From NCBI GenBank assembly GCA_022072455.1, contig JAJVHY010000020.1:1-64000 (forward strand): a stretch of DNA of 64,000 nt. Direction: 5' to 3'. The notes beneath the pieces were generated by a model, which saw only the letters and a list, made by a program, of their open reading frames with translations, ran no database searches and was not told the origin of the DNA. This document shows positions 1 to 64,000 of the stretch, in pieces. Each line of letters starts with the position of its first letter. Position 1 is the stretch's first letter. Both the position numbers and the translations under genes were made by a program. The stretch comes from Verrucomicrobiia bacterium (GTDB taxonomy: Bacteria > Verrucomicrobiota > Verrucomicrobiia > Palsa-1439).

Positions 1-555
1 CTGATGGAGTGTGTCCGGCTCCGCGTCAAAGATGTGGACTTCGAGAAGCGGCTCATTACGTTGCGGGAGACGAAAAGTCCGCGCGACCGGATGACGATGT
101 TGCCGGACAGTCTGGCGGCGACACTCCGAACACATTTGCAGCGGGTAAAAATCCTTCACGAAGAAGATCTGAAAGGTGGCTATGGTCGCGTGTACCTACC
201 GTTTGGGCTGGCGCAGAAGTATCCGAACGCGAATCGCGAATGGGGCTGGCAGTATGTCTTCCCGGCGGCAAGTCTGGCGGTTGATCCCCGGGGCGGCGAA
301 ACCCGCCGGCATCATGTGAACGAGAACAGTCTCCAGAAAGCTGTCAAACAAGCCGTCCGTCAGGCCGGCCTGACCAAGCCGGTAACCTGCCACACCTTCC
401 GGCATTCCTTCGCCACGCACCTCCTCGAAAGTGGCTCCGACATTCGCACGGTGCAGGAACTCCTTGGGCACAAGGACGTGAGTACCACCCAAATCTATAC
501 CCACGTCCTGAATCGCCCCGGTCTCGCCGTCAAAAGCCCGCTGGACACCGCCTGA
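1..555 (+). CDS. intI: Integron-type tyrosine recombinase, 3' part
   Basis: This is the C-terminal catalytic part of a tyrosine recombinase; the reading frame is already open at base 1, so the start lies outside the window. The catalytic box [12 protein letters not shown] (with the conserved Arg) and the nucleophile Tyr in [11 protein letters not shown] are present. The stretch [17 protein letters not shown] followed by RRHH is the extra segment that separates integron integrases (IntI) from XerC/D and phage integrases. By family knowledge IntI recombines attI and attC sites to capture gene cassettes. I see no attC-like site in the 2 kb downstream; any array would more likely lie beyond the 5' end, off the window. 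It may also be a solitary chromosomal integrase. Confidence 0.9.
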
Positions 556-622
556 CGGACGGCTGGAAGACTCGGTAACGAAAGTCATCCCCATGCCCGT
601 TTTCCGCGCCTCGGGCAGCGTC

Positions 623-644
623 GGAAAAATACTTTCATTTTTCC
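623..644. repeat. AT-rich perfect inverted repeat upstream of HTH gene
   Basis: GGAAAAAT and ATTTTTCC form a perfect 8-bp stem around a 6-nt loop in otherwise GC-rich sequence, directly followed by a small CCAC/GTGG hairpin. It lies between the integrase stop and the HTH gene, so it could be an operator for the HTH protein or a weak terminator for the integrase. Function is inferred only. Confidence 0.4.
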
Positions 645-680
645 ACCATCGTGGATGGGTTCTGTGCCAGAATTCGCGCC

Positions 681-932
681 ATGTTCGATGAACGAAATGA
701 GGCGGTCTTCCGATTCGTGCGCATGTGGCGGCAGAAAGTAACGTTGATTGTACTCGAACAACTTACCGGCATCTCCGATGCCACGTTTCACTTGTGGGAA
801 CATCGCCAGCGTGGCGTCACTCTGGTTCATGTGGCGAAGCTGGCCCGCGGACTGAGATGTTCGGACAAAGTCATTCTCGGCTATGAACCGTGCACCGGTA
901 AATGTCCCCAGTGCCGCCTCGTCCAGTCATGA
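681..932 (+). CDS. Small HTH-domain protein with C-terminal CxxxCxxC
   Basis: An 83-residue protein starting at the ATG at 681; a GTG in frame at 651 is an alternative. The central region (VLEQLTGISDATFHLWEH and the following helices) reads like a Cro/C1-type helix-turn-helix, and the C-terminus carries CTGKCPQC, a possible zinc knuckle. It is therefore probably a DNA-binding regulator, but the family is not recognised. Its TGA overlaps the ATG of the next reading frame (ATGA at 929-932), the coupling arrangement used throughout this genome, so the two are probably one transcript. An AT-rich inverted repeat just upstream could be its operator. Confidence 0.5.
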   Translation: MFDERNEAVFRFVRMWRQKVTLIVLEQLTGISDATFHLWEHRQRGVTLVHVAKLARGLRCSDKVILGYEPCTGKCPQCRLVQS

Positions 933-1324
933 ATTCTCGTTTTTCCAGCCAAATCCAGGATTCCACCGAGCCGGTGGATCATAGAATGGCTGGATTCAGT
1001 CACTCCACGGCGGGATTCAGTCATTCCACGGTGGGATTTAATGACAGCACGGCTGGATTGATCCACCGCGTGGCTGGATTCTGCGGTGCCGTGCCGGGAT
1101 TTATCCGCCGCACGGCGGGATTCTGCGGTACCACGGCTGGATTCTGTGGCTCCGTGGCTGGATTTAGTGACGGCACGGCGGGATTTATCCGTCGCACGGC
1201 GGCATTTACCGGCACCAGGAAATCAGTTTGGCACCGATTCCCCACCTCCACCATTGGAGGGACGCGCTCCGTCGCGTCCGTTCGCACAATGCGGCCACGA
1301 CGGAGCGTGGCCCTCCAGACCTAA
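929..1324 (+). CDS. Heptapeptide-repeat protein (AGFxxxT), unknown
   Basis: This 131-residue frame starts at an ATG overlapping the stop of the HTH gene by 4 nt. Residues about 21-96 are a tandem heptad A-G-F-x-x-x-T/V, about ten copies, in which the A-G-F core is constant and the three middle residues vary (SHS, NDS, IHR, CGA, IRR, CGT, CGS, SDG). Many differences between copies fall at third codon positions (GCG/GCT, CAC/CAT, TGC/TGT, CGC/CGT). The last ~30 residues run into a palindromic element and are probably not meaningful. The opposite strand is also open through the repeat (an NPA-type heptad), so coding strand is not proven; the coupled start favours plus. Function unknown. Confidence 0.4.
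   Translation: MNSRFSSQIQDSTEPVDHRMAGFSHSTAGFSHSTVGFNDSTAGLIHRVAGFCGAVPGFIRRTAGFCGTTAGFCGSVAGFSDGTAGFIRRTAAFTGTRKSVWHRFPTSTIGGTRSVASVRTMRPRRSVALQT
992..1201. repeat. 21-bp tandem repeat array, ten units
   Basis: Ten head-to-tail 21-bp units begin with GGATT and end around ACGGCG; an eleventh, degenerate unit starts at 1202. The ends of each unit are conserved while the middle 10-11 bp differ from copy to copy. Because 21 is a multiple of three, the array never breaks a reading frame. There are no unique spacers, so it is not a CRISPR. Confidence 0.9.
1255..1317. repeat. Paired palindrome (REP/BIME-like element)
   Basis: Two 26-nt arms (1255-1280 and 1292-1317) are imperfect inverted copies of each other, matching at 22 of 26 positions. 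Each arm is itself a hairpin: GGACGCG/CGCGTCC around CTCCGT in the left arm and GGCCACG/CGTGGCC around ACGGAG in the right arm. The four mismatches between arms fall as two compensating pairs, so both 7-bp stems stay perfect. This is the pattern of a dispersed REP-type element. It ends 19 nt before the next gene. Confidence 0.8.
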
Positions 1325-1335
1325 AGGAGATCCAC

Positions 1336-2046
1336 ATGTCACAGAACGACTATATGGCTACCGATGATCAAGGCAAAGCGTCGCAGTTCACCCGGTTTGC
1401 CTCGGAACTGCCCGGCCAGCTCACGGCCTTGGGCTTGGTAGCGACCGATCCGGACATCGTCCAACAGGCGCTCGACGCCGCCCGGTTCCGGGCCTTGGTG
1501 GATTTCGGGAGCGTCATGCAAGGCGCCGCCCAAGCCTGGACAGCCACGAAAAACCACGAACGCGATGGCGGCGATACCGTCCCCTCCGGCCAGACGCTCC
1601 CCGTCTTGCCGGCCAATTTCCCGGCACCGGTGCCGCCGGGCATCGTCCCGCGCTTCCGCGCCTTGGTCAAACGCGTCAAGGCCTGCCCCGGTTACACCAC
1701 CGCCATCGGCGAAACCCTCGGCATCGAACGGCCCCAGTCGCAACCCGCCAGCGACATGGACTCCGAAGGCCCGCAACCGGTCCTGCGCGGCCGCGCGCTG
1801 GATACCGGCGGCGCGGAAATCAAATCCACCAAGGGCGGTGCCGAAGCGGTGGATCTGTATTGCCAACGCGACGGCGATGCGGCCCCGGTCCTCCTCATGC
1901 GCTGTCTGCATTTCCCTTACATCGACACCCGGCCCCTCCTCGTGGCCGGTAAGCCGGAGAAACGGACGTATACCGGCATGTTCATCCGGCACAACCAGCC
2001 GTACGGCCGGATGAGTGCCAGCATCACCGTCATCGTCAGTGCCTGA
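1336..2046 (+). CDS. Uncharacterised protein with fibronectin-III-like C-terminal domain
   Basis: A 236-residue protein. The ATG at 1336 is chosen because AAAGGAG sits just upstream, one of the few clear Shine-Dalgarno sites in the window. The N-terminal ~120 residues look helical and carry VPPGIVPRFRALVKRVKA. The C-terminal part (about residues 155-236) has the strand pattern of a fibronectin-III/Ig-like sandwich, with KGGAEAVDLYC, PYIDTRPLL and a final SASITVIVSA. It resembles a group of uncharacterised proteins I associate with Verrucomicrobia and Planctomycetes, always with no assigned function. There is no signal peptide. It is located in the palindrome-rich accessory stretch. Confidence 0.7.
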   Translation: MSQNDYMATDDQGKASQFTRFASELPGQLTALGLVATDPDIVQQALDAARFRALVDFGSVMQGAAQAWTATKNHERDGGDTVPSGQTLPVLPANFPAPVPPGIVPRFRALVKRVKACPGYTTAIGETLGIERPQSQPASDMDSEGPQPVLRGRALDTGGAEIKSTKGGAEAVDLYCQRDGDAAPVLLMRCLHFPYIDTRPLLVAGKPEKRTYTGMFIRHNQPYGRMSASITVIVSA

Positions 2047-2238
2047 AGGGATGGCCCGGCCGCCGGCGGCGGCTGGCGGCGGCCCCACAAAAAGAAACGA
2101 CCTGTCGCGGGGCAACCGGCGTTACCCACCCCGCCCCCCGGTCCGACTGCCGATAGTTAACGGATCGTCGGCTACACCGACGGGCTGCTCGGGGCCAGCC
2201 CGGCCTGCAACATTCTCCGGCCACATTACGATGCCGGT

Positions 2239-2742
2239 TTGAAATGGCCCGACCCGGCCAACCCGCAGCCCGACGATTTTCGTTGGGACGGCGGTGTCCG
2301 CGCCGGTCTCACCTGGGACGGGACGTTGTATCGGGACCTGGCCCGCTTTCCTGCCGGCGGTTCGCTGTTCTGGAGCGTATATCTCAAACCCGGCAGCGCG
2401 CCCGGCAATCAAAATGGGTTCTGGTTCAACTTCGGCGGCGGCTGGTGTCATCTCGCCCACGACAACCTGAGTCAAATGCTGACCGGCGCCGCTCCGCGGT
2501 TGTACTGGGAGCCCCCTCACCGCTCGCCGGGCTCGCCACCTCTCCCCCCAGGGGAGAGGTCGGACGCGGAGCGGACGGGTCAGGGGCATTGGAAGCTCGT
2601 CATCGAAGCCACGCAATTCGTGACCGGCACCGTCGTGCCGGTGTGGGTCGGCGTGAAAGCCGGCGGGAATGACCCGGTGGGCGACTACACCCGCGTGGCC
2701 GGGTGTGATCCGTTACCGGTCTTGAGCCTGGCCGCAAGCTAG
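2239..2742 (+). CDS. Hypothetical ORF carrying an inserted palindrome, possibly a remnant
   Basis: The frame from a TTG at 2239 gives 167 residues, but coding-like sequence (VGYTDGLLGASPACNILRP) continues upstream to a TAA at 2158-2160 with no ATG or GTG, so the true start may be lost. The body is rich in aromatic residues and glycine, as in secreted or structural proteins, but I recognise no family. Residues about 92-117 are encoded by a palindromic element (2511-2589); removing it joins APRLYW to HWKLVIEATQF. Either a young insertion kept in frame or a decaying gene. Confidence 0.35.
   Translation: MKWPDPANPQPDDFRWDGGVRAGLTWDGTLYRDLARFPAGGSLFWSVYLKPGSAPGNQNGFWFNFGGGWCHLAHDNLSQMLTGAAPRLYWEPPHRSPGSPPLPPGERSDAERTGQGHWKLVIEATQFVTGTVVPVWVGVKAGGNDPVGDYTRVAGCDPLPVLSLAAS
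2511..2589. repeat. Palindromic element with 10-bp core stem
   Basis: ACCTCTCCCC (2538-2547) and GGGGAGAGGT (2551-2560) form a perfect 10-bp stem with a 3-nt loop, enclosed by imperfect outer arms CCCCTCACC and GGGTCAGGGG. It resembles a dispersed palindrome family common in GC-rich bacterial genomes and lies inside a reading frame without breaking it. Confidence 0.75.
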
Positions 2743-2764
2743 GGCCGGGCGGAGGTCGCTCACC

Positions 2765-2808
2765 GCCACCGGTGTAGTGGCGTCCGTCCCGGACGCGTCG
2801 CCGGTGGC
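2765..2808. repeat. Nested inverted repeat upstream of FAH gene
   Basis: Outer arms GCCACCGG (2765-2772) and CCGGTGGC (2801-2808) enclose an inner perfect stem GCGTCCG/CGGACGC (2780-2786 and 2790-2796). A third palindrome type in this stretch, ending 9 nt before a predicted promoter. It could also act as a terminator for the upstream frame, but no T-run follows. Confidence 0.7.
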
Positions 2809-2817
2809 AATTCCCCC

Positions 2818-2846
2818 TTTCCAAACCGGGCCGCGTGCGGTATACC
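2818..2846 (+). promoter_or_regulatory. Sigma70-like promoter for FAH/GH29 genes
   Basis: TTTCCA (2818-2823), 17-bp spacer, TATACC (2841-2846). The -10 box ends 10 nt before the ATG at 2857, implying an almost leaderless mRNA. Confidence 0.5.
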
Positions 2847-2856
2847 GCGCGGACTC

Positions 2857-3651
2857 ATGAAAATTACCCGTTACTTGGATTCAGCCGGGCGCATTCAGTT
2901 GGCGGCCGACGGCCACCGGATCACCGGCGATTTGTTCGGCAAATTCACCGTCACCAACGAACCGGCCGACGTGCGCAAGCTGCTCGCGCCACTCGTGCCG
3001 ACCGCGATTCTTTGCATCGGCGCCAATTACCGGCGGCATATCGAAGAGTCCAAGCCGGGGGCGAAGATGCCGGAGTATCCGGTCTTGTTCATGAAACAAC
3101 CGGCTGCCGTCCAAAATCCCGGCGACCCGGTTCTGTTGCCCCGGCACTTGCGCAGCGACGCGGTGGATTACGAATGTGAACTGGCCGTCGTGATCGGCCG
3201 GACCGGCAAGAATGTCGCCAAAGCCGATGCGCTCAAGTACGTCTTCGGCTACACCGCCGCCAATGACATCAGTGCGCGCGACTGGCAAAAGCAGAAAGGC
3301 GGCAGTCAATGGTGCCGCGGCAAGACATTCGACACCTTCTGCCCGCTCGGCCCGTGCATCACCACGACCGACGAAATCCCCAATCCCAATGCGCTCCGGT
3401 TGAGCCTGACGCTCAACGGTGAAGTCCGGCAGGATTGGAACACGAACGATATGCTCTTCAACGTGCCCACGTTGATCGAATTTCTCAGCGGCAGCACAAC
3501 CTTGCTGCCCGGCACCGTGATTCTGACCGGGACGCCGCACGGCGTCGGCATGGCGATGAACCCACCGCAGTGGCTCAAGGCCGGCGACACCATGACGGTG
3601 GAAATCGAAAAGATCGGCCAATTAACCAACCCCGTGGAGGACGAAAAGTGA
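2857..3651 (+). CDS. Fumarylacetoacetate hydrolase family protein
   Basis: A 264-residue member of the FAH family, metal-dependent enzymes that hydrolyse or isomerise 2,4-diketo acids in the cytoplasm. The short N-terminal domain is followed by CIGANYRRHIEE, the metal-ligand region VDYECELAVVIGR and the GTVILTGTPHGVG loop, all typical. The fucosidase gene starts inside its stop codon (GTGA overlap), which suggests a sugar-acid role such as 2,4-diketo-3-deoxy-L-fuconate (or -rhamnonate) hydrolysis in the oxidative 6-deoxyhexose pathway. That substrate is inferred from context; acylpyruvase-type activity is an alternative. No dehydrogenase or dehydratase of that pathway lies next to it. Confidence 0.88.
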   Translation: MKITRYLDSAGRIQLAADGHRITGDLFGKFTVTNEPADVRKLLAPLVPTAILCIGANYRRHIEESKPGAKMPEYPVLFMKQPAAVQNPGDPVLLPRHLRSDAVDYECELAVVIGRTGKNVAKADALKYVFGYTAANDISARDWQKQKGGSQWCRGKTFDTFCPLGPCITTTDEIPNPNALRLSLTLNGEVRQDWNTNDMLFNVPTLIEFLSGSTTLLPGTVILTGTPHGVGMAMNPPQWLKAGDTMTVEIEKIGQLTNPVEDEK

Positions 3652-4919
3652 GCGCGGATACAAAATGGTTTGTGCATGACCGGTTTGGGCTCTTCATTCA
3701 CTGGGGACTCTATTCCCTGCCCGCCCGGCATGAATGGGTGAAGCACAACGAGCAAATACCGGACAACATCTATGACCGGTATTTCAAACGGTTTGACCCG
3801 GATCTCTATGAGCCGACGCTCTGGGCGAAAGCCGCCGGCAATGCCGGGATGAAGTATTTCGTGATCACGACGAAACATCACGAAGGCTTCTGTCTGTGGG
3901 ACTCCAAACTGACCAACTATAAGGCGACGCAGTCCCCGGCCGGTCGCGATCTGTTGACGCCAATGGTGAAGGCGTTTCGCAAAGAAGGTCTGCGGACCGG
4001 TTTCTATCATTCGCTGATTGATTGGCATCACCCGGATTTCGTCATTGACCGGATCCATCCCCAGCGCAGTCACCCCGACCGCGAGAAACTGAACAAAGCG
4101 CGCGTCCAAGCAAGGTATGCCGCCTACTTGCACGGGCAAGTCCGCGAACTGCTCACGCAGTTTGGCAAAGTGGACATCCTGTGGTTCGACTTCAGTTACC
4201 CCGGCAGCGACGGCAAAGGCCGGGCGGACTGGCAGAGCGAGAAATTGGTGAAGCTGATCCGCAAACTCCAGCCCAAAGTCATTCTCGATGACCGGCTCGA
4301 TTTACCCGGTGTCGGCGATGTCAAAACCCCCGAGCAATTCCAGCCGCGCGACTGGCCAATGGTGGACGGGAAACGTGTGGTCTGGGAAGCGTGTCAGACC
4401 TTCAGCGGCTCCTGGGGTTACCATCGCGACGAAAATTCCTGGCGGAGCACCGATGAGCTGATTCGCACGTTGATTGATTGCGTCAGCAAAGGCGGCAATC
4501 TGCTTCTGAACGTCGGTCCGACCGGCCGTGGCGAATTCGACGAACGCGCCCTCGCCCGCCTGACCGGCATCGGCGAATGGATGAAGCGCCACAGCCGCTC
4601 AATCTACGGCTGCACGCAGGCCCCCGCCGAGTTCCAATGTCCGCCGGATTGCCGGCTGACTTACAATCCGGAGAAAAAGCGGCTATACCTTCACATCCTC
4701 GCGTGGCCGTACAAACATCTCTTCCTGGACGGCAAGGCGTTTGTCGATCGCGTCGAGTATGCGCAACTGCTGAACGATGCCAGTGAGATCAAGTTTGGTC
4801 TGGATGATTGGCACGCCATGCAAGCGGGAACCGACGCCAAGAGTTCGGTGGTTCTGAATCTGCCACAAACCCAACCCAACGTGACGGTGCCGGTCGTGGA
4901 GCTTTTCCTGAAGGATTAG
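3648..4919 (+). CDS. GH29 alpha-L-fucosidase, cytoplasmic
   Basis: A 423-residue glycoside hydrolase family 29 enzyme that releases alpha-linked L-fucose by a retaining mechanism. The start is a GTG overlapping the upstream stop, with GGAGGA about 10 nt before it. Hallmarks are the N-terminal FGLFIHWGLYSLP, TTKHHEGFCLW and the nucleophile Asp181 in DILWFDFSYPG; KGGNLLLNVGPTGRGE closes the barrel. There is no signal peptide, so it should act on imported fuco-oligosaccharides. It is shorter than GH29 enzymes with extra C-terminal domains. It pairs with the FAH-family gene and, 18 kb away, fucI. Confidence 0.92.
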   Translation: MSADTKWFVHDRFGLFIHWGLYSLPARHEWVKHNEQIPDNIYDRYFKRFDPDLYEPTLWAKAAGNAGMKYFVITTKHHEGFCLWDSKLTNYKATQSPAGRDLLTPMVKAFRKEGLRTGFYHSLIDWHHPDFVIDRIHPQRSHPDREKLNKARVQARYAAYLHGQVRELLTQFGKVDILWFDFSYPGSDGKGRADWQSEKLVKLIRKLQPKVILDDRLDLPGVGDVKTPEQFQPRDWPMVDGKRVVWEACQTFSGSWGYHRDENSWRSTDELIRTLIDCVSKGGNLLLNVGPTGRGEFDERALARLTGIGEWMKRHSRSIYGCTQAPAEFQCPPDCRLTYNPEKKRLYLHILAWPYKHLFLDGKAFVDRVEYAQLLNDASEIKFGLDDWHAMQAGTDAKSSVVLNLPQTQPNVTVPVVELFLKD

Positions 4920-6316
4920 ACTCTGCCCGGCTCCATTGGAAAATAGGCCTTGGCGTTGGCGTAGCAGATGTCGCGCACCAGGTTGCCGAGCAATTTCATG
5001 TCCTTCGGCACCGCGCCGCTGCTGACATCGCGGCCGAGCATGTCGCAGAGCAGCCGCCGGAAGTATTCATGCCGGCTGTAACTGAGGAAACTCCGCGAGT
5101 CCGTCAGCATCCCGACAAACCGGCTGAGCAGACCGAGGTTGGAGAGCGCGTTGAGCTGCCACTCCATGCCTTCCTGCTGGTCGAGAAACCACCAGCCGCT
5201 GCCGAACTGAATCTTGCCGGGGACGGTGCCGTCCTGAAAATTTCCAATCATCGTGGCGAAGACGTAATTGTCGGCCGGATTGAGATTATAGAGGATTGTC
5301 TTGGCGAGCCGGTTGTGCGTGTCGAGCCGGTCGAGATACCGGGACAACGCGCTGGCTTGCGGCCAGTCGCCAATCGAATCAAACCCGGTATCCGGGCCGG
5401 CCGCGCGCAATAACCGTCCGTTGTTGTTGCGGAGCGCGCCGACGTGAAACTGCTGCACCCAGCCGCGCGCGTGATATTGTTCACCGAGCCAGACGAGAAG
5501 GAAGCTCCGGAACTTGTTGGCATCGGCCGGTGTGACCGGCTTGCCGGCGCGGGCGTCGGCGAAGATGCGCGTTGCGTCGGCTTCGGTATAATCGTCGGCA
5601 AACAGATGGTTCAAGCCGTGGTCGGAGAGCCGGCATCCATTCTCGTGGAAGAAATCGAGCCGCGCTTTCAAGGCTTCGAGAAAGTTCCCGAGCGAGCCGG
5701 TCACTCCGAGTTTATCCACCCAAATGTTCCAGACCGCGGGATTGTCAATCGCCAGCCCTTTATCCGGTCGCCACGCCGGGTAGACACGCGTCTTGAGCCG
5801 GCTGTTGGCAACCTTGCGGTGCGACTCCAACGAATCCGTCGGGTCATCCGTCGTACACACCACGGCCACCCGGTTGGTTTCGAGAATCGTGTGGACCGGC
5901 AAGTCAGCAAGTTTTTTGTTGGCCGCGTCCCAGATTTCCTTGGCGGTGGATTCATCGAGGAGTTTGGTGATGCCAAAGAACCGCTTCAATTCGAGGTGGG
6001 TCCAATGATAGAGCGGATTGCGCAAGGTGGCCGGTACGGTACGCGCGTACGCCTGGAACTTCTCCCAGTCGGATGCCGCGCCAGTGCAGAATTTTTCCGC
6101 GATGCCGTTGGCGCGCATGGCCCGCCATTTGTAATGATCGCCGGCCAGCCAGACCTCGTAGAGGTTGCGGAAATTCTTGTTGGCCGCGATCTGATCGGGC
6201 GGCAGATGACAGTGATAGTCGAAGATCGGCTCGTTTTTCGCGTGGTCGTGGTACAGCTCTCGGGCGACATCGCTGTGAAGTAGGAAATCTTCGTGGATGA
6301 AGGCGCGTTTAGCCAT
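4916..6316 (-). CDS. uxaC: Glucuronate/galacturonate isomerase
   Basis: A 466-residue uronate isomerase of the amidohydrolase-like fold, the usual family length. It converts D-galacturonate to D-tagaturonate and D-glucuronate to D-fructuronate. The metal-site motif DYHCHLPPDQ (His35 and His37) and the conserved WAGDHYKWRAMRANG-like segment are present, as are FADDYTEADA and LNPADNYVFATMIGNF. Its ATG overlaps the end of uxaE by 8 nt, and its stop overlaps the fucosidase stop on the other strand. The pair implies growth on pectin-derived galacturonate. Confidence 0.95.
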   Translation of the reverse strand: MAKRAFIHEDFLLHSDVARELYHDHAKNEPIFDYHCHLPPDQIAANKNFRNLYEVWLAGDHYKWRAMRANGIAEKFCTGAASDWEKFQAYARTVPATLRNPLYHWTHLELKRFFGITKLLDESTAKEIWDAANKKLADLPVHTILETNRVAVVCTTDDPTDSLESHRKVANSRLKTRVYPAWRPDKGLAIDNPAVWNIWVDKLGVTGSLGNFLEALKARLDFFHENGCRLSDHGLNHLFADDYTEADATRIFADARAGKPVTPADANKFRSFLLVWLGEQYHARGWVQQFHVGALRNNNGRLLRAAGPDTGFDSIGDWPQASALSRYLDRLDTHNRLAKTILYNLNPADNYVFATMIGNFQDGTVPGKIQFGSGWWFLDQQEGMEWQLNALSNLGLLSRFVGMLTDSRSFLSYSRHEYFRRLLCDMLGRDVSSGAVPKDMKLLGNLVRDICYANAKAYFPMEPGRV

Positions 6317-7427
6317 TGCTCAGTAAACTCAAATGTTTGGTGAAATGCCGGTCGAGTAATTCCTCATGCAACGCGACGTTCTTGTTCAATGTCTCCAAAA
6401 TGCGCGGCTTGAAATCGGGGTTGGTCAGCACGGAACCGAACGTCACATGCAGCAATTGCCGGCCGGCGATTTCATCGAGGTACACGGCTTCTTCCTGGCC
6501 GGTAAATTTTGGCAAGCCGGCCACCTGCGCATTGGTTGCCGAGATGTGATAGCTCTTCCGGTCAGTCTCGAAGCGACCGCGGCAAAACTCGGCGATCGTG
6601 GCGAAGAGCGCCACATTTGTCCGCGCCACCACGCGCATGGCTTCGAGATAACTCGTGCCGGCCGTCTTGACGTGCAGCAACTCGCCGCAGACGCGCCCGA
6701 TGACCGGGTAGGCGGTGAACTTGTCCGACCCACTGTGGACGCTGATCTTGTATGGGCCGAATTCCCGCGCAATGGCGACGTGTTCACGGAGACTGGCCTC
6801 GAACTGTTTGAGGTCGCCCTTGAAATCGATCCCCTTCTCGAACTCGCCCACAAACCGGGGTGCAACGCTCACGACGTTGGGGACGCTGTGCCGCTTCAAC
6901 TCCATGGCGATGAAGCGATGTTCAGCCGGTGTCGTCGGTTCGTCGGTTTCATCCACGCTGATTTCGATCTCGAACGGCCGGTTGCCCATCACCTTGGCGA
7001 TGTGCCGGCCCATCAGTCCGCAATGTGCGAGCGCCGCGCCATATTTGACCGCCGTCGCCGCCGGCAACTGAGGATAGAGGGATTTTAATTCCGGTGTCAG
7101 CGTCCCCTTCCCGACATACTCGCTCGGGTCAATGGTGAAAAAGCAGAAGCCGGCCGCTGCGGTGCGGTCAACGTGCTCCGGCACCTTCAGATGATCGGCA
7201 TCCGCCCCCCACGGCCCGGTATAACCGAGCTTTGTGAGCGCATTGGTTGCCGCGCTGACAACGTCTTGCGGCGTGCGTTGCGTGCGTTCCATTTCGCGGA
7301 TGGACTGCTGCGCAAAGATGGGCGCAAATTTGAATTTCTTGAATGCCGCGTAATGCCCAGGCGTCGCGAGTCCGAGCCGGTCGCCAAAGCCGAATGATTT
7401 CTTGAGGCCGAGAGGTAAAGGATTCAT
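6309..7427 (-). CDS. uxaE: Tagaturonate epimerase
   Basis: A 372-residue protein matching the tagaturonate epimerase family, which interconverts D-tagaturonate and D-fructuronate and so lets galacturonate enter the glucuronate branch without UxaB/UxaA. The N-terminus MNPLPLGLKKSFGFGDRLG and the segment GPWGADADHLK are characteristic. A longer reading frame exists upstream, but the ATG at 7427 is chosen because the conserved sequence begins there and a promoter -10 ends 10 nt before it. It is first in a two-gene operon with uxaC. Confidence 0.85.
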   Translation of the reverse strand: MNPLPLGLKKSFGFGDRLGLATPGHYAAFKKFKFAPIFAQQSIREMERTQRTPQDVVSAATNALTKLGYTGPWGADADHLKVPEHVDRTAAAGFCFFTIDPSEYVGKGTLTPELKSLYPQLPAATAVKYGAALAHCGLMGRHIAKVMGNRPFEIEISVDETDEPTTPAEHRFIAMELKRHSVPNVVSVAPRFVGEFEKGIDFKGDLKQFEASLREHVAIAREFGPYKISVHSGSDKFTAYPVIGRVCGELLHVKTAGTSYLEAMRVVARTNVALFATIAEFCRGRFETDRKSYHISATNAQVAGLPKFTGQEEAVYLDEIAGRQLLHVTFGSVLTNPDFKPRILETLNKNVALHEELLDRHFTKHLSLLSNG

Positions 7428-7437
7428 AGGGGGCAGC

Positions 7438-7466
7438 AGTTTAGGAGCAGTCGTCAAGTCTGCCAA
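7438..7466 (-). promoter_or_regulatory. Promoter of uxaE-uxaC
   Basis: On the minus strand TTGGCA (7466-7461), 17-bp spacer, TAAACT (7443-7438); 10 nt separate the -10 from the ATG. Confidence 0.5.
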
Positions 7467-7476
7467 GTCGAATCCA

Positions 7477-7506
7477 TTGCTCGACAATCGTCTCGCCGCC
7501 GATAAG
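7477..7506 (+). promoter_or_regulatory. Weak promoter candidate of mtnP
   Basis: TTGCTC (7477-7482), 18-bp spacer, GATAAG (7501-7506), 9 nt before the mtnP ATG. Back-to-back with the uxaE promoter. The match to consensus is modest. Confidence 0.35.
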
Positions 7507-7515
7507 AATGGCGGC

Positions 7516-8373
7516 ATGAAAACCGGCATCATTGGCGGCAGCGGGTTGTATGCAATGAACTGTTTGGAGCGAAAACGCTGGGTCACGGTCCCGACACCGT
7601 TCGGCAAACCGTCCGACCAGTTTCTCACCGGCCAGATTGGCGGACGGGACGTGGTGTTTCTCCCGCGCCATGGGCGTGGGCATCGCCTCTTGCCGAGCGA
7701 TTTGAATCATCGCGCCAACGTTTACGGGATGAAAAAACTCGGCGTGTCGCGAATCATCAGCGTCAGCGCAGTCGGGTCATTGAAGGAAGATTACCGGCCG
7801 ACAGACATTGTGGTGATTGATCAGTTTTTTGATCGCACGAAGCGGAGCATGGATTTCACCTACTTCGGCAATGGCATTGTCGGGCATGTGGCGTTTGCGG
7901 ATCCAGTCTGCGCGACGCTGCGAAAGACTTTGATCAACTCCGGCCAAACTGCCGGCGCGGTAATCCATGACGGCGGCACCTACGTCAACATGGAAGGCCC
8001 AGCCTTCTCAACACGCGCGGAATCGCATTTTCACCGCCAGATGGGTTTTGACGTAATCGGGATGACGAACCTCGGTGAAGCCCGCTGTGCCCGCGAAGCC
8101 GAGATCTGTTATGCAACGCTGGCGATGGTGACCGACTATGATTGTTGGCACGAGTCCGAGGAGGCGGTCACGGTCGAGATGGTCATCGCCTGTCTCCAGA
8201 AGAACGCCAAGATGGCACAGGAAATTATTCGCCTGACTGTCGGCGCCTTGGATACCGGCGCGGATTGCCCGTGTCAGCATGCCTTGGCCACGGCCATCAT
8301 GACCCAACCAAGCGCGCTGAAGCCGGCACTGAAGAAGAAGCTGAAGCTGTTGATCGGAAAGTACGTGAAGTAG
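7516..8373 (+). CDS. mtnP: S-methyl-5'-thioadenosine phosphorylase
   Basis: A 285-residue purine nucleoside phosphorylase-family enzyme that splits methylthioadenosine into adenine and methylthioribose-1-phosphate in the methionine salvage pathway. The N-terminal IGGSGLY, the phosphate-site PRHGRGHRLLPSDLNHRANV, YVNMEGPAFSTRAES and VTDYDCWHE are all family signatures; the TDYD acidic pair favours 6-aminopurines, so MTAP rather than inosine/guanosine phosphorylase. The usual NMPEA is NLGEA here. The ATG at 7516 fits both the homology and the upstream promoter candidate. It ends back to back with a membrane protein gene. Confidence 0.92.
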   Translation: MKTGIIGGSGLYAMNCLERKRWVTVPTPFGKPSDQFLTGQIGGRDVVFLPRHGRGHRLLPSDLNHRANVYGMKKLGVSRIISVSAVGSLKEDYRPTDIVVIDQFFDRTKRSMDFTYFGNGIVGHVAFADPVCATLRKTLINSGQTAGAVIHDGGTYVNMEGPAFSTRAESHFHRQMGFDVIGMTNLGEARCAREAEICYATLAMVTDYDCWHESEEAVTVEMVIACLQKNAKMAQEIIRLTVGALDTGADCPCQHALATAIMTQPSALKPALKKKLKLLIGKYVK

Positions 8374-8751
8374 CTAAAACGGCGATTCCTGCCGGGCGCG
8401 GCGCCGGAGGCGGTGGCGGGCGTGACGCATACTCATGTTGTGATGCCGCGACCGCTTGCACAGCCGGCGCGCTTCCAAGTGCAGGAAAAATGCCCGCAAC
8501 AGCAAATCGAAGGCAATCATCCCGCCGGCGACTATCAGCGCCCGAAGCCACCCTTGCAGATTGACGATAAAAAACACCGTCGCGGTCAGAAACATCACCG
8601 CCAAGAAATCCAACGAGCGGATGATGAAGAAGTGCCGGATAAACCCCGGCCGGCGTTCTTCCGGGCGGTACCAGACCCACCGCACCATCAGTTTCAACAG
8701 GCAGAAACCGATCCCGCAGACCAGCGCATAAATATTGACATCAGCCGACAC
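8374..8751 (-). CDS. Small membrane protein, unknown
   Basis: A 125-residue protein with three hydrophobic segments (around IYALVCGIGFCLLKLMV, FLAVMFLTATVFFIVNL and ALIVAGGMIAFDLLLRAFF) and a very basic C-terminal tail rich in Arg and His. The GTG at 8751 is chosen because a promoter with TTGACT and AAAACT ends 9 nt before it; the longer open frame upstream would overlap the divergent kinase gene. No family recognised. It is divergent from the kinase operon and convergent with mtnP. Confidence 0.6.
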   Translation of the reverse strand: MSADVNIYALVCGIGFCLLKLMVRWVWYRPEERRPGFIRHFFIIRSLDFLAVMFLTATVFFIVNLQGWLRALIVAGGMIAFDLLLRAFFLHLEARRLCKRSRHHNMSMRHARHRLRRRARQESPF

Positions 8752-8760
8752 GCTGGGAGG

Positions 8761-8789
8761 AGTTTTCGACCGCGCCCTTGAAAAGTCAA
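8761..8789 (-). promoter_or_regulatory. Promoter of small membrane protein gene
   Basis: Minus strand TTGACT (8789-8784), 17-bp spacer, AAAACT (8766-8761), 9 nt before the GTG start. Confidence 0.45.
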
Positions 8790-8809
8790 GCGTCCACGGG
8801 CATTGACCA

Positions 8810-8838
8810 TTGTCAAACTGAACCGTCTCCGGTACGAT
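8810..8838 (+). promoter_or_regulatory. Promoter of kinase-LDT-accA operon
   Basis: TTGTCA (8810-8815), 17-bp spacer, TACGAT (8833-8838), 10 nt before the ATG. Confidence 0.55.
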
Positions 8839-8848
8839 TCCGCCACTC

Positions 8849-9652
8849 ATGGTCGGCAGCACTTTCGCAAATTTCACAATCCTCGAACGCCTCGCCCACG
8901 GTGGCATGGCGGAAATATACCTTGTCGTTGACGGCAGCGGCCAACGTTCGGTCCTGCGCGTGTTGCTACCCCAATACCGGTTTGACTGGACTCACAGCCG
9001 CCGCTTCCGCACGGGTTGTGAAGTCACCAGCCGGCTCAACCACCCCAACGTCGCCCGCTGCACCGAATGCGGCAAATTCCGCGGGCGCCGGTATTGCATT
9101 CTCGAATACGTGGAGGGCGCCAACCTCAAGGAGTGCATCCTCCGCAACGATCCCCAACTGCGCGCCAACCAGATGAAACTGCTTACCGGCCTCGCCGCCG
9201 GCCTCGCCCACATCCACGAACGCGGCTTCCTCCACCTCGATTTCAAACCGGAAAACGTCCTCATCTCCCGCAGCTACGACCCCAAAATCATTGATTTCGA
9301 CCTCGCCATCCCGCGCCCGGCCACCCCGAAAAAAGTCGCCAAACTTTCCGGCACTCCGACCTATCTCGCCCCCGAACAACTCATGCGTCAGCCCGTGGAT
9401 GAACGCGCCGACATTTTCGCCTATGGCCTCACCGTCTACGAAATGCTGAGCGGCAAAAAACCCATCACCGGCAACACCCGCGACGAAGTCCTCCAGAAAT
9501 ACGCCGACTTCAACCAACACCTCAAACCCCTCCGCACCCACGTCCCCACCATTCCGCCGGTCATTGAGCGCGTCGTCCTCAAATGTCTTGAAAAGGACGT
9601 GGCCCGTCGTTACCCTTCCATGAGTCTGGTCGTACGCGACCTGCAATCATGA
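8849..9652 (+). CDS. Atypical Ser/Thr protein kinase, soluble
   Basis: A 267-residue protein that is almost only a Hanks-type kinase domain, without transmembrane or sensor domain. The glycine-rich loop (LAHGGMAEIYLV), the helix-C Glu58, Asp131, Lys133 and Asn136 of the catalytic loop (HLDFKPEN) and YLAPEQL are present. Departures are notable: the ATP-anchoring VAIK lysine is Arg37 (VLRVL), HRD reads HLD, and DFG reads DFD (149-151). It could be a weak kinase with altered ATP or metal binding, or a pseudokinase scaffold. Its stop overlaps the start of the L,D-transpeptidase gene (ATGA) and accA follows, so a role in envelope or lipid control is a reasonable inference. Confidence 0.85.
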   Translation: MVGSTFANFTILERLAHGGMAEIYLVVDGSGQRSVLRVLLPQYRFDWTHSRRFRTGCEVTSRLNHPNVARCTECGKFRGRRYCILEYVEGANLKECILRNDPQLRANQMKLLTGLAAGLAHIHERGFLHLDFKPENVLISRSYDPKIIDFDLAIPRPATPKKVAKLSGTPTYLAPEQLMRQPVDERADIFAYGLTVYEMLSGKKPITGNTRDEVLQKYADFNQHLKPLRTHVPTIPPVIERVVLKCLEKDVARRYPSMSLVVRDLQS

Positions 9653-10458
9653 ACGACTGGCTTTTCCTAGCACTCGTGGCGTTGCTGTTGATGGGTTGTG
9701 ATCGGACACCGACCACCACCACGCCTCCCGTTGCTCCGCCCGAACCGCCGACCGCCATCGCGCCACCGCCACCTGCCCCGCCGGTGGACGACCGCCTCGC
9801 GCAAGCACTCGCCCTGAAACGCGACGGCAAACTCGCCGACGCCCGCGCACTCCTGCAAGAAATCGCCACTGACGACGCCTACCAGTTGCTCAACGACATC
9901 AACACCCAAATCGTCATGACGGCCACCCCCGCCCCGCAAAAAGTTGACCACACCATCGTCACCGGCGACACCCTCGGCAAACTCGCCGCCAAATACGGCA
10001 CCACCATCGAACTCATCCAAAAAGCCAACAACCTAGCCGGCAACAAAATCCGCCTCGGCGACCGGCTCCGCATTTACCAAGGTCAATTCGCCGTCGAAGT
10101 CAGCAAAACCGCCAACACCCTCACCGTCACCGACGCCGGCAAGTACTTCAAACGCTACCGGGTCGGCACCGGTGAGTTCAGCAAAACCCCGACCGGCGAA
10201 TTCAAAATCACCACCCGCGTCGCCAACCCACCCTGGTACCGCGGCGACGGCAAAACCATTCCGTTTGGTGATCCTGAAAACATCCTCGGCACCCACTGGC
10301 TCGGCCTCGATGTCCGCGGCTATGGGCTACACGGCACCTGGGAGACGAATTCAATCGGCAAACAAGCCAGTGCCGGCTGCGTCCGTCTCCTCAACAACGA
10401 CATCGCCGAGCTCTACACCATCCTACCGGTCGGGACGCCGGTCCGCATTCACGACTAA
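9649..10458 (+). CDS. LysM/YkuD L,D-transpeptidase lipoprotein
   Basis: A 269-residue envelope enzyme. A lipoprotein signal ends in LLMGC (Cys17), followed by a Pro/Thr-rich linker. A LysM peptidoglycan-binding domain spans about residues 100-144 (HTIVTGDTLGKLAAKYG), then a YkuD domain about 150-268 with the catalytic HGTW and SAGCVRLLNND containing the nucleophilic Cys. Such enzymes form 3-3 cross-links in peptidoglycan or attach proteins to it. It is translationally coupled to the kinase upstream and 12 nt from accA downstream. Confidence 0.9.
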   Translation: MNDWLFLALVALLLMGCDRTPTTTTPPVAPPEPPTAIAPPPPAPPVDDRLAQALALKRDGKLADARALLQEIATDDAYQLLNDINTQIVMTATPAPQKVDHTIVTGDTLGKLAAKYGTTIELIQKANNLAGNKIRLGDRLRIYQGQFAVEVSKTANTLTVTDAGKYFKRYRVGTGEFSKTPTGEFKITTRVANPPWYRGDGKTIPFGDPENILGTHWLGLDVRGYGLHGTWETNSIGKQASAGCVRLLNNDIAELYTILPVGTPVRIHD

Positions 10459-10470
10459 CCGGAGAATCTT

Positions 10471-11481
10471 ATGCGCCTCTTTACCCTAGATTTCGAAAAA
10501 CCCATCGTCGATCTGGAGGAAACCATCGCGGAACTCCGCAAACAAGCCGACGAACAAAAAATTGACCTCTCCGCCCAAATCAAAGCCATCGAAGAAAAAC
10601 TGGAGAAAACCCGGAAAGAAGTCTTCACCAATCTCACCCCGTGGCAACGCGTCCAACTCGCCCGGCATCCCAAACGACCGTACATGCTCGACTTCCTCCA
10701 ACGAATCGCCACCGATTTCACCGAGCTCCATGGCGACCGGCGTTTCGGTGATGACCACGCCATCATCGGCGGTCTCGCCACCATCGACGGCCAACGCGTC
10801 ATGGTCATCGGCCAACAAAAGGGGCGTGACACCAAAGAAAACCTGATGCGCAACTTCGGCAGCCCCCACCCCGAAGGCTACCGGAAAGCCCTGCGCCTGA
10901 TGCAACTCGCCGAGAAATTCGACCTGCCGGTGATCTGCTTCATTGACACCCCCGGCGCCTACCCTGGCGTCGGCGCCGAAGAACGCCACATCGCCGAAGC
11001 CATTGCCGTCAACCTCCGCGAAATGATGGTTCTTAAAACCCCCATGATCGCCATCGTCATCGGCGAAGGCGGCAGTGGCGGCGCGCTCGGCATCGGCGTC
11101 TGCGACCGCGTCCTCATCATGGAGAACGCCTATTATTCCGTCATCTCCCCCGAAGGTTGCGCCGCGATTCTCTGGAAAGACCGCGCCGCCGCCTCCCAAG
11201 CCGCCGCCGCTCTGAAGATCAGCGCAAAAGACCTCCTCGAACTCGACATCGTGGACGAAGTCATCCCCGAACCCCTCGGCGGCGCCCAAAAAGATTACGA
11301 CGCCACTGCTGCGACCTTGAAGAAAGCCATTCTCAAACACCTCGACAAACTCATGGACGTTAAAATGTCCGAGCTGTTGGAGAACCGCTACAAGAAGTTC
11401 CGCAAAATGGGCGTCGTCGCCAAAGCCGAGCCGAAGAAACGCGGGAAGAAAGCCGCCCTACCGGTCGCGCAGACCACCTGA
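10471..11481 (+). CDS. accA: Acetyl-CoA carboxylase carboxyltransferase alpha subunit
   Basis: A 336-residue subunit of the carboxyltransferase that, with AccD, makes malonyl-CoA for fatty acid synthesis. The sequence is canonical: N-terminal coiled coil, LTPWQRVQLARHPKRPY, FTELHGDRRFGDD, IDTPGAYPGVGAEERHIAEA and IGEGGSGGALGIGV. A Shine-Dalgarno-like CGGAGAA precedes the ATG. The C-terminus has a short Lys-rich extension. It is last in the kinase/L,D-transpeptidase operon, an unusual neighbourhood for this housekeeping gene. The 138 nt after it, up to the convergent lipoprotein gene, show nothing recognisable. Confidence 0.96.
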   Translation: MRLFTLDFEKPIVDLEETIAELRKQADEQKIDLSAQIKAIEEKLEKTRKEVFTNLTPWQRVQLARHPKRPYMLDFLQRIATDFTELHGDRRFGDDHAIIGGLATIDGQRVMVIGQQKGRDTKENLMRNFGSPHPEGYRKALRLMQLAEKFDLPVICFIDTPGAYPGVGAEERHIAEAIAVNLREMMVLKTPMIAIVIGEGGSGGALGIGVCDRVLIMENAYYSVISPEGCAAILWKDRAAASQAAAALKISAKDLLELDIVDEVIPEPLGGAQKDYDATAATLKKAILKHLDKLMDVKMSELLENRYKKFRKMGVVAKAEPKKRGKKAALPVAQTT

Positions 11482-11619
11482 GCATTGCACTGTTGGCGTT
11501 TGCGCCTCCGGGGCGAGAAAATATCTGTCGTTGCTGGCCAGCAGGTTCCTGATATTGCTTGGCGACGAAAGCGGTTAGTTCATCCGCGCCGTTGTCAGCT
11601 TCTGCTCCATTGCAATCGC

Positions 11620-12159
11620 CTATTTCTTCGGCTTCTCCTTCTGGCCTGTCAGCGCGGCGGCAACGCCATCGGCGAAGGCGTTCTCAATATCGGCCATCGA
11701 GACCGAGGCGCCATACATCCCGCCCCAAGCAAAGGTTTTGTTAATCCGGAACTCCCCGACTTTCGTGTGCACTGGCTCCTCGAAGAGGTTGACCACACCG
11801 TCAATGTGCATCTGCCCCAGTCCTGCTAACATGGCGCGAGCAAAGGCATTCCCTTCGTCGTAATTCGTCAAGCGAATGGCGACCTCGAAGCTTTTCCGCT
11901 CGCGGATCGGCGAATTGGCAGCTTGCCGCGTCGCGACGGCCTCCTTGATCTTGTCTGCCAGTCGCACTTGCGCGGCGTCAGAAATCTTAACCTTTGCATC
12001 CATCTCGATTTTGACATTCGTTTCATCCTTCGCCGCGATCAGGGACGCCGGTGGGATTGGTTGAGTGAACTTTGCTCGTGGTGCCGTCGAGGCGCACCCG
12101 ATAACGCTGAGCGAAAACAACAACATCAGTGCACACTGGACCAGGTTTCTTGTCTTCAT
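11620..12159 (-). CDS. Lipoprotein, DUF4410-like
   Basis: A 179-residue lipoprotein: a charged N-terminus, hydrophobic stretch and lipobox SVIGC. The mature part contains RLTNYDEGNAFARAMLAGLG, then FAWGGMYGAS and a C-terminal helix with FADGVAAAL, the layout I associate with DUF4410 proteins, whose function is unknown. It is the last gene of a five-gene minus-strand operon with two further lipoproteins. AGGA lies before its ATG. The family assignment is from memory of the pattern only. Confidence 0.75.
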   Translation of the reverse strand: MKTRNLVQCALMLLFSLSVIGCASTAPRAKFTQPIPPASLIAAKDETNVKIEMDAKVKISDAAQVRLADKIKEAVATRQAANSPIRERKSFEVAIRLTNYDEGNAFARAMLAGLGQMHIDGVVNLFEEPVHTKVGEFRINKTFAWGGMYGASVSMADIENAFADGVAAALTGQKEKPKK

Positions 12160-12185
12160 GTTTTCCTGTCGGTTGTGGTTGGCGG

Positions 12186-12986
12186 CTACTGGCTCACCGC
12201 TCTTGCTGTATCCTTATTTAGCGCAGTGCCGATCTGCTGAATCATGTCGTTGACGCCGATGCGGAGGCAGTTGTCGGCGTTCATCAAGACACCTTGGGGG
12301 TAGGCGTGACTGAAATGACCAACGAAATTGGTTTTCACGTTGATCGTGTTTTGCCAAAGGATGTCGCCGGTGCCGGATTTTTTGAGCGTCATATCACCCA
12401 AGGTGACCGCGGCATCCACCTCGGATTTTGCGCCGGCAGTCACCCCCGCGCCAATCCCATTGAAGACGAGAATCCCGAGCGGCATCGTGAAAATTCCAAT
12501 TATGCCAAATGTCAAAACCGTAGATTCAGCGCCTTTGTTCACTCGTCCGCGAGCGTAGTATTCTGCCAGCGTTCCGGTCAGTTCCATATCGGCAGCCTTC
12601 GGACTATTCTGTCCGATGACGTCACTGAACATTCCGCTCTTGCGCAGATGCTCAATGACCATCTTGGTGGCACTCGGCGCAATTTCCTTTTTCTCATAGT
12701 AATCACGACTGTTCAGTCGATAGGTGAAGTCGCCTTCCTTCACTTCCTTCTGCGTGAGCGGTGTCGACTGATCGTCAAATGGCAGCACCCGCAGTATCCC
12801 GCCAACCGGTGGGCCTTGCCACTTATCGTTTTTCTTGAGGGGATAGCGCACGCTGTAACCAGCACAACCGACACTCAGGGCCACGACAATCGCCGTTAGC
12901 GCAAGGGTAAAGCTTGTTTGGACGCTGGTTTTCTTTTGAGAACGACTTGCCAATGAGGTGCGACACTTATCGTTCGCTCGGATCAT
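12186..12986 (-). CDS. Lipoprotein of unknown function
   Basis: A 266-residue protein with a long basic N-terminal region and the lipobox LSVGC near residue 41. The mature part begins with an aromatic segment (VRYPLKKNDKWQG) and LRVLPFDDQS, reminiscent of lipoproteins that assemble at the outer membrane. A glycine-rich hydrophobic stretch in the middle (TFGIIGIFTMPLGILVFNGIG) may contact membrane. No family recognised. Neighbours on both sides are lipoproteins in the same orientation, so the three may form one complex. Confidence 0.75.
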   Translation of the reverse strand: MIRANDKCRTSLASRSQKKTSVQTSFTLALTAIVVALSVGCAGYSVRYPLKKNDKWQGPPVGGILRVLPFDDQSTPLTQKEVKEGDFTYRLNSRDYYEKKEIAPSATKMVIEHLRKSGMFSDVIGQNSPKAADMELTGTLAEYYARGRVNKGAESTVLTFGIIGIFTMPLGILVFNGIGAGVTAGAKSEVDAAVTLGDMTLKKSGTGDILWQNTINVKTNFVGHFSHAYPQGVLMNADNCLRIGVNDMIQQIGTALNKDTARAVSQ

Positions 12987-13046
12987 GGGTCTCCTTGTGT
13001 AGGGTTGGGTTTACGAATCCTGAAATTTGGACTGTCATCAATTCGG

Positions 13047-13811
13047 TCAGAACATTGGTGGGTTACCGCCAAGTTGGAATCCCTCCACTGGCAGAAGACC
13101 AGCGAAGTAAAAATCGATTCCGTTCCGTTGGATTTTGGTGAACTTGCCCGATTTATTAATCCGGACGACAATTTCCTGCGCGATGTAGTCGGCGAGCGGA
13201 ACTTCGGCTTTGTTCAGCAACAACGTGGTAACGTTGTCGTCGTACTGAATGTGAAAAAATGCTCCGACGAGTGCGGGTGTCGTCCAGAAAAACCAGCCCG
13301 CGCCCTCCACCCAAGTTCGGTTGATATCCGCGTGACGGACGTTCAGGTTCAGCGGCACCGTGAACTGGTCAATCTGCTCGCCATTGACCGACTTAACGAG
13401 CGAGACAGTCACGTCAAACTTCACGGTGTACACATACCCGTTCCACGCGGGAGTAAAGATGAGAAACCCAGGCCAGGAAATCAGGAAATTGACTCCGGAG
13501 CCATAATACTGCGGTTTGACATCGATATTCGCGATAATGTCCACCGGCTTCGCCCCAGCCGGCGCATACGGAAACACCGTTTCGGCGGAATACCTGGCCA
13601 ATTCTTGTGTCACGGCCCGGATGATTCGCCGGCTATCAAAATCGCCACTCGTCGTGGTGATCCCCACCACCGCGGGCTTCAGCAGGGGCTGGTTCGTGAC
13701 ATTTCGGTAAGCGTTCAGATTCTTGACCTCCAGATTATGGGCACAGCCCACGACGCTTAACGCCAGAAGTCCGACGACTGCAGATTTCAACAACTGCCTC
13801 ACGGTTCGCAT
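13047..13811 (-). CDS. Lipoprotein of unknown function
   Basis: A 254-residue lipoprotein with lipobox SVVGC at about residue 23 and a strong Shine-Dalgarno (AAGGAGA). The mature part has short beta-strand-like segments, a conserved-looking VVGITTTSGDFDSRRIIRAV and a hydrophobic stretch WPGFLIFTPAWNGYVY. It ends in a Gly/Pro-rich tail. Like its downstream neighbour it has the feel of an outer-membrane-associated assembly factor, but I can name no family. Confidence 0.75.
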   Translation of the reverse strand: MRTVRQLLKSAVVGLLALSVVGCAHNLEVKNLNAYRNVTNQPLLKPAVVGITTTSGDFDSRRIIRAVTQELARYSAETVFPYAPAGAKPVDIIANIDVKPQYYGSGVNFLISWPGFLIFTPAWNGYVYTVKFDVTVSLVKSVNGEQIDQFTVPLNLNVRHADINRTWVEGAGWFFWTTPALVGAFFHIQYDDNVTTLLLNKAEVPLADYIAQEIVVRINKSGKFTKIQRNGIDFYFAGLLPVEGFQLGGNPPMF

Positions 13812-13853
13812 GGTGTATTTTCTCCTTGGTTGATTTTGTTGAGCCGCAGTTGT

Positions 13854-14642
13854 TCAGGGAGTCACGGTGAGTTTCTGCCCGAGGATCTTTCCTGACAGGG
13901 CGTCGATGCCGAAATCGGCGCCGCTAACGACTGCTTTTATCTTCGCGCCACTGCTCAACGACGACGTTTTGTCACCGGATGCCGAAATGCCGGTCGTGTC
14001 GGTACTCGCATTGTATTTGGTCTTGGCAGTCATTTGCAGGGTCTCGGCGTTCGACAACCGGACGGAAGCCGTGATGAGTTCAGCGCCATCAGTCGGGACA
14101 TTCAAGGTCAACACCCAGGAGCCGTTCATCCCGGCAGGCAAATCCAACGTGGCCTCACCCGGCGCACTCGAAGCACAGCCGTAACCACTGACACAGGCTT
14201 TCCCGCGGACGGTGCCAACGAGCATGAGCGTCTGGCAGTCAGCTTGTCCAGTAAACGCACCTGACCCCGTAAAATCGTAGGTGTCGCCGCCGTAATATGC
14301 CGAGCCGGTCAAATTCAATTTGAAGGTCGCGAACCCGTCTGATTTGACACTACCAGCGACAGTGGCGTGAAAATCGAAATCAACTCCAGAGTAGTAAGCT
14401 GAACCACTGCCGGTACCGGTGAATTTCCCTTTCCCATCCTGAGCAAGGACCATATCAAGGCAAATGTCGTCGAGCGCGCCACCGTATTCGCAATATTCGG
14501 AATGTCCGGAAATATCCCAAACACCTTGGTCACAGGGCAACGCATAGGGGTAAATGCCAGCCGGCAAGGGTTCTGCCAGGCAGAACTGACACCACGCTGT
14601 TGCGACCATGAATATCCCGCTGAGTTTCAGGCTGCGTTGCAT
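13854..14642 (-). CDS. Secreted beta-rich protein, unknown
   Basis: A 262-residue exported protein; the signal peptide ends near CLAEPLP and a clear GGAGG precedes the ATG. The mature protein begins with a Cys-rich stretch (several Cys before residue 70) and continues as Gly/Ser/Thr/Tyr-rich strands with repeated GSAYYSG / GSAYYGG motifs, which suggests a beta-sandwich or solenoid. It starts 3 nt after the HEAT-repeat gene and is followed by three lipoprotein genes. No family recognised. Confidence 0.75.
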   Translation of the reverse strand: MQRSLKLSGIFMVATAWCQFCLAEPLPAGIYPYALPCDQGVWDISGHSEYCEYGGALDDICLDMVLAQDGKGKFTGTGSGSAYYSGVDFDFHATVAGSVKSDGFATFKLNLTGSAYYGGDTYDFTGSGAFTGQADCQTLMLVGTVRGKACVSGYGCASSAPGEATLDLPAGMNGSWVLTLNVPTDGAELITASVRLSNAETLQMTAKTKYNASTDTTGISASGDKTSSLSSGAKIKAVVSGADFGIDALSGKILGQKLTVTP

Positions 14643-14644
14643 AC

Positions 14645-16153
14645 TTATCCTCCGGTGGTTTTGGTGTTGATTGCGATGGGGACGCCGACTCCAAGCCGGT
14701 CAATTCCGCCACGGGCAGCGGCAGCCACCCGGTCATCGGTGGAATTGGCGGCAATCGTTTGAAGAGCTTGTGTTGCTCCGCCGGTCTTGGCCTGCCGTAA
14801 GGCAATCACCGCTTGGAGCCGTTGGGAAAGTGCGGCAGCGGAGAGCGCGGTATCCGCCAGAAGCGGCACGGCGATTCGATCAAACTCAATTCCCAATGCG
14901 GAATCGCGCGACAGCCGGCACTGGTTAGCCCAGAGGCCATACCCCGCAACTTGCGCCGGTAGATCCGTCTCAGTCACAATCCGGCCAAGCACTGCTTGGA
15001 CATCAATTGCGCCGAACTGATTCAGTGCTTGGTAGAGCCGCAAGCGAACATCCGACTCCTCCTCCACCGTCAAACGCGCCACCAAAGTGTTCGCGGCACC
15101 GGCGCCATCCTCGGCTGTCGCAATTGACCAGATCGCTGCGGCGCGCACATCGGGATCCTGATCGTCCACATACGGAAGCAGAAATGCCGTCACGGGATAG
15201 GTTGCCCCCTCGAAAGCCTGAACCGCGACCACCCGCATTTCCGCCGCTGTGTTCGGCGAGCGAAGGTACGACTCGAAGAATCGCTGCGTCTGTTCCAACG
15301 GACGTTGCCCCAGCGCTACTAGAATGTCCGACTGATCCCTTGCGCGCCCGGCAGTGCTCAGCGCGTCCTGCAAAATTACTGTCGCCGCTGGTGCGGGATT
15401 CCGCGCCAACGCTTGCAGCACTTCTTTCGTGGCACCGTCAGATTCGATTGCCTGCGCCAGCCGGGTCGTGAGCAGCTCAAGCACTGTCGCATCACCATAC
15501 GCTCCGAGCGATTGGAGCGCCCGCCGTTGCACAATCGCATCGGCGTCGCTCACCAAGGTCAAGACAACCTCGCGAGCCTCGAGAGTTCGACACTCTCCCA
15601 AAGCTTCCGCGACGAGTGCCCGCACAACAGTGTCCGGACTGGCCGCCGCTTCTTTCAAAATGGCCAAGCCAGTCTCACCAAAAGTTGTCGCCAGACGTTT
15701 GGCGCTGCGTAAGCGAACCACGCGCGGCTGGGTCGCATCGAGGAGGATGGTCTTCAGTTCCACCAAACTCGCCGGTGCCACCTGCCGGTCAGCAGCGCGG
15801 GTAAAGAGCCGACTGACCGCATCCGCCAAAAGATTGGGCAACTGCGCTTTGGCCGTTGTCCCCTCAGACCCCACGGGCGAACTCAGAGCTTTCGTACGCT
15901 CCGCCGTCATCGGAACCTGGCCGTTGACTGAAGAAGGCGAATCCTGTGAAGACGTTAAGGATAACCGGTGATAAACCGCAATCCCCAGCACCACGGCAAA
16001 ACTCAACAATCCAACCACGATCCCAACTGACCGGTGATTCTTGGGTTTGCTCCCAAACCTGGGGATTGAAAATAACTGCCAAAGACACCGGCAGGTCGTT
16101 CGCCGAGAATGGCTGTTAATTTGATTCCCCGTTCCGTCGTTTCCCATATCCAC
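14645..16153 (-). CDS. HEAT-repeat protein with single membrane anchor
   Basis: A 502-residue protein. The GTG at 16153 or the ATG at 16147 may be the start. A basic N-terminus is followed by one transmembrane helix (about residues 43-62, VGIVVGLLSFAVVLGIAVY), then a low-complexity linker and, from about residue 130, tandem helical HEAT-like repeats such as RALVAEALGECRTLEA and VRAAAIWSIATAEDG. The topology puts the repeat domain outside the cytoplasm. HEAT arrays usually serve as protein-binding scaffolds. It leads the operon of secreted protein and lipoproteins. Confidence 0.85.
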   Translation of the reverse strand: MDMGNDGTGNQINSHSRRTTCRCLWQLFSIPRFGSKPKNHRSVGIVVGLLSFAVVLGIAVYHRLSLTSSQDSPSSVNGQVPMTAERTKALSSPVGSEGTTAKAQLPNLLADAVSRLFTRAADRQVAPASLVELKTILLDATQPRVVRLRSAKRLATTFGETGLAILKEAAASPDTVVRALVAEALGECRTLEAREVVLTLVSDADAIVQRRALQSLGAYGDATVLELLTTRLAQAIESDGATKEVLQALARNPAPAATVILQDALSTAGRARDQSDILVALGQRPLEQTQRFFESYLRSPNTAAEMRVVAVQAFEGATYPVTAFLLPYVDDQDPDVRAAAIWSIATAEDGAGAANTLVARLTVEEESDVRLRLYQALNQFGAIDVQAVLGRIVTETDLPAQVAGYGLWANQCRLSRDSALGIEFDRIAVPLLADTALSAAALSQRLQAVIALRQAKTGGATQALQTIAANSTDDRVAAAARGGIDRLGVGVPIAINTKTTGG

Positions 16154-16214
16154 ACCAAAAAACGACTACATCGCTTGAACACTTCAGCGACTCACAAACG
16201 GGGCTAACGCGCGC

Positions 16215-16244
16215 TTTATAGTGCCGAGACTGTTTTTATGTCAA
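16215..16244 (-). promoter_or_regulatory. Strong promoter of HEAT/lipoprotein operon
   Basis: Minus strand TTGACA (16244-16239), 18-bp spacer, TATAAA (16220-16215), close to consensus. It leaves a leader of about 55 nt before the start, unlike the leaderless pattern elsewhere. Confidence 0.65.
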
Positions 16245-16253
16245 CCTGAGATA

Positions 16254-16275
16254 CCCCCTGATTCGGTCTAGGGGG
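16254..16275 (-). terminator. Hairpin after fucI operon, terminator candidate
   Basis: CCCCCT (16254-16259) pairs perfectly with AGGGGG (16270-16275) around a 10-nt loop, 4 nt downstream of the last operon gene. No T-run follows on the minus strand, so it would be Rho-assisted or an mRNA end stabiliser. Confidence 0.4.
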
Positions 16276-16279
16276 CAAA

Positions 16280-16948
16280 TTAAACAAATCGCCGCACCAC
16301 CAACTCCGGTAAATCAATGTTATCGGGTTGGTTCAACAGAAACACGACCATCGCCGCAATGTCGGCAGGGGCGATCATTGGCTGGCCGGCCATTCGTTTC
16401 CCGAGGAAGGTGCCCTTGACCAAATCCGTGTCCACGCCGCCCGGACAAAGATTGTGAACGTGGATGTTATGCGGTTTGACCTCAATCGCGAGCGCCCGAG
16501 CGAACCCCAGCATCGCGTGTTTACTGGCAACGTAAGCGGCCTGATGCAGGTACCCCTGCTGACTCGCGGTACTGGCGATATTCAAGATGCGCCCCTGCCG
16601 GCGTTTCAACATCACCGGCAAAACCTCCCGCGTCACGAGAAACATCCCGGTCACATTGACCCGCTGGATGCGCTCCCAATCCTCCAGCGTCATCTCCGCC
16701 ACCGGCTTTTCGAGGAAGACGCCGGCATTGTTGATGAGGTAATCGCAACCGCCCAAGTGCCGCAGCGCCGCCGCGACAGCAGCCGGGATGGCGGCCGAGT
16801 CGTTGAGGTCACAGCGGATGAATTTGCCGGGCACGGCCGGTTTGGTGCGCGACAGCAGCGCGGTCCGGATGCCGGCCTTGGCCAGCGCCTGGGCGATGGC
16901 CAAGCCAATCCCGCGGCTCGCGCCGGTCACGATCGCGGTCCTCTTCAC
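16280..16948 (-). CDS. Short-chain dehydrogenase/reductase
   Basis: A 222-residue classical SDR with the NAD(P) loop TGASRGIG (8-15), NNAG, the catalytic Ser in STASQQG and YVASK. It is shorter than most classical SDRs and has a compact C-terminus. The start overlaps the stop of the MetE-like gene by 4 nt (ATGA), and it is the last gene of the DeoR-fucI operon. Substrate unknown; a sugar alcohol or 3-hydroxy compound fits the context. It differs clearly from the sorbitol-phosphate-type SDR further upstream in the same operon. Confidence 0.82.
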   Translation of the reverse strand: MKRTAIVTGASRGIGLAIAQALAKAGIRTALLSRTKPAVPGKFIRCDLNDSAAIPAAVAAALRHLGGCDYLINNAGVFLEKPVAEMTLEDWERIQRVNVTGMFLVTREVLPVMLKRRQGRILNIASTASQQGYLHQAAYVASKHAMLGFARALAIEVKPHNIHVHNLCPGGVDTDLVKGTFLGKRMAGQPMIAPADIAAMVVFLLNQPDNIDLPELVVRRFV

Positions 16949-17952
16949 AGGCCGAGGTATTTGTCGCGGCCTTTGACGAGCGCTTCAATCTTCCGGTCGG
17001 CGACGGAACGTTTCAGCATCCAGAAACCGCAATCGGGATGCACCCATTTCAGGCGGCCGGGGCCGACCACCTTCTCGACCCGCTCGATCCGCGCAGCAAT
17101 TTCGTCGGGTGTCTCGACGTGATTGACTTTGATGTCGATCACGCCAACGCCGAGCGCGATCTTCGGATCGATCTCCTTCAACGCCTGCAAATCCGACGCA
17201 GGCCGGTGGGCGAGTTCGAGGACGAGATGATCGCAGTGGAGGCTGTTGAGGAAATCGAGCAACGGTTTCCACGCGCCTTTCTGGATCGTCTGCCCGCCGT
17301 AGTTGCCGAAACAAAAATGCACGGCGCGTTCGCACTCGATGGCATCGAGCACGACATTCATCGAACGCGCGGCTACCGGCGCATCGGCGGGATTACCGGG
17401 GATGTTGGCTTCGTCCACCTGAATACACGCGCACGGCAAACCGGGCATCTGCGCGGCCAGCACTTCGGCGAGCGCCATCACCAATTTCTCGAAACTCCCG
17501 TAATGCTTGTCCATCAACGTCCGCGCCAGCATGTACGGACTGGTGACGGTAAACTTGAACGGTCCGCCGGCAACACTCGCAGCGCGCTGGCAGTCGGCGA
17601 GCAAATCGAGCCCCCCCTCCCCCAACGGGCCGGTCACAACACCTGCCGGTTTGCGTCGGAAACTCATCGGTGCATGCCGGCAGAATTCCTCAGCCGTTGA
17701 CCGACCCAACCGCCGCTGAATTCCGTCCAGCGGGCCGATGAAGTATTCGATCATCCCGTTGGTGTCGGGATGGTTCACGTCGAACCGGTACAGCTCGCCA
17801 TCGGTCGGCAGGTCAATGCCGGCACGCCGCTGCAAGTTGAAGACGACGCTCGTCGCGTCGATGACCGCCTGTTCGCTCGGTAAGGCCGCCAGCCAATCAG
17901 GGACCGGGTACGAACCGACGGTGGTGGTGAGGATGCGTGGTTTCTTGGCCAT
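16945..17952 (-). CDS. MetE C-terminal-like (UROD/MetE fold) protein
   Basis: A 335-residue stand-alone relative of the catalytic domain of cobalamin-independent methionine synthase. It has the N-terminal TTTVGSYPVP and DGELYRFD, IQVDEANIPG, and the zinc-site regions HFCFGNYGG and HPDCGFW. In MetE a zinc-bound thiolate accepts a methyl group; stand-alone relatives include methyltransferases and C-C/C-S lyase-type enzymes of unknown substrate. Its position inside a fucose-type operon, one base after an SDR stop and overlapping the next SDR, argues for a catabolic role rather than methionine synthesis. The reaction is not known. Confidence 0.78.
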   Translation of the reverse strand: MAKKPRILTTTVGSYPVPDWLAALPSEQAVIDATSVVFNLQRRAGIDLPTDGELYRFDVNHPDTNGMIEYFIGPLDGIQRRLGRSTAEEFCRHAPMSFRRKPAGVVTGPLGEGGLDLLADCQRAASVAGGPFKFTVTSPYMLARTLMDKHYGSFEKLVMALAEVLAAQMPGLPCACIQVDEANIPGNPADAPVAARSMNVVLDAIECERAVHFCFGNYGGQTIQKGAWKPLLDFLNSLHCDHLVLELAHRPASDLQALKEIDPKIALGVGVIDIKVNHVETPDEIAARIERVEKVVGPGRLKWVHPDCGFWMLKRSVADRKIEALVKGRDKYLGL

Positions 17953-17953
17953 A

Positions 17954-18697
17954 TCAGTTCATCTCCTGGCCACCGGTCACACTGAGCGCGATGCCGGTAA
18001 TGTAGCTGGATGCGTCGCTGGCGAGGAAGACGAGCGCGTTGCAGATGTCCTCGTACGCGCAGCCGCGTTTCATCGGGACTTGGTTCATGTAGGCTTGCTT
18101 GACGTCATCAACGTTCTTCGCGCCGGGAACTTTTCCGGCCTTGAGGTATTGCACGAATAAACCCTTCGCCGGATCCGTCCACAACGGTGAATCCAGAAGG
18201 TTACCGGGGCAGATGGCGTTGCAGCGGATGCCGTGCGCCGCCATTTCCAGCGCGACGCTCTGAACGAGGCCAATGCCGCCGAACTTGCTGGCGGCATAGG
18301 CAGAGTTGGCGGCGCTGCCTTTTTTTCCGGACTTCGAGTTGATCTGGATGATCGAACCGCTCTTGTGCGGCTTCATCACCCGGCACGCGTGTTTCATCGT
18401 GAGAAAATTGCCGAAGAGATTCACGTTCATCACCGCGCGCCATTTCTCGGCGTCAGCCTCGGCAATCGGCTCGGCGATGAGAATCGCCGCGTTGGCGACG
18501 ACGATGTCAACCTTGCCGACTTGATCGAACAACGCTTTGACGTCGGCCTCGTTAGTCACGTCGACTTTGTAGTCCGTGCCTTTGACGTCGGCCGCATAAA
18601 CCTTCGCGCCTTCGGCGGTGAGACGTTGGCATATCGCCTGACCGAGCCCCTGACCGCCGCCGGTCACGATCGCGACTTTGTTTTCGAGCGACTTCAT
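17954..18697 (-). CDS. SDR similar to sorbitol-6-phosphate 2-dehydrogenase
   Basis: A 247-residue SDR with TGGGQGLG, the catalytic YAASK and a C-terminal ITGIALSVTGGQEM. The segments INSKSGKKGS, RCNAICPGNLLDSPLW and PMKRGC are close to what I recall of SrlD/GutD, the NAD-dependent glucitol-6-phosphate dehydrogenase. It probably oxidises a phosphorylated alditol to a ketose phosphate. Its gene overlaps the sorbose-1-phosphate-reductase-like gene upstream by 4 nt; in the known L-sorbose pathway exactly these two activities act in series. Which sugar is used here is inference. Confidence 0.8.
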   Translation of the reverse strand: MKSLENKVAIVTGGGQGLGQAICQRLTAEGAKVYAADVKGTDYKVDVTNEADVKALFDQVGKVDIVVANAAILIAEPIAEADAEKWRAVMNVNLFGNFLTMKHACRVMKPHKSGSIIQINSKSGKKGSAANSAYAASKFGGIGLVQSVALEMAAHGIRCNAICPGNLLDSPLWTDPAKGLFVQYLKAGKVPGAKNVDDVKQAYMNQVPMKRGCAYEDICNALVFLASDASSYITGIALSVTGGQEMN

Positions 18698-20151
18698 TTC
18701 TTCAGCAGCGCCTTCTCCGCTTCAATCGTCCAGTGACCGTCCTTGAGTGGCAAGTCTTTCGCCACTTCTGGCAACGGCGTGAGCTTCATGCCTTTGACCG
18801 ACGGATAAACGAGGATCTTGCCGGGCATCAGGTTCTTCTCGACAGCGTGGATCCCATCAATCGCGCCTTCGAGACCGGAGATGGCGGCGACGGAGAGATT
18901 CGTGTCCAGTTGCCGGGTGACGACTTTCTTGAGGACCGTCTTCATGTCTTCCGTCGTCGAACCGCTCGTGCCGACGAAGTAGCACTTTTTCTCGATATAC
19001 AGGTCGAGATCAACTTCGGCGGTCTTGTCGGCGGGGATGCCGGCGAAGATGTTGATGATTGCGTTCGGCGCGGCGTCCTTGACGGCTTGGACAACGAGCG
19101 CGGGCACCGGTGCCATCAACACGATGTAGTTGAACTTGTCGGTCGGCGCGTTGGTCTTTGGGTTGTAGGGGTGCAGCGTGAGCTTGTTTTTCTTCGCAAG
19201 CGGTTCGGCGAGTTTTTTCAGCATCGCGAGTCGCTCATCGCTCAAGTCACCGGCATAAACCGCGATACCGGGCACACCTTGGCAGAGGTCGCGGATGACG
19301 TGCATGGTACCCATCGGGCCAGCGGCGCCGATGATGTTGACCTTGTCATTCGGGCGCATCTCGGCGTCCGCCGGGATGTTCGCGAGTGCTTCTTCGACGG
19401 TGTTGCCCGTGGTGCCGACGATGCGGATACCGCCGTAGTGGGTGCGGCCAACTGGCGTGACTACCGGGCGGCCAAATTTCCTCCCATGCTGGCAAATCAC
19501 CATCAAACCGTTGGTCGGCACCGTCGTGAAGAGACGTTCGACTTCGGCGGGATCGTTGCCGTGATAAACCACGTCGCCTTCCCGGAGTGTGCGGCGTTGT
19601 TTTTCGATGTACGCTTCCTCGACGCAGGCCCACGGTTCACAGAGCGCGAGTGCTGACGCGGAGAATTCCTCAGGCACCGGGATCAAGGTGGACTCGCCAT
19701 CGGGTGCGTGGATGACGCGTTCATCGAACAGGGTGTACTCCTGCAGGCCACCCTCGAAATTGTAGCCGAACGCTGCGGCGGAGTTCTGCGTCGCAAGCCA
19801 CCGGTAATCCGCTTGGATGAGATAGCGTTCGCCGATTTTGTACTTTGTGACTTTGTTGCCGACTTTGACCACGCGCACGACAGTCTCGTGACCGGGCACG
19901 GTCGGTTTCTCACCCGGAACGTAGTTCGGCATTTCTGGAAGGATCTGCTGGTCGATCCCGGAGGCGATGCCGGACTTGCGGGCGTGACCGGAGAATTGCT
20001 TGAGCAGTTTCAAGTCGGAGAAACACAAGCCGCAGACTTCGACCCGGCAAAGGATCTGATGCGGACCGGGTTCGAGGACCGGTTTGGCGTCGTTGAGGGC
20101 AAGTTTTTCTGGGCCGACCAATTGGACAGCGCGTTGGGTTTTCGGGATCAT
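18694..20151 (-). CDS. Zinc-type medium-chain dehydrogenase, sorbose-1-P reductase-like
   Basis: A 485-residue medium-chain dehydrogenase with the catalytic-zinc region EVCGLCFSDLK, PGHETVVRVVKVGNKV and a Rossmann loop GAAGPMGTMH. The later segment FVGTSGSTTEDMKTVLKK resembles SorE, which reduces L-sorbose-1-phosphate to glucitol-6-phosphate. It is longer than usual; residues about 195-275 form an insertion between the two domains (NPAEVERLFTTVPTNG-like region, QHGRKFGRPVV) that I cannot explain. The start overlaps the PHP gene stop by 1 nt. Probable role: interconversion of a ketose phosphate and a polyol phosphate. Confidence 0.78.
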   Translation of the reverse strand: MIPKTQRAVQLVGPEKLALNDAKPVLEPGPHQILCRVEVCGLCFSDLKLLKQFSGHARKSGIASGIDQQILPEMPNYVPGEKPTVPGHETVVRVVKVGNKVTKYKIGERYLIQADYRWLATQNSAAAFGYNFEGGLQEYTLFDERVIHAPDGESTLIPVPEEFSASALALCEPWACVEEAYIEKQRRTLREGDVVYHGNDPAEVERLFTTVPTNGLMVICQHGRKFGRPVVTPVGRTHYGGIRIVGTTGNTVEEALANIPADAEMRPNDKVNIIGAAGPMGTMHVIRDLCQGVPGIAVYAGDLSDERLAMLKKLAEPLAKKNKLTLHPYNPKTNAPTDKFNYIVLMAPVPALVVQAVKDAAPNAIINIFAGIPADKTAEVDLDLYIEKKCYFVGTSGSTTEDMKTVLKKVVTRQLDTNLSVAAISGLEGAIDGIHAVEKNLMPGKILVYPSVKGMKLTPLPEVAKDLPLKDGHWTIEAEKALLKK

Positions 20152-21323
20152 TACTCTTGGTTTTCCTTTCCGAACTTCATGAAGTATTCGTTTTTCTCTG
20201 CCACACTGCGAAATTGTTGCTTGGCCCAGTCGCTGAGATAACCACGCCCCTCGCGTCGCTGCAAGACGCTATGCGCATAGACGATGTACGCGCCCTTCAG
20301 GAAGACCGGCACCAGCGGCTTCAACTCCTTCGTCGCGAAATCATCCACAAACTTGTTGCCGGGCGCGTTCATCTCGGTACCGACGATGACCGGGAAATTG
20401 TGTTTCTCGGCCAGATTGACAACCTGATACAGATTATTGAGCTTCTGGTCCTTCACGCCGGGGGTGTAATTGCGGTCGGGGATGATATTCAATGCCGCGG
20501 CACCGCTCTTCATCGCAACCTCAAACAATTCCGCAATGCACTGTTCGCCATCGCTCGTGCCGTCGAGCCACGTCAACGTCGGAATCGCGCCGGCATCCAA
20601 GATGAATTGATTCACCTCAGCCATCAACGGGAACGAGCCTTTACCGGGCTGCACGTACCCCACCCCGCCCTTCTTCATCAACTTGGCGCGGATCATCGCC
20701 TGCAACTTGGCCGCGTTCAGCGGGGCATCGCCGAGTTTCGAAATCCAAAACGCCTTGTCGCCCTTCTTGGAGTACGCTTCACAGATGTGGCGTTCGGTGG
20801 CGTTGCCGTTGGGCGTGAGCGGCAGGACATCCTTGTCGTAATCAATTGTTATCGGTGCGGTAAACGCGTTGACGCGCGCAACGAGTTCCCGGTTGCGCTG
20901 CTCCGAGGTCTGCCGAAGCGTCGGGTGCTCAACCGGCTTCGTGAAACCGACCCCCATGTGATAGGCGATGCCGGGTTCGCCGGGCGAATTGATGACACGC
21001 GTTTCAAATTCCGGCACGAACACCCGCGTCTCCATGCTGACGCACCGTTTGAGTCCGCACAGCTTGCCGGCTTCCCAGAATTCTTCCAGACCGTCGAGCA
21101 CATCGAAGTCCACAATGCCGGCCGCCGCCAAGCCGCGTTGCCGGGCGAGCCAGGCGAACTTCGTCGGCGAATAGCCGTAGGCGTTGTACGAAAAAAAAGT
21201 GTGGCTGTGCAGATTCACGTCCGTGGTCAGCGGCGGCGGTTTGGGATTCTGCGCGAGCAATTCAGCCAACGCGGCCCGGCGTTGGGCAGGGTCGAAACTG
21301 TCGAGTTGGATGGCGGGGTTCAT
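20151..21323 (-). CDS. PHP-domain metal-dependent hydrolase
   Basis: A 390-residue protein with a PHP domain: NLHSHTFFSYNAYGYSP (His39 and His41), a later ETRVFVPEFE and C-terminal EMNAPGNKFVDD and YAHSV supply the usual His/Asp/Glu metal ligands. PHP proteins hydrolyse phosphate esters (histidinol phosphate, nucleotides) using two or three metals. It lies between the sugar kinase and the sorbose-type dehydrogenases and is coupled to both (4-nt and 1-nt overlaps), so a sugar phosphate is the likely substrate. It is not close to HisK or polymerase PHP domains. Confidence 0.8.
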   Translation of the reverse strand: MNPAIQLDSFDPAQRRAALAELLAQNPKPPPLTTDVNLHSHTFFSYNAYGYSPTKFAWLARQRGLAAAGIVDFDVLDGLEEFWEAGKLCGLKRCVSMETRVFVPEFETRVINSPGEPGIAYHMGVGFTKPVEHPTLRQTSEQRNRELVARVNAFTAPITIDYDKDVLPLTPNGNATERHICEAYSKKGDKAFWISKLGDAPLNAAKLQAMIRAKLMKKGGVGYVQPGKGSFPLMAEVNQFILDAGAIPTLTWLDGTSDGEQCIAELFEVAMKSGAAALNIIPDRNYTPGVKDQKLNNLYQVVNLAEKHNFPVIVGTEMNAPGNKFVDDFATKELKPLVPVFLKGAYIVYAHSVLQRREGRGYLSDWAKQQFRSVAEKNEYFMKFGKENQE

Positions 21324-22738
21324 TGGGTGAGTTTCTGGAAACGTTCGGACGCGGACTGCCAGTCGCCTTGCGGTTTGTACGTCTGAACCGCGAACGAATT
21401 CCGCACCACTTGCCGGAGTTCGTCGAGGTCTTTCAGGTGACCGAGCGCGATGGCTTGGATGAGGATGTTGCCGATGGCGGTCGCCTCGACGGGGCCGGTC
21501 ACGACGGTGCGGCCGGTGGCGTTGGCGCTGAGTTGGTTCAACAACGTGTTCTGGCTGCCGCCGCCGACGATGTGGAGCGTCTTGATTGACTTGCCGGTCA
21601 TTTGCTCGATTTGGTCGAGAGTCTTCCGGTACAGCAATGCGAGACTTTCGAGGATGCAGCGGACGTATGCGCCTTCATTGGCCGGCACGGGTTGACCGGT
21701 CTCGCGACAGAACGCCGCGATTTTGTCCGGCATGTTGTCTGGTTGGCCAAACCGCTCATCATTGGGGTTGATGAGCGAACGCAACGGTGCCGCTGCCTCC
21801 GCCAATTTCGCCAACTCCGCGTAATCGTATTTCCCTCCCCACGCACGCCGGCATTCTTGGAGGATCCACAGGCCGATGATGTTTTTGAGAAACCGGATGC
21901 TGTGGCCGAAGCCAATCTCGTTGGTGAAGTTGAATTGCCGGCTTTGCTCGTTGATGATTGGCTTCTTCGCTTCGATGCCGACGAGCGACCAGGTGCCGGA
22001 ACTCAGGTACGCCCAGCCCTTCCCCGCCGCCGGGACAGCCGCAACCGCCCCGCCGGTATCATGTGAGCAGGTCGCGATGACTTTGATGTCGTTATAGGCA
22101 CCCAATACCGTCCCGGACGGCACAATGTCCGGAAAGAGTTTTGCCGGCAAACCGAGTTTCTTCAGGAGTGGACGCGACCATTTCTTTTTCTTGGGATTGT
22201 ACAGTTGGGTCGTGCTCGCGAGTGACACCTCACTCTTCGCGACGCCGCTGAAGAGGAAGTTGAAGTAGTCGCCAATGGGCAAGAACCGGTCCGCCGCCTT
22301 GAAGACCCACGGCCGGTTCACCGCGTCCCAGTGCAGTTGGTATGCGGTGTTGATCGTCATGAATTGGATGCCGGTCTCCGCGAAGATTTCGTCCGCCGCT
22401 ACCAACGGAAACGCCCGGTCAAACGCGCCGTCATTGCGCGTCAGGTCCCGGTATTGATACGGCGCGGTCAGGAACGGTTCGTTGCCCTTGAGCCAGACGT
22501 AATCCACGCCCCATGAATCGCAACTGAGGCTTTCGGCTTTGACGTCAACCTTGCGGATGCCGGTCTTGAGTTCATCAAACAACCGCAAGACATCCCAGCG
22601 CAGCCCGCCGTTGACGTTGATCGCGCCATTCGGAAACCGGTGAATTTCCTTGAGTGACACCTTGCCGTCAGTCAGCGTGCCGAGCATGACCCGGCCACTC
22701 TCCGCACCTAAATCACAAGCGATGTAATGCCGGCTCAT
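21320..22738 (-). CDS. rhaB: Rhamnulokinase family sugar kinase
   Basis: A 472-residue FGGY-type kinase of the rhamnulokinase group: N-terminal ACDLGAESGRVMLG, CDSWGVDYVW, SHDTGGAVAAVPA and SSGTWSLVG, then HIVGGGSQNTLLNQ and VEATAIGNILIQA in the ATP lobe. It phosphorylates L-rhamnulose or L-fuculose at O-1. Because the isomerase next to it is FucI and no RhaA is present, L-fuculose is the likelier substrate; RhaB-type kinases paired with FucI are known elsewhere. The start overlaps the fucI stop (TGATG). Confidence 0.9.
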   Translation of the reverse strand: MSRHYIACDLGAESGRVMLGTLTDGKVSLKEIHRFPNGAINVNGGLRWDVLRLFDELKTGIRKVDVKAESLSCDSWGVDYVWLKGNEPFLTAPYQYRDLTRNDGAFDRAFPLVAADEIFAETGIQFMTINTAYQLHWDAVNRPWVFKAADRFLPIGDYFNFLFSGVAKSEVSLASTTQLYNPKKKKWSRPLLKKLGLPAKLFPDIVPSGTVLGAYNDIKVIATCSHDTGGAVAAVPAAGKGWAYLSSGTWSLVGIEAKKPIINEQSRQFNFTNEIGFGHSIRFLKNIIGLWILQECRRAWGGKYDYAELAKLAEAAAPLRSLINPNDERFGQPDNMPDKIAAFCRETGQPVPANEGAYVRCILESLALLYRKTLDQIEQMTGKSIKTLHIVGGGSQNTLLNQLSANATGRTVVTGPVEATAIGNILIQAIALGHLKDLDELRQVVRNSFAVQTYKPQGDWQSASERFQKLTQ

Positions 22739-24507
22739 CAGTATTTCCCGTAGAGCGGCCCGAAATTCTTACATGCCGCGGAATCGTCACCGCATTCGAT
22801 CCAGACGCTCGGTCGGTAGACGCGGTCTTCCTCGATGTTGTGCATGTAGACCGGGATGCGAAGCATTGCCGCGAGTGTGATGAGTTCGTGCCCGATGTGA
22901 CCGGGGGCAAACGCACAATGGTTCGCGCCCCAGTTGTTCATCACTGAGTAAACATCCCGGAACGCACCGTTGCCGGTCGTGCGCGGCACAAACCATGTCG
23001 TCGGCCAGGTCGGATTGGTGCGTTTGTCGAGCACGTCGTGAACGTCATCCGGCAACTCGACCGTCGTGCCTTCCGCAATTTGCAATGCCGGACCGATGCC
23101 TTTGACAATGTTGAGTCGGGCGGCGGTGATGGGCAGTCCGCCCAACGTCTTGAACCGCGTCGAGAATCCGCCACCACAGAAGTATTCGTACACCGCCGGA
23201 CACCATTCGGTTGCTGCGAGACACTTGCCGGCTTCTTCGGGCGTGATCGTCCACCACGGTTTGAAGGCGTGACCGGTGCCGTCAAGCGCGGCGGGGCCAG
23301 AGTTGATCAGGTGCAGGAATCCGCCCGCGGCGTCGCCAGTCAACGACTTGCCGGTGACACGCTTGACGGCGTCAGGACTCCAATAGGTGCGCACGTCGGC
23401 AAACACTTGCGCGCTGCCGGTGAGCAGATGCCCGAACAACATCGTCGTGCCATTGAGACAATCATTTTCAGTGGCGACCATGTAGGGTTGGCGGATGCCG
23501 TTCCAGTCGAATGACGAACAGAGGATCGCTTCGAGGAAATCGCCGTTCGGCAAGTGATCGGTCCATTGGCGTTGCCCTTGGAAGCCGCCGGCAATCGAGT
23601 TGTGACCGAGCGCTTCTTCGCCGAAACCAAGTTCGGCCAGACGCGGATTGCCAATCATCAAGTCGCGGGTGATGAGCGCCATCTTCACGCATATCTCCCA
23701 TTCCTTGTCCTTGGCTTCCCGGCTGCGTTGGTTTTTGTTTACGTCGAGACCTTCCGGGCAGTTCGCTTTCACCCATGCCAGAGCTTTTTTGAATTCTTTC
23801 GCGTCGTAGATGCCACGGTCCATGCGGCGAATGAGTTCGATTTCGTCAATGAACATTACGCGCATTCCGAGGTAAGCCTCAAAGAACGCGGTGTCCACGA
23901 CGGAGCCGGCAATGCCCATCGAAGTGCCGCCGATGGAGGAATAGCTCTTGCCACGCATCGTTGCGACCGCGAGACCGGCTTTGGCGAATGAAAGCAACTT
24001 CGCCTGCACGTCGGCCGGGATTGTCTGATCGCCGCCGTCCTGCACATCGCGGCCATAGATGTTGAAGATGGGGTACCCTTTCTGGTTGTGACCGGCGCTG
24101 ACCGCCGCGAGGTAGACGGCGCCGGGACGTTCGGTGCCGTTGAAACCCCAGACAGCTTTGGGCGTGAGTGGATCCATGTCCATCGTCTCGCTGCCGTAGC
24201 ACCAGCACGGTGTGACGGTGAGCGAAACGCCGACGCCTTCTTTGGCAAATTTTTCGGCACACAATGACGCTTCGGCGATGCCGCCAATGCAGGTATCGGC
24301 AATCACGCATTCGACTTTCGTGCCATCGGCGTGCCGGAGATTCTGGGTGAGAAACCGGGCCGCGTTTTTCGCCATGGTCATGGTTTGTCTTTCGAGCGAT
24401 TCGCGGACACCGCCGAGCCGGCCATCAATGGTCGGGCGAATGCCGATCTTGGGATTGGAGCCAACGAGACGATTGTGGGGACGATTGAGTTTCAGTGCAG
24501 TGGCCAT
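22738..24507 (-). CDS. fucI: L-fucose isomerase
   Basis: A 589-residue enzyme, nearly the same length as the E. coli protein. It converts L-fucose to L-fuculose (and D-arabinose to D-ribulose) with Mn2+. [11 protein letters not shown] and VFADVRTYW hold the equivalents of E. coli Glu337 and Asp361, 24 residues apart, and [13 protein letters not shown] near the C-terminus carries the third metal ligand (His528). It follows the DeoR gene by 13 nt and is first in the series of catabolic genes. Confidence 0.95.
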
Positions 24508-24520
24508 AGTGCGGATTCCT

Positions 24521-25276
24521 TTAACTGGCGGTGATCAACTGCCCTTTGGCAAGTTTGATCCCCGCGGCTTTGAGTTGTTCGGCTGTCACATCGGTCAAGA
24601 GGGCATCAACTTCCGCCCAGGGCAGGAGAAACTCCGGCGCTTCCTGTCCGAGCTTGGTCGAGTCCAAACAGCAAATCGTGCGCGGACTGAGTTCGACGAC
24701 GGTCTTTTGAAACGCGACAACATCTTTTTGCGAGTTCCAGAGGCCGGCTTGGGTCATGCCTTCGCCGCCGATGAAGGCCAGATCGAGTTTCCACAATCGG
24801 AGGCAGCGCCGCGCTTGTTCGCCGAAGAGAACGGATTGCCGCGCGAGATATTGTCCGCCAACGACGTGAATCTCCATGTCTTGCACGCCCGTCAACATTT
24901 CGGCAACCGGCAGGTTATTCGTCACCACCGTGACGCGTGAGACCGGCTGCACGGTGAGCGCCTCGGCAATCGCATAGGTCGTCGTGCCGGCATCAAGAAA
25001 CACGGTCGTACCGGGCTTGATCAATTTGATCGCCACCAGCGCCATTTGCCGTTTCGCCAGGCTGGCGCGGAACTGGCGTTCGCGGAAGGACGGGAACCGT
25101 TGATTGAAATCCACCAACGCCCCGCCCCGCGTGCGCGTAATCACTTTGTCACGCGCGAGTGCTGCCAGGTCCCGCCGGGCGGTGGCCACCGAAATGTTGA
25201 GTCGCGAACAAAGTTCGGTCAACGGCATGTACCGATGTTGTTGGAGGAGCTTTGCCAGCTCTTCGCGGCGCGCCAT
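24521..25276 (-). CDS. DeoR-family transcriptional regulator
   Basis: A 251-residue repressor-type regulator: N-terminal winged HTH ([21 protein letters not shown]), then TRTRGGALV and the sugar-phosphate-sensing DeoRC domain with [26 protein letters not shown] and DLAFIGGEG. It is the first gene of the operon running through fucI to the terminal SDR, so it should repress this operon and respond to a phosphorylated intermediate such as fuculose-1-phosphate. The ATG at 25276 is chosen on homology; a GTG at 25300 sits about 8 nt after a -10 candidate and would give a leaderless start. Confidence 0.9.
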
Positions 25277-25308
25277 CACGACATGCAGGGGAACTCTCAC
25301 AGCCAAAA

Positions 25309-25337
25309 TGGGTACGCCGCCTAATGAGCGAAGTCAA
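25309..25337 (-). promoter_or_regulatory. Promoter candidate of DeoR-fucI operon
   Basis: Minus strand TTGACT (25337-25332), 17-bp spacer, TACCCA (25314-25309). The rest of the divergent region to 25395 is AT-rich (TATATTAT, repeated AATGGTTTG/AATTGGT) and probably holds DeoR operators and the start signals of the plus-strand genes. Confidence 0.4.
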
Positions 25338-25395
25338 TCATAAATCGAATGGTTTGAATTGGTATATTATCTCTTGGTTGATTATCCTGTTGGCC

Positions 25396-27537
25396 ATGAT
25401 TCAGCCTTCTCATCTCCGGCGCGTCCTGCTGGCGGGCGCCATCGCCGCAACCACTACGCTGGCCTCAACCAATGAACCCACCACCACCGCGGGTCCGATT
25501 TTCTCGCTCGACCAATTCGGACCGGTCCGCTCGGTCACAGAAGCGGAAGCAACTTTTCAGAAGGCCTCCGCCGACATCATCGCAGCGGGCGGTGGCGTCA
25601 TTCTCATCCCAACCAACGCGCCGCCCGGCTGGCAGCCGAAAAATAATTCACAGGAAGAGCTCCGCATCCCTGCCCCGCCCGCGCCGGCAAAATCGTGGCG
25701 TGCCGCACCGGGCGTTACCGTCGTGGACGCGCGCGGCGGCACCGTGAAGATTCAACCCCCCCAAGCCACCGGCATCCAAATCGACCGTACCCTCAACATC
25801 CCGGCAGGCCAGAGTCTGCCATTCTGGGACTACTACCCGGTCTTGAAACTCCGCAACACCGTCCTCCAAGGCTCAACCAGCTACCGGGAATGGCTGCTCG
25901 AAGATGCGCCGGCAGGGAACGACTCGAAATTCTATGTCGCGACCATTCGCGGTGTCTTTCCCGGCATGTTCATGAGCATCGGCGAATGGGGCACCGTCGA
26001 GCGGCTCTACGTGAAATCAATTGGTTACGACACCGAGAAAAAACTCTGGTACTTCACCGCCGACACCGTCGCCGGTCAACGCAAAGGCACGATCATGGGC
26101 AACAAAAACCACGTCAACGTCCTCGACATGCTCACGTCGTCACACAACGAAAACCAAACCTTCGACGTGCGGATGTGGCGGCATAACTATTCGCAGGGCG
26201 ACAACTATCTCTTTGACGCCCGCTTCAAATACATGGGCGACGTGCATTCCACAGCCGGCGACGAAAACGGCGTGCTTTACGCGGCATTCATCGAAAGCCT
26301 GACTGACATCTTCCGCGCCCAAGTCGAGAAATGGGACGCGGCGACCGGCGAACTCGTGTTCAAAGGCAGCGCCGGGACAACGCTCGGCACCGGTCGTCCG
26401 TTGATCAACATGAACCCGGCCAAATGGCTCACCAATGGGGCCGTCCGCATCGGCAACCTGCCGCCCGGCGGCGGTGCGAGCACCCGGCGGATCCCTGCGA
26501 TGAATACCGGCCGCACGATCCGTTTCACCGCCGAAGCCGGCATCACCGCTGCCGTCGCCGGCCGGTATTTCGCCGTGGACGAACCGGATGAAATGGTCAT
26601 GAAAACCAAGGACGTCCGCCGGTGGTACTTGATCGAAAGCGTTGCGCTCCATCCCGACGGCACCGCCGACATCCGCATCATCCGGCAATGGTGGGGCGCG
26701 AAGTCTGCCGATGCTCCCCTGCTTTACAAACCAGAAAGCTACACCAAACCACTCCGCTACATCATCGCCCCCGGTGCCAACGTCTTCAACGTCGCCGAGG
26801 GCGTCAACCACCCTAATCGCACCATCAAGCTCGTTCCCACTCCCGTGACAGGCACATCGCTCGATTTCGCGGCGGGTGACAAAGTGGAACAAGCCATCGG
26901 CCCCGATCCGTTCAAGCCCGTCCCGTTTCGGAGCTGGATGTGGGACCAAATCCCCGGCGCGTTCCCGGCCCCGGTCTTCGACATCGCCAACTACGGCGTG
27001 ATGCGCGACGCGCTATTCTGGGTGCGCGGCAATTCCACCGGCAATCACGTCACGGACCGCGAACGCAACTACGACCGCAATCCGCCCTGGGACAAATATT
27101 TCCGGCTCGATTCCGCCTGCAACATCGGCATCCATTTCGGCGGCGACACCGCCAATGCCGCGCTCCTCTTCTCACAACCGCACCACGTCCAGCCGATCAA
27201 ATGGCAATACGGGGGCGGCAAGACCGCGAGCCTGATCGTTTCCCGCGAGACCGGCGAGTTCAACTTCTCCGGCCCCATCTCCGTGACCGGCCTGTCCGCC
27301 GACGGCAAGACTCCCGCCCGCAACCTTCGCGGCAAGGACGTTGCCATCGCCGCCGGTCAAACAATCAAGACCATCACCTTCGCGACTCCGGAAGCGGACG
27401 CCAGCTACGCGGTGTTCGTCGAGCAAACCTGGCTCAGCGTGCGGGCCATCACGAAGAAGGATGCCCAAGGGTTCACCGTCGAGTTTGAGAAGCCGGCACC
27501 CGCCAACGCAACGCTGGACTGGATGATCGTCCGATGA
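25396..27537 (+). CDS. Secreted protein, possible beta-helix polysaccharide enzyme
   Basis: A 713-residue exported protein. The ATG at 25396 gives a signal peptide (RRVLLAGAIAATTTLAST); an earlier ATG at 25324 would add a hydrophobic lead. The mature N-terminus (FGPVRSVTEAEATFQKASADI, then a Gly-rich VILIP turn) resembles the opening of pectate-lyase-fold proteins, and repeated short strands continue, but no catalytic motif is clear. The last ~100 residues look like a beta-sandwich. It opens a plus-strand run of five genes divergent from the fucI operon, so it probably acts on a deoxyhexose- or uronate-containing polysaccharide. Confidence 0.7.
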   Translation: MIQPSHLRRVLLAGAIAATTTLASTNEPTTTAGPIFSLDQFGPVRSVTEAEATFQKASADIIAAGGGVILIPTNAPPGWQPKNNSQEELRIPAPPAPAKSWRAAPGVTVVDARGGTVKIQPPQATGIQIDRTLNIPAGQSLPFWDYYPVLKLRNTVLQGSTSYREWLLEDAPAGNDSKFYVATIRGVFPGMFMSIGEWGTVERLYVKSIGYDTEKKLWYFTADTVAGQRKGTIMGNKNHVNVLDMLTSSHNENQTFDVRMWRHNYSQGDNYLFDARFKYMGDVHSTAGDENGVLYAAFIESLTDIFRAQVEKWDAATGELVFKGSAGTTLGTGRPLINMNPAKWLTNGAVRIGNLPPGGGASTRRIPAMNTGRTIRFTAEAGITAAVAGRYFAVDEPDEMVMKTKDVRRWYLIESVALHPDGTADIRIIRQWWGAKSADAPLLYKPESYTKPLRYIIAPGANVFNVAEGVNHPNRTIKLVPTPVTGTSLDFAAGDKVEQAIGPDPFKPVPFRSWMWDQIPGAFPAPVFDIANYGVMRDALFWVRGNSTGNHVTDRERNYDRNPPWDKYFRLDSACNIGIHFGGDTANAALLFSQPHHVQPIKWQYGGGKTASLIVSRETGEFNFSGPISVTGLSADGKTPARNLRGKDVAIAAGQTIKTITFATPEADASYAVFVEQTWLSVRAITKKDAQGFTVEFEKPAPANATLDWMIVR

Positions 27538-28676
27538 CGCGTACAATCTGGCTCCTGATGCTGTTAACCGGCATCGCCCACGCCGCTCCCATGACCGGGG
27601 TGCGCCGCATTGTGTTTTGCGGGAACAGCCTGACCGACGGCTCGGCTTGGTGCGACTGGGTCGTCGAAACGCTGCAAGCCAACGGCCACCCGAACCTGAT
27701 CATGTTCAACGCGGGCGTTGCCGGCAATTCCACGGCGTTGTTGAAGGCGCGTTACCACAAAGACGTGCTCGGCGTGAAACCGGATCTCGTGGTCGTCAAC
27801 GTCGGCACGGTGGACAACAAACCCCCGGAAGATTACCGGCGCGATCTCGGCGCGCTGGTTGAAGCGACGCGGAAGACCGGGGCGAAGATGGTGTTGATGA
27901 CGCCCGCCCCAATTCGGAACACGAACAATCCCGCCTACAGGTCGGTCGTGTACACGCCGGTCATCCACGAGTTAGCCAAACAGTACGATTGTCTGGTCGT
28001 GGATACGCAAGCGGTGTTCGACAAGGGTCTCGCCGAAGGCAAAGAGATGTGGGGGCCGGACGGCGTGCATCACAAAATTGAAGCATGGCGCGGCATGGCG
28101 CGCGCGGTTCTCGACGTGCTTGACTGTCGCGCGCCGCTCATCGAGAAGACTTCGATCTATCACAACTCGATCATTGATTGGGTGATCGGGCCGGCAATTC
28201 CGTGGACCAACTCGGCACCAGTCCATCTGAAAAACATGCCGGAAGATTACGACCCCATCGCCGCCGGTAAAGGCGCGTATCCACCGTTGCCCACGAACAC
28301 GGACGGCTGGCGGCAGTATGACCGGAAAGCCGAAATTGCGAAGACGAGTTGGTGGCAGAAATGCTGGCTCGAACGTGGCGGCGTGATGCCAATGGGGCAA
28401 GACGTCGTCCCGGGGAAACCAGGCTCCCCTTCCCGCGATGCCGGTGCGTTCGCCTTGGCTATCATCATTTCGGACGCGGAAAAACAAACCACGCTGCATG
28501 TTGGCGGCTCGCCGCCGTACGCCGTCTGGCTGAACGGCCAGATGGTCTGGAACGGCCACGTCTTGCACGGCTACCATCCGTCCCAAGATCGCCTCACGGT
28601 CACACTGAAAAAAGGCAAAAACCGCATCTTCGTTTTTTCAAACTGGTTATTCCACATCTCATTGGGGGAAATCTGA
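27534..28676 (+). CDS. Secreted SGNH/GDSL hydrolase with C-terminal beta domain
   Basis: A 380-residue exported protein (signal peptide ending in IAHAAP). Residues about 24-205 form an SGNH hydrolase: IVFCGNSLTDG (catalytic Ser), FNAGVAGNST (Gly), VVNVGTVDNKP (Asn block changed to Asp-Asn) and WGPDGVHH (Asp and His). Such proteins are typically carbohydrate esterases. The C-terminal ~100 residues (LHVGGSPPYAVWLNGQMVW) look like a jelly-roll domain. The start overlaps the previous stop by 4 nt and the next ATG overlaps its own stop. Confidence 0.85.
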   Translation: MTRTIWLLMLLTGIAHAAPMTGVRRIVFCGNSLTDGSAWCDWVVETLQANGHPNLIMFNAGVAGNSTALLKARYHKDVLGVKPDLVVVNVGTVDNKPPEDYRRDLGALVEATRKTGAKMVLMTPAPIRNTNNPAYRSVVYTPVIHELAKQYDCLVVDTQAVFDKGLAEGKEMWGPDGVHHKIEAWRGMARAVLDVLDCRAPLIEKTSIYHNSIIDWVIGPAIPWTNSAPVHLKNMPEDYDPIAAGKGAYPPLPTNTDGWRQYDRKAEIAKTSWWQKCWLERGGVMPMGQDVVPGKPGSPSRDAGAFALAIIISDAEKQTTLHVGGSPPYAVWLNGQMVWNGHVLHGYHPSQDRLTVTLKKGKNRIFVFSNWLFHISLGEI

Positions 28677-30622
28677 TGAGCAAGATATTCGCTACCGACA
28701 AAAAGATCCGGTTGGGCATTTGGGGCTTGGGGCGCGGCATGTCGTTCTATGACAGTTGCCGGGCGCTCAATTTCGACGTCGTCGCCGGGTGCGATTATAA
28801 CCAGCACATGCGCGACAACTTCCTGAAACAAAACCCCGGCTCATACGCCACCGCCGACGCGAAAGAATTTCTCGCGATGGATTTCGACGCGGTCTTGCTG
28901 GCGACGTACTGCGTCGCCCACGCGGACGACGCCATTGCCTGTCTGCGCGCCGGCAAGCATGTGTTATCGGAAGTGACTTCGTTTCACACGATGGCCGAGG
29001 GCGTCCGGCTCGTGGAAGAAGTCGAGAAGCACAAGCTCGTCTACAATCTCGCGGAAAATTATCCGTTCACGATGGCGAACATGTGGTTGGCGCGAAAGTG
29101 GCGCGAGGGTTTCTTCGGCGAGTTGATGTATGCGGAGTACGAATACGTGCACGAAACCCGGACGCTCGCCTACACTTACATCGATGGCACGCCGATCAAT
29201 CCCGGCAATCAGCTTCACTCGTGGCGCAGTTGGCTGAACGGCCATTTCTATAACACGCATTCGCTCGGGCCGATGATGCATATCAGCGGTCAGCGCCCCA
29301 CGCGCGTCGTCGCGTTGCCCGGTACGGTGCGGTTGCGCGGCTTCGCCAAACGCGGCTTGGGCGGCGTCGCGCCGTCGTTGATCACGATGTCCAACGGCGC
29401 AATCGTGCGCAACCTCATGGGCGGCACGACGAGCGACTCGCACACGCAACGCATTTGGGGCACCAATGCTGCCGCGGAAATCCACGACGGCAAGTTGCGC
29501 GTCCGCGTCGGCGCGAGCGGTCACGGCCCGATCCTCGATGTGAAGGCGAATTGGGGCGAGCTGGGCGAGTTGGCGTCCACCGCCGGCCACGGCGGCGGTG
29601 ATTTCTGGGTGCTCTACTATTTCGCCCGCCACATCCTTTTCGGCGAACCCGGTCCGTTTGAAATCTACAAGGCTTGTGATTGCACGATCCCCGGCATTCT
29701 CGCATACCGGTCGGCCAGGGAGAACGGCCAGGCGTACGACGTGCCGGACTTTCGCGACCCGGTCCAGCGCGCGCTGTGGCGCGACGACAATTTCGACCAA
29801 CCAAAACTCGATCCGCGCACGGCGCTGTTCCCCGCGGATCAAGACACCGCGGTGACGCTGCACTTCTCCGAGACGATGCGCGACTTGGTCAACACGGCCA
29901 CTCTGTACCGCGCGTATCGGGACGCGAAGTTGTTGATGAGCGAGGTGCATAATCCCAGTGCTGTCGGCGATGCCGCGGTCAAGCTGTTGCAGAAGATGCC
30001 GATGTTGCAGCAGAGCCAGCAGATGGCGCAACGCATCGTCGCCCGGCATCCCGATAGTCTCGGCGCGCAGATGTTGCAGGAGATGCTCGACCTTTCCGAA
30101 CCCGCCATCACCGGTCAGCCGACCTTCGCCAAGGCACTGCGCAAGGAATGCGGCCAGTTGAATCAGACCGCTGATAAATGGCTCTCACCGTTCCTGTCCC
30201 ACTGGCGCGCCGGCAAGCTGACGAAAAGCTGGCAGCCGGTCGCACTCCAAGCGCCGCAAGTCGTAAGCGCCCAGAACGGCTTCGTCAACCTGCATCCACT
30301 CTTCGGCAAACGGAACGGCATTGCGCACGCCACCTGCCGGGTGCGCGTGCCGTTCGCCGGCGCATGGGAAATCCGGTTGGGCCATGATGGGGGCGCCAAA
30401 TTGTTCGTGGACCGGAAACTCGTTGCGGAACAACCGGAGCGCCGCAACCCCGCCATCCCGGATCGGACGGTGGCCACGGTCAAGCTCACCAAAGGCGTGC
30501 ACACGTTACAGGTCGCCCTCGACACAGCGAATGGCCTGGGCTGGGGATTTTTCCTGCGGTTCGCCATCCCGGTAAATAAACGGAAACGCGGACTAAAGTT
30601 GATGTTCCCCGAGGCGATCTGA
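28676..30622 (+). CDS. Gfo/Idh/MocA oxidoreductase with C-terminal beta-sandwich
   Basis: A 648-residue protein starting at an ATG one base into the previous stop. Residues about 10-130 are the Rossmann domain (LGIWGLGRGMSFYDSC, CLRAGKHVLSEVTS) and about 130-370 the Gfo/Idh/MocA C-terminal domain; the usual EKP is SEV, so the catalytic lysine appears to be missing. A helical stretch (about 410-530) and a final beta domain (GAWEIRLGHDGGAKLFVD, TLQVALDTANG) follow, resembling a PA14/jelly-roll module. There is no signal peptide. The usual family length is 330-450, so the extension is striking. Confidence 0.83.
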   Translation: MSKIFATDKKIRLGIWGLGRGMSFYDSCRALNFDVVAGCDYNQHMRDNFLKQNPGSYATADAKEFLAMDFDAVLLATYCVAHADDAIACLRAGKHVLSEVTSFHTMAEGVRLVEEVEKHKLVYNLAENYPFTMANMWLARKWREGFFGELMYAEYEYVHETRTLAYTYIDGTPINPGNQLHSWRSWLNGHFYNTHSLGPMMHISGQRPTRVVALPGTVRLRGFAKRGLGGVAPSLITMSNGAIVRNLMGGTTSDSHTQRIWGTNAAAEIHDGKLRVRVGASGHGPILDVKANWGELGELASTAGHGGGDFWVLYYFARHILFGEPGPFEIYKACDCTIPGILAYRSARENGQAYDVPDFRDPVQRALWRDDNFDQPKLDPRTALFPADQDTAVTLHFSETMRDLVNTATLYRAYRDAKLLMSEVHNPSAVGDAAVKLLQKMPMLQQSQQMAQRIVARHPDSLGAQMLQEMLDLSEPAITGQPTFAKALRKECGQLNQTADKWLSPFLSHWRAGKLTKSWQPVALQAPQVVSAQNGFVNLHPLFGKRNGIAHATCRVRVPFAGAWEIRLGHDGGAKLFVDRKLVAEQPERRNPAIPDRTVATVKLTKGVHTLQVALDTANGLGWGFFLRFAIPVNKRKRGLKLMFPEAI

Positions 30623-30623
30623 G

Positions 30624-31625
30624 TTGATCCGCCACTGCTTACAATTGGGCTTGCTCCTGCTGGTGCCGGCCCTGGCAGCAGAAACGGACGAGCACCGGTT
30701 CGCCACTCTGGCCGCCGCGATCACGGCGACCAACGGACCGGCGCGTGCGTTGGCCTGCTCGAATCTGTATGAGTTTGTTCAGGAAGCCATCCGGCTTGCC
30801 GAGAACACCCCCGGCAAGGAAGCGGCCAACTTCCTCCGGACCGGCCATCTCTCCAACGCCGTGGCACGCCTTGGGCAGGGTCAACTTCCGCGCGCGTCAA
30901 CGCTGTACTCGATCCACCAACTCACGCGCCTGGCGTACCGCGGTTTGACTTGGCCCAAACCACCGGCCCTCGACGTGCCCCACGCCGGCAACCCGCCCGT
31001 CATTGATGGACGACTGAACGACGTGGCGTGGGCGAAGGCGCTCGTCTTGACGAACTCCTATCGCTTCAACGAAACCAACCCCGCCCCGGTCCAGACCACC
31101 TACCGGCTCCTCTGGGACACCAACAACCTCTATTTCGCGTTCGACTGCGTGGATGAGGATGTCGTGGCCCCCACCGTCCCGCGGGATTCGGCGGAGGTGT
31201 ACCGGAATGATAGCGTGGAAATGTTCATCCTGCCCGACCGGCGCGCGCGCCGGTATTGGGAAATCGCCATCAGCCCCGCCACCGGCATCTTCGACTCGCT
31301 CCAACTCAAGCACCAAAACGAATGGAGTGCCGCGATGGAGCCAACCGCAAACATTGCCGGCCTCCAAATCGGCGTCGTCGTACACGGCACCCTCAACGAC
31401 TCCAGCGACCGCGACGCCGGCTACACCGTGGAAGTCGCCGTGCCCTTCAACCAGCTTCCCGGCCACACAAATGGCGTCCCCGTTCCCGGTCAGACCTTTT
31501 CCATCATGCTCGCCCGGATGAATCGGACGACCCGCAATTCCGACTTTCAGCCGTACGCCTTCATCCCCCTGCTGAGTTGGGGCCACAACCTCTGGAATCA
31601 TTCCCAGATCACCCTCCGCCGCTGA
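30624..31625 (+). CDS. Secreted protein with CBM9-like domain
   Basis: A 333-residue protein with a TTG start one base after the previous stop; the immediately following signal peptide (LGLLLLVPALAAE) supports it. The N-terminal ~110 residues are helical. From about residue 115 comes a family 9 carbohydrate-binding-like domain: PPVIDGRLNDVAWAKA, LYFAFDCVDEDVVAP, DSVEMFILPDR and YTVEVAVPFNQL. CBM9-like modules bind reducing ends of glycans or haem-type ligands in the DOMON group. No catalytic domain is present, so it is probably a binding partner of the neighbouring secreted enzymes. Confidence 0.83.
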   Translation: MIRHCLQLGLLLLVPALAAETDEHRFATLAAAITATNGPARALACSNLYEFVQEAIRLAENTPGKEAANFLRTGHLSNAVARLGQGQLPRASTLYSIHQLTRLAYRGLTWPKPPALDVPHAGNPPVIDGRLNDVAWAKALVLTNSYRFNETNPAPVQTTYRLLWDTNNLYFAFDCVDEDVVAPTVPRDSAEVYRNDSVEMFILPDRRARRYWEIAISPATGIFDSLQLKHQNEWSAAMEPTANIAGLQIGVVVHGTLNDSSDRDAGYTVEVAVPFNQLPGHTNGVPVPGQTFSIMLARMNRTTRNSDFQPYAFIPLLSWGHNLWNHSQITLRR

Positions 31626-31630
31626 TCCCC

Positions 31631-32959
31631 ATGCAAATCATCACCGGCCTGTTCGATCATTGTGTCCTCCAACGCGACGGCAGCGTGCCCGTTACCGGCA
31701 CCGCCGCCCACGGCAAGGTAGTTGCCGTCATCACCCAAGGCCGACGCAAAATCGCCCATGCCACCGCACCGATTCGCCGGCAACAATTCACGCTCCGATT
31801 GCAGCGCTTACCGGCAGGCGGACCGTACACCGTGACGCTCACCGCCGGCACCGAACGGTTGGTCGTCAACGACATCCTCGTCGGCGATCTGTGGATTTGC
31901 GCCGGGCAGTCGAACATGCAAGGCCTGGGCTACCTCAAGCACGCTGAGAAACCGCACTCGCAAGTCCGGGCATTCTACCTGGACGACCACTGGGCCATCG
32001 CGCGCGATCCGCTGCACACCTACGGCAATTGCGTGGATGAAATCCACGGCCTGTTGGTCGGCGACAACAAATGGCCGAAACCACTCGAAGGCGTCGGCCC
32101 CGCTCTGAGTTTCGCCCTCGAAATGCGGCGGCGGACCGGTGTACCCCAAGGTTTGATTTCCTGTGCCCACGGCGGTTCGTCACTCGCGCAATGGAACGCA
32201 GCGTTGCCGGCACCCAGCCTTTATACCGCGACCCTGCGCCGCGTGACGAAAAACGGCGGGCGCGTTGCCGGCCTCCTCTGGTCGCAAGGCGAAAGCGAAG
32301 CCGGTGTCGCCAGTGATGCCGGTGTTTACACCGCGAGAATGGCCGAGTTAGTGCAAGCCTTCCGGCGCGACCTCCACGCCCCACGCTTACCAGTGACGAT
32401 GACGCAAATCGCGCGGGTAATTCCCGCCCGCACCACCGGGCCGCTGTGGAATTCAGTGCAAGACCAACAGCGGTGCCTGCCCAAAGTGGTTCGCCATCTT
32501 GCCGTCGTCCCCACTGTTGATCTGCCGTACGACGACGATGCCCACATCGGTGGCGATGGGAATGCCCGGCTCGGTCGCCGGCTCGCGGAAGCGATGCACC
32601 GACTGCGTGGCGGCACCGGGACGCGACCGCAAATTGTCTGCCGGCGCGTTCACGTCGTGCCCGATCCGTTGAGTTGGTGGGGCGGCACGAAAGTGATCGT
32701 CGAGTTCGACCACGTCGCCGGCAAGCTGGTCAGCAGCGGCCGACCGACCGGTTTTGCCATTGGCAATCCATCCTGTGTGTATGGCGTCACGCTTGCCGGC
32801 AACTGCGCGATCGTCCGCACCGCGTTGCCACCGGTCGAAGTCCTGACGCAATCACTTTACTACGGGCAAGGCACCGATCCGTATTGCAACATCACCGATC
32901 AAGCCGGGCGTTCGCTGCCGGCGTTTGTCATTCCGCTCCGACAGGCGCGCGTGTGCTAA
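31631..32959 (+). CDS. Sialate O-acetylesterase-type SGNH esterase
   Basis: A 442-residue protein related to sialate O-acetylesterase/DUF303 carbohydrate acetylesterases. An N-terminal beta domain (SVPVTGTAAHGKVVAV) is followed by DLWICAGQSNMQGLGY with the catalytic Ser, SCAHGGSSLAQWN, LLWSQGESEAG and DLPYDDDAHIGGDG with the Asp/His pair. No convincing signal peptide is seen, although its relatives are often exported. It would remove acetyl groups from polysaccharide. Last gene of the 25.4-33 kb cluster. Confidence 0.87.
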   Translation: MQIITGLFDHCVLQRDGSVPVTGTAAHGKVVAVITQGRRKIAHATAPIRRQQFTLRLQRLPAGGPYTVTLTAGTERLVVNDILVGDLWICAGQSNMQGLGYLKHAEKPHSQVRAFYLDDHWAIARDPLHTYGNCVDEIHGLLVGDNKWPKPLEGVGPALSFALEMRRRTGVPQGLISCAHGGSSLAQWNAALPAPSLYTATLRRVTKNGGRVAGLLWSQGESEAGVASDAGVYTARMAELVQAFRRDLHAPRLPVTMTQIARVIPARTTGPLWNSVQDQQRCLPKVVRHLAVVPTVDLPYDDDAHIGGDGNARLGRRLAEAMHRLRGGTGTRPQIVCRRVHVVPDPLSWWGGTKVIVEFDHVAGKLVSSGRPTGFAIGNPSCVYGVTLAGNCAIVRTALPPVEVLTQSLYYGQGTDPYCNITDQAGRSLPAFVIPLRQARVC

Positions 32960-33384
32960 CGAGCGGCGCCCGCGGCAAGATCGTCGCCCTGCCCATGTTC
33001 GTCGGTTTTGTTTGGGCCGCACGAATAGACGCGCATCTGCGGTTGCAGGATGATCTGGTACGGCGTGCCCCAGGGATCAAGAAACTCGCCGCGGTCATTC
33101 ACAACGTACGATTCGACGTAATCAAGCTTGCGAGCGTTCTGGCCGGCAACTGATTCGCCGCGCAAGAGCCGGCAGATCGTGGTGAGATCACCGCCCGGCA
33201 ATTCACCTTCGATCTGGGCATACATCTTCAAAGCTTCGACCAAAGCGGCGGTGTCTTGACCGGCTTTGTAGCGTTGATAGGCCGGTCGTAGCACCGGGAA
33301 CCAGAGGACAACGATGATGAGTACGACAACCAACAAGCCCCAGACGACTGGCTTACCGGCGGAGTTGGGTTTCTTGGGTTTCAT
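32956..33384 (-). CDS. Pseudopilin-like (GspG C-terminal-like) protein
   Basis: A 142-residue protein with an N-terminal membrane helix (VVWGLLVVVLIIVVLWFPV) but no prepilin peptidase cleavage motif. The C-terminal part resembles the calcium-binding end of the major pseudopilin GspG: LDPWGTPYQIILQPQMRVYSCGPNKTDEHG. In GspG the DPWG...GPDG..D segment folds the C-terminal loop. It is the last gene of the squalene-synthase operon (4-nt overlap with the TPR lipoprotein gene). It is more likely a membrane-anchored protein of unknown role than a pilin. Confidence 0.72.
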   Translation of the reverse strand: MKPKKPNSAGKPVVWGLLVVVLIIVVLWFPVLRPAYQRYKAGQDTAALVEALKMYAQIEGELPGGDLTTICRLLRGESVAGQNARKLDYVESYVVNDRGEFLDPWGTPYQIILQPQMRVYSCGPNKTDEHGQGDDLAAGAAR

Positions 33385-34178
33385 GGCTTGGGCAAAGTGG
33401 TGAGCAATTGGCTGGCGGCGGTTTTCCAGCCGGCACTCTCGAATTGCCGGTCCGGCCACGGAGCGGCTGCAAGCACCCGGCGAATCAGTTTGCGCGCCTC
33501 GGCGGGCCGCTGATTATCGCGCAGTGCTTCAGCCAGGTAGAGCTGGTTCTCGGGATAATCGGGGAACAATTCATTGGCGCGCTCCAACAAGCGCAACCCT
33601 TTCCGCGCGCTGCCAATGCTGACCGGCGGCGCAGGCGTTCGCAGATGCAAAATTCCCAGCACCCGCAACGGACCGGCATAATCGTATTTTTCATCGAGGC
33701 TCCCGGCGCGTTTCAACGCTGCTTCCATTTCGCCGACGGCATTCAAGCCATACGCCCTGTCGGCATCCGCCAGAAAACCGACGTTGAGTGCGTACCAATA
33801 ATGCGCCTCGACCCGGTCCGGTTGCAACTCACGTCCTTGCCGCGCCATCACTATGCCGCGTTTGGCAAACTGCACGCGATTGGTCTGCTGCGGATCGTTT
33901 TCCGCGCCGAAGCTCAAAGCCGACGCCGCCTGCCAGTGCGCGTCATAATCACCCGGCAACGCCCGCGCCACCGCTTCCAACACCTGTGCGGCCTGCGTCA
34001 TGCGGGTGAGCGTCCGCGGTTGTTCTTCGGTCAGCTTGAGCGCGACGCTCCGTTGCCGGCTGGCTTCGGCAGCCGTCAGCACAAGCGGTTGCGTCGGATC
34101 CAGGCGCACGCCGCGGACTCCCTTGCAGCCAATGACAAGGCCGGCGATGGCCGCGATGACCAGCCAGTTATTTCGCAT
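33381..34178 (-). CDS. TPR lipoprotein
   Basis: A 265-residue protein with a short signal and lipobox LVIGC at Cys18. The mature part is helical with TPR-like repeats: RVEAHYWYALNVGFLA, AVGEMEAALKRAGSLDEKYDYAGPLRVLGILHLRTP, then RANELFPDYPENQLYLAEAL. The pattern resembles TatT-type TRAP-associated or similar TPR lipoproteins, which is a loose match. It overlaps the binding-protein gene upstream by 11 nt and the pseudopilin-like gene downstream by 4 nt. Confidence 0.8.
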   Translation of the reverse strand: MRNNWLVIAAIAGLVIGCKGVRGVRLDPTQPLVLTAAEASRQRSVALKLTEEQPRTLTRMTQAAQVLEAVARALPGDYDAHWQAASALSFGAENDPQQTNRVQFAKRGIVMARQGRELQPDRVEAHYWYALNVGFLADADRAYGLNAVGEMEAALKRAGSLDEKYDYAGPLRVLGILHLRTPAPPVSIGSARKGLRLLERANELFPDYPENQLYLAEALRDNQRPAEARKLIRRVLAAAPWPDRQFESAGWKTAASQLLTTLPKP

Positions 34179-34908
34179 GAAACAACTCCTCCGCGCGCTT
34201 CAATCGCTCCGCCGCAATGTCAGAAAAAACCTCGACGCGAATGCTCTCCAGAATTGCCGGCGGGGTGGTCTTCAGCGATTCCACCAATTTCGCGCTGTCC
34301 GCCCGCCCGCCAAACGTCACAACCAGATTCCCCGGTAACTCCGCCGATGTGAAAGCGGCTTTCACCTGAGCGCCCAACTCGGGATCCGCCCGTAAAACTT
34401 CCCACGCAGCTTCTTCGAGCAACACCGCATCCGCGGCACTCTTGCCGCCTTCGACCAGGTCAAAAACTGCGCCTTCCTCGTCAAGCGTCGGCTGCAATCG
34501 TAATTCTTCGCCCAGCTTGTTCTGCAAAACCACGCGCATGACATACATCTGTTCCGCCGCCAACGCGGTCGCGACGGACTTGATGGCGGTCAGTTCGGTC
34601 GCTTGTTTTGTCACGAGCACATACCGCTCGACGGGTATCTTGTGGCGTTTCACTTCGAGCAGCGGGGTCATGCCGAGGGCTTTGGCGTAGGTGATGTAAA
34701 ACCCGGGGGTGACAATGCCGGCGGCGGGTTTGCTTTTCGCGACGTACTCAATGGCCTTGGCCGGGTCGTTGAAAATCCGCGGCTCGAAATCACCGCCGAG
34801 TTGTTGCGTCAACTCCGCGACCGTCGGCCCCGCGGCCTCCTGCGTCGCGAATTTCTCGCCGGTCTTGAGGAACAGAAATCCAACTGCCAACAGAATCGGT
34901 AAGTTCAT
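34168..34908 (-). CDS. PhnD-like periplasmic substrate-binding protein
   Basis: A 246-residue exported protein; the ATG at 34908 overlaps the stop of the squalene-synthase gene (ATGA). A short hydrophobic N-terminus (LPILLAVGFLFL) may be signal or anchor. The body resembles the phosphate/phosphonate-binding (PhnD) group: IFNDPAKAIEYVAKSKPAAGIVTPGFYITYAKALGM and later GGRADSAKLVESLKTTPP. No ABC permease or ATPase is nearby, so it may be an orphan receptor or a lipid-carrier protein rather than part of an importer. Confidence 0.7.
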   Translation of the reverse strand: MNLPILLAVGFLFLKTGEKFATQEAAGPTVAELTQQLGGDFEPRIFNDPAKAIEYVAKSKPAAGIVTPGFYITYAKALGMTPLLEVKRHKIPVERYVLVTKQATELTAIKSVATALAAEQMYVMRVVLQNKLGEELRLQPTLDEEGAVFDLVEGGKSAADAVLLEEAAWEVLRADPELGAQVKAAFTSAELPGNLVVTFGGRADSAKLVESLKTTPPAILESIRVEVFSDIAAERLKRAEELFHAK

Positions 34909-35762
34909 AGGCCGTATTTCATCCAATTCTTTGCCACGATCCAGAGTTTCCGGCGCGCCGTGAGCCGAATCCGTCCGTCGAAGACAGCGTAGCCGGACGC
35001 CTCGATCTTGTCGAGCAGCCCACCGTAAATCCCGATCATCGTCGCCAACGTACCCCGGCTGTCCGCGTCAATCATCCCGAGCAGCGGCGCCGCCTTGGCG
35101 TAATACTCCCGCGCTCGGGCCGCCTCGAATTTCATCAACTCCAGAAACTGCGGCGTGAAATTGTTGTTCATGATGTCGGTCTCTGAGACGCCGAAGCGCC
35201 GCAAATCTTCAGCCGGCAAATAGATTCGTCCCAACTGCGCGTCCTCTTTCACGTCGCGGAGGATGTTCGTGAGTTGAAACGCAATCCCGCACGCCTCGCC
35301 GGGAATCTTCGCCGCGTCGTCCTTGTACCCAAACACCGGCAACACCACCAAACCGACCACCGACGCGACATGATAACAATACCGGTAGAGTTGATCGAAT
35401 GTCTCATACCGAGTCACGGCTTGATCCATCTCGGTACCGTCGAGCAGTTCGTGGAAATACCGGGGTTCGATCCGGTAGCGCTGCACCGTGTCCGCCAATG
35501 CCGGCAAGGTGGGATCTTCAAACTTGCCGGCGGTGAGCGCGGCGTCCACTTGCGCGCGCCAGTCCCGGAGGCCGGCGGAGGCGACAGCAGGATTGGCGGC
35601 CCCGTCGGCAATGTCGTCGCTGCGGCGCATGAACGCGTAAATGGCGCACATCGCCAGCCGTTTCGGTTCCGGCATGACGAGGAAAGAATAGTAAAAGTTC
35701 TTACCGGTTCGCCGTGCGATCTGATGACAAAGCCGGTACGATTCCGCAACGCTGACGCTCAT
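34905..35762 (-). CDS. Squalene/phytoene synthase family protein (HpnD-like)
   Basis: A 285-residue trans-isoprenyl diphosphate synthase that joins two prenyl diphosphates head to head. Both Asp-rich motifs are intact: RRSDDIAD (Asp49, Asp50, Asp53) and QLTNILRDVKEDA; GRIYLPAEDLRRFGV follows, as in HpnD/CrtB. It should make presqualene diphosphate (hopanoid route) or phytoene/dehydrosqualene; the sequence resembles HpnD most, but HpnC/HpnE are not adjacent. It leads an operon with three envelope proteins. Confidence 0.88.
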   Translation of the reverse strand: MSVSVAESYRLCHQIARRTGKNFYYSFLVMPEPKRLAMCAIYAFMRRSDDIADGAANPAVASAGLRDWRAQVDAALTAGKFEDPTLPALADTVQRYRIEPRYFHELLDGTEMDQAVTRYETFDQLYRYCYHVASVVGLVVLPVFGYKDDAAKIPGEACGIAFQLTNILRDVKEDAQLGRIYLPAEDLRRFGVSETDIMNNNFTPQFLELMKFEAARAREYYAKAAPLLGMIDADSRGTLATMIGIYGGLLDKIEASGYAVFDGRIRLTARRKLWIVAKNWMKYGL

Positions 35763-35770
35763 CGCGAGTG

Positions 35771-35799
35771 ATTATGGCGGGGTCAGGCAATGGAGGCAA
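35771..35799 (-). promoter_or_regulatory. Promoter of squalene-synthase operon
   Basis: Minus strand TTGCCT (35799-35794), 17-bp spacer, CATAAT (35776-35771), 8 nt before the ATG. Confidence 0.6.
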
Positions 35800-35812
35800 G
35801 TTTGCTTTCGGG

Positions 35813-38344
35813 CTACTTCGGCACGGACATGGATTCCGCCGGTAATTCAACGCGAAACAAACCATTCCGATCGGCCCCATGCCCAAGAAACCAGAGATTC
35901 CGGTCGCGATCCAACCACAAGCCCCAACATTCACCTCTGGGAACGTGGCGTTCATACAGGGCCACCCGTTCGAGGGTAATGCGGGCACCGGTTCGCTGTT
36001 TGCGGACATGTAACAAACCGCGTTTCGTCGTTACCCAAATCGAGCCGCCGCGATCCTCCACCAGTCGTGAGTTTTCCAGCAGTGCGTCTTCTGCCAATTC
36101 AGCGCGGGTGCCGTCGTGGGCCTCGACAACGAGTTTCTGCGTTTTGAGATTGAGAAACCAAATCGCGCCATCCTTGTCCTCCAACCGCGGAATGCCGGAA
36201 CCGGAAAGCACCGCGACTTGGCCGGTCTGGATGAGGCCGGCCCTGGTTTCATCCAAGGGCACCCAAATGCGCTGGCGTGAGTCAACCCAGGCGTGCGCCA
36301 TCTTGCCACTGCCGACCGGCGGCCAATGGAAATCCAAAACCTCCGCTTGAACCTGCTCCACCCCGACCGCCACCCGGTAGGAAAAATAGTTATCGCCCAA
36401 AATCATGTGCCGGCGGTCCGTTCCCGGCAGGCAATGATTGATGATGTCGAGGCGCAACCCTTTCCCATGGATATGATCAGCCACCTCCAGCCACCGCTGG
36501 CCGGTGAAGACGCCGCACTTCGTCCACTCGGTTACCCAAATGTTCGTCTGCGAATCCACCCGCAGCTTGACATAAAAGTCCACCCCGGTAGTGCGGTTCT
36601 CAAGCTGAGTTCCGACCTCCACCGCACGCCGCTCAATAAGTTCCCGGAGATTGGGATAGCTTGTCCACTGTTCTCCGTCAAAGAAGAACGCCGACTGCCC
36701 CATTTCCGCCTGGGCGATCAGCCGTCCATTTTTCAGCGGCATGAGGAATGTCAAGCGCTCGAACGCAACCGGCTCGCCAGTCAGTGTTGCATCCTGCCAG
36801 CGCTTGTCACGAAAAACGCTTAAAAACGGATACGCCTCCCCCTTCAGCTTGGCCCACATCTCGCCAGTGCTGGATAAACAGGCAGTCAGGTTGCCGGCCG
36901 ATAGTTCGTAGAACGTGGTGGGCAACCCGGCGCGTTCCTCGGGTGCCGTAAAGTCGTAGGCCACGACCAGGCGCTCGTTGCTGAGATAGACCCGCCCCTG
37001 CCGGTCTTCGCCCAAGACGTACCGGAACGAACTTTCGGTTTCGTCCGTTATCGGGATGAACTTCTCGCCGGCCACGACCACGACGCCCCGATCATACCGG
37101 GCCAACCAGAGCCGGCCTTGACTGTCGAGGAATGTGCTGTCGGGATACCAGTCGCGAATGGCCTCGGCCGGCTTGATGACACTGCCATCGCGGCCAACGA
37201 ACCACATCGAGGTGCGAGTTTCGTCAACCCAATCCGCCCAGATCAGGGCGTTGCCGGCAGCATCGCAACCGAACATCCGTGCCGACTTGATTCGTCGCCC
37301 TCCGACCAACGGCCCGCGCTCGCGTTGTGCGGTGAGGCGCGTGACGATTTCCTCCAGACGGATTTTGATTTCGGGATCCGTTTGGTCATGCAAGGCCTCT
37401 TCCAAAACGGGTAAAATCCTTACACCCCATGCTTCCAGTTGCCGCTGGGCGATTTCACGGTGCGCGAATTCTGCATGTCCCAAGCGTTTGATCTCGGCTT
37501 TGACGATTTCGACGCTGTCGCCGCCCGCATCGGGCGCGGTGTTGATAAAAGTTGGACCGTCGGCAGTACAGACGAGGACCCGACCCTTTTCCAGCGGAAT
37601 GATGGAATTGATTCGTTCAAACTCCGCTGGCGCTTTGCCGGTCTCCTGACGCCAGGTGCGTCCATCGTGAATGAAATAGCCAATCGTCCCCGTCCACCCA
37701 AACCGGCCCCACCCCGACCAAACATAAACGCGACCTTGATCATCTTCCGTGAATTCAGGTGTGTTGAAACACTTGAGGTCGTCGTAGTACCGTTTTTCTC
37801 GGAGGTTGCGTTCGTAAAGATGCTGGTAGCTCCATGTCGAACCATCAAGCACATGGACGCCGGTGCGATCCCCGAAGTACAACCGGCCCGCCTGACTCTC
37901 GAAAGCCGGCCCCGTCAGCAAATATGGCGTCGCATCACGCGGGTACGCCGGGTAACCGGCTCGTTACTCGACTGGAACTCCGGCTCGCTCCTGCCATTGT
38001 CCCGTCGCCGGGTCATAGCCTAAGAGCAACATCTGATTGCATTGTGGAATCAGCCACACTCGCCCCCGCCGGTCAAACAGCAGGATGTTTGCTCCGCGCA
38101 AATAGGGCGCGGCGAGTTTGGCAGCACCTTCCACCTGCGCCTTGACTCCGGCCAAGTCACTCGTACCGGAAACCTCGAACCATGGTTTGCCGGAGCGGTC
38201 GACTATTACCCGCGTCACATCCACTGGATAGGTCTGCCAACGCACTCGTTGCGGTAATAAGTCGCGCCGCTCGGGGATTGCCGGGGTGCCCGCCACGGCC
38301 GCCGAACTCGCCGCGATGACCATGAGTAAAATCCCCAGTCGCAT
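35813..38344 (-). pseudogene. Secreted beta-propeller protein interrupted by in-frame TAA
   Basis: Two pieces lie in the same reading frame: residues 1-126 (signal peptide LGILLMVIAASSAAVAG, then propeller-like sequence ending AGVPVE) and, after a TAA at 37966-37964, fourteen open codons leading into a 700-residue continuation. The continuation is rich in short strands with DRRGRVWLI, DDQGRVYVWSGWG and DRDLNLWFLG-type motifs, as in two-component-regulator propellers. No shift is needed to join them, so one full-length gene of about 842 residues carries a nonsense codon. It may be a pseudogene, a sequencing error or recoding. Without an ATG after the stop, separate expression of the second part is unlikely. 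Confidence 0.75.
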
Positions 38345-38352
38345 TGCCGGTG

Positions 38353-38381
38353 ATTATGGCAACCGGCCAGAGGCGACGCAA
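38353..38381 (-). promoter_or_regulatory. Promoter of the propeller gene
   Basis: Minus strand TTGCGT (38381-38376), 17-bp spacer, CATAAT (38358-38353), 8 nt before the ATG at 38344. Confidence 0.6.
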
Positions 38382-38396
38382 GCGTCCACCAGCCGG

Positions 38397-40142
38397 TTAC
38401 GGCCCGGGGATGACGCCGGAGAGATGGATGTTGCCAAAGGCATCAATCACGAACAGATGCAGCCCGGCCAAATCTTCGACTGTCGCGATGTAGTTGCCGA
38501 CGCCAAACGGCAGGTCCTGGCCTTTGCTGGTGTCATACCGGTCGAAGCCATTGCCGTTGACCAAGGTCAAACCGTCGGTGCAGCCACTGGTATCGGGGAC
38601 TGGATTGCCGGTGTAGAGCGCGCAATAGATGTTGCCGCCGGCCAGTTTTCTGACGCTGACATCAAGGAAGGATGCACCGGTCTGGGCGTTGTATTTGACG
38701 CGGATCTTGCCGCTGGCACGCGGGCTGGGCGTGGGCGTGGGGCGCTGCATTTTCACGGTGCGGCTGTAACTGAGCGCCTTGGGAACGGGCGCAAGTTTGG
38801 GGATGACAGCTTGGGCGTAGACATTCGTGGCTTGGTCGCGGATTTGCACGAGCATCCCGGCTAGATCGCCCACATCGGTCACGCCCAAGGTGGGTGGCGC
38901 GCCGTTTGCGGAACTCAAGTCGAGCCGATACAGGTTGTTGGTGCCGGCCTTGTCCATGATGCCGACCAGTTGCCAGTTCACATTGAGGATCGAGTTGCCG
39001 ATGAAGACGCCCAACGCGGCAGGAGGGTTGTTGGCATCCTGTAGCAGGTCGCGACCGACGACGGAGAAACTTTGCCGGTTGCCGTTTTGCTCCAAGGTAA
39101 CGCTGCCGCGGGCATTTTCGGAGCCGGCAAAAGTGAAGTTGAACTCGGTGACCGTGGTGTTGGTGCTGGTGTCCGTGGTGATGGTCAAGTTGGTTTGGTA
39201 GACCGTTTGCCAGCAGCGGGGATCGTCGGGATCGAAGACGAGGTTGGTCGTCGCCAGAATGGAATACTGGAGGCTGGCCAGAATGTCATTGGTCACGATC
39301 GACACGGTGCGCAAGCTGTTGGAAAGAATGCAGGTCGTCCCGATTTTGACGAGATTGGTTTCACTGATGGTCAGCGTCGTGGTGTTGGTGTGATAGATCG
39401 TCTGCCAGCAGGCGGGATTGGTGGGATCAAAAAAGGCGTTGGTCGTAACCAAGGTGTAATATTGAACCTGCGGGAGGATGGTGTTGGTTGCAATGACGAG
39501 CACGGTGGGATTGTTGCTGAGCGAACACGTGGTGCCGATGATGGTCACGTTCGTTTCCGTCCCCACGATATTCGTCACCGTGACATCGGTGCAAAAATAG
39601 GGTCCGACCGGCGCGCCGGGAAACGGGGTGCCGGTGGCGTTCGTCAGGATCAGCGTGTCGTAGATGATGTTGATGACGTCCGGACTGGTGATCACGAGTT
39701 GGTAGGCAATGTTCGTGGCAAAAACGGGGATTTGCCCGACGGCAATGATGTCGGTCACGACATTTGTTTGATACGACGCGACATTTGTAATCATCAAGTC
39801 GCTGCACACATAGGGCCCGCCAGATAAAATTGGCGAATTTGTCAGGATCAGCGTGTCGTAATAGATGTTGACCGGACCGCTATTGGAAAAAATGAGTTGA
39901 TAATCAATATTGGTCGCCAAGACAGGAATCTGACCCACGGCGATTAATTCGGCATTTGTCTGCGACGTAACCTCCACCACCGTTTCGGTAACTGACAGAC
40001 TGGAAAGTTCGGGGCGAATCAACGTCGCCGCGCCCGAAAGCGCCCCCGGCGATCCGGCCCAACTCGCCACCGGCAAAGCGAGCAGCCCAGCCGCCAAGCT
40101 GGTGGCCAACCGCTGTGGAAAGGACTTGGTTTGGGTTCGCAT
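38397..40142 (-). CDS. Secreted protein with two pairs of internal repeats
   Basis: A 581-residue exported protein; the ATG at 40142 is preceded by GAGGAA and followed by a signal peptide (SLAAGLLALPVASWAG). Residues about 60-190 hold two copies of a ~65-residue unit (IAVGQIPV..ATNI.YQL, YDTLILTN), and about 190-320 two copies of a different ~60-residue unit (IGTTC.LSN, TN.ILP..QYY, CWQT.Y.TN). Thr, Asn and Ile are abundant, suggesting a beta-solenoid or stacked sandwich. The C-terminal 250 residues are unlike the repeats. No family recognised; probably cell-surface. Confidence 0.75.
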   Translation of the reverse strand: MRTQTKSFPQRLATSLAAGLLALPVASWAGSPGALSGAATLIRPELSSLSVTETVVEVTSQTNAELIAVGQIPVLATNIDYQLIFSNSGPVNIYYDTLILTNSPILSGGPYVCSDLMITNVASYQTNVVTDIIAVGQIPVFATNIAYQLVITSPDVINIIYDTLILTNATGTPFPGAPVGPYFCTDVTVTNIVGTETNVTIIGTTCSLSNNPTVLVIATNTILPQVQYYTLVTTNAFFDPTNPACWQTIYHTNTTTLTISETNLVKIGTTCILSNSLRTVSIVTNDILASLQYSILATTNLVFDPDDPRCWQTVYQTNLTITTDTSTNTTVTEFNFTFAGSENARGSVTLEQNGNRQSFSVVGRDLLQDANNPPAALGVFIGNSILNVNWQLVGIMDKAGTNNLYRLDLSSANGAPPTLGVTDVGDLAGMLVQIRDQATNVYAQAVIPKLAPVPKALSYSRTVKMQRPTPTPSPRASGKIRVKYNAQTGASFLDVSVRKLAGGNIYCALYTGNPVPDTSGCTDGLTLVNGNGFDRYDTSKGQDLPFGVGNYIATVEDLAGLHLFVIDAFGNIHLSGVIPGP

Positions 40143-40223
40143 GCTCAATTCCTCATGGTTCAACAAGGCTCCATTGAGCACACCGCATACCAATCAAAGC
40201 CGCCAGCTCGCAGCCAACCAACG

Positions 40224-41111
40224 TTAAGCCTTGGCGGTCAACGAATACGGCTCGATATGGATGGTGACATCGTTGACGCGAGGTTGCTGCGCGCGAATCG
40301 CATCTTTGACTTGATGCGCCAAGGTGTGCGCGGCGGCGACTGTCATGTTCGCATCCACCTCCAGATGCAGATCCACCAGATACCCGGAGCCCATCTTGCG
40401 CGCCAAACACTTCTCAACCCGCCGCACACCTTCCACCTGCAACGAAATTGTCCGCACCACCGTCAACAACCCGGTATCCGGCGCCTCATCCATCAACTCC
40501 CCCACTGCCGGCCGCAACAGCCGGTACCCGTTCCACCCGATGATCAAGGCCGCAAAAATTGCCGCAATGTCATCGGCTGACTTGTAATCCTCTCCGCCGA
40601 TCAGCGCCACGCTGATCCCCAACGCCGCCGCCGCTGAAGTAATCGCATCGCTCCGGTGATGCCACGCGTCAGCCTTCACGGCCCCGCTCTCCAGCTCTGT
40701 ACCGACGCGGCCGACAAACCGAAACAGAGTCTCCTTCACGAAGACCACGCCGAGCAACACATACAACGTAAACGCTGCCGGCGAATGATGCGGCGTGCGG
40801 ACTTCGTTGACCGATTGCACCAAAATCAACAGTGCCGCCCCGATCAACATGACGGCCACGACCGCGGTCGCGAGCGTTTCGGCGCGTCCATGACCGTACG
40901 GATGGTTGGCATCGGCGGGTTTGTTGGCAATGACCACGCCCCGCCACACGATGAGCGAACTGAAAATATCCGCCAGCGACTCGATGGCATCCGCAATCAG
41001 CGCATACGAATTGCCCAGCACGCCGGCCGTGAATTTGACGCCCGCCAACACCGCATTCGTTACCATCCCCAACGCGGTCACTCGCACGCTGCGTTGAACG
41101 CGCGTCGTCAC
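40224..41111 (-). CDS. Cation diffusion facilitator transporter
   Basis: A 295-residue CDF family inner-membrane antiporter exporting divalent metals (Zn, Fe, Co or Mn) in exchange for protons. Six transmembrane helices are followed by a cytoplasmic metal-binding domain. The site residues appear as LIADAIESLADIFSS, NHPYGHGRAETLA and AWHHRSDAITS; the DxxxD of the last motif (HRSDAITS) has changes typical of Fe/Mn-type members. It starts 5 nt after argF, so it is probably co-transcribed although functionally unrelated. Confidence 0.92.
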   Translation of the reverse strand: MTTRVQRSVRVTALGMVTNAVLAGVKFTAGVLGNSYALIADAIESLADIFSSLIVWRGVVIANKPADANHPYGHGRAETLATAVVAVMLIGAALLILVQSVNEVRTPHHSPAAFTLYVLLGVVFVKETLFRFVGRVGTELESGAVKADAWHHRSDAITSAAAALGISVALIGGEDYKSADDIAAIFAALIIGWNGYRLLRPAVGELMDEAPDTGLLTVVRTISLQVEGVRRVEKCLARKMGSGYLVDLHLEVDANMTVAAAHTLAHQVKDAIRAQQPRVNDVTIHIEPYSLTAKA

Positions 41112-41116
41112 GGCGG

Positions 41117-42007
41117 TTAGCGGCGGGCGAGTTGAATCAGGATCGCCTTCTGCACATGCAACCGGTTTTCAGCTTGGTCGAAGATCGTCTGCTGGTGGGC
41201 TTCAAACACCTCGGCCGTGATCTCCTTGCCTCGATACGCCGGCAAACAATGCATGACCAACGCGCCGGGCTTGGCAACCTTGAGCAACTGTTCATTGATC
41301 TGATAGCCGGCCAAGACCTTGAGCCGGTCCGCGGCTTCGGCTTCTTTGCCCATCGAAACCCACACATCGGTATACAACACGTCGGCATTCTTGGCCGCCG
41401 CAAACAAATCCTCGGTCACCTGAATGCCGGCCGTCGTCGCTGGTTGGAACCCCTTCGGGGCCGCGATCCACAACTCAAATCCGACTTTGGGCGCCGCCGC
41501 GATCCACGACGCCGGCACGTTGCACGCGCCATCACCGATGAACACGATTTTCTTCCCCTTCGCCGTCCCCAGCTTCTCTTCAATGGTCTGCAAATCAGCG
41601 AGAATCTGGCACGGATGCTCGTCATCAGTCAGCGCGTTGATGACCGGAATCGAGCCGAACTGCGCAAACTCCTCGACGTCCTTCTGGGCAAACGTCCGGA
41701 TCACCACACCCTGCACATACCGCGACAACACCCGGGCCGTGTCCGCGACGGTTTCGCCCCGCCCCATCTGAATGTCGCTGCCGGCAAGATAAAGTGCATT
41801 GCCGCCCAGTTCCCGGATGCCCACTTCGAAACTCACCCGCGTCCGCGTGCTGGCCTTCGTGAAAATCAGCGCCCACGTCTGCCCGGACAGCGGCAGGTGG
41901 GAGCGCCCGCCCGGTTGCGACCGGTCGGCCTTCAACTGTCGGGCCTGCGCCAGAATCGCCGCAATCTCCCCGGCGCTTAACTGCGCCAACGACAATAAAT
42001 GCTTCAT
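41117..42007 (-). CDS. argF: Ornithine carbamoyltransferase
   Basis: A 296-residue enzyme that makes citrulline from ornithine and carbamoyl phosphate in arginine synthesis. The carbamoyl-phosphate motif STRTRVSFE, the HPCQ motif and the ornithine-site HCLPAYRGKEI are present; the length is normal. The start overlaps the upstream small gene (ATGA). No acetyl-ornithine-specific features are seen. Together with argD it gives a partial arginine locus. Confidence 0.95.
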   Translation of the reverse strand: MKHLLSLAQLSAGEIAAILAQARQLKADRSQPGGRSHLPLSGQTWALIFTKASTRTRVSFEVGIRELGGNALYLAGSDIQMGRGETVADTARVLSRYVQGVVIRTFAQKDVEEFAQFGSIPVINALTDDEHPCQILADLQTIEEKLGTAKGKKIVFIGDGACNVPASWIAAAPKVGFELWIAAPKGFQPATTAGIQVTEDLFAAAKNADVLYTDVWVSMGKEAEAADRLKVLAGYQINEQLLKVAKPGALVMHCLPAYRGKEITAEVFEAHQQTIFDQAENRLHVQKAILIQLARR

Positions 42008-42318
42008 AAATGCGCCCCCCGCACCCCGCTCCGCCGGTACGATCCGCCTTCGACTTTCGCGAGCCAGTTATTGAGATAGTCACGGACTTTTTCGGGCGTC
42101 GCGTTCAGCAATCCCCACCGCAACGTCACCACAATCCCGGTATCGCTGATGTCCTCGACGAACATGCTGTTCGGCTCCATCCGGTGATTCCAATTCATCA
42201 GAAAATCCGTGGACGGCGGCGTCTCCCAAGTGAAGCGCATTCGTTTTTCCTTGGTCGTGGCCACCGGCAATACCTTCTCCACGTCCACCGTCTCAATATG
42301 TTGACCAACCTTTGCCAT
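42004..42318 (-). CDS. Small conserved-looking protein between argD and argF
   Basis: A 104-residue protein. The ATG at 42318 is chosen because a promoter -10 (CATAAT) ends 10 nt before it. The sequence has RMRFTWETPPSTDFLMNWNHRM, DISDTGIVVTLRWGL and an amphipathic helix PEKVRDYLNNWLAKVEG, which looks like a fragment of the SRPBCC/START-like fold (short of the usual ~140 residues). It is translationally coupled to argF. Role unknown; a regulator or stabiliser of ArgF is only a guess. Confidence 0.6.
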   Translation of the reverse strand: MAKVGQHIETVDVEKVLPVATTKEKRMRFTWETPPSTDFLMNWNHRMEPNSMFVEDISDTGIVVTLRWGLLNATPEKVRDYLNNWLAKVEGGSYRRSGVRGAHL

Positions 42319-42328
42319 AAGGGGGCGG

Positions 42329-42357
42329 ATTATGGTGATACCGTGCCACGAACGCAA
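42329..42357 (-). promoter_or_regulatory. Promoter of argF operon
   Basis: Minus strand TTGCGT (42357-42352), 17-bp spacer, CATAAT (42334-42329), 10 nt before the start at 42318. Confidence 0.55.
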
Positions 42358-42411
42358 GACCGCGCTGTGAGCGTGCGCCGATATCCTGGATCCCGACGGC
42401 AAAAGCAACGC

Positions 42412-42430
42412 GGCCTGACAGACTCAGGCC
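42412..42430 (-). terminator. Hairpin at the end of argD
   Basis: GGCCTGA (42412-42418) pairs perfectly with TCAGGCC (42424-42430) around a 5-nt loop, overlapping the argD stop. Only a short T-containing stretch (TTGCTTTTG) follows on the minus strand, so termination is plausible but weak. Confidence 0.4.
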
Positions 42431-43587
42431 AAGGCCCGCGCGAATTTCTCCACCGCTTCGTCCACCTCGGCCCGTGTCACGTTCAACGCCGGCAGGAAGC
42501 GCACGACGTGCGTGCCGGCCTGCACGCCAATCAAACCGTGTTCGGCCATCTTCAACAACACCGGCTTCGACTCCACGGGAAGCTCGACACCGATCATCAA
42601 CCCGATGCCGCGGACTTCTTTGACTCCCGGTACGGTCTTGAGGCATTGGATGAAGTAATCCCCCAGCGCTTTCGCGTTGGCCATCAACCCGGCCTTCTCG
42701 ATTTGTTCCAACACCGCCAACGCAACCGAGCACGCCAACGGGGTGCCGCCAAACGTCGTCGCGTGCGTCCCGGGCCCGAGCACGTCTTGATAGGGTTGCC
42801 GGGCCCACATCGCGCCCATCGGGAATCCACCAGCCAATCCCTTCGCCCACGAAATCGAATCCGGCACGACATCCGGCGCGATGGACCGCCAACCACAGAA
42901 GTTACCGGTGCGGCCGATGCCACATTGAACTTCGTCGAATTGCAGCAGGAGATTTTTCTCGTCGCACAGCCGGCGCAGGCCGCGCAAGAATTCGGGTGTG
43001 GCCGGCTTGATGCCGCTCTCGCCTTGAATCGGTTCGAGCAGAATTGCCGCTGTTTTCGGTCCGACCGCGTTGGCCACCGCCGCGAGATCGTTGAACGGCA
43101 CATGCCGGAATCCCTCGAGCAGCGGCGCGAAGCCGTGTTTGACCTTCTCCTGCCCGGTCGCGCTGATGCCAGCCATTGTCCGGCCATGAAAACTACCGGT
43201 GAAGGTCAACGTCTCGTACCGCCCATTCCCGAACTTTCGTGCGAGTTTGAATTGAGCCTCATTGGCTTCGCCGCCGGAATTGCAGAAGAAGACTTTGCCC
43301 GGCGCGCCGACGAGTTCGACGAGTTTCTTGGCCAACCGGCCTTGCGGTTCGGTGTAATAAAGATTCGAGACGTGCACGAGCTTTGACGATGCTTCGAGCA
43401 AGACCTGCGTCAACGCCGCGTGGCCGAGCACGTTCACCGCGATACCGCCGCCGAAATCCAGATACTCATTGCCGTCCGCATCCCACACGCGCGAGCCGGC
43501 ACCGCGCACGAACGCCAGCGGCAACCGCCCATACGTCGGCATCACGTACTTGTCAAACTCGGCGATCAGTTGTTCAGTCTTCGTCAT
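42424..43587 (-). CDS. argD: Acetylornithine aminotransferase
   Basis: A 387-residue PLP-dependent class III aminotransferase that makes acetylornithine in arginine synthesis. It shows YLDFGGGIAVNVLGHA, FFCNSGGEANEAQFKLAR, the acidic PLP-ring region LLLQFDEVQCGIGRTG and THATTFGGTPLACSVA. The catalytic Lys is in the SWAKGLAGGFPMGA region. The ATG at 43587 fits the family length and the upstream promoter. It is divergent from the gamma-glutamyltransferase gene. Confidence 0.94.
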   Translation of the reverse strand: MTKTEQLIAEFDKYVMPTYGRLPLAFVRGAGSRVWDADGNEYLDFGGGIAVNVLGHAALTQVLLEASSKLVHVSNLYYTEPQGRLAKKLVELVGAPGKVFFCNSGGEANEAQFKLARKFGNGRYETLTFTGSFHGRTMAGISATGQEKVKHGFAPLLEGFRHVPFNDLAAVANAVGPKTAAILLEPIQGESGIKPATPEFLRGLRRLCDEKNLLLQFDEVQCGIGRTGNFCGWRSIAPDVVPDSISWAKGLAGGFPMGAMWARQPYQDVLGPGTHATTFGGTPLACSVALAVLEQIEKAGLMANAKALGDYFIQCLKTVPGVKEVRGIGLMIGVELPVESKPVLLKMAEHGLIGVQAGTHVVRFLPALNVTRAEVDEAVEKFARALA

Positions 43588-43599
43588 AAAGCGGGCGGT

Positions 43600-43629
43600 T
43601 CTATAACATCCCCGCGCCAGCGCGTCCAA
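43600..43629 (-). promoter_or_regulatory. Promoter of argD
   Basis: Minus strand TTGGAC (43629-43624) and TTATAG/TATAGA (43606-43600) with a 17- or 18-bp spacer; about 12 nt to the ATG. Confidence 0.5.
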
Positions 43630-43645
43630 CTTCTTATGGCGATCC

Positions 43646-43673
43646 TTGACGCGTGGCGGCTCGCCGTTACAAT
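43646..43673 (+). promoter_or_regulatory. Promoter of gamma-glutamyltransferase gene
   Basis: TTGACG (43646-43651), 16-bp spacer, TACAAT (43668-43673), a good sigma70 match. The -10 ends 8 nt before the ATG, so the mRNA would be leaderless. Confidence 0.6.
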
Positions 43674-43681
43674 TGCCCGCC

Positions 43682-45457
43682 ATGCCGGAACCAACTTCTT
43701 TGCCCTACCATCCCACCGCCAGTTTCACGACGCGACCGGTCATTCGTGGTCGGCGCGGCGTCGTCACCGCCGGCCATTATCTCGCCACCGCCGCCGGGTT
43801 TCGGATCATGGAACAAGGCGGCAACGCGGTGGACGCGGCGGCGGCGATGGTGTTTTGCCTGAACCTCGTCGAGCCACACTACAACGGCATCGGCGGTGAG
43901 GTGCCGGTGCTGATCTATTCGGCGCGCGACAAAAAGGTTTACGCCATCAGCGGCCAAGGTTGCGCACCGCAGACGATGACCATTGATTGGTTTCAACGGC
44001 ACAAGCTGGACTTGATTCCCGGCGACGGTTTGTTGCCGGCGATGGTGCCGGCGGTAGTCGGCACCTGGGCGGAAGCGGTGGCGCGGTTCGGAACAATGCG
44101 GTTCGCACAGATATTGCAGCCGGCACTTGAACTTGCCGAAACCGGGTATCCCGTCTACCCCGATCTGCGCGGCGGCCTCGCCTACAACGCGCGACGGATC
44201 TCGGAACATTACCCGGCCACCGCCCAAATCTATCTACGCAACGGGACGCCCCCGGCAGTTGGTGAATTACTCCGGAATCCCGACTGGGCGCAAGTGCTCA
44301 AACGGATGATCGCCGCAGAAAAACGCGTGCAAGGTCGCGTGGCCGGCATCGAAGCGGCCTGCGCTGATTTTTATCGCGGCGAAACAGCGCAGCGTATCGC
44401 CGAGTTTGTCGCGAACACCGCCGTGCCGGACGAGACTGGCCAGCCGCATACCGGTTTCTTGACCACCGCCGACTTGGCCGGCTGGCACGCGACGGTGGAG
44501 GAACCGGCATCGTTCAATTACCGCGGCTACGACGTCTACAAATGTCCGCCGTGGTCGCAGGGGCCGGTCTTTCTCCAGCAGTTGGCGATCTTGCAGGGCT
44601 ACGACTTGCCGGCGCTGGGACACAATTCGTCCGCGTACATTCACACGTGGATCGAATGCGCGAAGCTGGCGTTTGCCGACCGCGAGGCTTATTACGGCGA
44701 CCCGAACTTCGACAAGGTACCGCTCGAATTGTTGCTCTCCGAAAAGTACAACGCGGAACGCCGGCAACTGATCGGGGCCCACGCCTCGCGCGAATTGCGC
44801 CCCGGCAATCCGCCCGCCTACCTCCACGCACCGCAGGATGTTGCGGCGGATAATCATTCTGCCCGGGTGCACGCGAACGATACGACCCACTGCGACGCGA
44901 TTGATCAATGGGGCAACATGGTCGCCGCCACGCCCAGCGGCGGCTGGATTCAATCCTCGCCGGTCATCCCCGGTCTCGGTTTCTGTCTCGGCACGCGCGG
45001 GCAGATGTTCTATCTCAATCCCAAACGGCCCAACGCACTCCAACCCGGCAAGCGACCGCGCACGACGTTGACACCGTCACTCGTCACAAAAGACGGCCAG
45101 CCGTACATGGTGTTCGGCACGCCCGGCGGCGACCAGCAAGACCAGTGGACGCTTCAGTTTTTTCTCAACGTGGTGGAGTTTGGGATGGACTTGCAGGAAG
45201 CCATTGATGCGCCGACCATCCATACCACGCATTTCCCCTCGTCGTTCCATCCCCGGCCGGCGGAACCGAATCGAATGTACGTCGAAGAGCGCATCGCGCC
45301 GGCGATTCGTCAGGAACTCACCGCCCGGGGCCACAACGTCGGCGTGACCGGCGCGTGGAGCAATGGCCGGGTCTTGGCCATTCGCATCAATCAACACGGC
45401 ACCCTCGAAGGCGCTGCCTCCCCCCGCGCCATGATGGCCTACGCGCTCGGTTGGTAA
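43682..45457 (+). CDS. ggt: Gamma-glutamyltransferase family Ntn-hydrolase
   Basis: A 591-residue proenzyme of the gamma-glutamyltransferase family, which cleaves glutathione and related gamma-glutamyl compounds. MEQGGNAVDAAAAMVFCLN, the autoprocessing site with nucleophilic Thr in ANDTTHCDAID and the later PRTTLTPSLV and FGTPGGDQQ match the family. No clear signal peptide is present, although many homologues are periplasmic; members of this type may instead act as amidases on other substrates. It has its own leaderless-type promoter. Confidence 0.88.
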   Translation: MPEPTSLPYHPTASFTTRPVIRGRRGVVTAGHYLATAAGFRIMEQGGNAVDAAAAMVFCLNLVEPHYNGIGGEVPVLIYSARDKKVYAISGQGCAPQTMTIDWFQRHKLDLIPGDGLLPAMVPAVVGTWAEAVARFGTMRFAQILQPALELAETGYPVYPDLRGGLAYNARRISEHYPATAQIYLRNGTPPAVGELLRNPDWAQVLKRMIAAEKRVQGRVAGIEAACADFYRGETAQRIAEFVANTAVPDETGQPHTGFLTTADLAGWHATVEEPASFNYRGYDVYKCPPWSQGPVFLQQLAILQGYDLPALGHNSSAYIHTWIECAKLAFADREAYYGDPNFDKVPLELLLSEKYNAERRQLIGAHASRELRPGNPPAYLHAPQDVAADNHSARVHANDTTHCDAIDQWGNMVAATPSGGWIQSSPVIPGLGFCLGTRGQMFYLNPKRPNALQPGKRPRTTLTPSLVTKDGQPYMVFGTPGGDQQDQWTLQFFLNVVEFGMDLQEAIDAPTIHTTHFPSSFHPRPAEPNRMYVEERIAPAIRQELTARGHNVGVTGAWSNGRVLAIRINQHGTLEGAASPRAMMAYALGW

Positions 45458-45477
45458 CGATTTTTCCCGCGCCGGTC

Positions 45478-45505
45478 TTGTCAGTGTGGCGGCTTCTGCT
45501 ACACT
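45478..45505 (+). promoter_or_regulatory. Promoter of lptB-hpf-hprK-pts cluster
   Basis: TTGTCA (45478-45483), 16-bp spacer, TACACT (45500-45505), 10 nt before the lptB ATG at 45516. Confidence 0.6.
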
Positions 45506-45515
45506 GCGCGCGTCA

Positions 45516-46259
45516 ATGGCTGACGCTCCCCATAACGACGTCCTGCTGCACACCGAACAACTCGTCAAGATTTATGGCGGGCGGCGTGTTGTCAACGGCG
45601 TGGATATCAACGTGAAACGCGGGGAAGTCGTCGGCCTGCTCGGCCCCAACGGCGCCGGCAAGACGACGACGTTTTACATGACGGTCGGTCTCGTGAAACC
45701 TGATGACGGCAAGGTGTTCTTTGCCGGTCACGACGTGACCCGCGTCCCGATGCACAAGCGCGCCCGGTTGGGCATTGGCTATCTCGCGCAAGAGCCGAGC
45801 GTCTTTCGGAAGTTGACGGTCGAGGAAAACATCCTCGCGATCCTGGAGACGCTGCCGTTGTCCGCGGCGGAACGGAAATTCCGTCTGGATTATTTGCTGG
45901 ATGAGTTGGATATTGCGCCGCTCAGGAAAAACAAGGCGTACACCCTCAGCGGCGGTGAGCGACGGAGATTGGAAATTACGCGAGCCTTGGTGACAGCGCC
46001 GAAACTGATGCTGCTGGACGAGCCGTTCAGCGGCGTGGATCCCATCGCCGTTTATGAAGTGCAGCAGATCATTGGGGAGTTGAAGAAGAAGGGCCTCGGC
46101 ATTCTTGTGACCGACCACAATGTGCGCGAAACACTGGCGATTGTGGATCGCGCGTACCTGATTTGTCAGGGCAAAGTCGAGGTCGAAGGCCCGAAGGAGT
46201 TCCTAATTAACGATCCGAAGAGCCGGGAATTGTATCTCGGCCCGCGGTTCAGCATGTAG
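45516..46259 (+). CDS. lptB: LPS export ABC ATPase
   Basis: A 247-residue ABC ATPase of the LptB type that powers lipopolysaccharide extraction with LptFG. Walker A GPNGAGKTT (43-51), the signature LSGGERRRLEI, Walker B LMLLDEPFSGVD and the switch His in VTDHN are intact; YLAQEPSVFRKLTVEENI is characteristic of LptB. The ATG at 45516 fits the promoter; an upstream GTG lies inside the promoter spacer. Followed by hpf 7 nt downstream; rpoN, usual between them in proteobacteria, is absent. Confidence 0.93.
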   Translation: MADAPHNDVLLHTEQLVKIYGGRRVVNGVDINVKRGEVVGLLGPNGAGKTTTFYMTVGLVKPDDGKVFFAGHDVTRVPMHKRARLGIGYLAQEPSVFRKLTVEENILAILETLPLSAAERKFRLDYLLDELDIAPLRKNKAYTLSGGERRRLEITRALVTAPKLMLLDEPFSGVDPIAVYEVQQIIGELKKKGLGILVTDHNVRETLAIVDRAYLICQGKVEVEGPKEFLINDPKSRELYLGPRFSM

Positions 46260-46266
46260 AAAGGAA

Positions 46267-46827
46267 ATGAGCATGGACATCACTGTTACCGGCCGGCATT
46301 TGACCATCACCCCGGCCATCGAAGAATACGCGCGCAAGAAAGTTTCGGGCATCCACATTGATTTTCCGCGGATCCTCGACGTCCACTTCATCCTCGAAGT
46401 GGACAAGTACCGGCAAGTCGCCGAAGTCGTCATGCACTGCGGCAACCACATCACCATCGAAGCCCGCGATGTCCACGAAGATTTGTACGCCGCGATTGAT
46501 AAGGTCGTGGACAAAGCCGAGCGCCAGATCCGCAAATACAAGACCCGCATCCAGGATCACCGGGCGCGCCCGCGCAAGGCGCAACTCCGGCATTTGGCCG
46601 AGCATGTCTTCACCCACGACCTGCACGAAGAAACTCCCAAATCCCAGCACATCCGCACCGAACAATACGCCTGCAAACCGATGTTCGTGGACGAAGCCGT
46701 GCTGCAACTCGAAGTTCAGGATAAACGCGACTTCCTCGTTTTCATGAATGCCGAGACGGATAAACTCAACGTCCTCTACAAGCGCCGCAACGGCGACTTC
46801 GGCCTGATTGATCCGACGCTGGCCTGA
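46267..46827 (+). CDS. hpf: Long-form ribosome hibernation promoting factor
   Basis: A 186-residue protein of the long HPF type: N-terminal S30AE/YfiA domain (MDITVTGRHLTITPAIEEYA, residues 1-105), a linker and a C-terminal dimerisation domain (PMFVDEAVLQLEVQDKRDFLVF). It joins 70S ribosomes into inactive 100S dimers in stationary phase. A good Shine-Dalgarno (AAAGGAA) precedes the ATG; Met3 is an alternative start. It sits in the lptB-hprK operon. Confidence 0.93.
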   Translation: MSMDITVTGRHLTITPAIEEYARKKVSGIHIDFPRILDVHFILEVDKYRQVAEVVMHCGNHITIEARDVHEDLYAAIDKVVDKAERQIRKYKTRIQDHRARPRKAQLRHLAEHVFTHDLHEETPKSQHIRTEQYACKPMFVDEAVLQLEVQDKRDFLVFMNAETDKLNVLYKRRNGDFGLIDPTLA

Positions 46828-46829
46828 CC

Positions 46830-47783
46830 ATGGATCACGCCTCCATTCCGGTGGTCACCGTCGAACGGTTCTACCTGAACCACGCGGAGCAATTGCAGCT
46901 CAAGCTCATTGCCGGCGGCGGCGGCTTGGCGCGCAAAATCCAAGAAGGCTCGGTCAACCGCCCCGGCCTCGCGCTCGCCGAGTTCTTCCGGTACTTCGCC
47001 TTCAAGCGCGTCCAGGTCATCGGCGGCGCGGAATGGCAGTACATCAAATCTTTGAGCAAGGAAGCGGCCATTGACCGCGTCAGCCAGTTGATCGCCCAGA
47101 AAATCCCCTGCCTCGTTTTCGCGCGCAACATCAACGTCCCGGCTTATCTCCTCGAACTCTTCGACCGCGAGCAAATCCCGGCCTTCCGCACGAAGATGGT
47201 CACGATGAAATTCATCAATGCCGCGACCATCGCCCTCGAAATGGAGTTCGCCCCGCAGACCAGCGAACATGGTTCGATGGTGGACATCCTCGGCATCGGC
47301 GTCATGATCCGCGGCGAAAGCGGCATCGGCAAAAGCGAAACCGTCCTCGGCCTCATCGAACGCGGCTACAGCCTCGTCAGCGACGACATCACCCGGTTCC
47401 GCCTCATCGAAGGCCGCGAACTCGTCGGCACCTCCTCCGAGACCACGCGCTACCACATGGAAATTCGCGGTATCGGCATCATCAACGTGCCCGCGGTCTA
47501 CGGCGTCGCCAGCGTCCGCCCCGAAAAACGCCTCGACATCGTCGTCACCCTGATGGACTGGGACAAAATGGAAGAAATTGACCGAGTCGGTATTGATAAC
47601 CAGAGCTACACGATTCTCAACATCGTCGTCCCCCACGTCATCCTCCCCGTCCGGCCCGGCCGCGACCTTGCGCAACTCGTCGAAGTCGCCGCCTTGGACC
47701 AAAAACTCAAGAGCCTCGGCCACAACGCCGCTCAGGAATTCAACCAACGCCTCATCGAACGCATGCGGCTCCCCGGTAACTGA
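46830..47783 (+). CDS. hprK: HPr kinase/phosphorylase
   Basis: A 317-residue bifunctional enzyme that phosphorylates and dephosphorylates a Ser of HPr. The C-terminal domain has the P-loop GESGIGKSETV (from residue 162), LVSDDITRF and IRGIGIINVPAVYGVASVR, the HprK signature; the N-terminal domain is less conserved, as usual. Gene order hpf-hprK-ptsH-ptsI with gaps of 2-5 nt places all in one operon. Confidence 0.95.
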   Translation: MDHASIPVVTVERFYLNHAEQLQLKLIAGGGGLARKIQEGSVNRPGLALAEFFRYFAFKRVQVIGGAEWQYIKSLSKEAAIDRVSQLIAQKIPCLVFARNINVPAYLLELFDREQIPAFRTKMVTMKFINAATIALEMEFAPQTSEHGSMVDILGIGVMIRGESGIGKSETVLGLIERGYSLVSDDITRFRLIEGRELVGTSSETTRYHMEIRGIGIINVPAVYGVASVRPEKRLDIVVTLMDWDKMEEIDRVGIDNQSYTILNIVVPHVILPVRPGRDLAQLVEVAALDQKLKSLGHNAAQEFNQRLIERMRLPGN

Positions 47784-47787
47784 ACCC

Positions 47788-48063
47788 ATGTCCGCCAAAG
47801 TCACCAAACAACTGACCGTCATCAACAAACTCGGCATTCACGCCCGCCCCGCTGCCCTCTTCGTCAAGGTCGCCGGCAAATTCGCCAGCGACATCCATGT
47901 CGAAAAGGATGGCGAAACCATCAATGGCAAGAGTATCATGGGCCTCATGATGTTGGCGGCCGGCCAAGGCTCGCAACTCCGCATCACCGCCGAGGGCCGT
48001 GACGCCGAGGCCGCCCTCAAAGCGTTGGAAGACCTCTTCCAACAAAAATTCAACGAAGACTGA
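47788..48063 (+). CDS. ptsH: Phosphocarrier protein HPr
   Basis: A 91-residue HPr. The EI-phosphorylated His18 is in LGIHARPAALF and the HprK-target Ser49 in NGKSIMGLMML, so both phosphorylation sites are present. The ATG at 47788 is 4 nt after hprK; an overlapping upstream frame was discarded. With no EII gene in the window HPr may act mostly as a regulator. Confidence 0.95.
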   Translation: MSAKVTKQLTVINKLGIHARPAALFVKVAGKFASDIHVEKDGETINGKSIMGLMMLAAGQGSQLRITAEGRDAEAALKALEDLFQQKFNED

Positions 48064-48068
48064 CCGGC

Positions 48069-49835
48069 ATGGCAAAAAAGGCAACTGGCGAAAAAGTTCT
48101 CCGCGGCATCGGGGTTTCCCCGGGCGTCGCACGCGGGAATATTTTCGTCTACAAAATTGCCGACGAAGTCGTCCCGGAATACGACATCGCCCCGGAGCAA
48201 ATCGCCCAGGAAATCAGCCGCTTCGAAGCCGCCCTCGTCACCACCCGCGAACAACTCCACGACCTCCAACGCCGCATCGCCGCCGGCGTCGGCTCGGACG
48301 CCCCGTCGAGCATCCTCGATGTCCACATGTCCATCACCGAAGACCCGGCCCTCATCGAGCCGGTCATGACCGGCCTCGAAAAAGATCACAAAAACGTCGA
48401 ACACCTCTTCAACGCGGTCGCCCAGCGCTACATCAAAACACTCGCCGAACTGCCCGACGAATATCTCCGCGAGCGCGCCGCTGACGTTCAGGACGTCGCC
48501 AACCGCGTCCTCCGCAACCTCCTCGGCCGCCACGTCCGCGCCCTCGACAACCTGCCGCCGAACACCATCGTCGTCGCTTACGACCTTTCCCCATCCGACA
48601 CTTCATCGCTCGACCGCAAGAATGTCGTCGGCTTCGCCACCGACGTCGGCAGCCACACGTCCCATACCGCCATCGTCGCGCGCTCGATGAACATTCCGGC
48701 CGTTGTCGGCCTGCGCGACGCCAGCCAACATCTCCGCGACGGCCAACCAGCCATCCTCGACGGCTACAGCGGCGCCCTCGTCATCGAGCCGACCCAACAA
48801 ACGCTCTTTGTCTACGGCCAGTTGGAAGTCAAACGCCACACCATCGAAGAACGCCTCGCCCTGCTCCGCGACTTGCCGGCGGAAACACTCGACGGGCACC
48901 GGCTCGTCATCTCCGGCAACATCGAACTGCCGGCAGACGTTCCCGGATTGCAGGCCGTCGGCGCCGAGGGCGTCGGTTTGTTCCGGTCCGAGTTCCTCTA
49001 CCTCAAAGGCAAGGACTTCCCCACCGAAGAAGAACAATATCAGCAGTACGTTCAAGTCTGCGAAGCGATGAAACCGCACTGGGTCATCATCCGCACCCTC
49101 GACCTCGGCGGCGACAAATTTCACAGCGAAGAAGCCACCCCCAACGAAGTCAATCCGTTCCTCGGCTTCCGCGCCATCCGGTTTTGCCTTGCGAACCCGG
49201 CCGTCTTCAAAACCCAAATCCGCGCCATCCTCCGCGCCAGCGCCGCTGGCAACGTCAAGATCATGTACCCGATGATCAGCGGCATCGGCGAAGTCTTGCA
49301 GGCCAACGAAATTCTCCAAGTCGTCATGGCCGACCTCCGCCGGGAAGGGATACCGTTCGACGAAAACATTGATGTCGGCGCGATGATGGAAATCCCCTCG
49401 GCTGCGATGACCGCCGAGATGATCGCACAAGAAGTGGATTTCTTCAGCATCGGCTCCAATGACCTCGTGCAATACACCTTGGCCGTGGATCGCGTGAACG
49501 AGAAAGTGGCTGACCTCTACGACCCGACCCACCCGGCCATTCTGCGCTTGATCCGCAACTGCGTCGAAGCTGCGCACAACAACAACATTTGGTGCGGCAT
49601 CTGTGGCGAAATGGCCGGCAACCCCTTGTATGCGCCGCTGCTCGTGGGCATGGGTTTGGACGAACTCAGCGTCGCCGCGGCGAGTCTGCCCCGCGTGAAA
49701 GAAATTATCCGCCGGCTCAAACTCAGTGAAGCCCAGGAACTGGCCGCCGCGACTTTGCACGCCACCCGCAGTCAAGACGTTCTGGCCATGCTCAACGCCC
49801 TGCTCCGTCGCATTGATCCCGACTTGGCTGGGTAA
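48069..49835 (+). CDS. ptsI: PTS enzyme I
   Basis: A 588-residue phosphoenolpyruvate-protein phosphotransferase. The N-terminal HPr-binding and swivelling domain carries the phospho-His199 in GSHTSHTAIVAR; the PEP-binding barrel includes GLFRSEFLYL, LDLGGDKF, the metal/PEP region MEIPSAAM and the catalytic Cys512 in CGICGEMAGNP. Length and motifs are normal, so it should be active. It is 5 nt after ptsH and 39 nt before the FHA gene. Confidence 0.96.
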   Translation: MAKKATGEKVLRGIGVSPGVARGNIFVYKIADEVVPEYDIAPEQIAQEISRFEAALVTTREQLHDLQRRIAAGVGSDAPSSILDVHMSITEDPALIEPVMTGLEKDHKNVEHLFNAVAQRYIKTLAELPDEYLRERAADVQDVANRVLRNLLGRHVRALDNLPPNTIVVAYDLSPSDTSSLDRKNVVGFATDVGSHTSHTAIVARSMNIPAVVGLRDASQHLRDGQPAILDGYSGALVIEPTQQTLFVYGQLEVKRHTIEERLALLRDLPAETLDGHRLVISGNIELPADVPGLQAVGAEGVGLFRSEFLYLKGKDFPTEEEQYQQYVQVCEAMKPHWVIIRTLDLGGDKFHSEEATPNEVNPFLGFRAIRFCLANPAVFKTQIRAILRASAAGNVKIMYPMISGIGEVLQANEILQVVMADLRREGIPFDENIDVGAMMEIPSAAMTAEMIAQEVDFFSIGSNDLVQYTLAVDRVNEKVADLYDPTHPAILRLIRNCVEAAHNNNIWCGICGEMAGNPLYAPLLVGMGLDELSVAAASLPRVKEIIRRLKLSEAQELAAATLHATRSQDVLAMLNALLRRIDPDLAG

Positions 49836-49874
49836 ACACCCTGCGGCACACAACCTGCAATTAGTTGTCGTGCC

Positions 49875-50867
49875 ATGGCAGAACTGATCCTCAAATGCAT
49901 TTCCGGCCCGTTGCAAGGCCATGAGTTCCCGCTGGATAGCGACCAAGAACTCGTCATTGGCCGGGGCGACGAAGCGGATTTACAGATCGTTGAGGACACC
50001 ATTTCTCGCAAACATGCGCGGATTTTTTTCAGAAATGACGAAATTGTCATCGAAGACCTCTCCAAGAATGGTACCTACGTCAACAGCCGCCTCATCCAAA
50101 AAGCCGTCCTGATGCCGGGTGACCTGATCTACATCGGCCAATCCATCCTCAAAATCGCTGCCCCCCGCCCCGCGCTCGTCCCCACCGCCATACCAGCCTT
50201 CGCGTGGCTCGGGACAGATAGCGCTGTTGGTTTTGAAAACACGGTCATCACCGGCGTCCCAGCCCCCAACCGGGCCGTCTCGGCATTCAATAAACCCCAA
50301 CCCGTGGGCAGTTCCACCGGCGAACACTTCCGCGGTTCGCTTGGCGACATCGCGTTGACAGATCTCCTGCAACTGCTTTCCACCTCGCGCAAAAGCGGCG
50401 TGCTGATCCTCCGCTCCGCTGACATGCTCGGCAAGATCTTCGTCGAGAAAGGCCGCATCGTCTACGCCACCATGGATGAAATTGAGCCGGTCAACCCCCA
50501 GAAAGTCCTCTACCGGCTGTTGCGGTGGACCGAAGGTACCTTTGAATTCGACGGCCCCCACCGCCGGGACTTTCCAACGCGAATTAACGAGAATACCGAC
50601 CATCTCCTCCTCGAAGCCATGCACGAACTCGATGAGCTGAACAACCTTGGCCCGACGCTGCCTTCGTTGCACGCCGAAGTCGAAGTCGCCAATCCCCTGC
50701 CGTCCCCACTCAAAGACCTCGCGCCGGGCGACTTGGACTTCATCCAACTCGTCATGCGCCACAAACTGGTCCGTGATATTCTCGACCACTACACTGGAAA
50801 CGATTTCGAAGGCTATACGTATCTCAAAAGCCTCATCGGCCGCCGCTTCCTCGTCGTGACGCTCTGA
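49875..50867 (+). CDS. FHA domain plus DUF4388 (PATAN-like) protein
   Basis: A 330-residue cytoplasmic protein. Residues 1-95 are a FHA phosphothreonine-binding domain (ELVIGRGDEADLQI, ISRKHARIFF, EDLSKNGTYVNS). After a Pro/Ala linker, residues about 150-260 form a DUF4388-type domain (FRGSLGDIALTDLLQLL, SRKSGVLIL, GKIFVEKGRIVYA). Such proteins join kinase signalling to motility or surface output in delta-proteobacteria and relatives; here the partner is unknown, but Ser/Thr kinases (8.8 kb) and HprK exist in the genome. The next 239 nt hold only the metK promoter. Confidence 0.87.
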   Translation: MAELILKCISGPLQGHEFPLDSDQELVIGRGDEADLQIVEDTISRKHARIFFRNDEIVIEDLSKNGTYVNSRLIQKAVLMPGDLIYIGQSILKIAAPRPALVPTAIPAFAWLGTDSAVGFENTVITGVPAPNRAVSAFNKPQPVGSSTGEHFRGSLGDIALTDLLQLLSTSRKSGVLILRSADMLGKIFVEKGRIVYATMDEIEPVNPQKVLYRLLRWTEGTFEFDGPHRRDFPTRINENTDHLLLEAMHELDELNNLGPTLPSLHAEVEVANPLPSPLKDLAPGDLDFIQLVMRHKLVRDILDHYTGNDFEGYTYLKSLIGRRFLVVTL

Positions 50868-51023
50868 GCTGGAACGATGCAGGCGAAGCATTCCGGTTTC
50901 CCGGAGGACGCTCCTCGCCGCCCGTCCACTACAACACAGAATCCGAGGGCTGGGCTTTGGGACAGACTTTGTGACAGTGCCCTTCGTTTTCTGGTCCTCG
51001 CGGCTCCAACCGAGCAAAATCTC

Positions 51024-51051
51024 TTGAGAATCAAACACTGCTTGCTATAGT
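51024..51051 (+). promoter_or_regulatory. Promoter of metK
   Basis: TTGAGA (51024-51029), 16-bp spacer, TATAGT (51046-51051). It leaves a leader of about 50 nt with AAAGGAA before the ATG. I see no SAM-I, SAM-II or SMK-type riboswitch in this leader or in the 150 nt upstream. Confidence 0.6.
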
Positions 51052-51106
51052 CCGCTCGCAACGGCGAGTACTTCCAAGCAGTCCTCTCCCCAACAACAAA
51101 GGAATT

Positions 51107-52282
51107 ATGGCCAAGAATCGTTATATTTTTTCATCGGAATCAGTCGGCGAAGGTCACCCGGACAAAGTGGCCGACACCATTTCGGACGCCGTTCTCGATG
51201 CCTGCCTCGCACAGGACAAATTCAGCCGCGTTGCCTGTGAAACATATGTCAAGTCGAACATCGTCATCGTCGGCGGCGAAATCACCACCAAGGCCAAGCT
51301 GGATTTCGTCAAAATCGCCCGCACCGCCATTCGCGAGATCGGCTACGTCAATGAAGACGACGTGTTTCATGCCGACAAAGTTTTTGTGAATGTCATCGTC
51401 ACCCAGCAGTCGCCCGACATTTCGCAAGGCGTGGACGCCCGCAAAGCCAAAGGCAAGAAGACCGCCAAACAAGGCGCCGGCGATCAAGGCCTCATGTTCG
51501 GCTACGCTTGCGACGAAACCCGTGAACTCATGCCGGCGCCGATCATGTTCGCCCATCGCCTCGGCCGGGAACTCACCCGCATCCGTAAGACCGGCACTGT
51601 GCCGTGGCTCCGGCCCGACGCGAAGTCCCAAGTCTCCGTCGTTTACGAAAATGGCAAGCCCGTCGCCATCTCCAACGTCGTCATCTCCACCCAACACGCC
51701 GCGGATGTTTCCCACCGGGAAATCGAAAAGTTCTGCATCGAGAACGTCATCAAAAAAGTCCTGCCAAAACGGCTCCTCACCAACGCCACCGAATTTCTCA
51801 TCAACCCGACCGGCCGTTTCGTCGTCGGCGGCCCCCAAGGCGATACCGGCTTGACTGGCCGCAAGATCATCGTGGACAGCTACGGCGGCTCTGGCCGGCA
51901 TGGCGGTGGCGCGTTCTCCGGCAAAGACCCGACGAAAGTGGATCGCAGTGCCGCCTACATGGGCCGGTGGGTTGCCAAGAACGTCGTCGCCGCCAAACTC
52001 GCCACCAAGTGCGAACTCCAATTCGCCTACGCCATCGGTCATCCCGATCCCGTCAGCGTCCATGTGGACACGTTCGGCACCGGCATCGTTTCCGACGACC
52101 GCATCGCCCGCGCAATCAACCGCGTCTTCAGTTTCCAGCCGGCGGACATCATTGATCAACTCAATCTCCGGCGCCCGATCTACTCGAAGACGACTAACTA
52201 CGGTCACTTCGGCAAGAGCGACCCCGCGTTGACGTGGGAACGCACCGACAAGGTTGTCGCGCTGACGAAAGCGCTGCGCTAA
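51107..52282 (+). CDS. metK: S-adenosylmethionine synthetase
   Basis: A 391-residue enzyme that makes SAM from methionine and ATP. It has the methionine/ATP-site start [59 protein letters not shown] and [20 protein letters not shown] short basic insertion ([13 protein letters not shown]) precedes GAGDQG. A Shine-Dalgarno precedes the ATG. Its stop overlaps the convergent AraC gene by 4 nt. With mtnP it provides the SAM/methylthioadenosine cycle. Confidence 0.97.
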
Positions 52283-53157
52283 TCCTTCGGCTCGCGATAC
52301 ACCGGTAACTTTTCCCGCCGCCACGTGTCGGGACTGACCGGGTGATTCGCCTTGAACACGCGACAGAAATCGCTCGCGCTCGAGAAACCGCAGTTTCCGG
52401 CGATCACATCGAGCTTATCGCCGGAAGCCGCCAACAGTTCCATCGCGCGCTGCAATCGCAGTTTCGTAAAGGCCTCCTGCGGAGTTTCGTGCCGGGTTTG
52501 CTCGAAGAGCCGGCGCAGGTGGCGGACAGAGACATGCGCGGCAGCGGCGACAAGTTCGAGCTTGGGCTGTTCCGCCATGTGCTCGTTGTACCACAGCATC
52601 ACCGCTTCAACCTTTCGCAATGCCGTCTCGCGACGCGGTTCGGCCCGAGCGAATTCCTGACCTTCCAGCACTAGCAGCGTCAACTCCAACAAAGCGCGCT
52701 CGAAGAGTAAGCCACTTAACTCATTCATGCATTGGTAATGCGGTCGGAGAGAGCGCTCGAGTTGGGTGACCTGCCGCGCCTGGGTCGGCGTCAGCGCGTG
52801 TTCCAGCCAGCCTTGCCGGCGAACGATTTTTTCGAGGAGCGGCGGAACTGTCCCAAAATGAAAAATCGCCACGGAACAACTCTGCGCTCCCTGCCCCGCC
52901 CAACCATGCGCCGTTTCCGGAGCGAAAACCCACAACCGGCGTTCCTTGAGAACCGGTGCGGTCGTTTCCGGCATCAGGTATCCACACCGCCCGCGCACGA
53001 CCGCAAAGAACTCCCAGTTGGTGCGCCGGTGGATGTACATCGGGAACTTGCCGAAATGCCGCATGCCCGCTGCCAAATGCTGAAGCATGGTCATAGTTTC
53101 CGGTAAATGGCCGAATTTGTAAAGTCGGTGACCGGCTGCAACCGTGGACAGATTCAC
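52279..53157 (-). CDS. AraC-family transcriptional regulator
   Basis: A 292-residue regulator: an N-terminal cupin-like ligand domain ([24 protein letters not shown]) and a C-terminal double HTH ([39 protein letters not shown]). The start is a GTG at 53157. It is divergent from the GH31 gene, with only 31 nt between the start codons, and the GH31 -35 box lies inside this gene, so both are probably controlled together. The ligand is likely a sugar released by GH31. Confidence 0.9.
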
Positions 53158-53173
53158 CCTGAACCCGTATCGT
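53145..53173 (+). promoter_or_regulatory. Promoter of GH31 gene
   Basis: TGGACA (53145-53150), 17-bp spacer, TATCGT (53168-53173), 15 nt before the ATG. The -35 lies within the first codons of the divergent AraC gene. Confidence 0.45.
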
Positions 53174-53188
53174 TCACCCGTTTCCGGG

Positions 53189-56100
53189 ATGCGCAGACTA
53201 TTCCAACTTTGTTTCCTGCTGGCCGGTCAAGCGCTGGCCGCCCCGGTAATTGAGAACGCCGGCATCCTCGCGCTTGAGGCCGAAGACTACACCACAAATC
53301 TCTCCCCCCGCAGCGCTCACGAGTGGGCGCTCTCCAACGCCGTTCCGCAGTTCAGTGGCACCGGCTACATGGAGGCGACTCCCAACAGCGGCGCGAATCT
53401 GAACTCGACGTGGGTGGACACAAGTCCCGAGCTGCAATACGAGGTCGTCTTCTCCAATGCGGCGACGTACTACGTGTGGATTCGCGGGGCCGCGACCAGT
53501 GACGTGAACGATTCGCTCCATGCCGGCTTGGGCTTCACGCTGCCGGCGGCGACCAACTCGGCGGCGAACATGACCTGGCAGGATCGATACAACGGCTGCT
53601 GGGTGTGGACCAACCGCACCACAGCCGGCAACATCGCCACGCTCCCGGTCAGCGCCCCGGGCACAAACACATTCCGGCTCTGGATGCGCGAGGACGGCAT
53701 GCGGGTCGACCAGATACTTCTGACGACCAACGCCGCACCGTTCCCACCCCTTACCGGCAACGCTTGGCATATCCCGGCCAATGCCGAACCGGACGCGGGA
53801 ATGCGGGTGCCGTTCCATGTCCTCGCGACCAATCTGCCAGTCACATTCTACAATGGGAATCAGTTCCAAGGCTGCGGCAACGCGGCGGACCAATCCACTT
53901 CGACGACGTTCCTCTACTACAAACATCTGACAAACTCGACCTGGACAGCGGTGCCGGCGACGTTCCACAGCCAAGCCGGCAACAACAAGTACCACGCCGT
54001 CACGATACCGGCCAACACGTTCAACCTCGGCGACGTGGTGCAGTACTACTGGCGCATCGGTTATATTGACCGGCTCCCGACTTTCCTGCATGGCACGGAC
54101 ACCACATCATTAGCCACGCGCTTCGAGAATGTCGCGCAAGCGAATCCGTTCACGTTTTCTTACGGCCCCGCCGGCAGCGCCATTGAAACGGTCTGGGGCA
54201 GCGGCTCCGACAAGATCAAGGCTCGCTTCTTCAACGACACCGGTTACCTCCAGATCATCGGCCAGTCGCTGGACGGGTTCGAGTTGGGCCTGACCAACAC
54301 CTTCCTCCCCGGCAGTGCGACCGTCGGCGGCGTGTCGTACCGGCTGGGCGGATATGTGCCGGGAAGTTTCGTCCCGTTGTTCAATGGAATCCAGTTCCGG
54401 CAAACCTTCGGCGCGACCAGCGTGGTCGTCCGGTTGACCTCGCCGCACCTCGGCGTGGCCGGGGTGGTGCATTATGAAGTCGTGGATTGGGCCGGCCCCG
54501 CGCCAACCGCGACCGCCATCGGCGGGCCATCGGATGCCGGCGAACATTTCTACGGGTTGGGCGAAAAGTTCAACACCTTCAATCAAGCCGGCAAGAAAAC
54601 GCGGATCATTACCGACGATCCGCCCGGGGACAAAGGCGACAAATCGTACAAAGTCATGCCGTGGTTCATCAGCACGCGCGGCTATGGTTTCCATCTCGAT
54701 TCGTCAGCGGAAAGTTTCTTCGATTTGCGCGCGGAGTTTGCCGACCGGTATGTGGTCAGCAATTTGTTCTCAACCCTGAAGTTCAACATCGTGGCCGGGC
54801 CAAAACTGACCGAGGTGTTGACGCGATTTACCGGCTACACCGGGCGACCGCAGATGTCACCGCCGTGGGCGTTCGCACCGTGGCTGTCGAGTGACCGCTG
54901 GGCCAATGGTGGCGAAGTCCGGTATGTGTTGTCGAAATACCGGGAGCATGACCTGCCGGGTTCGGTGTTCGTCTTCGATTCTCCGTGGGAAATTGCCTAT
55001 AACGATTTCACGTGGAACATGACGCAGTTCGGCAACGGCGGCACCTTTGAGGGACAGTTTTATGCCGGGTTCTCGTCCGTGAGCGACATGATGCAGTTCC
55101 TGAAAACCAACGGCTGGAAATCGGTCAACTGGATGACTCCATTCATCAACACGACTTCCGCCTGTTGCGGCGAAGTTCCAGGCCAGAACCTCGGTCAAGC
55201 CGCCAACTACGCCGAGGGTGCCGCGAGCAATTATTTCGTGCGCGCATCGTTGGGCGGGCCACCGCTGTTGACAAATTGGTGGAAGGGGACCGGCAGCCCG
55301 ATTGATTTCACGAATCCCGACGCCGTGCGGTGGACGCAGCAGCAGCTCAGCAACCTCGTCGCAATCAGCGACGGCGTAATCGGCGGATTCAAGACGGACG
55401 ACGGCGAGTCCGGTAACCCGCCCGGTTCGTACATCCCGAAGTCAGCGGTCTATTTCGACGGGCGCACCGGTGAGGAAATGCAGAACGGTTACGCGACTGA
55501 GTACCACAAGGCGGTCTGGCACGTGCTCGGCACCAACGGCATTTTGTTTGCGCGCAGCGGCTTTACCGGCAGTCAGGCGTTTTCCGGCTATTGGGCCGGT
55601 GACAATGTACCTAACTTCGGCGAGAGCAACGGTCTGCCCAGCGTCATCGTCGCCGGTCAGTCGGCCGCGATGTGTGGATATTCGACGTGGGGGCATGACA
55701 TTGGCGGCTACCAGAACACACAGTTCAGTTCGACGCTGACGAATCTGTTCATGCGCTGGACGCAGTTTGGCGCGTTCTCGCCCTTGATGCAATTGCACCG
55801 GCAAGTCGGGAGTCCGGTCGCGCCGCATTATCCGTGGGGGTACGGGGCGGAGGCGTTGGCGAACTACCGGTTTTACACCAAACTCCACACGGCGTTGTTC
55901 CCGTACATTTACACCTACGCCACCGAAGCAAGCCAGACCGGCTTGCCGATCATCCGTCCGCTTGTGTTACTGCATCAGGACGATCCGAACGTGTACGGCC
56001 TTAACCACACGTACTACTTCGGCAACGAGATGATCATCGCACCCGTGATCACCAATACCGCGACCACGCGCATCGTCTATCTGCCGGCAGGACGCTGGCA

Positions 56101-56872
56101 TGATTTCTTCACCAACATCACGTACACCGGCGGGCAGAACATCGTTTGGACCAACGCGAACCAATCGCAGCTGCCGGTCTTCCTGCGTGCCGGCGCCATC
56201 GTGCCGCTCATCTCAAGCAACACCCTGACATTGACGGATTTCAACCTCGCGACAAATGCGCTGGAGTTCCTCGTTTATCCGACGACCGATTCGAGTTTCA
56301 CTGTGTACGACGGCACCTCGGTCAATGTCCAAACCAATGGCACGTTTATTACCGCCAATCTGACGTCCGTCCCCCGCCCCATCAAACTCCGTGTCTTCGC
56401 TCCACCGGCCGCCGGCGCTGAACGCGATGGCGTGCGGTTGACCTCGTTCACCAACGCGAATGGGTTCGTCGAGATCACCTTCATGCACACCGGCGGCGCG
56501 ACCCAGATTCGGTTCGGGCCGGACTCTGACGTGAACGGCTTGCCGGATTCGTGGGAAGAAACGTGGGGAGTGACCTGCGCAGCCTGCGACGCAGACGGCG
56601 ACGGGTTCACAAACCTGCAGGAGTACTTCGCCGGCACGAATCCGCTGGATGCGGCGAACATGCTCCACGCGCTGAATCTGTCGCCGGGCGGAATCAGTTT
56701 TTCGTCGGTGCTTGGGATGACTTACCAGGTCGAGATGTGCGAGGATTTGACCAATAATTCCTGGTCAACGCTTTCCAACAACATTCCCGGCACGGGTACA
56801 GTGATCCCGATTCAGGACCTGAGTGCCACCAATGTGATGCGCCGGTTTTACCGGGTACGCCTGCTTCCCTAA
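53189..56872 (+). CDS. Secreted GH31 glycosidase with N-terminal CBM and calcium-repeat tail
   Basis: A 1227-residue exported enzyme. The ATG at 53189 gives a signal peptide (RRLFQLCFLLAGQALAAP). Residues about 20-190 look like a CBM6/35-type module (ILALEAEDYTTN, VDQILLTTNAAP). The GH31 part follows: GLGEKFNTFNQAGKK, the nucleophile Asp737 in GGFKTDDGESG and the probable acid/base Asp805 in GYWAGDN, then RWTQFGAFSPLMQLH. The tail (about 1110-1227) has DADGDGFTNLQEYFAGTNP, a thrombospondin-3/dockerin-like calcium loop frequent in Verrucomicrobia. Specificity could be alpha-xylosidase, alpha-galactosidase or alpha-glucosidase. Confidence 0.92.
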   Translation: MRRLFQLCFLLAGQALAAPVIENAGILALEAEDYTTNLSPRSAHEWALSNAVPQFSGTGYMEATPNSGANLNSTWVDTSPELQYEVVFSNAATYYVWIRGAATSDVNDSLHAGLGFTLPAATNSAANMTWQDRYNGCWVWTNRTTAGNIATLPVSAPGTNTFRLWMREDGMRVDQILLTTNAAPFPPLTGNAWHIPANAEPDAGMRVPFHVLATNLPVTFYNGNQFQGCGNAADQSTSTTFLYYKHLTNSTWTAVPATFHSQAGNNKYHAVTIPANTFNLGDVVQYYWRIGYIDRLPTFLHGTDTTSLATRFENVAQANPFTFSYGPAGSAIETVWGSGSDKIKARFFNDTGYLQIIGQSLDGFELGLTNTFLPGSATVGGVSYRLGGYVPGSFVPLFNGIQFRQTFGATSVVVRLTSPHLGVAGVVHYEVVDWAGPAPTATAIGGPSDAGEHFYGLGEKFNTFNQAGKKTRIITDDPPGDKGDKSYKVMPWFISTRGYGFHLDSSAESFFDLRAEFADRYVVSNLFSTLKFNIVAGPKLTEVLTRFTGYTGRPQMSPPWAFAPWLSSDRWANGGEVRYVLSKYREHDLPGSVFVFDSPWEIAYNDFTWNMTQFGNGGTFEGQFYAGFSSVSDMMQFLKTNGWKSVNWMTPFINTTSACCGEVPGQNLGQAANYAEGAASNYFVRASLGGPPLLTNWWKGTGSPIDFTNPDAVRWTQQQLSNLVAISDGVIGGFKTDDGESGNPPGSYIPKSAVYFDGRTGEEMQNGYATEYHKAVWHVLGTNGILFARSGFTGSQAFSGYWAGDNVPNFGESNGLPSVIVAGQSAAMCGYSTWGHDIGGYQNTQFSSTLTNLFMRWTQFGAFSPLMQLHRQVGSPVAPHYPWGYGAEALANYRFYTKLHTALFPYIYTYATEASQTGLPIIRPLVLLHQDDPNVYGLNHTYYFGNEMIIAPVITNTATTRIVYLPAGRWHDFFTNITYTGGQNIVWTNANQSQLPVFLRAGAIVPLISSNTLTLTDFNLATNALEFLVYPTTDSSFTVYDGTSVNVQTNGTFITANLTSVPRPIKLRVFAPPAAGAERDGVRLTSFTNANGFVEITFMHTGGATQIRFGPDSDVNGLPDSWEETWGVTCAACDADGDGFTNLQEYFAGTNPLDAANMLHALNLSPGGISFSSVLGMTYQVEMCEDLTNNSWSTLSNNIPGTGTVIPIQDLSATNVMRRFYRVRLLP

Positions 56873-56873
56873 C

Positions 56874-57947
56874 CTACAAGCGCCGCGCTTGTTGTTGCGC
56901 GAGCAAACACAATTCAGCGGCCTTGAACGTGTGCGCCTGTGTCATCGCGTTTTCCGTTCGGTTTAAGCAATCGAGAATGAGTTGCCCAAAGAACGGAAAA
57001 CCAACCTGCCCGGCCAAGGAGAAGCGTTTCTCGACTTCACCGTTGACGAGATAGAGTTGGTCGCCGCCTTCGCCGCGCCCGACTTCAACGTACTTGCGCA
57101 TTTCGATGTAGCCTTTCGTGCCGAGAATGAACGTCCGCCCGTCGCCCCAGGTGCGCGACGCGGCCGGTGTCAGCCAGTCTACGCGGATGAAATTGGTGGC
57201 GCCATTGTCGCCAAGCAGATGGACTTCGCCAAAGTCTTCCAATTCGGGATACTCCGGGTTGTTGCGATTGGCTACGGTTGCTGAAAGAACGGTCGCGTCA
57301 GTCGCACCGGAGTAATAGAGAAACTGCTCAAATTGATGACTGCCGATGTCGCAAATGATGCCGCCGTACTTGGCTTTCTCAAAGAACCACGCCGGTCGGC
57401 TCGGGGCCGATAGCCGGTGTGGTCCGAAGCCAATCACTTCGACGACCTTGCCAATCGCACTCTGCCGGATCAACTCACCGGCAAAAACCGCGCATTCGAC
57501 GTGCAATCGTTCGCTGAAATACACGGCGTACTTGCGCTTCGTCGCCGCCACGGTTTGCCGGGCGTCCGCGAGTTGCGCCAGCGTCGTGAACGGCGTCTTG
57601 TCGGTGAAATAATCCTTACCGGCGCGGAGGACGCGACAGCCGATTGGGCCGCGCTCACAGGGCACCGCTGCGGCGGCGACGAGGTGAATCGTCGGGTCGT
57701 CGAGGATCTGCTCGAAGGAATCCACGATTTTGACGCTGGGATATTTGTCCTGAAACGCCTTCGCGCGTTTGGCGTCGGTGTCATAAACGGCGACGAGTTG
57801 GCCGCCGGCTTCGAGGAGGCCGTTGCATTGGCCGTAAATATGGCCGTGATCGAGGTACGCGGCGGCAAACCGAAATTCACCCGGCTTGACCACCGGAGCT
57901 GGTTTCCCTTGCGGGGCGTAATTCATTCCATCTTTGGCTGTTGTCAT
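56874..57947 (-). CDS. Gfo/Idh/MocA family oxidoreductase
   Basis: A 357-residue NAD(P)-dependent dehydrogenase-type protein. The ATG at 57947 is chosen because longer frames begin with a TTG; Met7 is an alternative. The Rossmann part (FRFAAAYLDHGHIYGQCNGL, LVAVYDTDAKRAKAFQ) is followed by DYFTDKTPFTT with the Lys of the EKP motif and the substrate domain with CDIGSHQFEQFLYY. The usual GxGxxG is replaced by a His/Gly-rich loop. The substrate is probably a sugar or inositol. It is last in a four-gene minus-strand operon. Confidence 0.85.
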   Translation of the reverse strand: MTTAKDGMNYAPQGKPAPVVKPGEFRFAAAYLDHGHIYGQCNGLLEAGGQLVAVYDTDAKRAKAFQDKYPSVKIVDSFEQILDDPTIHLVAAAAVPCERGPIGCRVLRAGKDYFTDKTPFTTLAQLADARQTVAATKRKYAVYFSERLHVECAVFAGELIRQSAIGKVVEVIGFGPHRLSAPSRPAWFFEKAKYGGIICDIGSHQFEQFLYYSGATDATVLSATVANRNNPEYPELEDFGEVHLLGDNGATNFIRVDWLTPAASRTWGDGRTFILGTKGYIEMRKYVEVGRGEGGDQLYLVNGEVEKRFSLAGQVGFPFFGQLILDCLNRTENAMTQAHTFKAAELCLLAQQQARRL

Positions 57948-57957
57948 GCTGAGTTGC

Positions 57958-58605
57958 TTAATCAATCCGCGCGCGGGCTGCAATGTTTTCCAAAAGACGC
58001 AATCGCTCGCCCGTCGCGACTTCCTGCCACTGCGGCACCCGCACCAATGTCAGCACGGAGTCACGCCGCACCAGCAAGCCCCAGCCGACCGGCGTTTCTT
58101 CGGGCGCGAGAATATCGGGTTCGACGACGAGGTAGTTCAAATTCGCGCACCGGTAGCGGGTGAGTTTGTCGAATTTAGTTTTGCCGGCAAGTCGCCGCTG
58201 GAGGATTTCGATCTCGCGGAGCACCCGCCGGTAAGTCTCGTGCTGGAAACCGGCCAGATGGATCGCGTCAAACTCCGCAAAGAGCGTGTCGCCACTCCGG
58301 AGTGAGGGATAATGAAGTTTCAACAATTCTTCGAGCTTCTGCCGGCGGACATCCAGTTGCCGGAGCCGCATGCTGGTCGCATCCCGCCGGTAGGAGTCTT
58401 TGAGCAGGTCGCTCCGGGATTGTTTGCACTCGAAGACGGCGGTGGTGCCGAGTTGGTTGCGGGCCGGTTTGTAAGCCGCCACATCCGCCCGGTAGGCTGA
58501 TTTGGGCAGGCGAACTTCACTGGCGATTCCAGTAAAGCCTTCGTGCCGGGCCCACTCGGCGGCGAGGTGTTTAAGTTGCCGGTGCGCGGCGGTCTCACCG
58601 GGCAT
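57958..58605 (-). CDS. MmcB-like PD-(D/E)XK nuclease-family protein
   Basis: A 215-residue protein. The N-terminal half has EVRLPKSAYRADVAAYKP and AVFECKQSRSDLLKD, the D...ExK arrangement of restriction-endonuclease-like folds, similar to MmcB/DUF-type DNA repair proteins. A helical region and a C-terminal beta domain follow. It begins 3 nt after the CBS-protein stop. It may process DNA or be a nuclease-fold regulator; this rests on the motif alone. Confidence 0.65.
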   Translation of the reverse strand: MPGETAAHRQLKHLAAEWARHEGFTGIASEVRLPKSAYRADVAAYKPARNQLGTTAVFECKQSRSDLLKDSYRRDATSMRLRQLDVRRQKLEELLKLHYPSLRSGDTLFAEFDAIHLAGFQHETYRRVLREIEILQRRLAGKTKFDKLTRYRCANLNYLVVEPDILAPEETPVGWGLLVRRDSVLTLVRVPQWQEVATGERLRLLENIAARARID

Positions 58606-58608
58606 GCG

Positions 58609-59592
58609 TCAGCCTTCGACGTCGCCGACGATTTCTTCGACGATGTCTTCGATGGTGATGAGGCCGGCGGGTCGGCCCTCCGGACTGAGAACGATGCTGA
58701 TCGGGTTGCGGCTGGCGCGCAAGACCGGCAAGACGCGGTTGATGCGGTCGGTGGCGAGAATGAATTGGGGTTTTTGCATGAGCTCGCGCGCGGTTTTGCC
58801 GGTGGGCGCGGTGCCTTGAAACAGAATTTCGTAGACGTTGACCATGCCGATGATTTTATCGCCCTCCCGCACCGGCAGGCGGGCATAGCCGGTCCGCTGG
58901 GAGATGTCGAAGAGTTCCTGCAAGCCGGTAGCGGGCGCAACGGTCACGGCGCGCGCGAGCGGCACCATGACTTCGGCGACGGTTTTGTAGGGAAAATCAA
59001 AGACACCATGAATCATCTGGCGTTCTTCGGCTGTTAATGCGCCGCCGGCTTCGCCTTCTTTGGCGAGATGTTTTAATTCTTCGCGCGAAACGAAAAAACT
59101 GGCCGGTTTGGCAGACCCGCTGCCACTGAGGCGCGAGAGCAGGCGCATCAGCATGCCGAGCAACCAGACCAAAGGCGCGAGAACCCACGCAATGACATTG
59201 AGGACATCAGCAAAGGTGAGGCAAACCCGATGCGAATAGCGGCGCGAGAGTGTTTTAGGGACGATCTCCCCCACTACAAGAACTACCGCCGCGCTAACCA
59301 ACGTGGTCGTGATATCAATGGCAAAACCGTCACCAAACAACCGCAACGTTAACGCCGAACTGGCGACCGCCAAGACGACGTTGCAGAGGTTGTTACCGGC
59401 GAGCGTGGTGCCGAGGAGGCGTTCGGAGTTTTCGACAAAACCGTTGATGATGATGGCGCGGCGATTTTTCCGTTCGACTTCGTGCCGGAGCCGGAGCCGG
59501 TTCAGTGAAATCAACCCCGTCTCCATGCCCGAAAAGAAGGCGCTGCCGATCAACCCGATGTCAAAGGCGATGAAAAGCCAGAGGTATTCCAT
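58609..59592 (-). CDS. CNNM/DUF21-CBS membrane protein
   Basis: A 327-residue protein: N-terminal DUF21 region with four hydrophobic segments (LIGSAFFSGMETGLISLNRL, NNLCNVVLAVASSAL), then two CBS domains (VAEVMVPLARAVTV, TGYARLPVREGDKIIG, ILATDRINRVLPV). Members are implicated in Mg2+/Co2+ efflux. It lacks the C-terminal CorC_HlyC domain and ends at the second CBS domain, unlike its upstream neighbour, with which it probably pairs. Spacing is 3 nt on both sides. Confidence 0.88.
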   Translation of the reverse strand: MEYLWLFIAFDIGLIGSAFFSGMETGLISLNRLRLRHEVERKNRRAIIINGFVENSERLLGTTLAGNNLCNVVLAVASSALTLRLFGDGFAIDITTTLVSAAVVLVVGEIVPKTLSRRYSHRVCLTFADVLNVIAWVLAPLVWLLGMLMRLLSRLSGSGSAKPASFFVSREELKHLAKEGEAGGALTAEERQMIHGVFDFPYKTVAEVMVPLARAVTVAPATGLQELFDISQRTGYARLPVREGDKIIGMVNVYEILFQGTAPTGKTARELMQKPQFILATDRINRVLPVLRASRNPISIVLSPEGRPAGLITIEDIVEEIVGDVEG

Positions 59593-59595
59593 GGC

Positions 59596-60849
59596 TTACT
59601 CTGTCGCCTCCAATTCCACTTCCCGAACGCGATTTTTCACGACTTTGCGCGCCGTGACGCGCACCCCCGCGACTTGGACGCGCTCGCCGTCCTTCGGCAA
59701 CGACCCCAGCTGCGCAATCATCCAGCCGGCAATGGTCTCAACCCCGGCCGCCGTCAGTTGCAGGCCGCATTGGGAATTTACGAACTCCAACCGGGCTTTG
59801 CCATTGATCAGCCAGCGGTGCTCACTCACTTGTTGCACCATGATCTCGCTGGCGTCGAATTCGTCTTCGATTTCACCAACGATTTCTTCGAGGATGTCTT
59901 CGAGGGTGACCATGCCCTGGGTGCCGCCGTATTCGTCCACGACGATGGCAACGGGGTGTTCCTGTTTGCGAAAACTTTTCAGCAACTTGCCGACACTCAT
60001 TGTGTCCGGAATGAAATTTGGTAATTCCACGACCTCGTCGAGTTCACGGCGGGGATCAACGAGGAAATCTTTGACGTTGAGGATGCCTTCCACTGTGTCG
60101 GCCGAGTCGTGAATGATGGGAACGCGCCGGTGTTTGAATTTTCGCAAAGTCTCGACCATCTGCTCCGGCGTGAGTCCGTCCTCCAGACACTGCATGTCCA
60201 CACGGGGGGTCATGATCTCGCGGACCTGCATTTTGTCCAAGGTAAGAATCTTATTGACCATGTCGCGTTCCTCACGGCGGACGATGCCAGCGCGTTCGCT
60301 GACGTTGAGCAGCGTTCGATACTCGTCAGTGGTCGGCTCGCTGCCGCGGGCTTTGCGGCCCGCAAAAAAAGGCACGCGTTCGATGGTGCGCACGAGATAA
60401 GCCGCGAGCGCTTCAAAGCCGTGCCGGACTTGCCGGGTCGCGCGCTCAAAGAAACCAATGAGCGGAGCCAGCCGGACCGCAAAGAATTCAGGATGGCGGA
60501 TGATGATCGCTTTCGGGGCCACTTCGCCGCAGACCAGCAAAAGTAATGTCATGACCGGTACTGCCAATAAATCGGCGTGCAGGGGCGCGAGCTTGCGCAG
60601 GAGGTCATAACCGAGAATGGCAGTCCCAATGTTGACAAGCGTATTCCCGAAGAGAAGGGCGGACAGGAGGCGTTGTGACTGGTCAAGCAGTTCACTGATC
60701 AACTGGCCGCGGGCCGGGTGTTCTTGCCGAATACGGCGCACTTGCAGCTTGCTCAGTGAAAACAGTGCAATTTCCGACCCGGAAAAGAATGCCGAACACG
60801 ACAGACACAACACGAGCGCGAATATCTCGACGAGGACAGTAGTGCTCAT
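59596..60849 (-). CDS. Hemolysin-family DUF21-CBS-CorC membrane protein
   Basis: A 417-residue protein with the full layout: DUF21 membrane region (AFFSGSEIALFSLSKLQVRR), two CBS domains (VREIMTPRVDMQCLEDG, VPIIHDSADTVEGILNVKDFL, EYGGTQGMVTLEDILEEI) and a C-terminal transporter-associated CorC_HlyC domain (LINGKARLEFVN, GVRVTARKVVKN). Like the following gene it belongs to the CNNM group, thought to export or regulate Mg2+. The pair probably forms a heteromer. First gene of the operon. Confidence 0.92.
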   Translation of the reverse strand: MSTTVLVEIFALVLCLSCSAFFSGSEIALFSLSKLQVRRIRQEHPARGQLISELLDQSQRLLSALLFGNTLVNIGTAILGYDLLRKLAPLHADLLAVPVMTLLLLVCGEVAPKAIIIRHPEFFAVRLAPLIGFFERATRQVRHGFEALAAYLVRTIERVPFFAGRKARGSEPTTDEYRTLLNVSERAGIVRREERDMVNKILTLDKMQVREIMTPRVDMQCLEDGLTPEQMVETLRKFKHRRVPIIHDSADTVEGILNVKDFLVDPRRELDEVVELPNFIPDTMSVGKLLKSFRKQEHPVAIVVDEYGGTQGMVTLEDILEEIVGEIEDEFDASEIMVQQVSEHRWLINGKARLEFVNSQCGLQLTAAGVETIAGWMIAQLGSLPKDGERVQVAGVRVTARKVVKNRVREVELEATE

Positions 60850-60860
60850 GCTGGCCGGCT

Positions 60861-60889
60861 AGTCTACGGAGTCAACGCGTGAGCGTCAA
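60861..60889 (-). promoter_or_regulatory. Promoter of CBS-protein operon
   Basis: Minus strand TTGACG (60889-60884), 17-bp spacer, TAGACT (60866-60861), 11 nt before the ATG. Confidence 0.5.
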
Positions 60890-60907
60890 ACCCGCAAGCA
60901 GAACCGG

Positions 60908-61975
60908 TCAGGGCTTCGGCGCGGCGACAGGCTTGGTTTCGACCGACGGCATCGCCTTGCCATTCGGTGCAACGCGCGAAGTGGGCACCGGCGCTTCGGG
61001 TTGCGGGAGCAGGATTTCGATTTTCGCTTTTTGGCGCAATTCTTGAACGTACGCTTGCACCATTTCCTGGCCTTGTTGGTTTTTCAGGTAACGCTCGATA
61101 TCGTCCTTGGCTTCGGCGTAGGTGCGCTCACCGGCCGCCTGGTGATCGGTGGATTTGATGAGGTGGTAGCCGAACTGCGTGGTGACAATGTCACTGACTT
61201 CGTTGGGTTTTAGACTGAAGGCAGCATCCGCGAACGGTTTGACCATCCGGTCACGGGTGAAATAGCTGAGGTCACCGCCTTGCTCTTTGCTGCCGGGATC
61301 TTCGGAAAATTTCCGAGCGACATCTTCAAATTTGTCGCCCCCCTTGATGAGCGACTGCGCGGCTTTGATCTGGGTCAGTTTCTGCGCCTTGATTTCATCA
61401 GTCGCACCTTCCGGCACAAGGATGAGAATGTGACTGGCGCGAACGCGTTCCGGGGTGACAAATTTGCTGCGGTTTTCGTCGTAGAATTTCTTGGTGTCGT
61501 CGGCGCTGATTTTGACTTTGTCGTCCACGTATTTCTTGATGAAGGCTTGGGCAACGAGACCCTCGCGCAAACGACGCTCGTAGTCAGCCCGTTTCATTCC
61601 CATCTCGGCCAGTGCTTGAGTAAAACCTTCGTCGCCGCCGAGTTGAAGTTTAGCCTGGTCAATTTGTTTGGTGACCTGTTCATCCAGATCTTTCGGCTCG
61701 TGACCGCGGCTGGCTTGCACCACGACTTCCTGGCTGACCATGTCGTTGACGATGTTGTATTGCAGGTGCGGCAGTTGTTCAGACGGAAACTCCCGGCCGT
61801 AGGCAGTGAATTGTCGAGTGAAGGCATTGACCGCAGTATCCACGTCCTTCCATTGAATGACGGTATCGCCAACCCGCGCCGCGGCGTCATCGGGTTTGTG
61901 GGTTGCCGACTTGTCAGCGGCAAAGGTGATGGTGGATAACAATCCGGCCACGAGCAAAAGAAGTGACTTAATCAT
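60908..61975 (-). CDS. SurA/PpiC-type periplasmic peptidyl-prolyl isomerase
   Basis: A 355-residue exported foldase: signal peptide (SLLLLVAGLLSTITFAADK), an N-terminal SurA-like chaperone helix domain and a parvulin domain at about 170-275 (VRASHILILVPEG, GGDLSYFTRDRMVKPFADAAF, QFGYHLIKS). It folds outer-membrane proteins. A Pro-rich C-terminal tail follows. It has its own leaderless-type promoter and only 58 nt separate it from the next gene on the strand. Confidence 0.93.
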   Translation of the reverse strand: MIKSLLLLVAGLLSTITFAADKSATHKPDDAAARVGDTVIQWKDVDTAVNAFTRQFTAYGREFPSEQLPHLQYNIVNDMVSQEVVVQASRGHEPKDLDEQVTKQIDQAKLQLGGDEGFTQALAEMGMKRADYERRLREGLVAQAFIKKYVDDKVKISADDTKKFYDENRSKFVTPERVRASHILILVPEGATDEIKAQKLTQIKAAQSLIKGGDKFEDVARKFSEDPGSKEQGGDLSYFTRDRMVKPFADAAFSLKPNEVSDIVTTQFGYHLIKSTDHQAAGERTYAEAKDDIERYLKNQQGQEMVQAYVQELRQKAKIEILLPQPEAPVPTSRVAPNGKAMPSVETKPVAAPKP

Positions 61976-61984
61976 AGAGGCGGG

Positions 61985-62013
61985 ACGCTACCACGCACCC
62001 TACCGGGAAGCAA
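61985..62013 (-). promoter_or_regulatory. Promoter of peptidyl-prolyl isomerase gene
   Basis: Minus strand TTGCTT (62013-62008), 17-bp spacer, TAGCGT (61990-61985), 9 nt before the ATG. Confidence 0.45.
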
Positions 62014-62043
62014 GCTCGGCGCGAGTGGAAAAAGAAAACTGAA

Positions 62044-62295
62044 TCAGGCCCGGAATTCGGCCACCGGCCAATCGTGGGCTAATTCGCGTGCCGTCAATGG
62101 TTGTTCAGCCCCGGTCAACAAGGTCTGAATTGCGTCGGAGGCGACGGCATCAATCTCTTCATCTGTCGCGCCGGCTGCTGTGGCTTTGGCGACCAAGTGA
62201 TCATACCGCCAAGTTGCGCCTTCGACGACCGCCACTTTCAACGCCCGGAGGATGCTGGCGCGCTCATGGCTCATTTTGGCTTTGGTTTGTCGCAT
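62044..62295 (-). CDS. Small hypothetical protein
   Basis: An 83-residue protein starting at the ATG at 62295; ATG 62310 is an in-frame alternative. It is helical, with KVAVVEGATWRYDHLVAKA, GATDEEIDAVASDAIQTLL and TARELAHDW. The helix spacing is reminiscent of one half of an AhpD/CMD-type fold, but the CxxC is absent, so this is not an assignment. It stands divergent from the next exported protein gene. Confidence 0.5.
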   Translation of the reverse strand: MRQTKAKMSHERASILRALKVAVVEGATWRYDHLVAKATAAGATDEEIDAVASDAIQTLLTGAEQPLTARELAHDWPVAEFRA

Positions 62296-62361
62296 GGTCT
62301 GCACACCCATTACAAAGCACTGCTTGGGCCAGATTTCAAGGCTCGGTTTCGAACCGGGCAC

Positions 62362-62389
62362 TTTACTGTCTGTTTTCTTGGGCTAAATT
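62362..62389 (+). promoter_or_regulatory. Promoter of the 62.4 kb secreted protein gene
   Basis: TTTACT (62362-62367), 16-bp spacer, TAAATT (62384-62389), 9 nt before the ATG at 62399. This supports that ATG over the GTG at 62390. Confidence 0.5.
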
Positions 62390-62398
62390 GTGGCGAGA

Positions 62399-62908
62399 AT
62401 GAAAAATTTGCCTTATTTATTGGCGGTATTGCTCACTTTGTCGATCAGCGGTTGGCCGGATTTAATTGTTAATCAGGTACCTCGTTCGCTGCTGGCAGCC
62501 CCCAGCAATACCGACCGCCGGACAGATTTGCCCGCCTCCGAGTTTCAACCCACCCAAAAACGGCCAGCTTCCGCCGGTGAGCGCTGGGAGAAATTCGAGG
62601 CGGAGTTTGGGATCACCGAGCAAGAAACCTCCCCGCTCAAAAGCTCCCTTCAAACCGCCAAATACCAACTGGACCACACCACATTTGCAGTCCAAGAGTT
62701 TGTTCACCATGTTGAGTCTCTCTTGCGATTCGATTTCGTCATGCGGGATTTGGGCACGTCACCAACCAAAAAGGCGGCGCCACGCGGCAGCAGTGGGAGC
62801 GTCCTGCTCGACACATTCAATGAGACGCGCTTCAAGTCCAACATTGATCTGCGGTTGTCCAACCGGCAATTCGTCGGCGTGAAACTCATCATCCCTCTCG
62901 GGGATTGA
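62399..62908 (+). CDS. Secreted or membrane-anchored protein, unknown
   Basis: A 169-residue protein with a signal/anchor (KNLPYLLAVLLTLSISGW). The rest is low in recognisable motif: a Pro/Thr-rich stretch, a helix (WEKFEAEFGITEQE, SSLQTAKYQLDHTTFAVQEF) and a basic C-terminal half ending in KSNIDLRLSNRQFVGVKL. No family recognised. It ends 4 nt before the convergent TPR gene. Confidence 0.65.
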   Translation: MKNLPYLLAVLLTLSISGWPDLIVNQVPRSLLAAPSNTDRRTDLPASEFQPTQKRPASAGERWEKFEAEFGITEQETSPLKSSLQTAKYQLDHTTFAVQEFVHHVESLLRFDFVMRDLGTSPTKKAAPRGSSGSVLLDTFNETRFKSNIDLRLSNRQFVGVKLIIPLGD

Positions 62909-62912
62909 CCGG

Positions 62913-64000
62913 TTACTGAGACAAACGGAACGGCAAATTCGGCGCTGGCGTCACCCCCGCTCCTCCCCCACCGAGGAGTTGCTGAAATTGCGGCAAACCC
63001 CGGCACCCATCCAGCCGCTTGTCTTGAGACGCCGCGCGGTAGACTTGGCGGTCCGGCCCATCCAATTGCAGCGCCTGTGTCAGCGCCGCCAGACCATCAA
63101 GGCAATTGCCCTGAACACTCAAGACACACGCGTAGTTGTACCAACCCAACGCGTGCCGCGGATGCCGGCGCGTGAAATCTTCCAGCAACGCCGCGACGCG
63201 CTCGCGCCGGTTGAGCTGTGCGTTGTAGTTGATCAACTGCAAATAATCCGTCTCCGATAGTTCGGGCGTATTCACCAGTTGACTGACGAGTCTGTCAAAC
63301 GCCTCCAACCGTTGCGCCGCGGCATACGCCCGCGCCAATTGCATCGCAACCGCGAGATCGCCGGGTTGCGCGGCCCACTGTTTCTCCAAATCACCGGTCG
63401 CGGCCAAATCAGCGCGCAGCTTCTTGACTTGTTCGATCGCGTCCCGGATTTTCGCGTTGTACGAATCGCGTTTTTGATATTGCTCCAGCACCTGAAGCGC
63501 GTCATCGAACCGGCGTTGCTCCACATACAATTGCGCCAGCCGAAAATTCGCTTCGGGACTATCCGGACAGAGTTCAATGGACTGGTTGAACGCATGCTCC
63601 GCTTCCGCCACCATGTGCCGGTAGACGTACAGCCCGCCGATCGCCGAGCGCAGTTTAGAAAACGTCTTCCGCGCCATGCCATCGCGGCGAAACTTCGGGT
63701 CACTCGTCAAATCCTGCGTCAACGCATCCCAGTAGGCCGTATCACGTGCCACCATCGCCGGCGGCAAAGCCGCCAGCGGTTCGTTGTTGAGTTTGAAGAT
63801 GATTCCGAATGGTTCCAAATACGGATACATCCATTGAATGACATAACTTTCCTCGACATAAAACGTATGCCGCGCTTTGTTGCGTTCAAAAATATCCTTT
63901 GTCAGGTAACTATTGATCGCCATCACCCCGGCAATGCCCTGCACACTGACCCGGCCATCCTCGACACGCACCTCCTCACCCGGCAGGGGTGCACGAGTCT
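62913..64000 (-). CDS. TPR-containing C-terminal part of a large protein, 5' incomplete
   Basis: The frame is open to the window edge, so this is the C-terminal ~360 residues of a longer protein. It contains YVEESYVIQWMYPYLEPFG, then ARKTFSKLRSAIGGLYVYRHM and TPR-like repeats (AFNQSIELCPDSPEANFRLA, DALQVLEQYQKR, ALGWYNYACVLSVQGNCLDG). The first segment is what I recall from the end of DUF2723 membrane proteins (a glycosyltransferase-C-like group) in Verrucomicrobia and Bacteroidetes, where TPRs follow many transmembrane helices; the membrane part would lie outside the window. Confidence 0.7.
   Translation of the reverse strand, partial: TRAPLPGEEVRVEDGRVSVQGIAGVMAINSYLTKDIFERNKARHTFYVEESYVIQWMYPYLEPFGIIFKLNNEPLAALPPAMVARDTAYWDALTQDLTSDPKFRRDGMARKTFSKLRSAIGGLYVYRHMVAEAEHAFNQSIELCPDSPEANFRLAQLYVEQRRFDDALQVLEQYQKRDSYNAKIRDAIEQVKKLRADLAATGDLEKQWAAQPGDLAVAMQLARAYAAAQRLEAFDRLVSQLVNTPELSETDYLQLINYNAQLNRRERVAALLEDFTRRHPRHALGWYNYACVLSVQGNCLDGLAALTQALQLDGPDRQVYRAASQDKRLDGCRGLPQFQQLLGGGGAGVTPAPNLPFRLSQ

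Follow-up and report, generated by a model that had tools for sequence, protein, structure and literature searches.

Comparison with described repeat systems

Iterons and multi-operator arrays consist of tandem DNA sites about two helical turns apart, often with the gene of a DNA-binding protein nearby. The array described here, found beside a helix–turn–helix (HTH) gene in the window (the whole stretch of 64,000 nucleotides that was analysed), resembles these plasmid replication and partition sites in its tandem sites, in their spacing of about two turns and in the frequent presence of a DNA-binding gene. Unlike iterons, however, its sequence is unconserved between loci, it lies on chromosomal contigs, upstream of an FN3-family gene, and it lacks a known cognate protein. 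Minisatellites (VNTRs) share the tandem units, the rapid gain and loss and the concerted evolution, whereas here one fixed unit length occurs in unrelated arrays, at a preferred genomic position and with dyad symmetry. REP and BIME elements are likewise short palindromic DNA repeats near genes, but REPs are dispersed and have one common sequence, whereas the present units are tandem and their sequence is locus-specific. A CRISPR array was rejected: the units are direct 21-bp tandem repeats with an imperfect constant part, and no cas-like ORF was seen by eye beside the array. Our preferred reading, put forward tentatively at a probability of about 0.4, is that the 21-bp array serves chiefly at the DNA level, as a cis element in the leader of the FN3-family gene that follows it.

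The initial annotation had suggested a mobile or diversity-generating context for the repeats, next to an integron-type integrase. The variable, NNY-like codons of the window array recall diversity-generating retroelements; however, the variation lies between tandem units, and reverse transcriptase (PF00078) is absent from the source genome, which is 95.6% complete, so this candidate was rejected and the suggested diversity-generating context is not supported. The upstream fragment at 1–555 is an integron integrase (TIGR02249), a feature shared with integron cassettes, but the copy of the module on contig C12 of the source genome lacks an adjacent integron integrase. On C12 the closest integrase-like match lies about 16 kb away from the module, which speaks against the integron link. 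The window starts at a contig end, and the beginning of the same integrase gene lies at the end of contig C35, which matches the first 176 bp of the window at 99.4% before the sequences diverge; the split of the gene between contigs reflects an insertion in one of the copies or else a branch in the assembly.

Organization of the locus

The basic arrangement given by the initial annotation, namely the HTH reading frame, the ATGA overlap with the following frame and the 21-bp array, is confirmed (Table 1), with eleven in-register units of exactly 21 bp in place of the ten counted earlier. The self-match of the array at a lag of 21, over the best 105 bp, is 0.667, against a maximum of 0.438 in 1000 dinucleotide shuffles. 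The array had also been described as open in all frames and on the minus strand. On the plus strand the three frames contain 1, 5 and 0 stops, and only the frame of the A-G-F heptads is stop-free; the minus-strand part of the description holds, with an ORF at 1021–1287 running across the array. All variable codons of the window array end in C or T. The frame that holds the array is possibly a translated leader and not an ordinary gene. Its last 70 bp are an inverted repeat distinct from the 21-bp array. This inverted repeat (GGAGGGACGCGCTCC...GGCCACGACGGAGCGTGGCCCTCC) recurs in the genome, with similar sequence and similar translation, near 242 kb of contig C3.

Table 1. Features of the HTH–array–FN3 locus in the window
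Feature	Position	Strand	Description
Dyad TCCAC-CATC-GTGGA	642..655	.	HTH promoter region; candidate autoregulatory operator
XRE-type HTH regulator	681..932	+	83 aa; Pfam HTH_26, E 8e-5; Cys-containing tail CTGKCPQC
Stop-free frame	929..1324	+	ATGA overlap with HTH stop; ends 11 bp before the next ATG
Dyad TCCACC-GAGCC-GGTGGA	962..978	.	Candidate dyad at left edge of array; resembles the promoter dyad
Tandem array	986..1216	+	Unit: constant ACGGCKGGATTY plus 9 variable bases
Separate inverted repeat	1255..1317	.	Forms the end of the repeat frame; 26-nt arms, 85% complementary
FN3-family gene	1336..2046	+	Constant partner of arrays; helical N-terminal domain and C-terminal FN3 fold
Further gene of the duplicated module	2161..2742	+	Start position tentative; no known family; 55–59% identical to copies behind other source-genome FN3 genes

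The HTH–array pair occurs three times in the source genome (in the window and on contigs C12 and C35) and also in several other genomes, so that the recurrence of a regulator with a variable array is borne out. The ATGA coupling is kept in all three paralogs, and a heptad frame related to that of the window is readable in the C12 and C35 copies. The C35 copy contains two successive array types, AGATTCGCGCCAACCGGTGAC units followed by GGCTGGATT units. The C12 and C35 arrays have some units in common and differ in unit number, which indicates gain and loss of units between the copies. In about 0.86 Mb of the source genome, chosen partly for loci of interest and scanned for periods of 10–60, period 21 and its double stand out with nine stretches each, against at most two for any other period. 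Two of the nine period-21 stretches proved on inspection to be ordinary protein repeats, and several of the source-genome arrays precede paralogs of the FN3-family gene.

Association with the FN3-family gene

It is with the downstream FN3-family gene, and not with the HTH gene, that the array is most strongly associated, a relation that the initial annotation had missed. We compared FN3-family loci with at least 250 bp of upstream sequence from related genomes (Verrucomicrobiota where named). An array of period 21, 22 or 42 is present within the 900 bp upstream in 39 of 50 loci and in 3 of 50 for a control stretch that begins 300 bp inside the FN3-family gene; three of the 50 loci repeat the same record (two with an array, one without), which gives 37 of 47. 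Weaker period-21 arrays are found in four loci without a called array. As a base rate, 0.8 Mb of an unselected contig (C16 of genome G028) holds nine period-21 stretches, some of which are protein repeats. Both FN3-family genes in this sequence have an array, and the arrays away from FN3 genes are located near nikR, after yebC or as orphans. One orphan, at 962079–962435 of the same contig, is a 42-bp array with perfect 20-bp palindromes (AAAGGTGACGTGTCACCTTT). A broad pattern search with the window unit in 93 relatives gave scattered two-mismatch matches, one of them inside a real period-21 array (L027, G028). Perfect or near-perfect 8-bp tandem repeats lie upstream of the 21-bp arrays at six loci (L103, L107, L116, L118, L129 and L134); at L118 the octamer CACCAGCG is repeated about 13 times, and octamers of this type are shared by different genomes. 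The array found no match in Rfam or among plasmids and phages, and no paper on such arrays was found in the open-licence literature. The element is real and recurrent, and apparently undescribed.

The AlphaFold (AF2) model of the FN3-family product is confident (pLDDT 90.9); its N-terminal part is helical and its C-terminal part forms a sandwich, for which Foldseek returned FN3 matches only, all weak. The family has no match in Pfam, NCBIfam or PHROG. It is present in 30 of the 286 genomes of the class, and the 17 loci in named records are nearly all from metagenome-assembled genomes of Verrucomicrobia or Lentisphaerae; a search of viral contigs with one family member as the query found no relative. 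A decayed remnant of the gene that follows the FN3-family gene in the window is found behind the C35 array.

Period, symmetry and turnover

The period of the arrays is conserved and their sequence is not. Exactly 21 bp separate the sites in 335 of 445 spacings, and a further 29 spacings are 42 bp. Only two loci, L142 and L143 of family f30, use 22 bp; the spacing at L145 and L146, which are also in f30, is 21. The sequence changes from locus to locus at nearly every place; for example, unit similarity between L111 and L114 is at background even though their proteins are 79% identical. The rapid variation that had been proposed from the window is thus borne out as fast turnover.

Most unit consensus sequences are dyadic. 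The mean z-score for dyad symmetry over column shuffles is +2.5, and z exceeds 1.65 in 26 of 39 loci, as in CACCAGCGCTGGTG (L130) and GGATAAG-ACC-CTTATCC (L146); the consensus of the window unit is itself not dyadic (z −0.4). Arm covariation within units is weak, A·C and G·T mismatches are about equally common (352 and 320, respectively), and in 30 of 37 arrays it is the antisense strand that folds better. The symmetry is therefore best read as that of half-sites in double-stranded DNA. An array of hairpins in the sense RNA was rejected on the mismatch counts and the better folding of the antisense strand.

The same observations bear on whether the arrays are functionless minisatellites, in which units prone to form hairpins multiply through slippage and the period is a product of that mechanism and not of selection. 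Tandem structure, concerted evolution, the gain and loss of units between C12 and C35, dyads that would aid slippage and the existence of some orphan arrays all fit this explanation. It does not account for the strong placement before one gene family, the recurrence of the same period in unrelated sequences or the strand-specific depletion of stops described below, and we consider it unlikely.

Coding signals

The arrays do not look like genes at the sequence level. The GC content by codon position is 0.57/0.61/0.59 in the open frames of the arrays, compared with 0.61/0.47/0.81 in the FN3 genes. The synonymous share is 0.28 in the open frame against 0.35 and 0.30, so the comparison gives no synonymous excess. 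Among the spacings other than multiples of 21, 19 are divisible by three and 58 are not. Over the first 23 codons of the frame, where the three paralogs align without gaps, 2–4 codon changes are synonymous and 12–13 nonsynonymous; in the FN3 gene, by comparison, C3 and C12 differ by 54 synonymous and 27 nonsynonymous changes. The initial annotation had offered two readings, a modular repeat protein and a variable binding-site array, and with no codon-position signature, synonymous excess or frame-preserving spacing, the second fits better.

Its main idea, that the HTH regulator is produced alongside a heptapeptide-repeat protein that diversifies rapidly, has on its side the open A-G-F frame with its conserved start overlap, the pyrimidine ending of the variable codons in the window and the related heptad frames of C12 and C35. 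Given the mostly nonsynonymous changes in the N-terminal leader codons, the 22-bp arrays, the stops at some loci and the lack of any evident heptad chemistry common to the loci, in addition to the missing GC3 signature and synonymous excess, we regard such a protein as quite unlikely.

The scarcity of stop codons on the sense strand is the main fact left without an explanation. A forward frame is open in 33 of 35 arrays where 21.9 ± 2.6 are expected, and the reverse strand behaves as expected. The sense strand contains 135 stops against 263 expected, about half, and the reverse strand 306 against 329. TAG, TGA, ATG and AGG are scarce on the array sense strand; part of the bias is due to base composition (C 0.34, G 0.27). 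With so few TAG and TGA codons in the sense direction, ribosomes may be able to read through the array, but the resulting peptide does not appear to be conserved. These counts would suit an array that serves as a translated leader or uORF, in which ribosomes from the HTH gene pass through and re-initiate at the FN3 gene and translation itself is selected, for instance against polarity or Rho termination in a C-rich leader. The ATGA coupling in all three paralogs would suit it as well, and so would two frames elsewhere, that of L101, which ends in ATGA at the FN3 start, and that of L100, which ends two bases before it. On the other hand, every frame of the 22-bp array at L142 is interrupted by stops, no forward frame is open at L107 or L121, an ATG is missing from several of the open frames, and the deviant spacings do not preserve the reading frame. 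A translated leader also leaves the 21-bp period and the dyads unexplained, and with part of the strand bias attributable to composition it seems to us fairly unlikely as the main role of the array.

The adjacent HTH gene

The HTH regulator has two paralogs, on C35 and C12, with 24–34% identity to it and a common CxxxCPxC tail. Their genes have other dyads at about the same place as the window dyad in the promoter region (TCCCA-GAAG-TGGGA and CGTCCGG-CACA-CCGGACG). A search by the tail motif of 388 genomes of the phylum and of genome contigs gave no homologue outside the source genome. A degenerate HTH with unit-like remnants is present on C9 of the source genome. At L189, L195, L199 and L201, Cys-tailed XRE regulators also immediately precede secreted-looking proteins, with no 21-bp array present.

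The order HTH–array–FN3 is found at C3, C12, L100, L101, L104, L108, L126/L187, L191 and L200, and LuxR-type regulators are found near a few other arrays. This recurring order, together with the recognition helix and the CCGAYCATC core that L100 and L101 have in common, would be expected if the array were an operator array of the adjacent HTH regulator, acting in autoregulation or as a transcription roadblock. However, most arrays lack an adjacent XRE gene, and the array motif of the own locus was not found in the HTH promoters. HTH and array types also dissociate in both directions: near-identical HTHs and recognition helices at L187 and L188 adjoin unlike arrays (CCTCC...GGAGG and GACTC...GAGTC), whereas C3 and C12 have dissimilar HTHs next to like arrays. 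Because of this dissociation, the adjacent HTH is probably not the reader of the array, and we regard the operator-array explanation as very improbable. It is more likely that the HTH acts on its own promoter dyad, given the promoters without the array motif, the dissociation and the HTH genes that precede array-free secreted-looking proteins (L189, L199 and L201).

Proposed role of the array

A fixed period, a place before FN3 genes, dyads in most loci, fast turnover and the lack of gene-like coding signals are what the computation found. From these we infer that proteins bind the array and that this binding regulates the FN3 gene. As a DNA-level cis element, the array would present a row of sites two helical turns apart, and proteins bound on one face of the DNA would form a continuous complex that sets the expression of the FN3 gene. 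Slippage or unequal exchange would quickly multiply, lose and homogenize the units, so that each locus drifts in sequence under a constant spacing. The HTH gene would often accompany the array without being bound to it, and its more likely target is its own promoter, by way of the palindrome there. The open frame may let ribosomes through the leader, and the peptide seems not to matter.

Several observations count against this DNA-element reading. The window unit has no dyad, some arrays lie away from FN3 genes and arm covariation is weak; the array motif of a locus does not occur in its HTH promoter, and HTH and array types dissociate. The depletion of TAG and TGA and the 33 of 35 open frames are not predicted by a pure DNA element. 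We also considered the bolder proposal of a new class of bacterial cis element defined by its period and not by its sequence, with dyadic sites every two turns whose sequence turns over locus by locus, maintained before one uncharacterized FN3-family gene in related genomes; its reader would be a factor responding to spacing or shape, or else a regulator that co-evolves rapidly. This proposal is doubtful at present.

In this element, length and position are kept and sequence is not, which fits poorly with ordinary operators, genes or junk DNA. A constant repeat length combined with a sequence that varies at almost every position is suggestive of a fast-changing platform for control at the DNA level and not of an ordinary protein. 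The element directs attention to an uncharacterized FN3 gene family with many copies per genome, and it would provide a clean natural test of whether the helical phase of DNA alone can be under selection.
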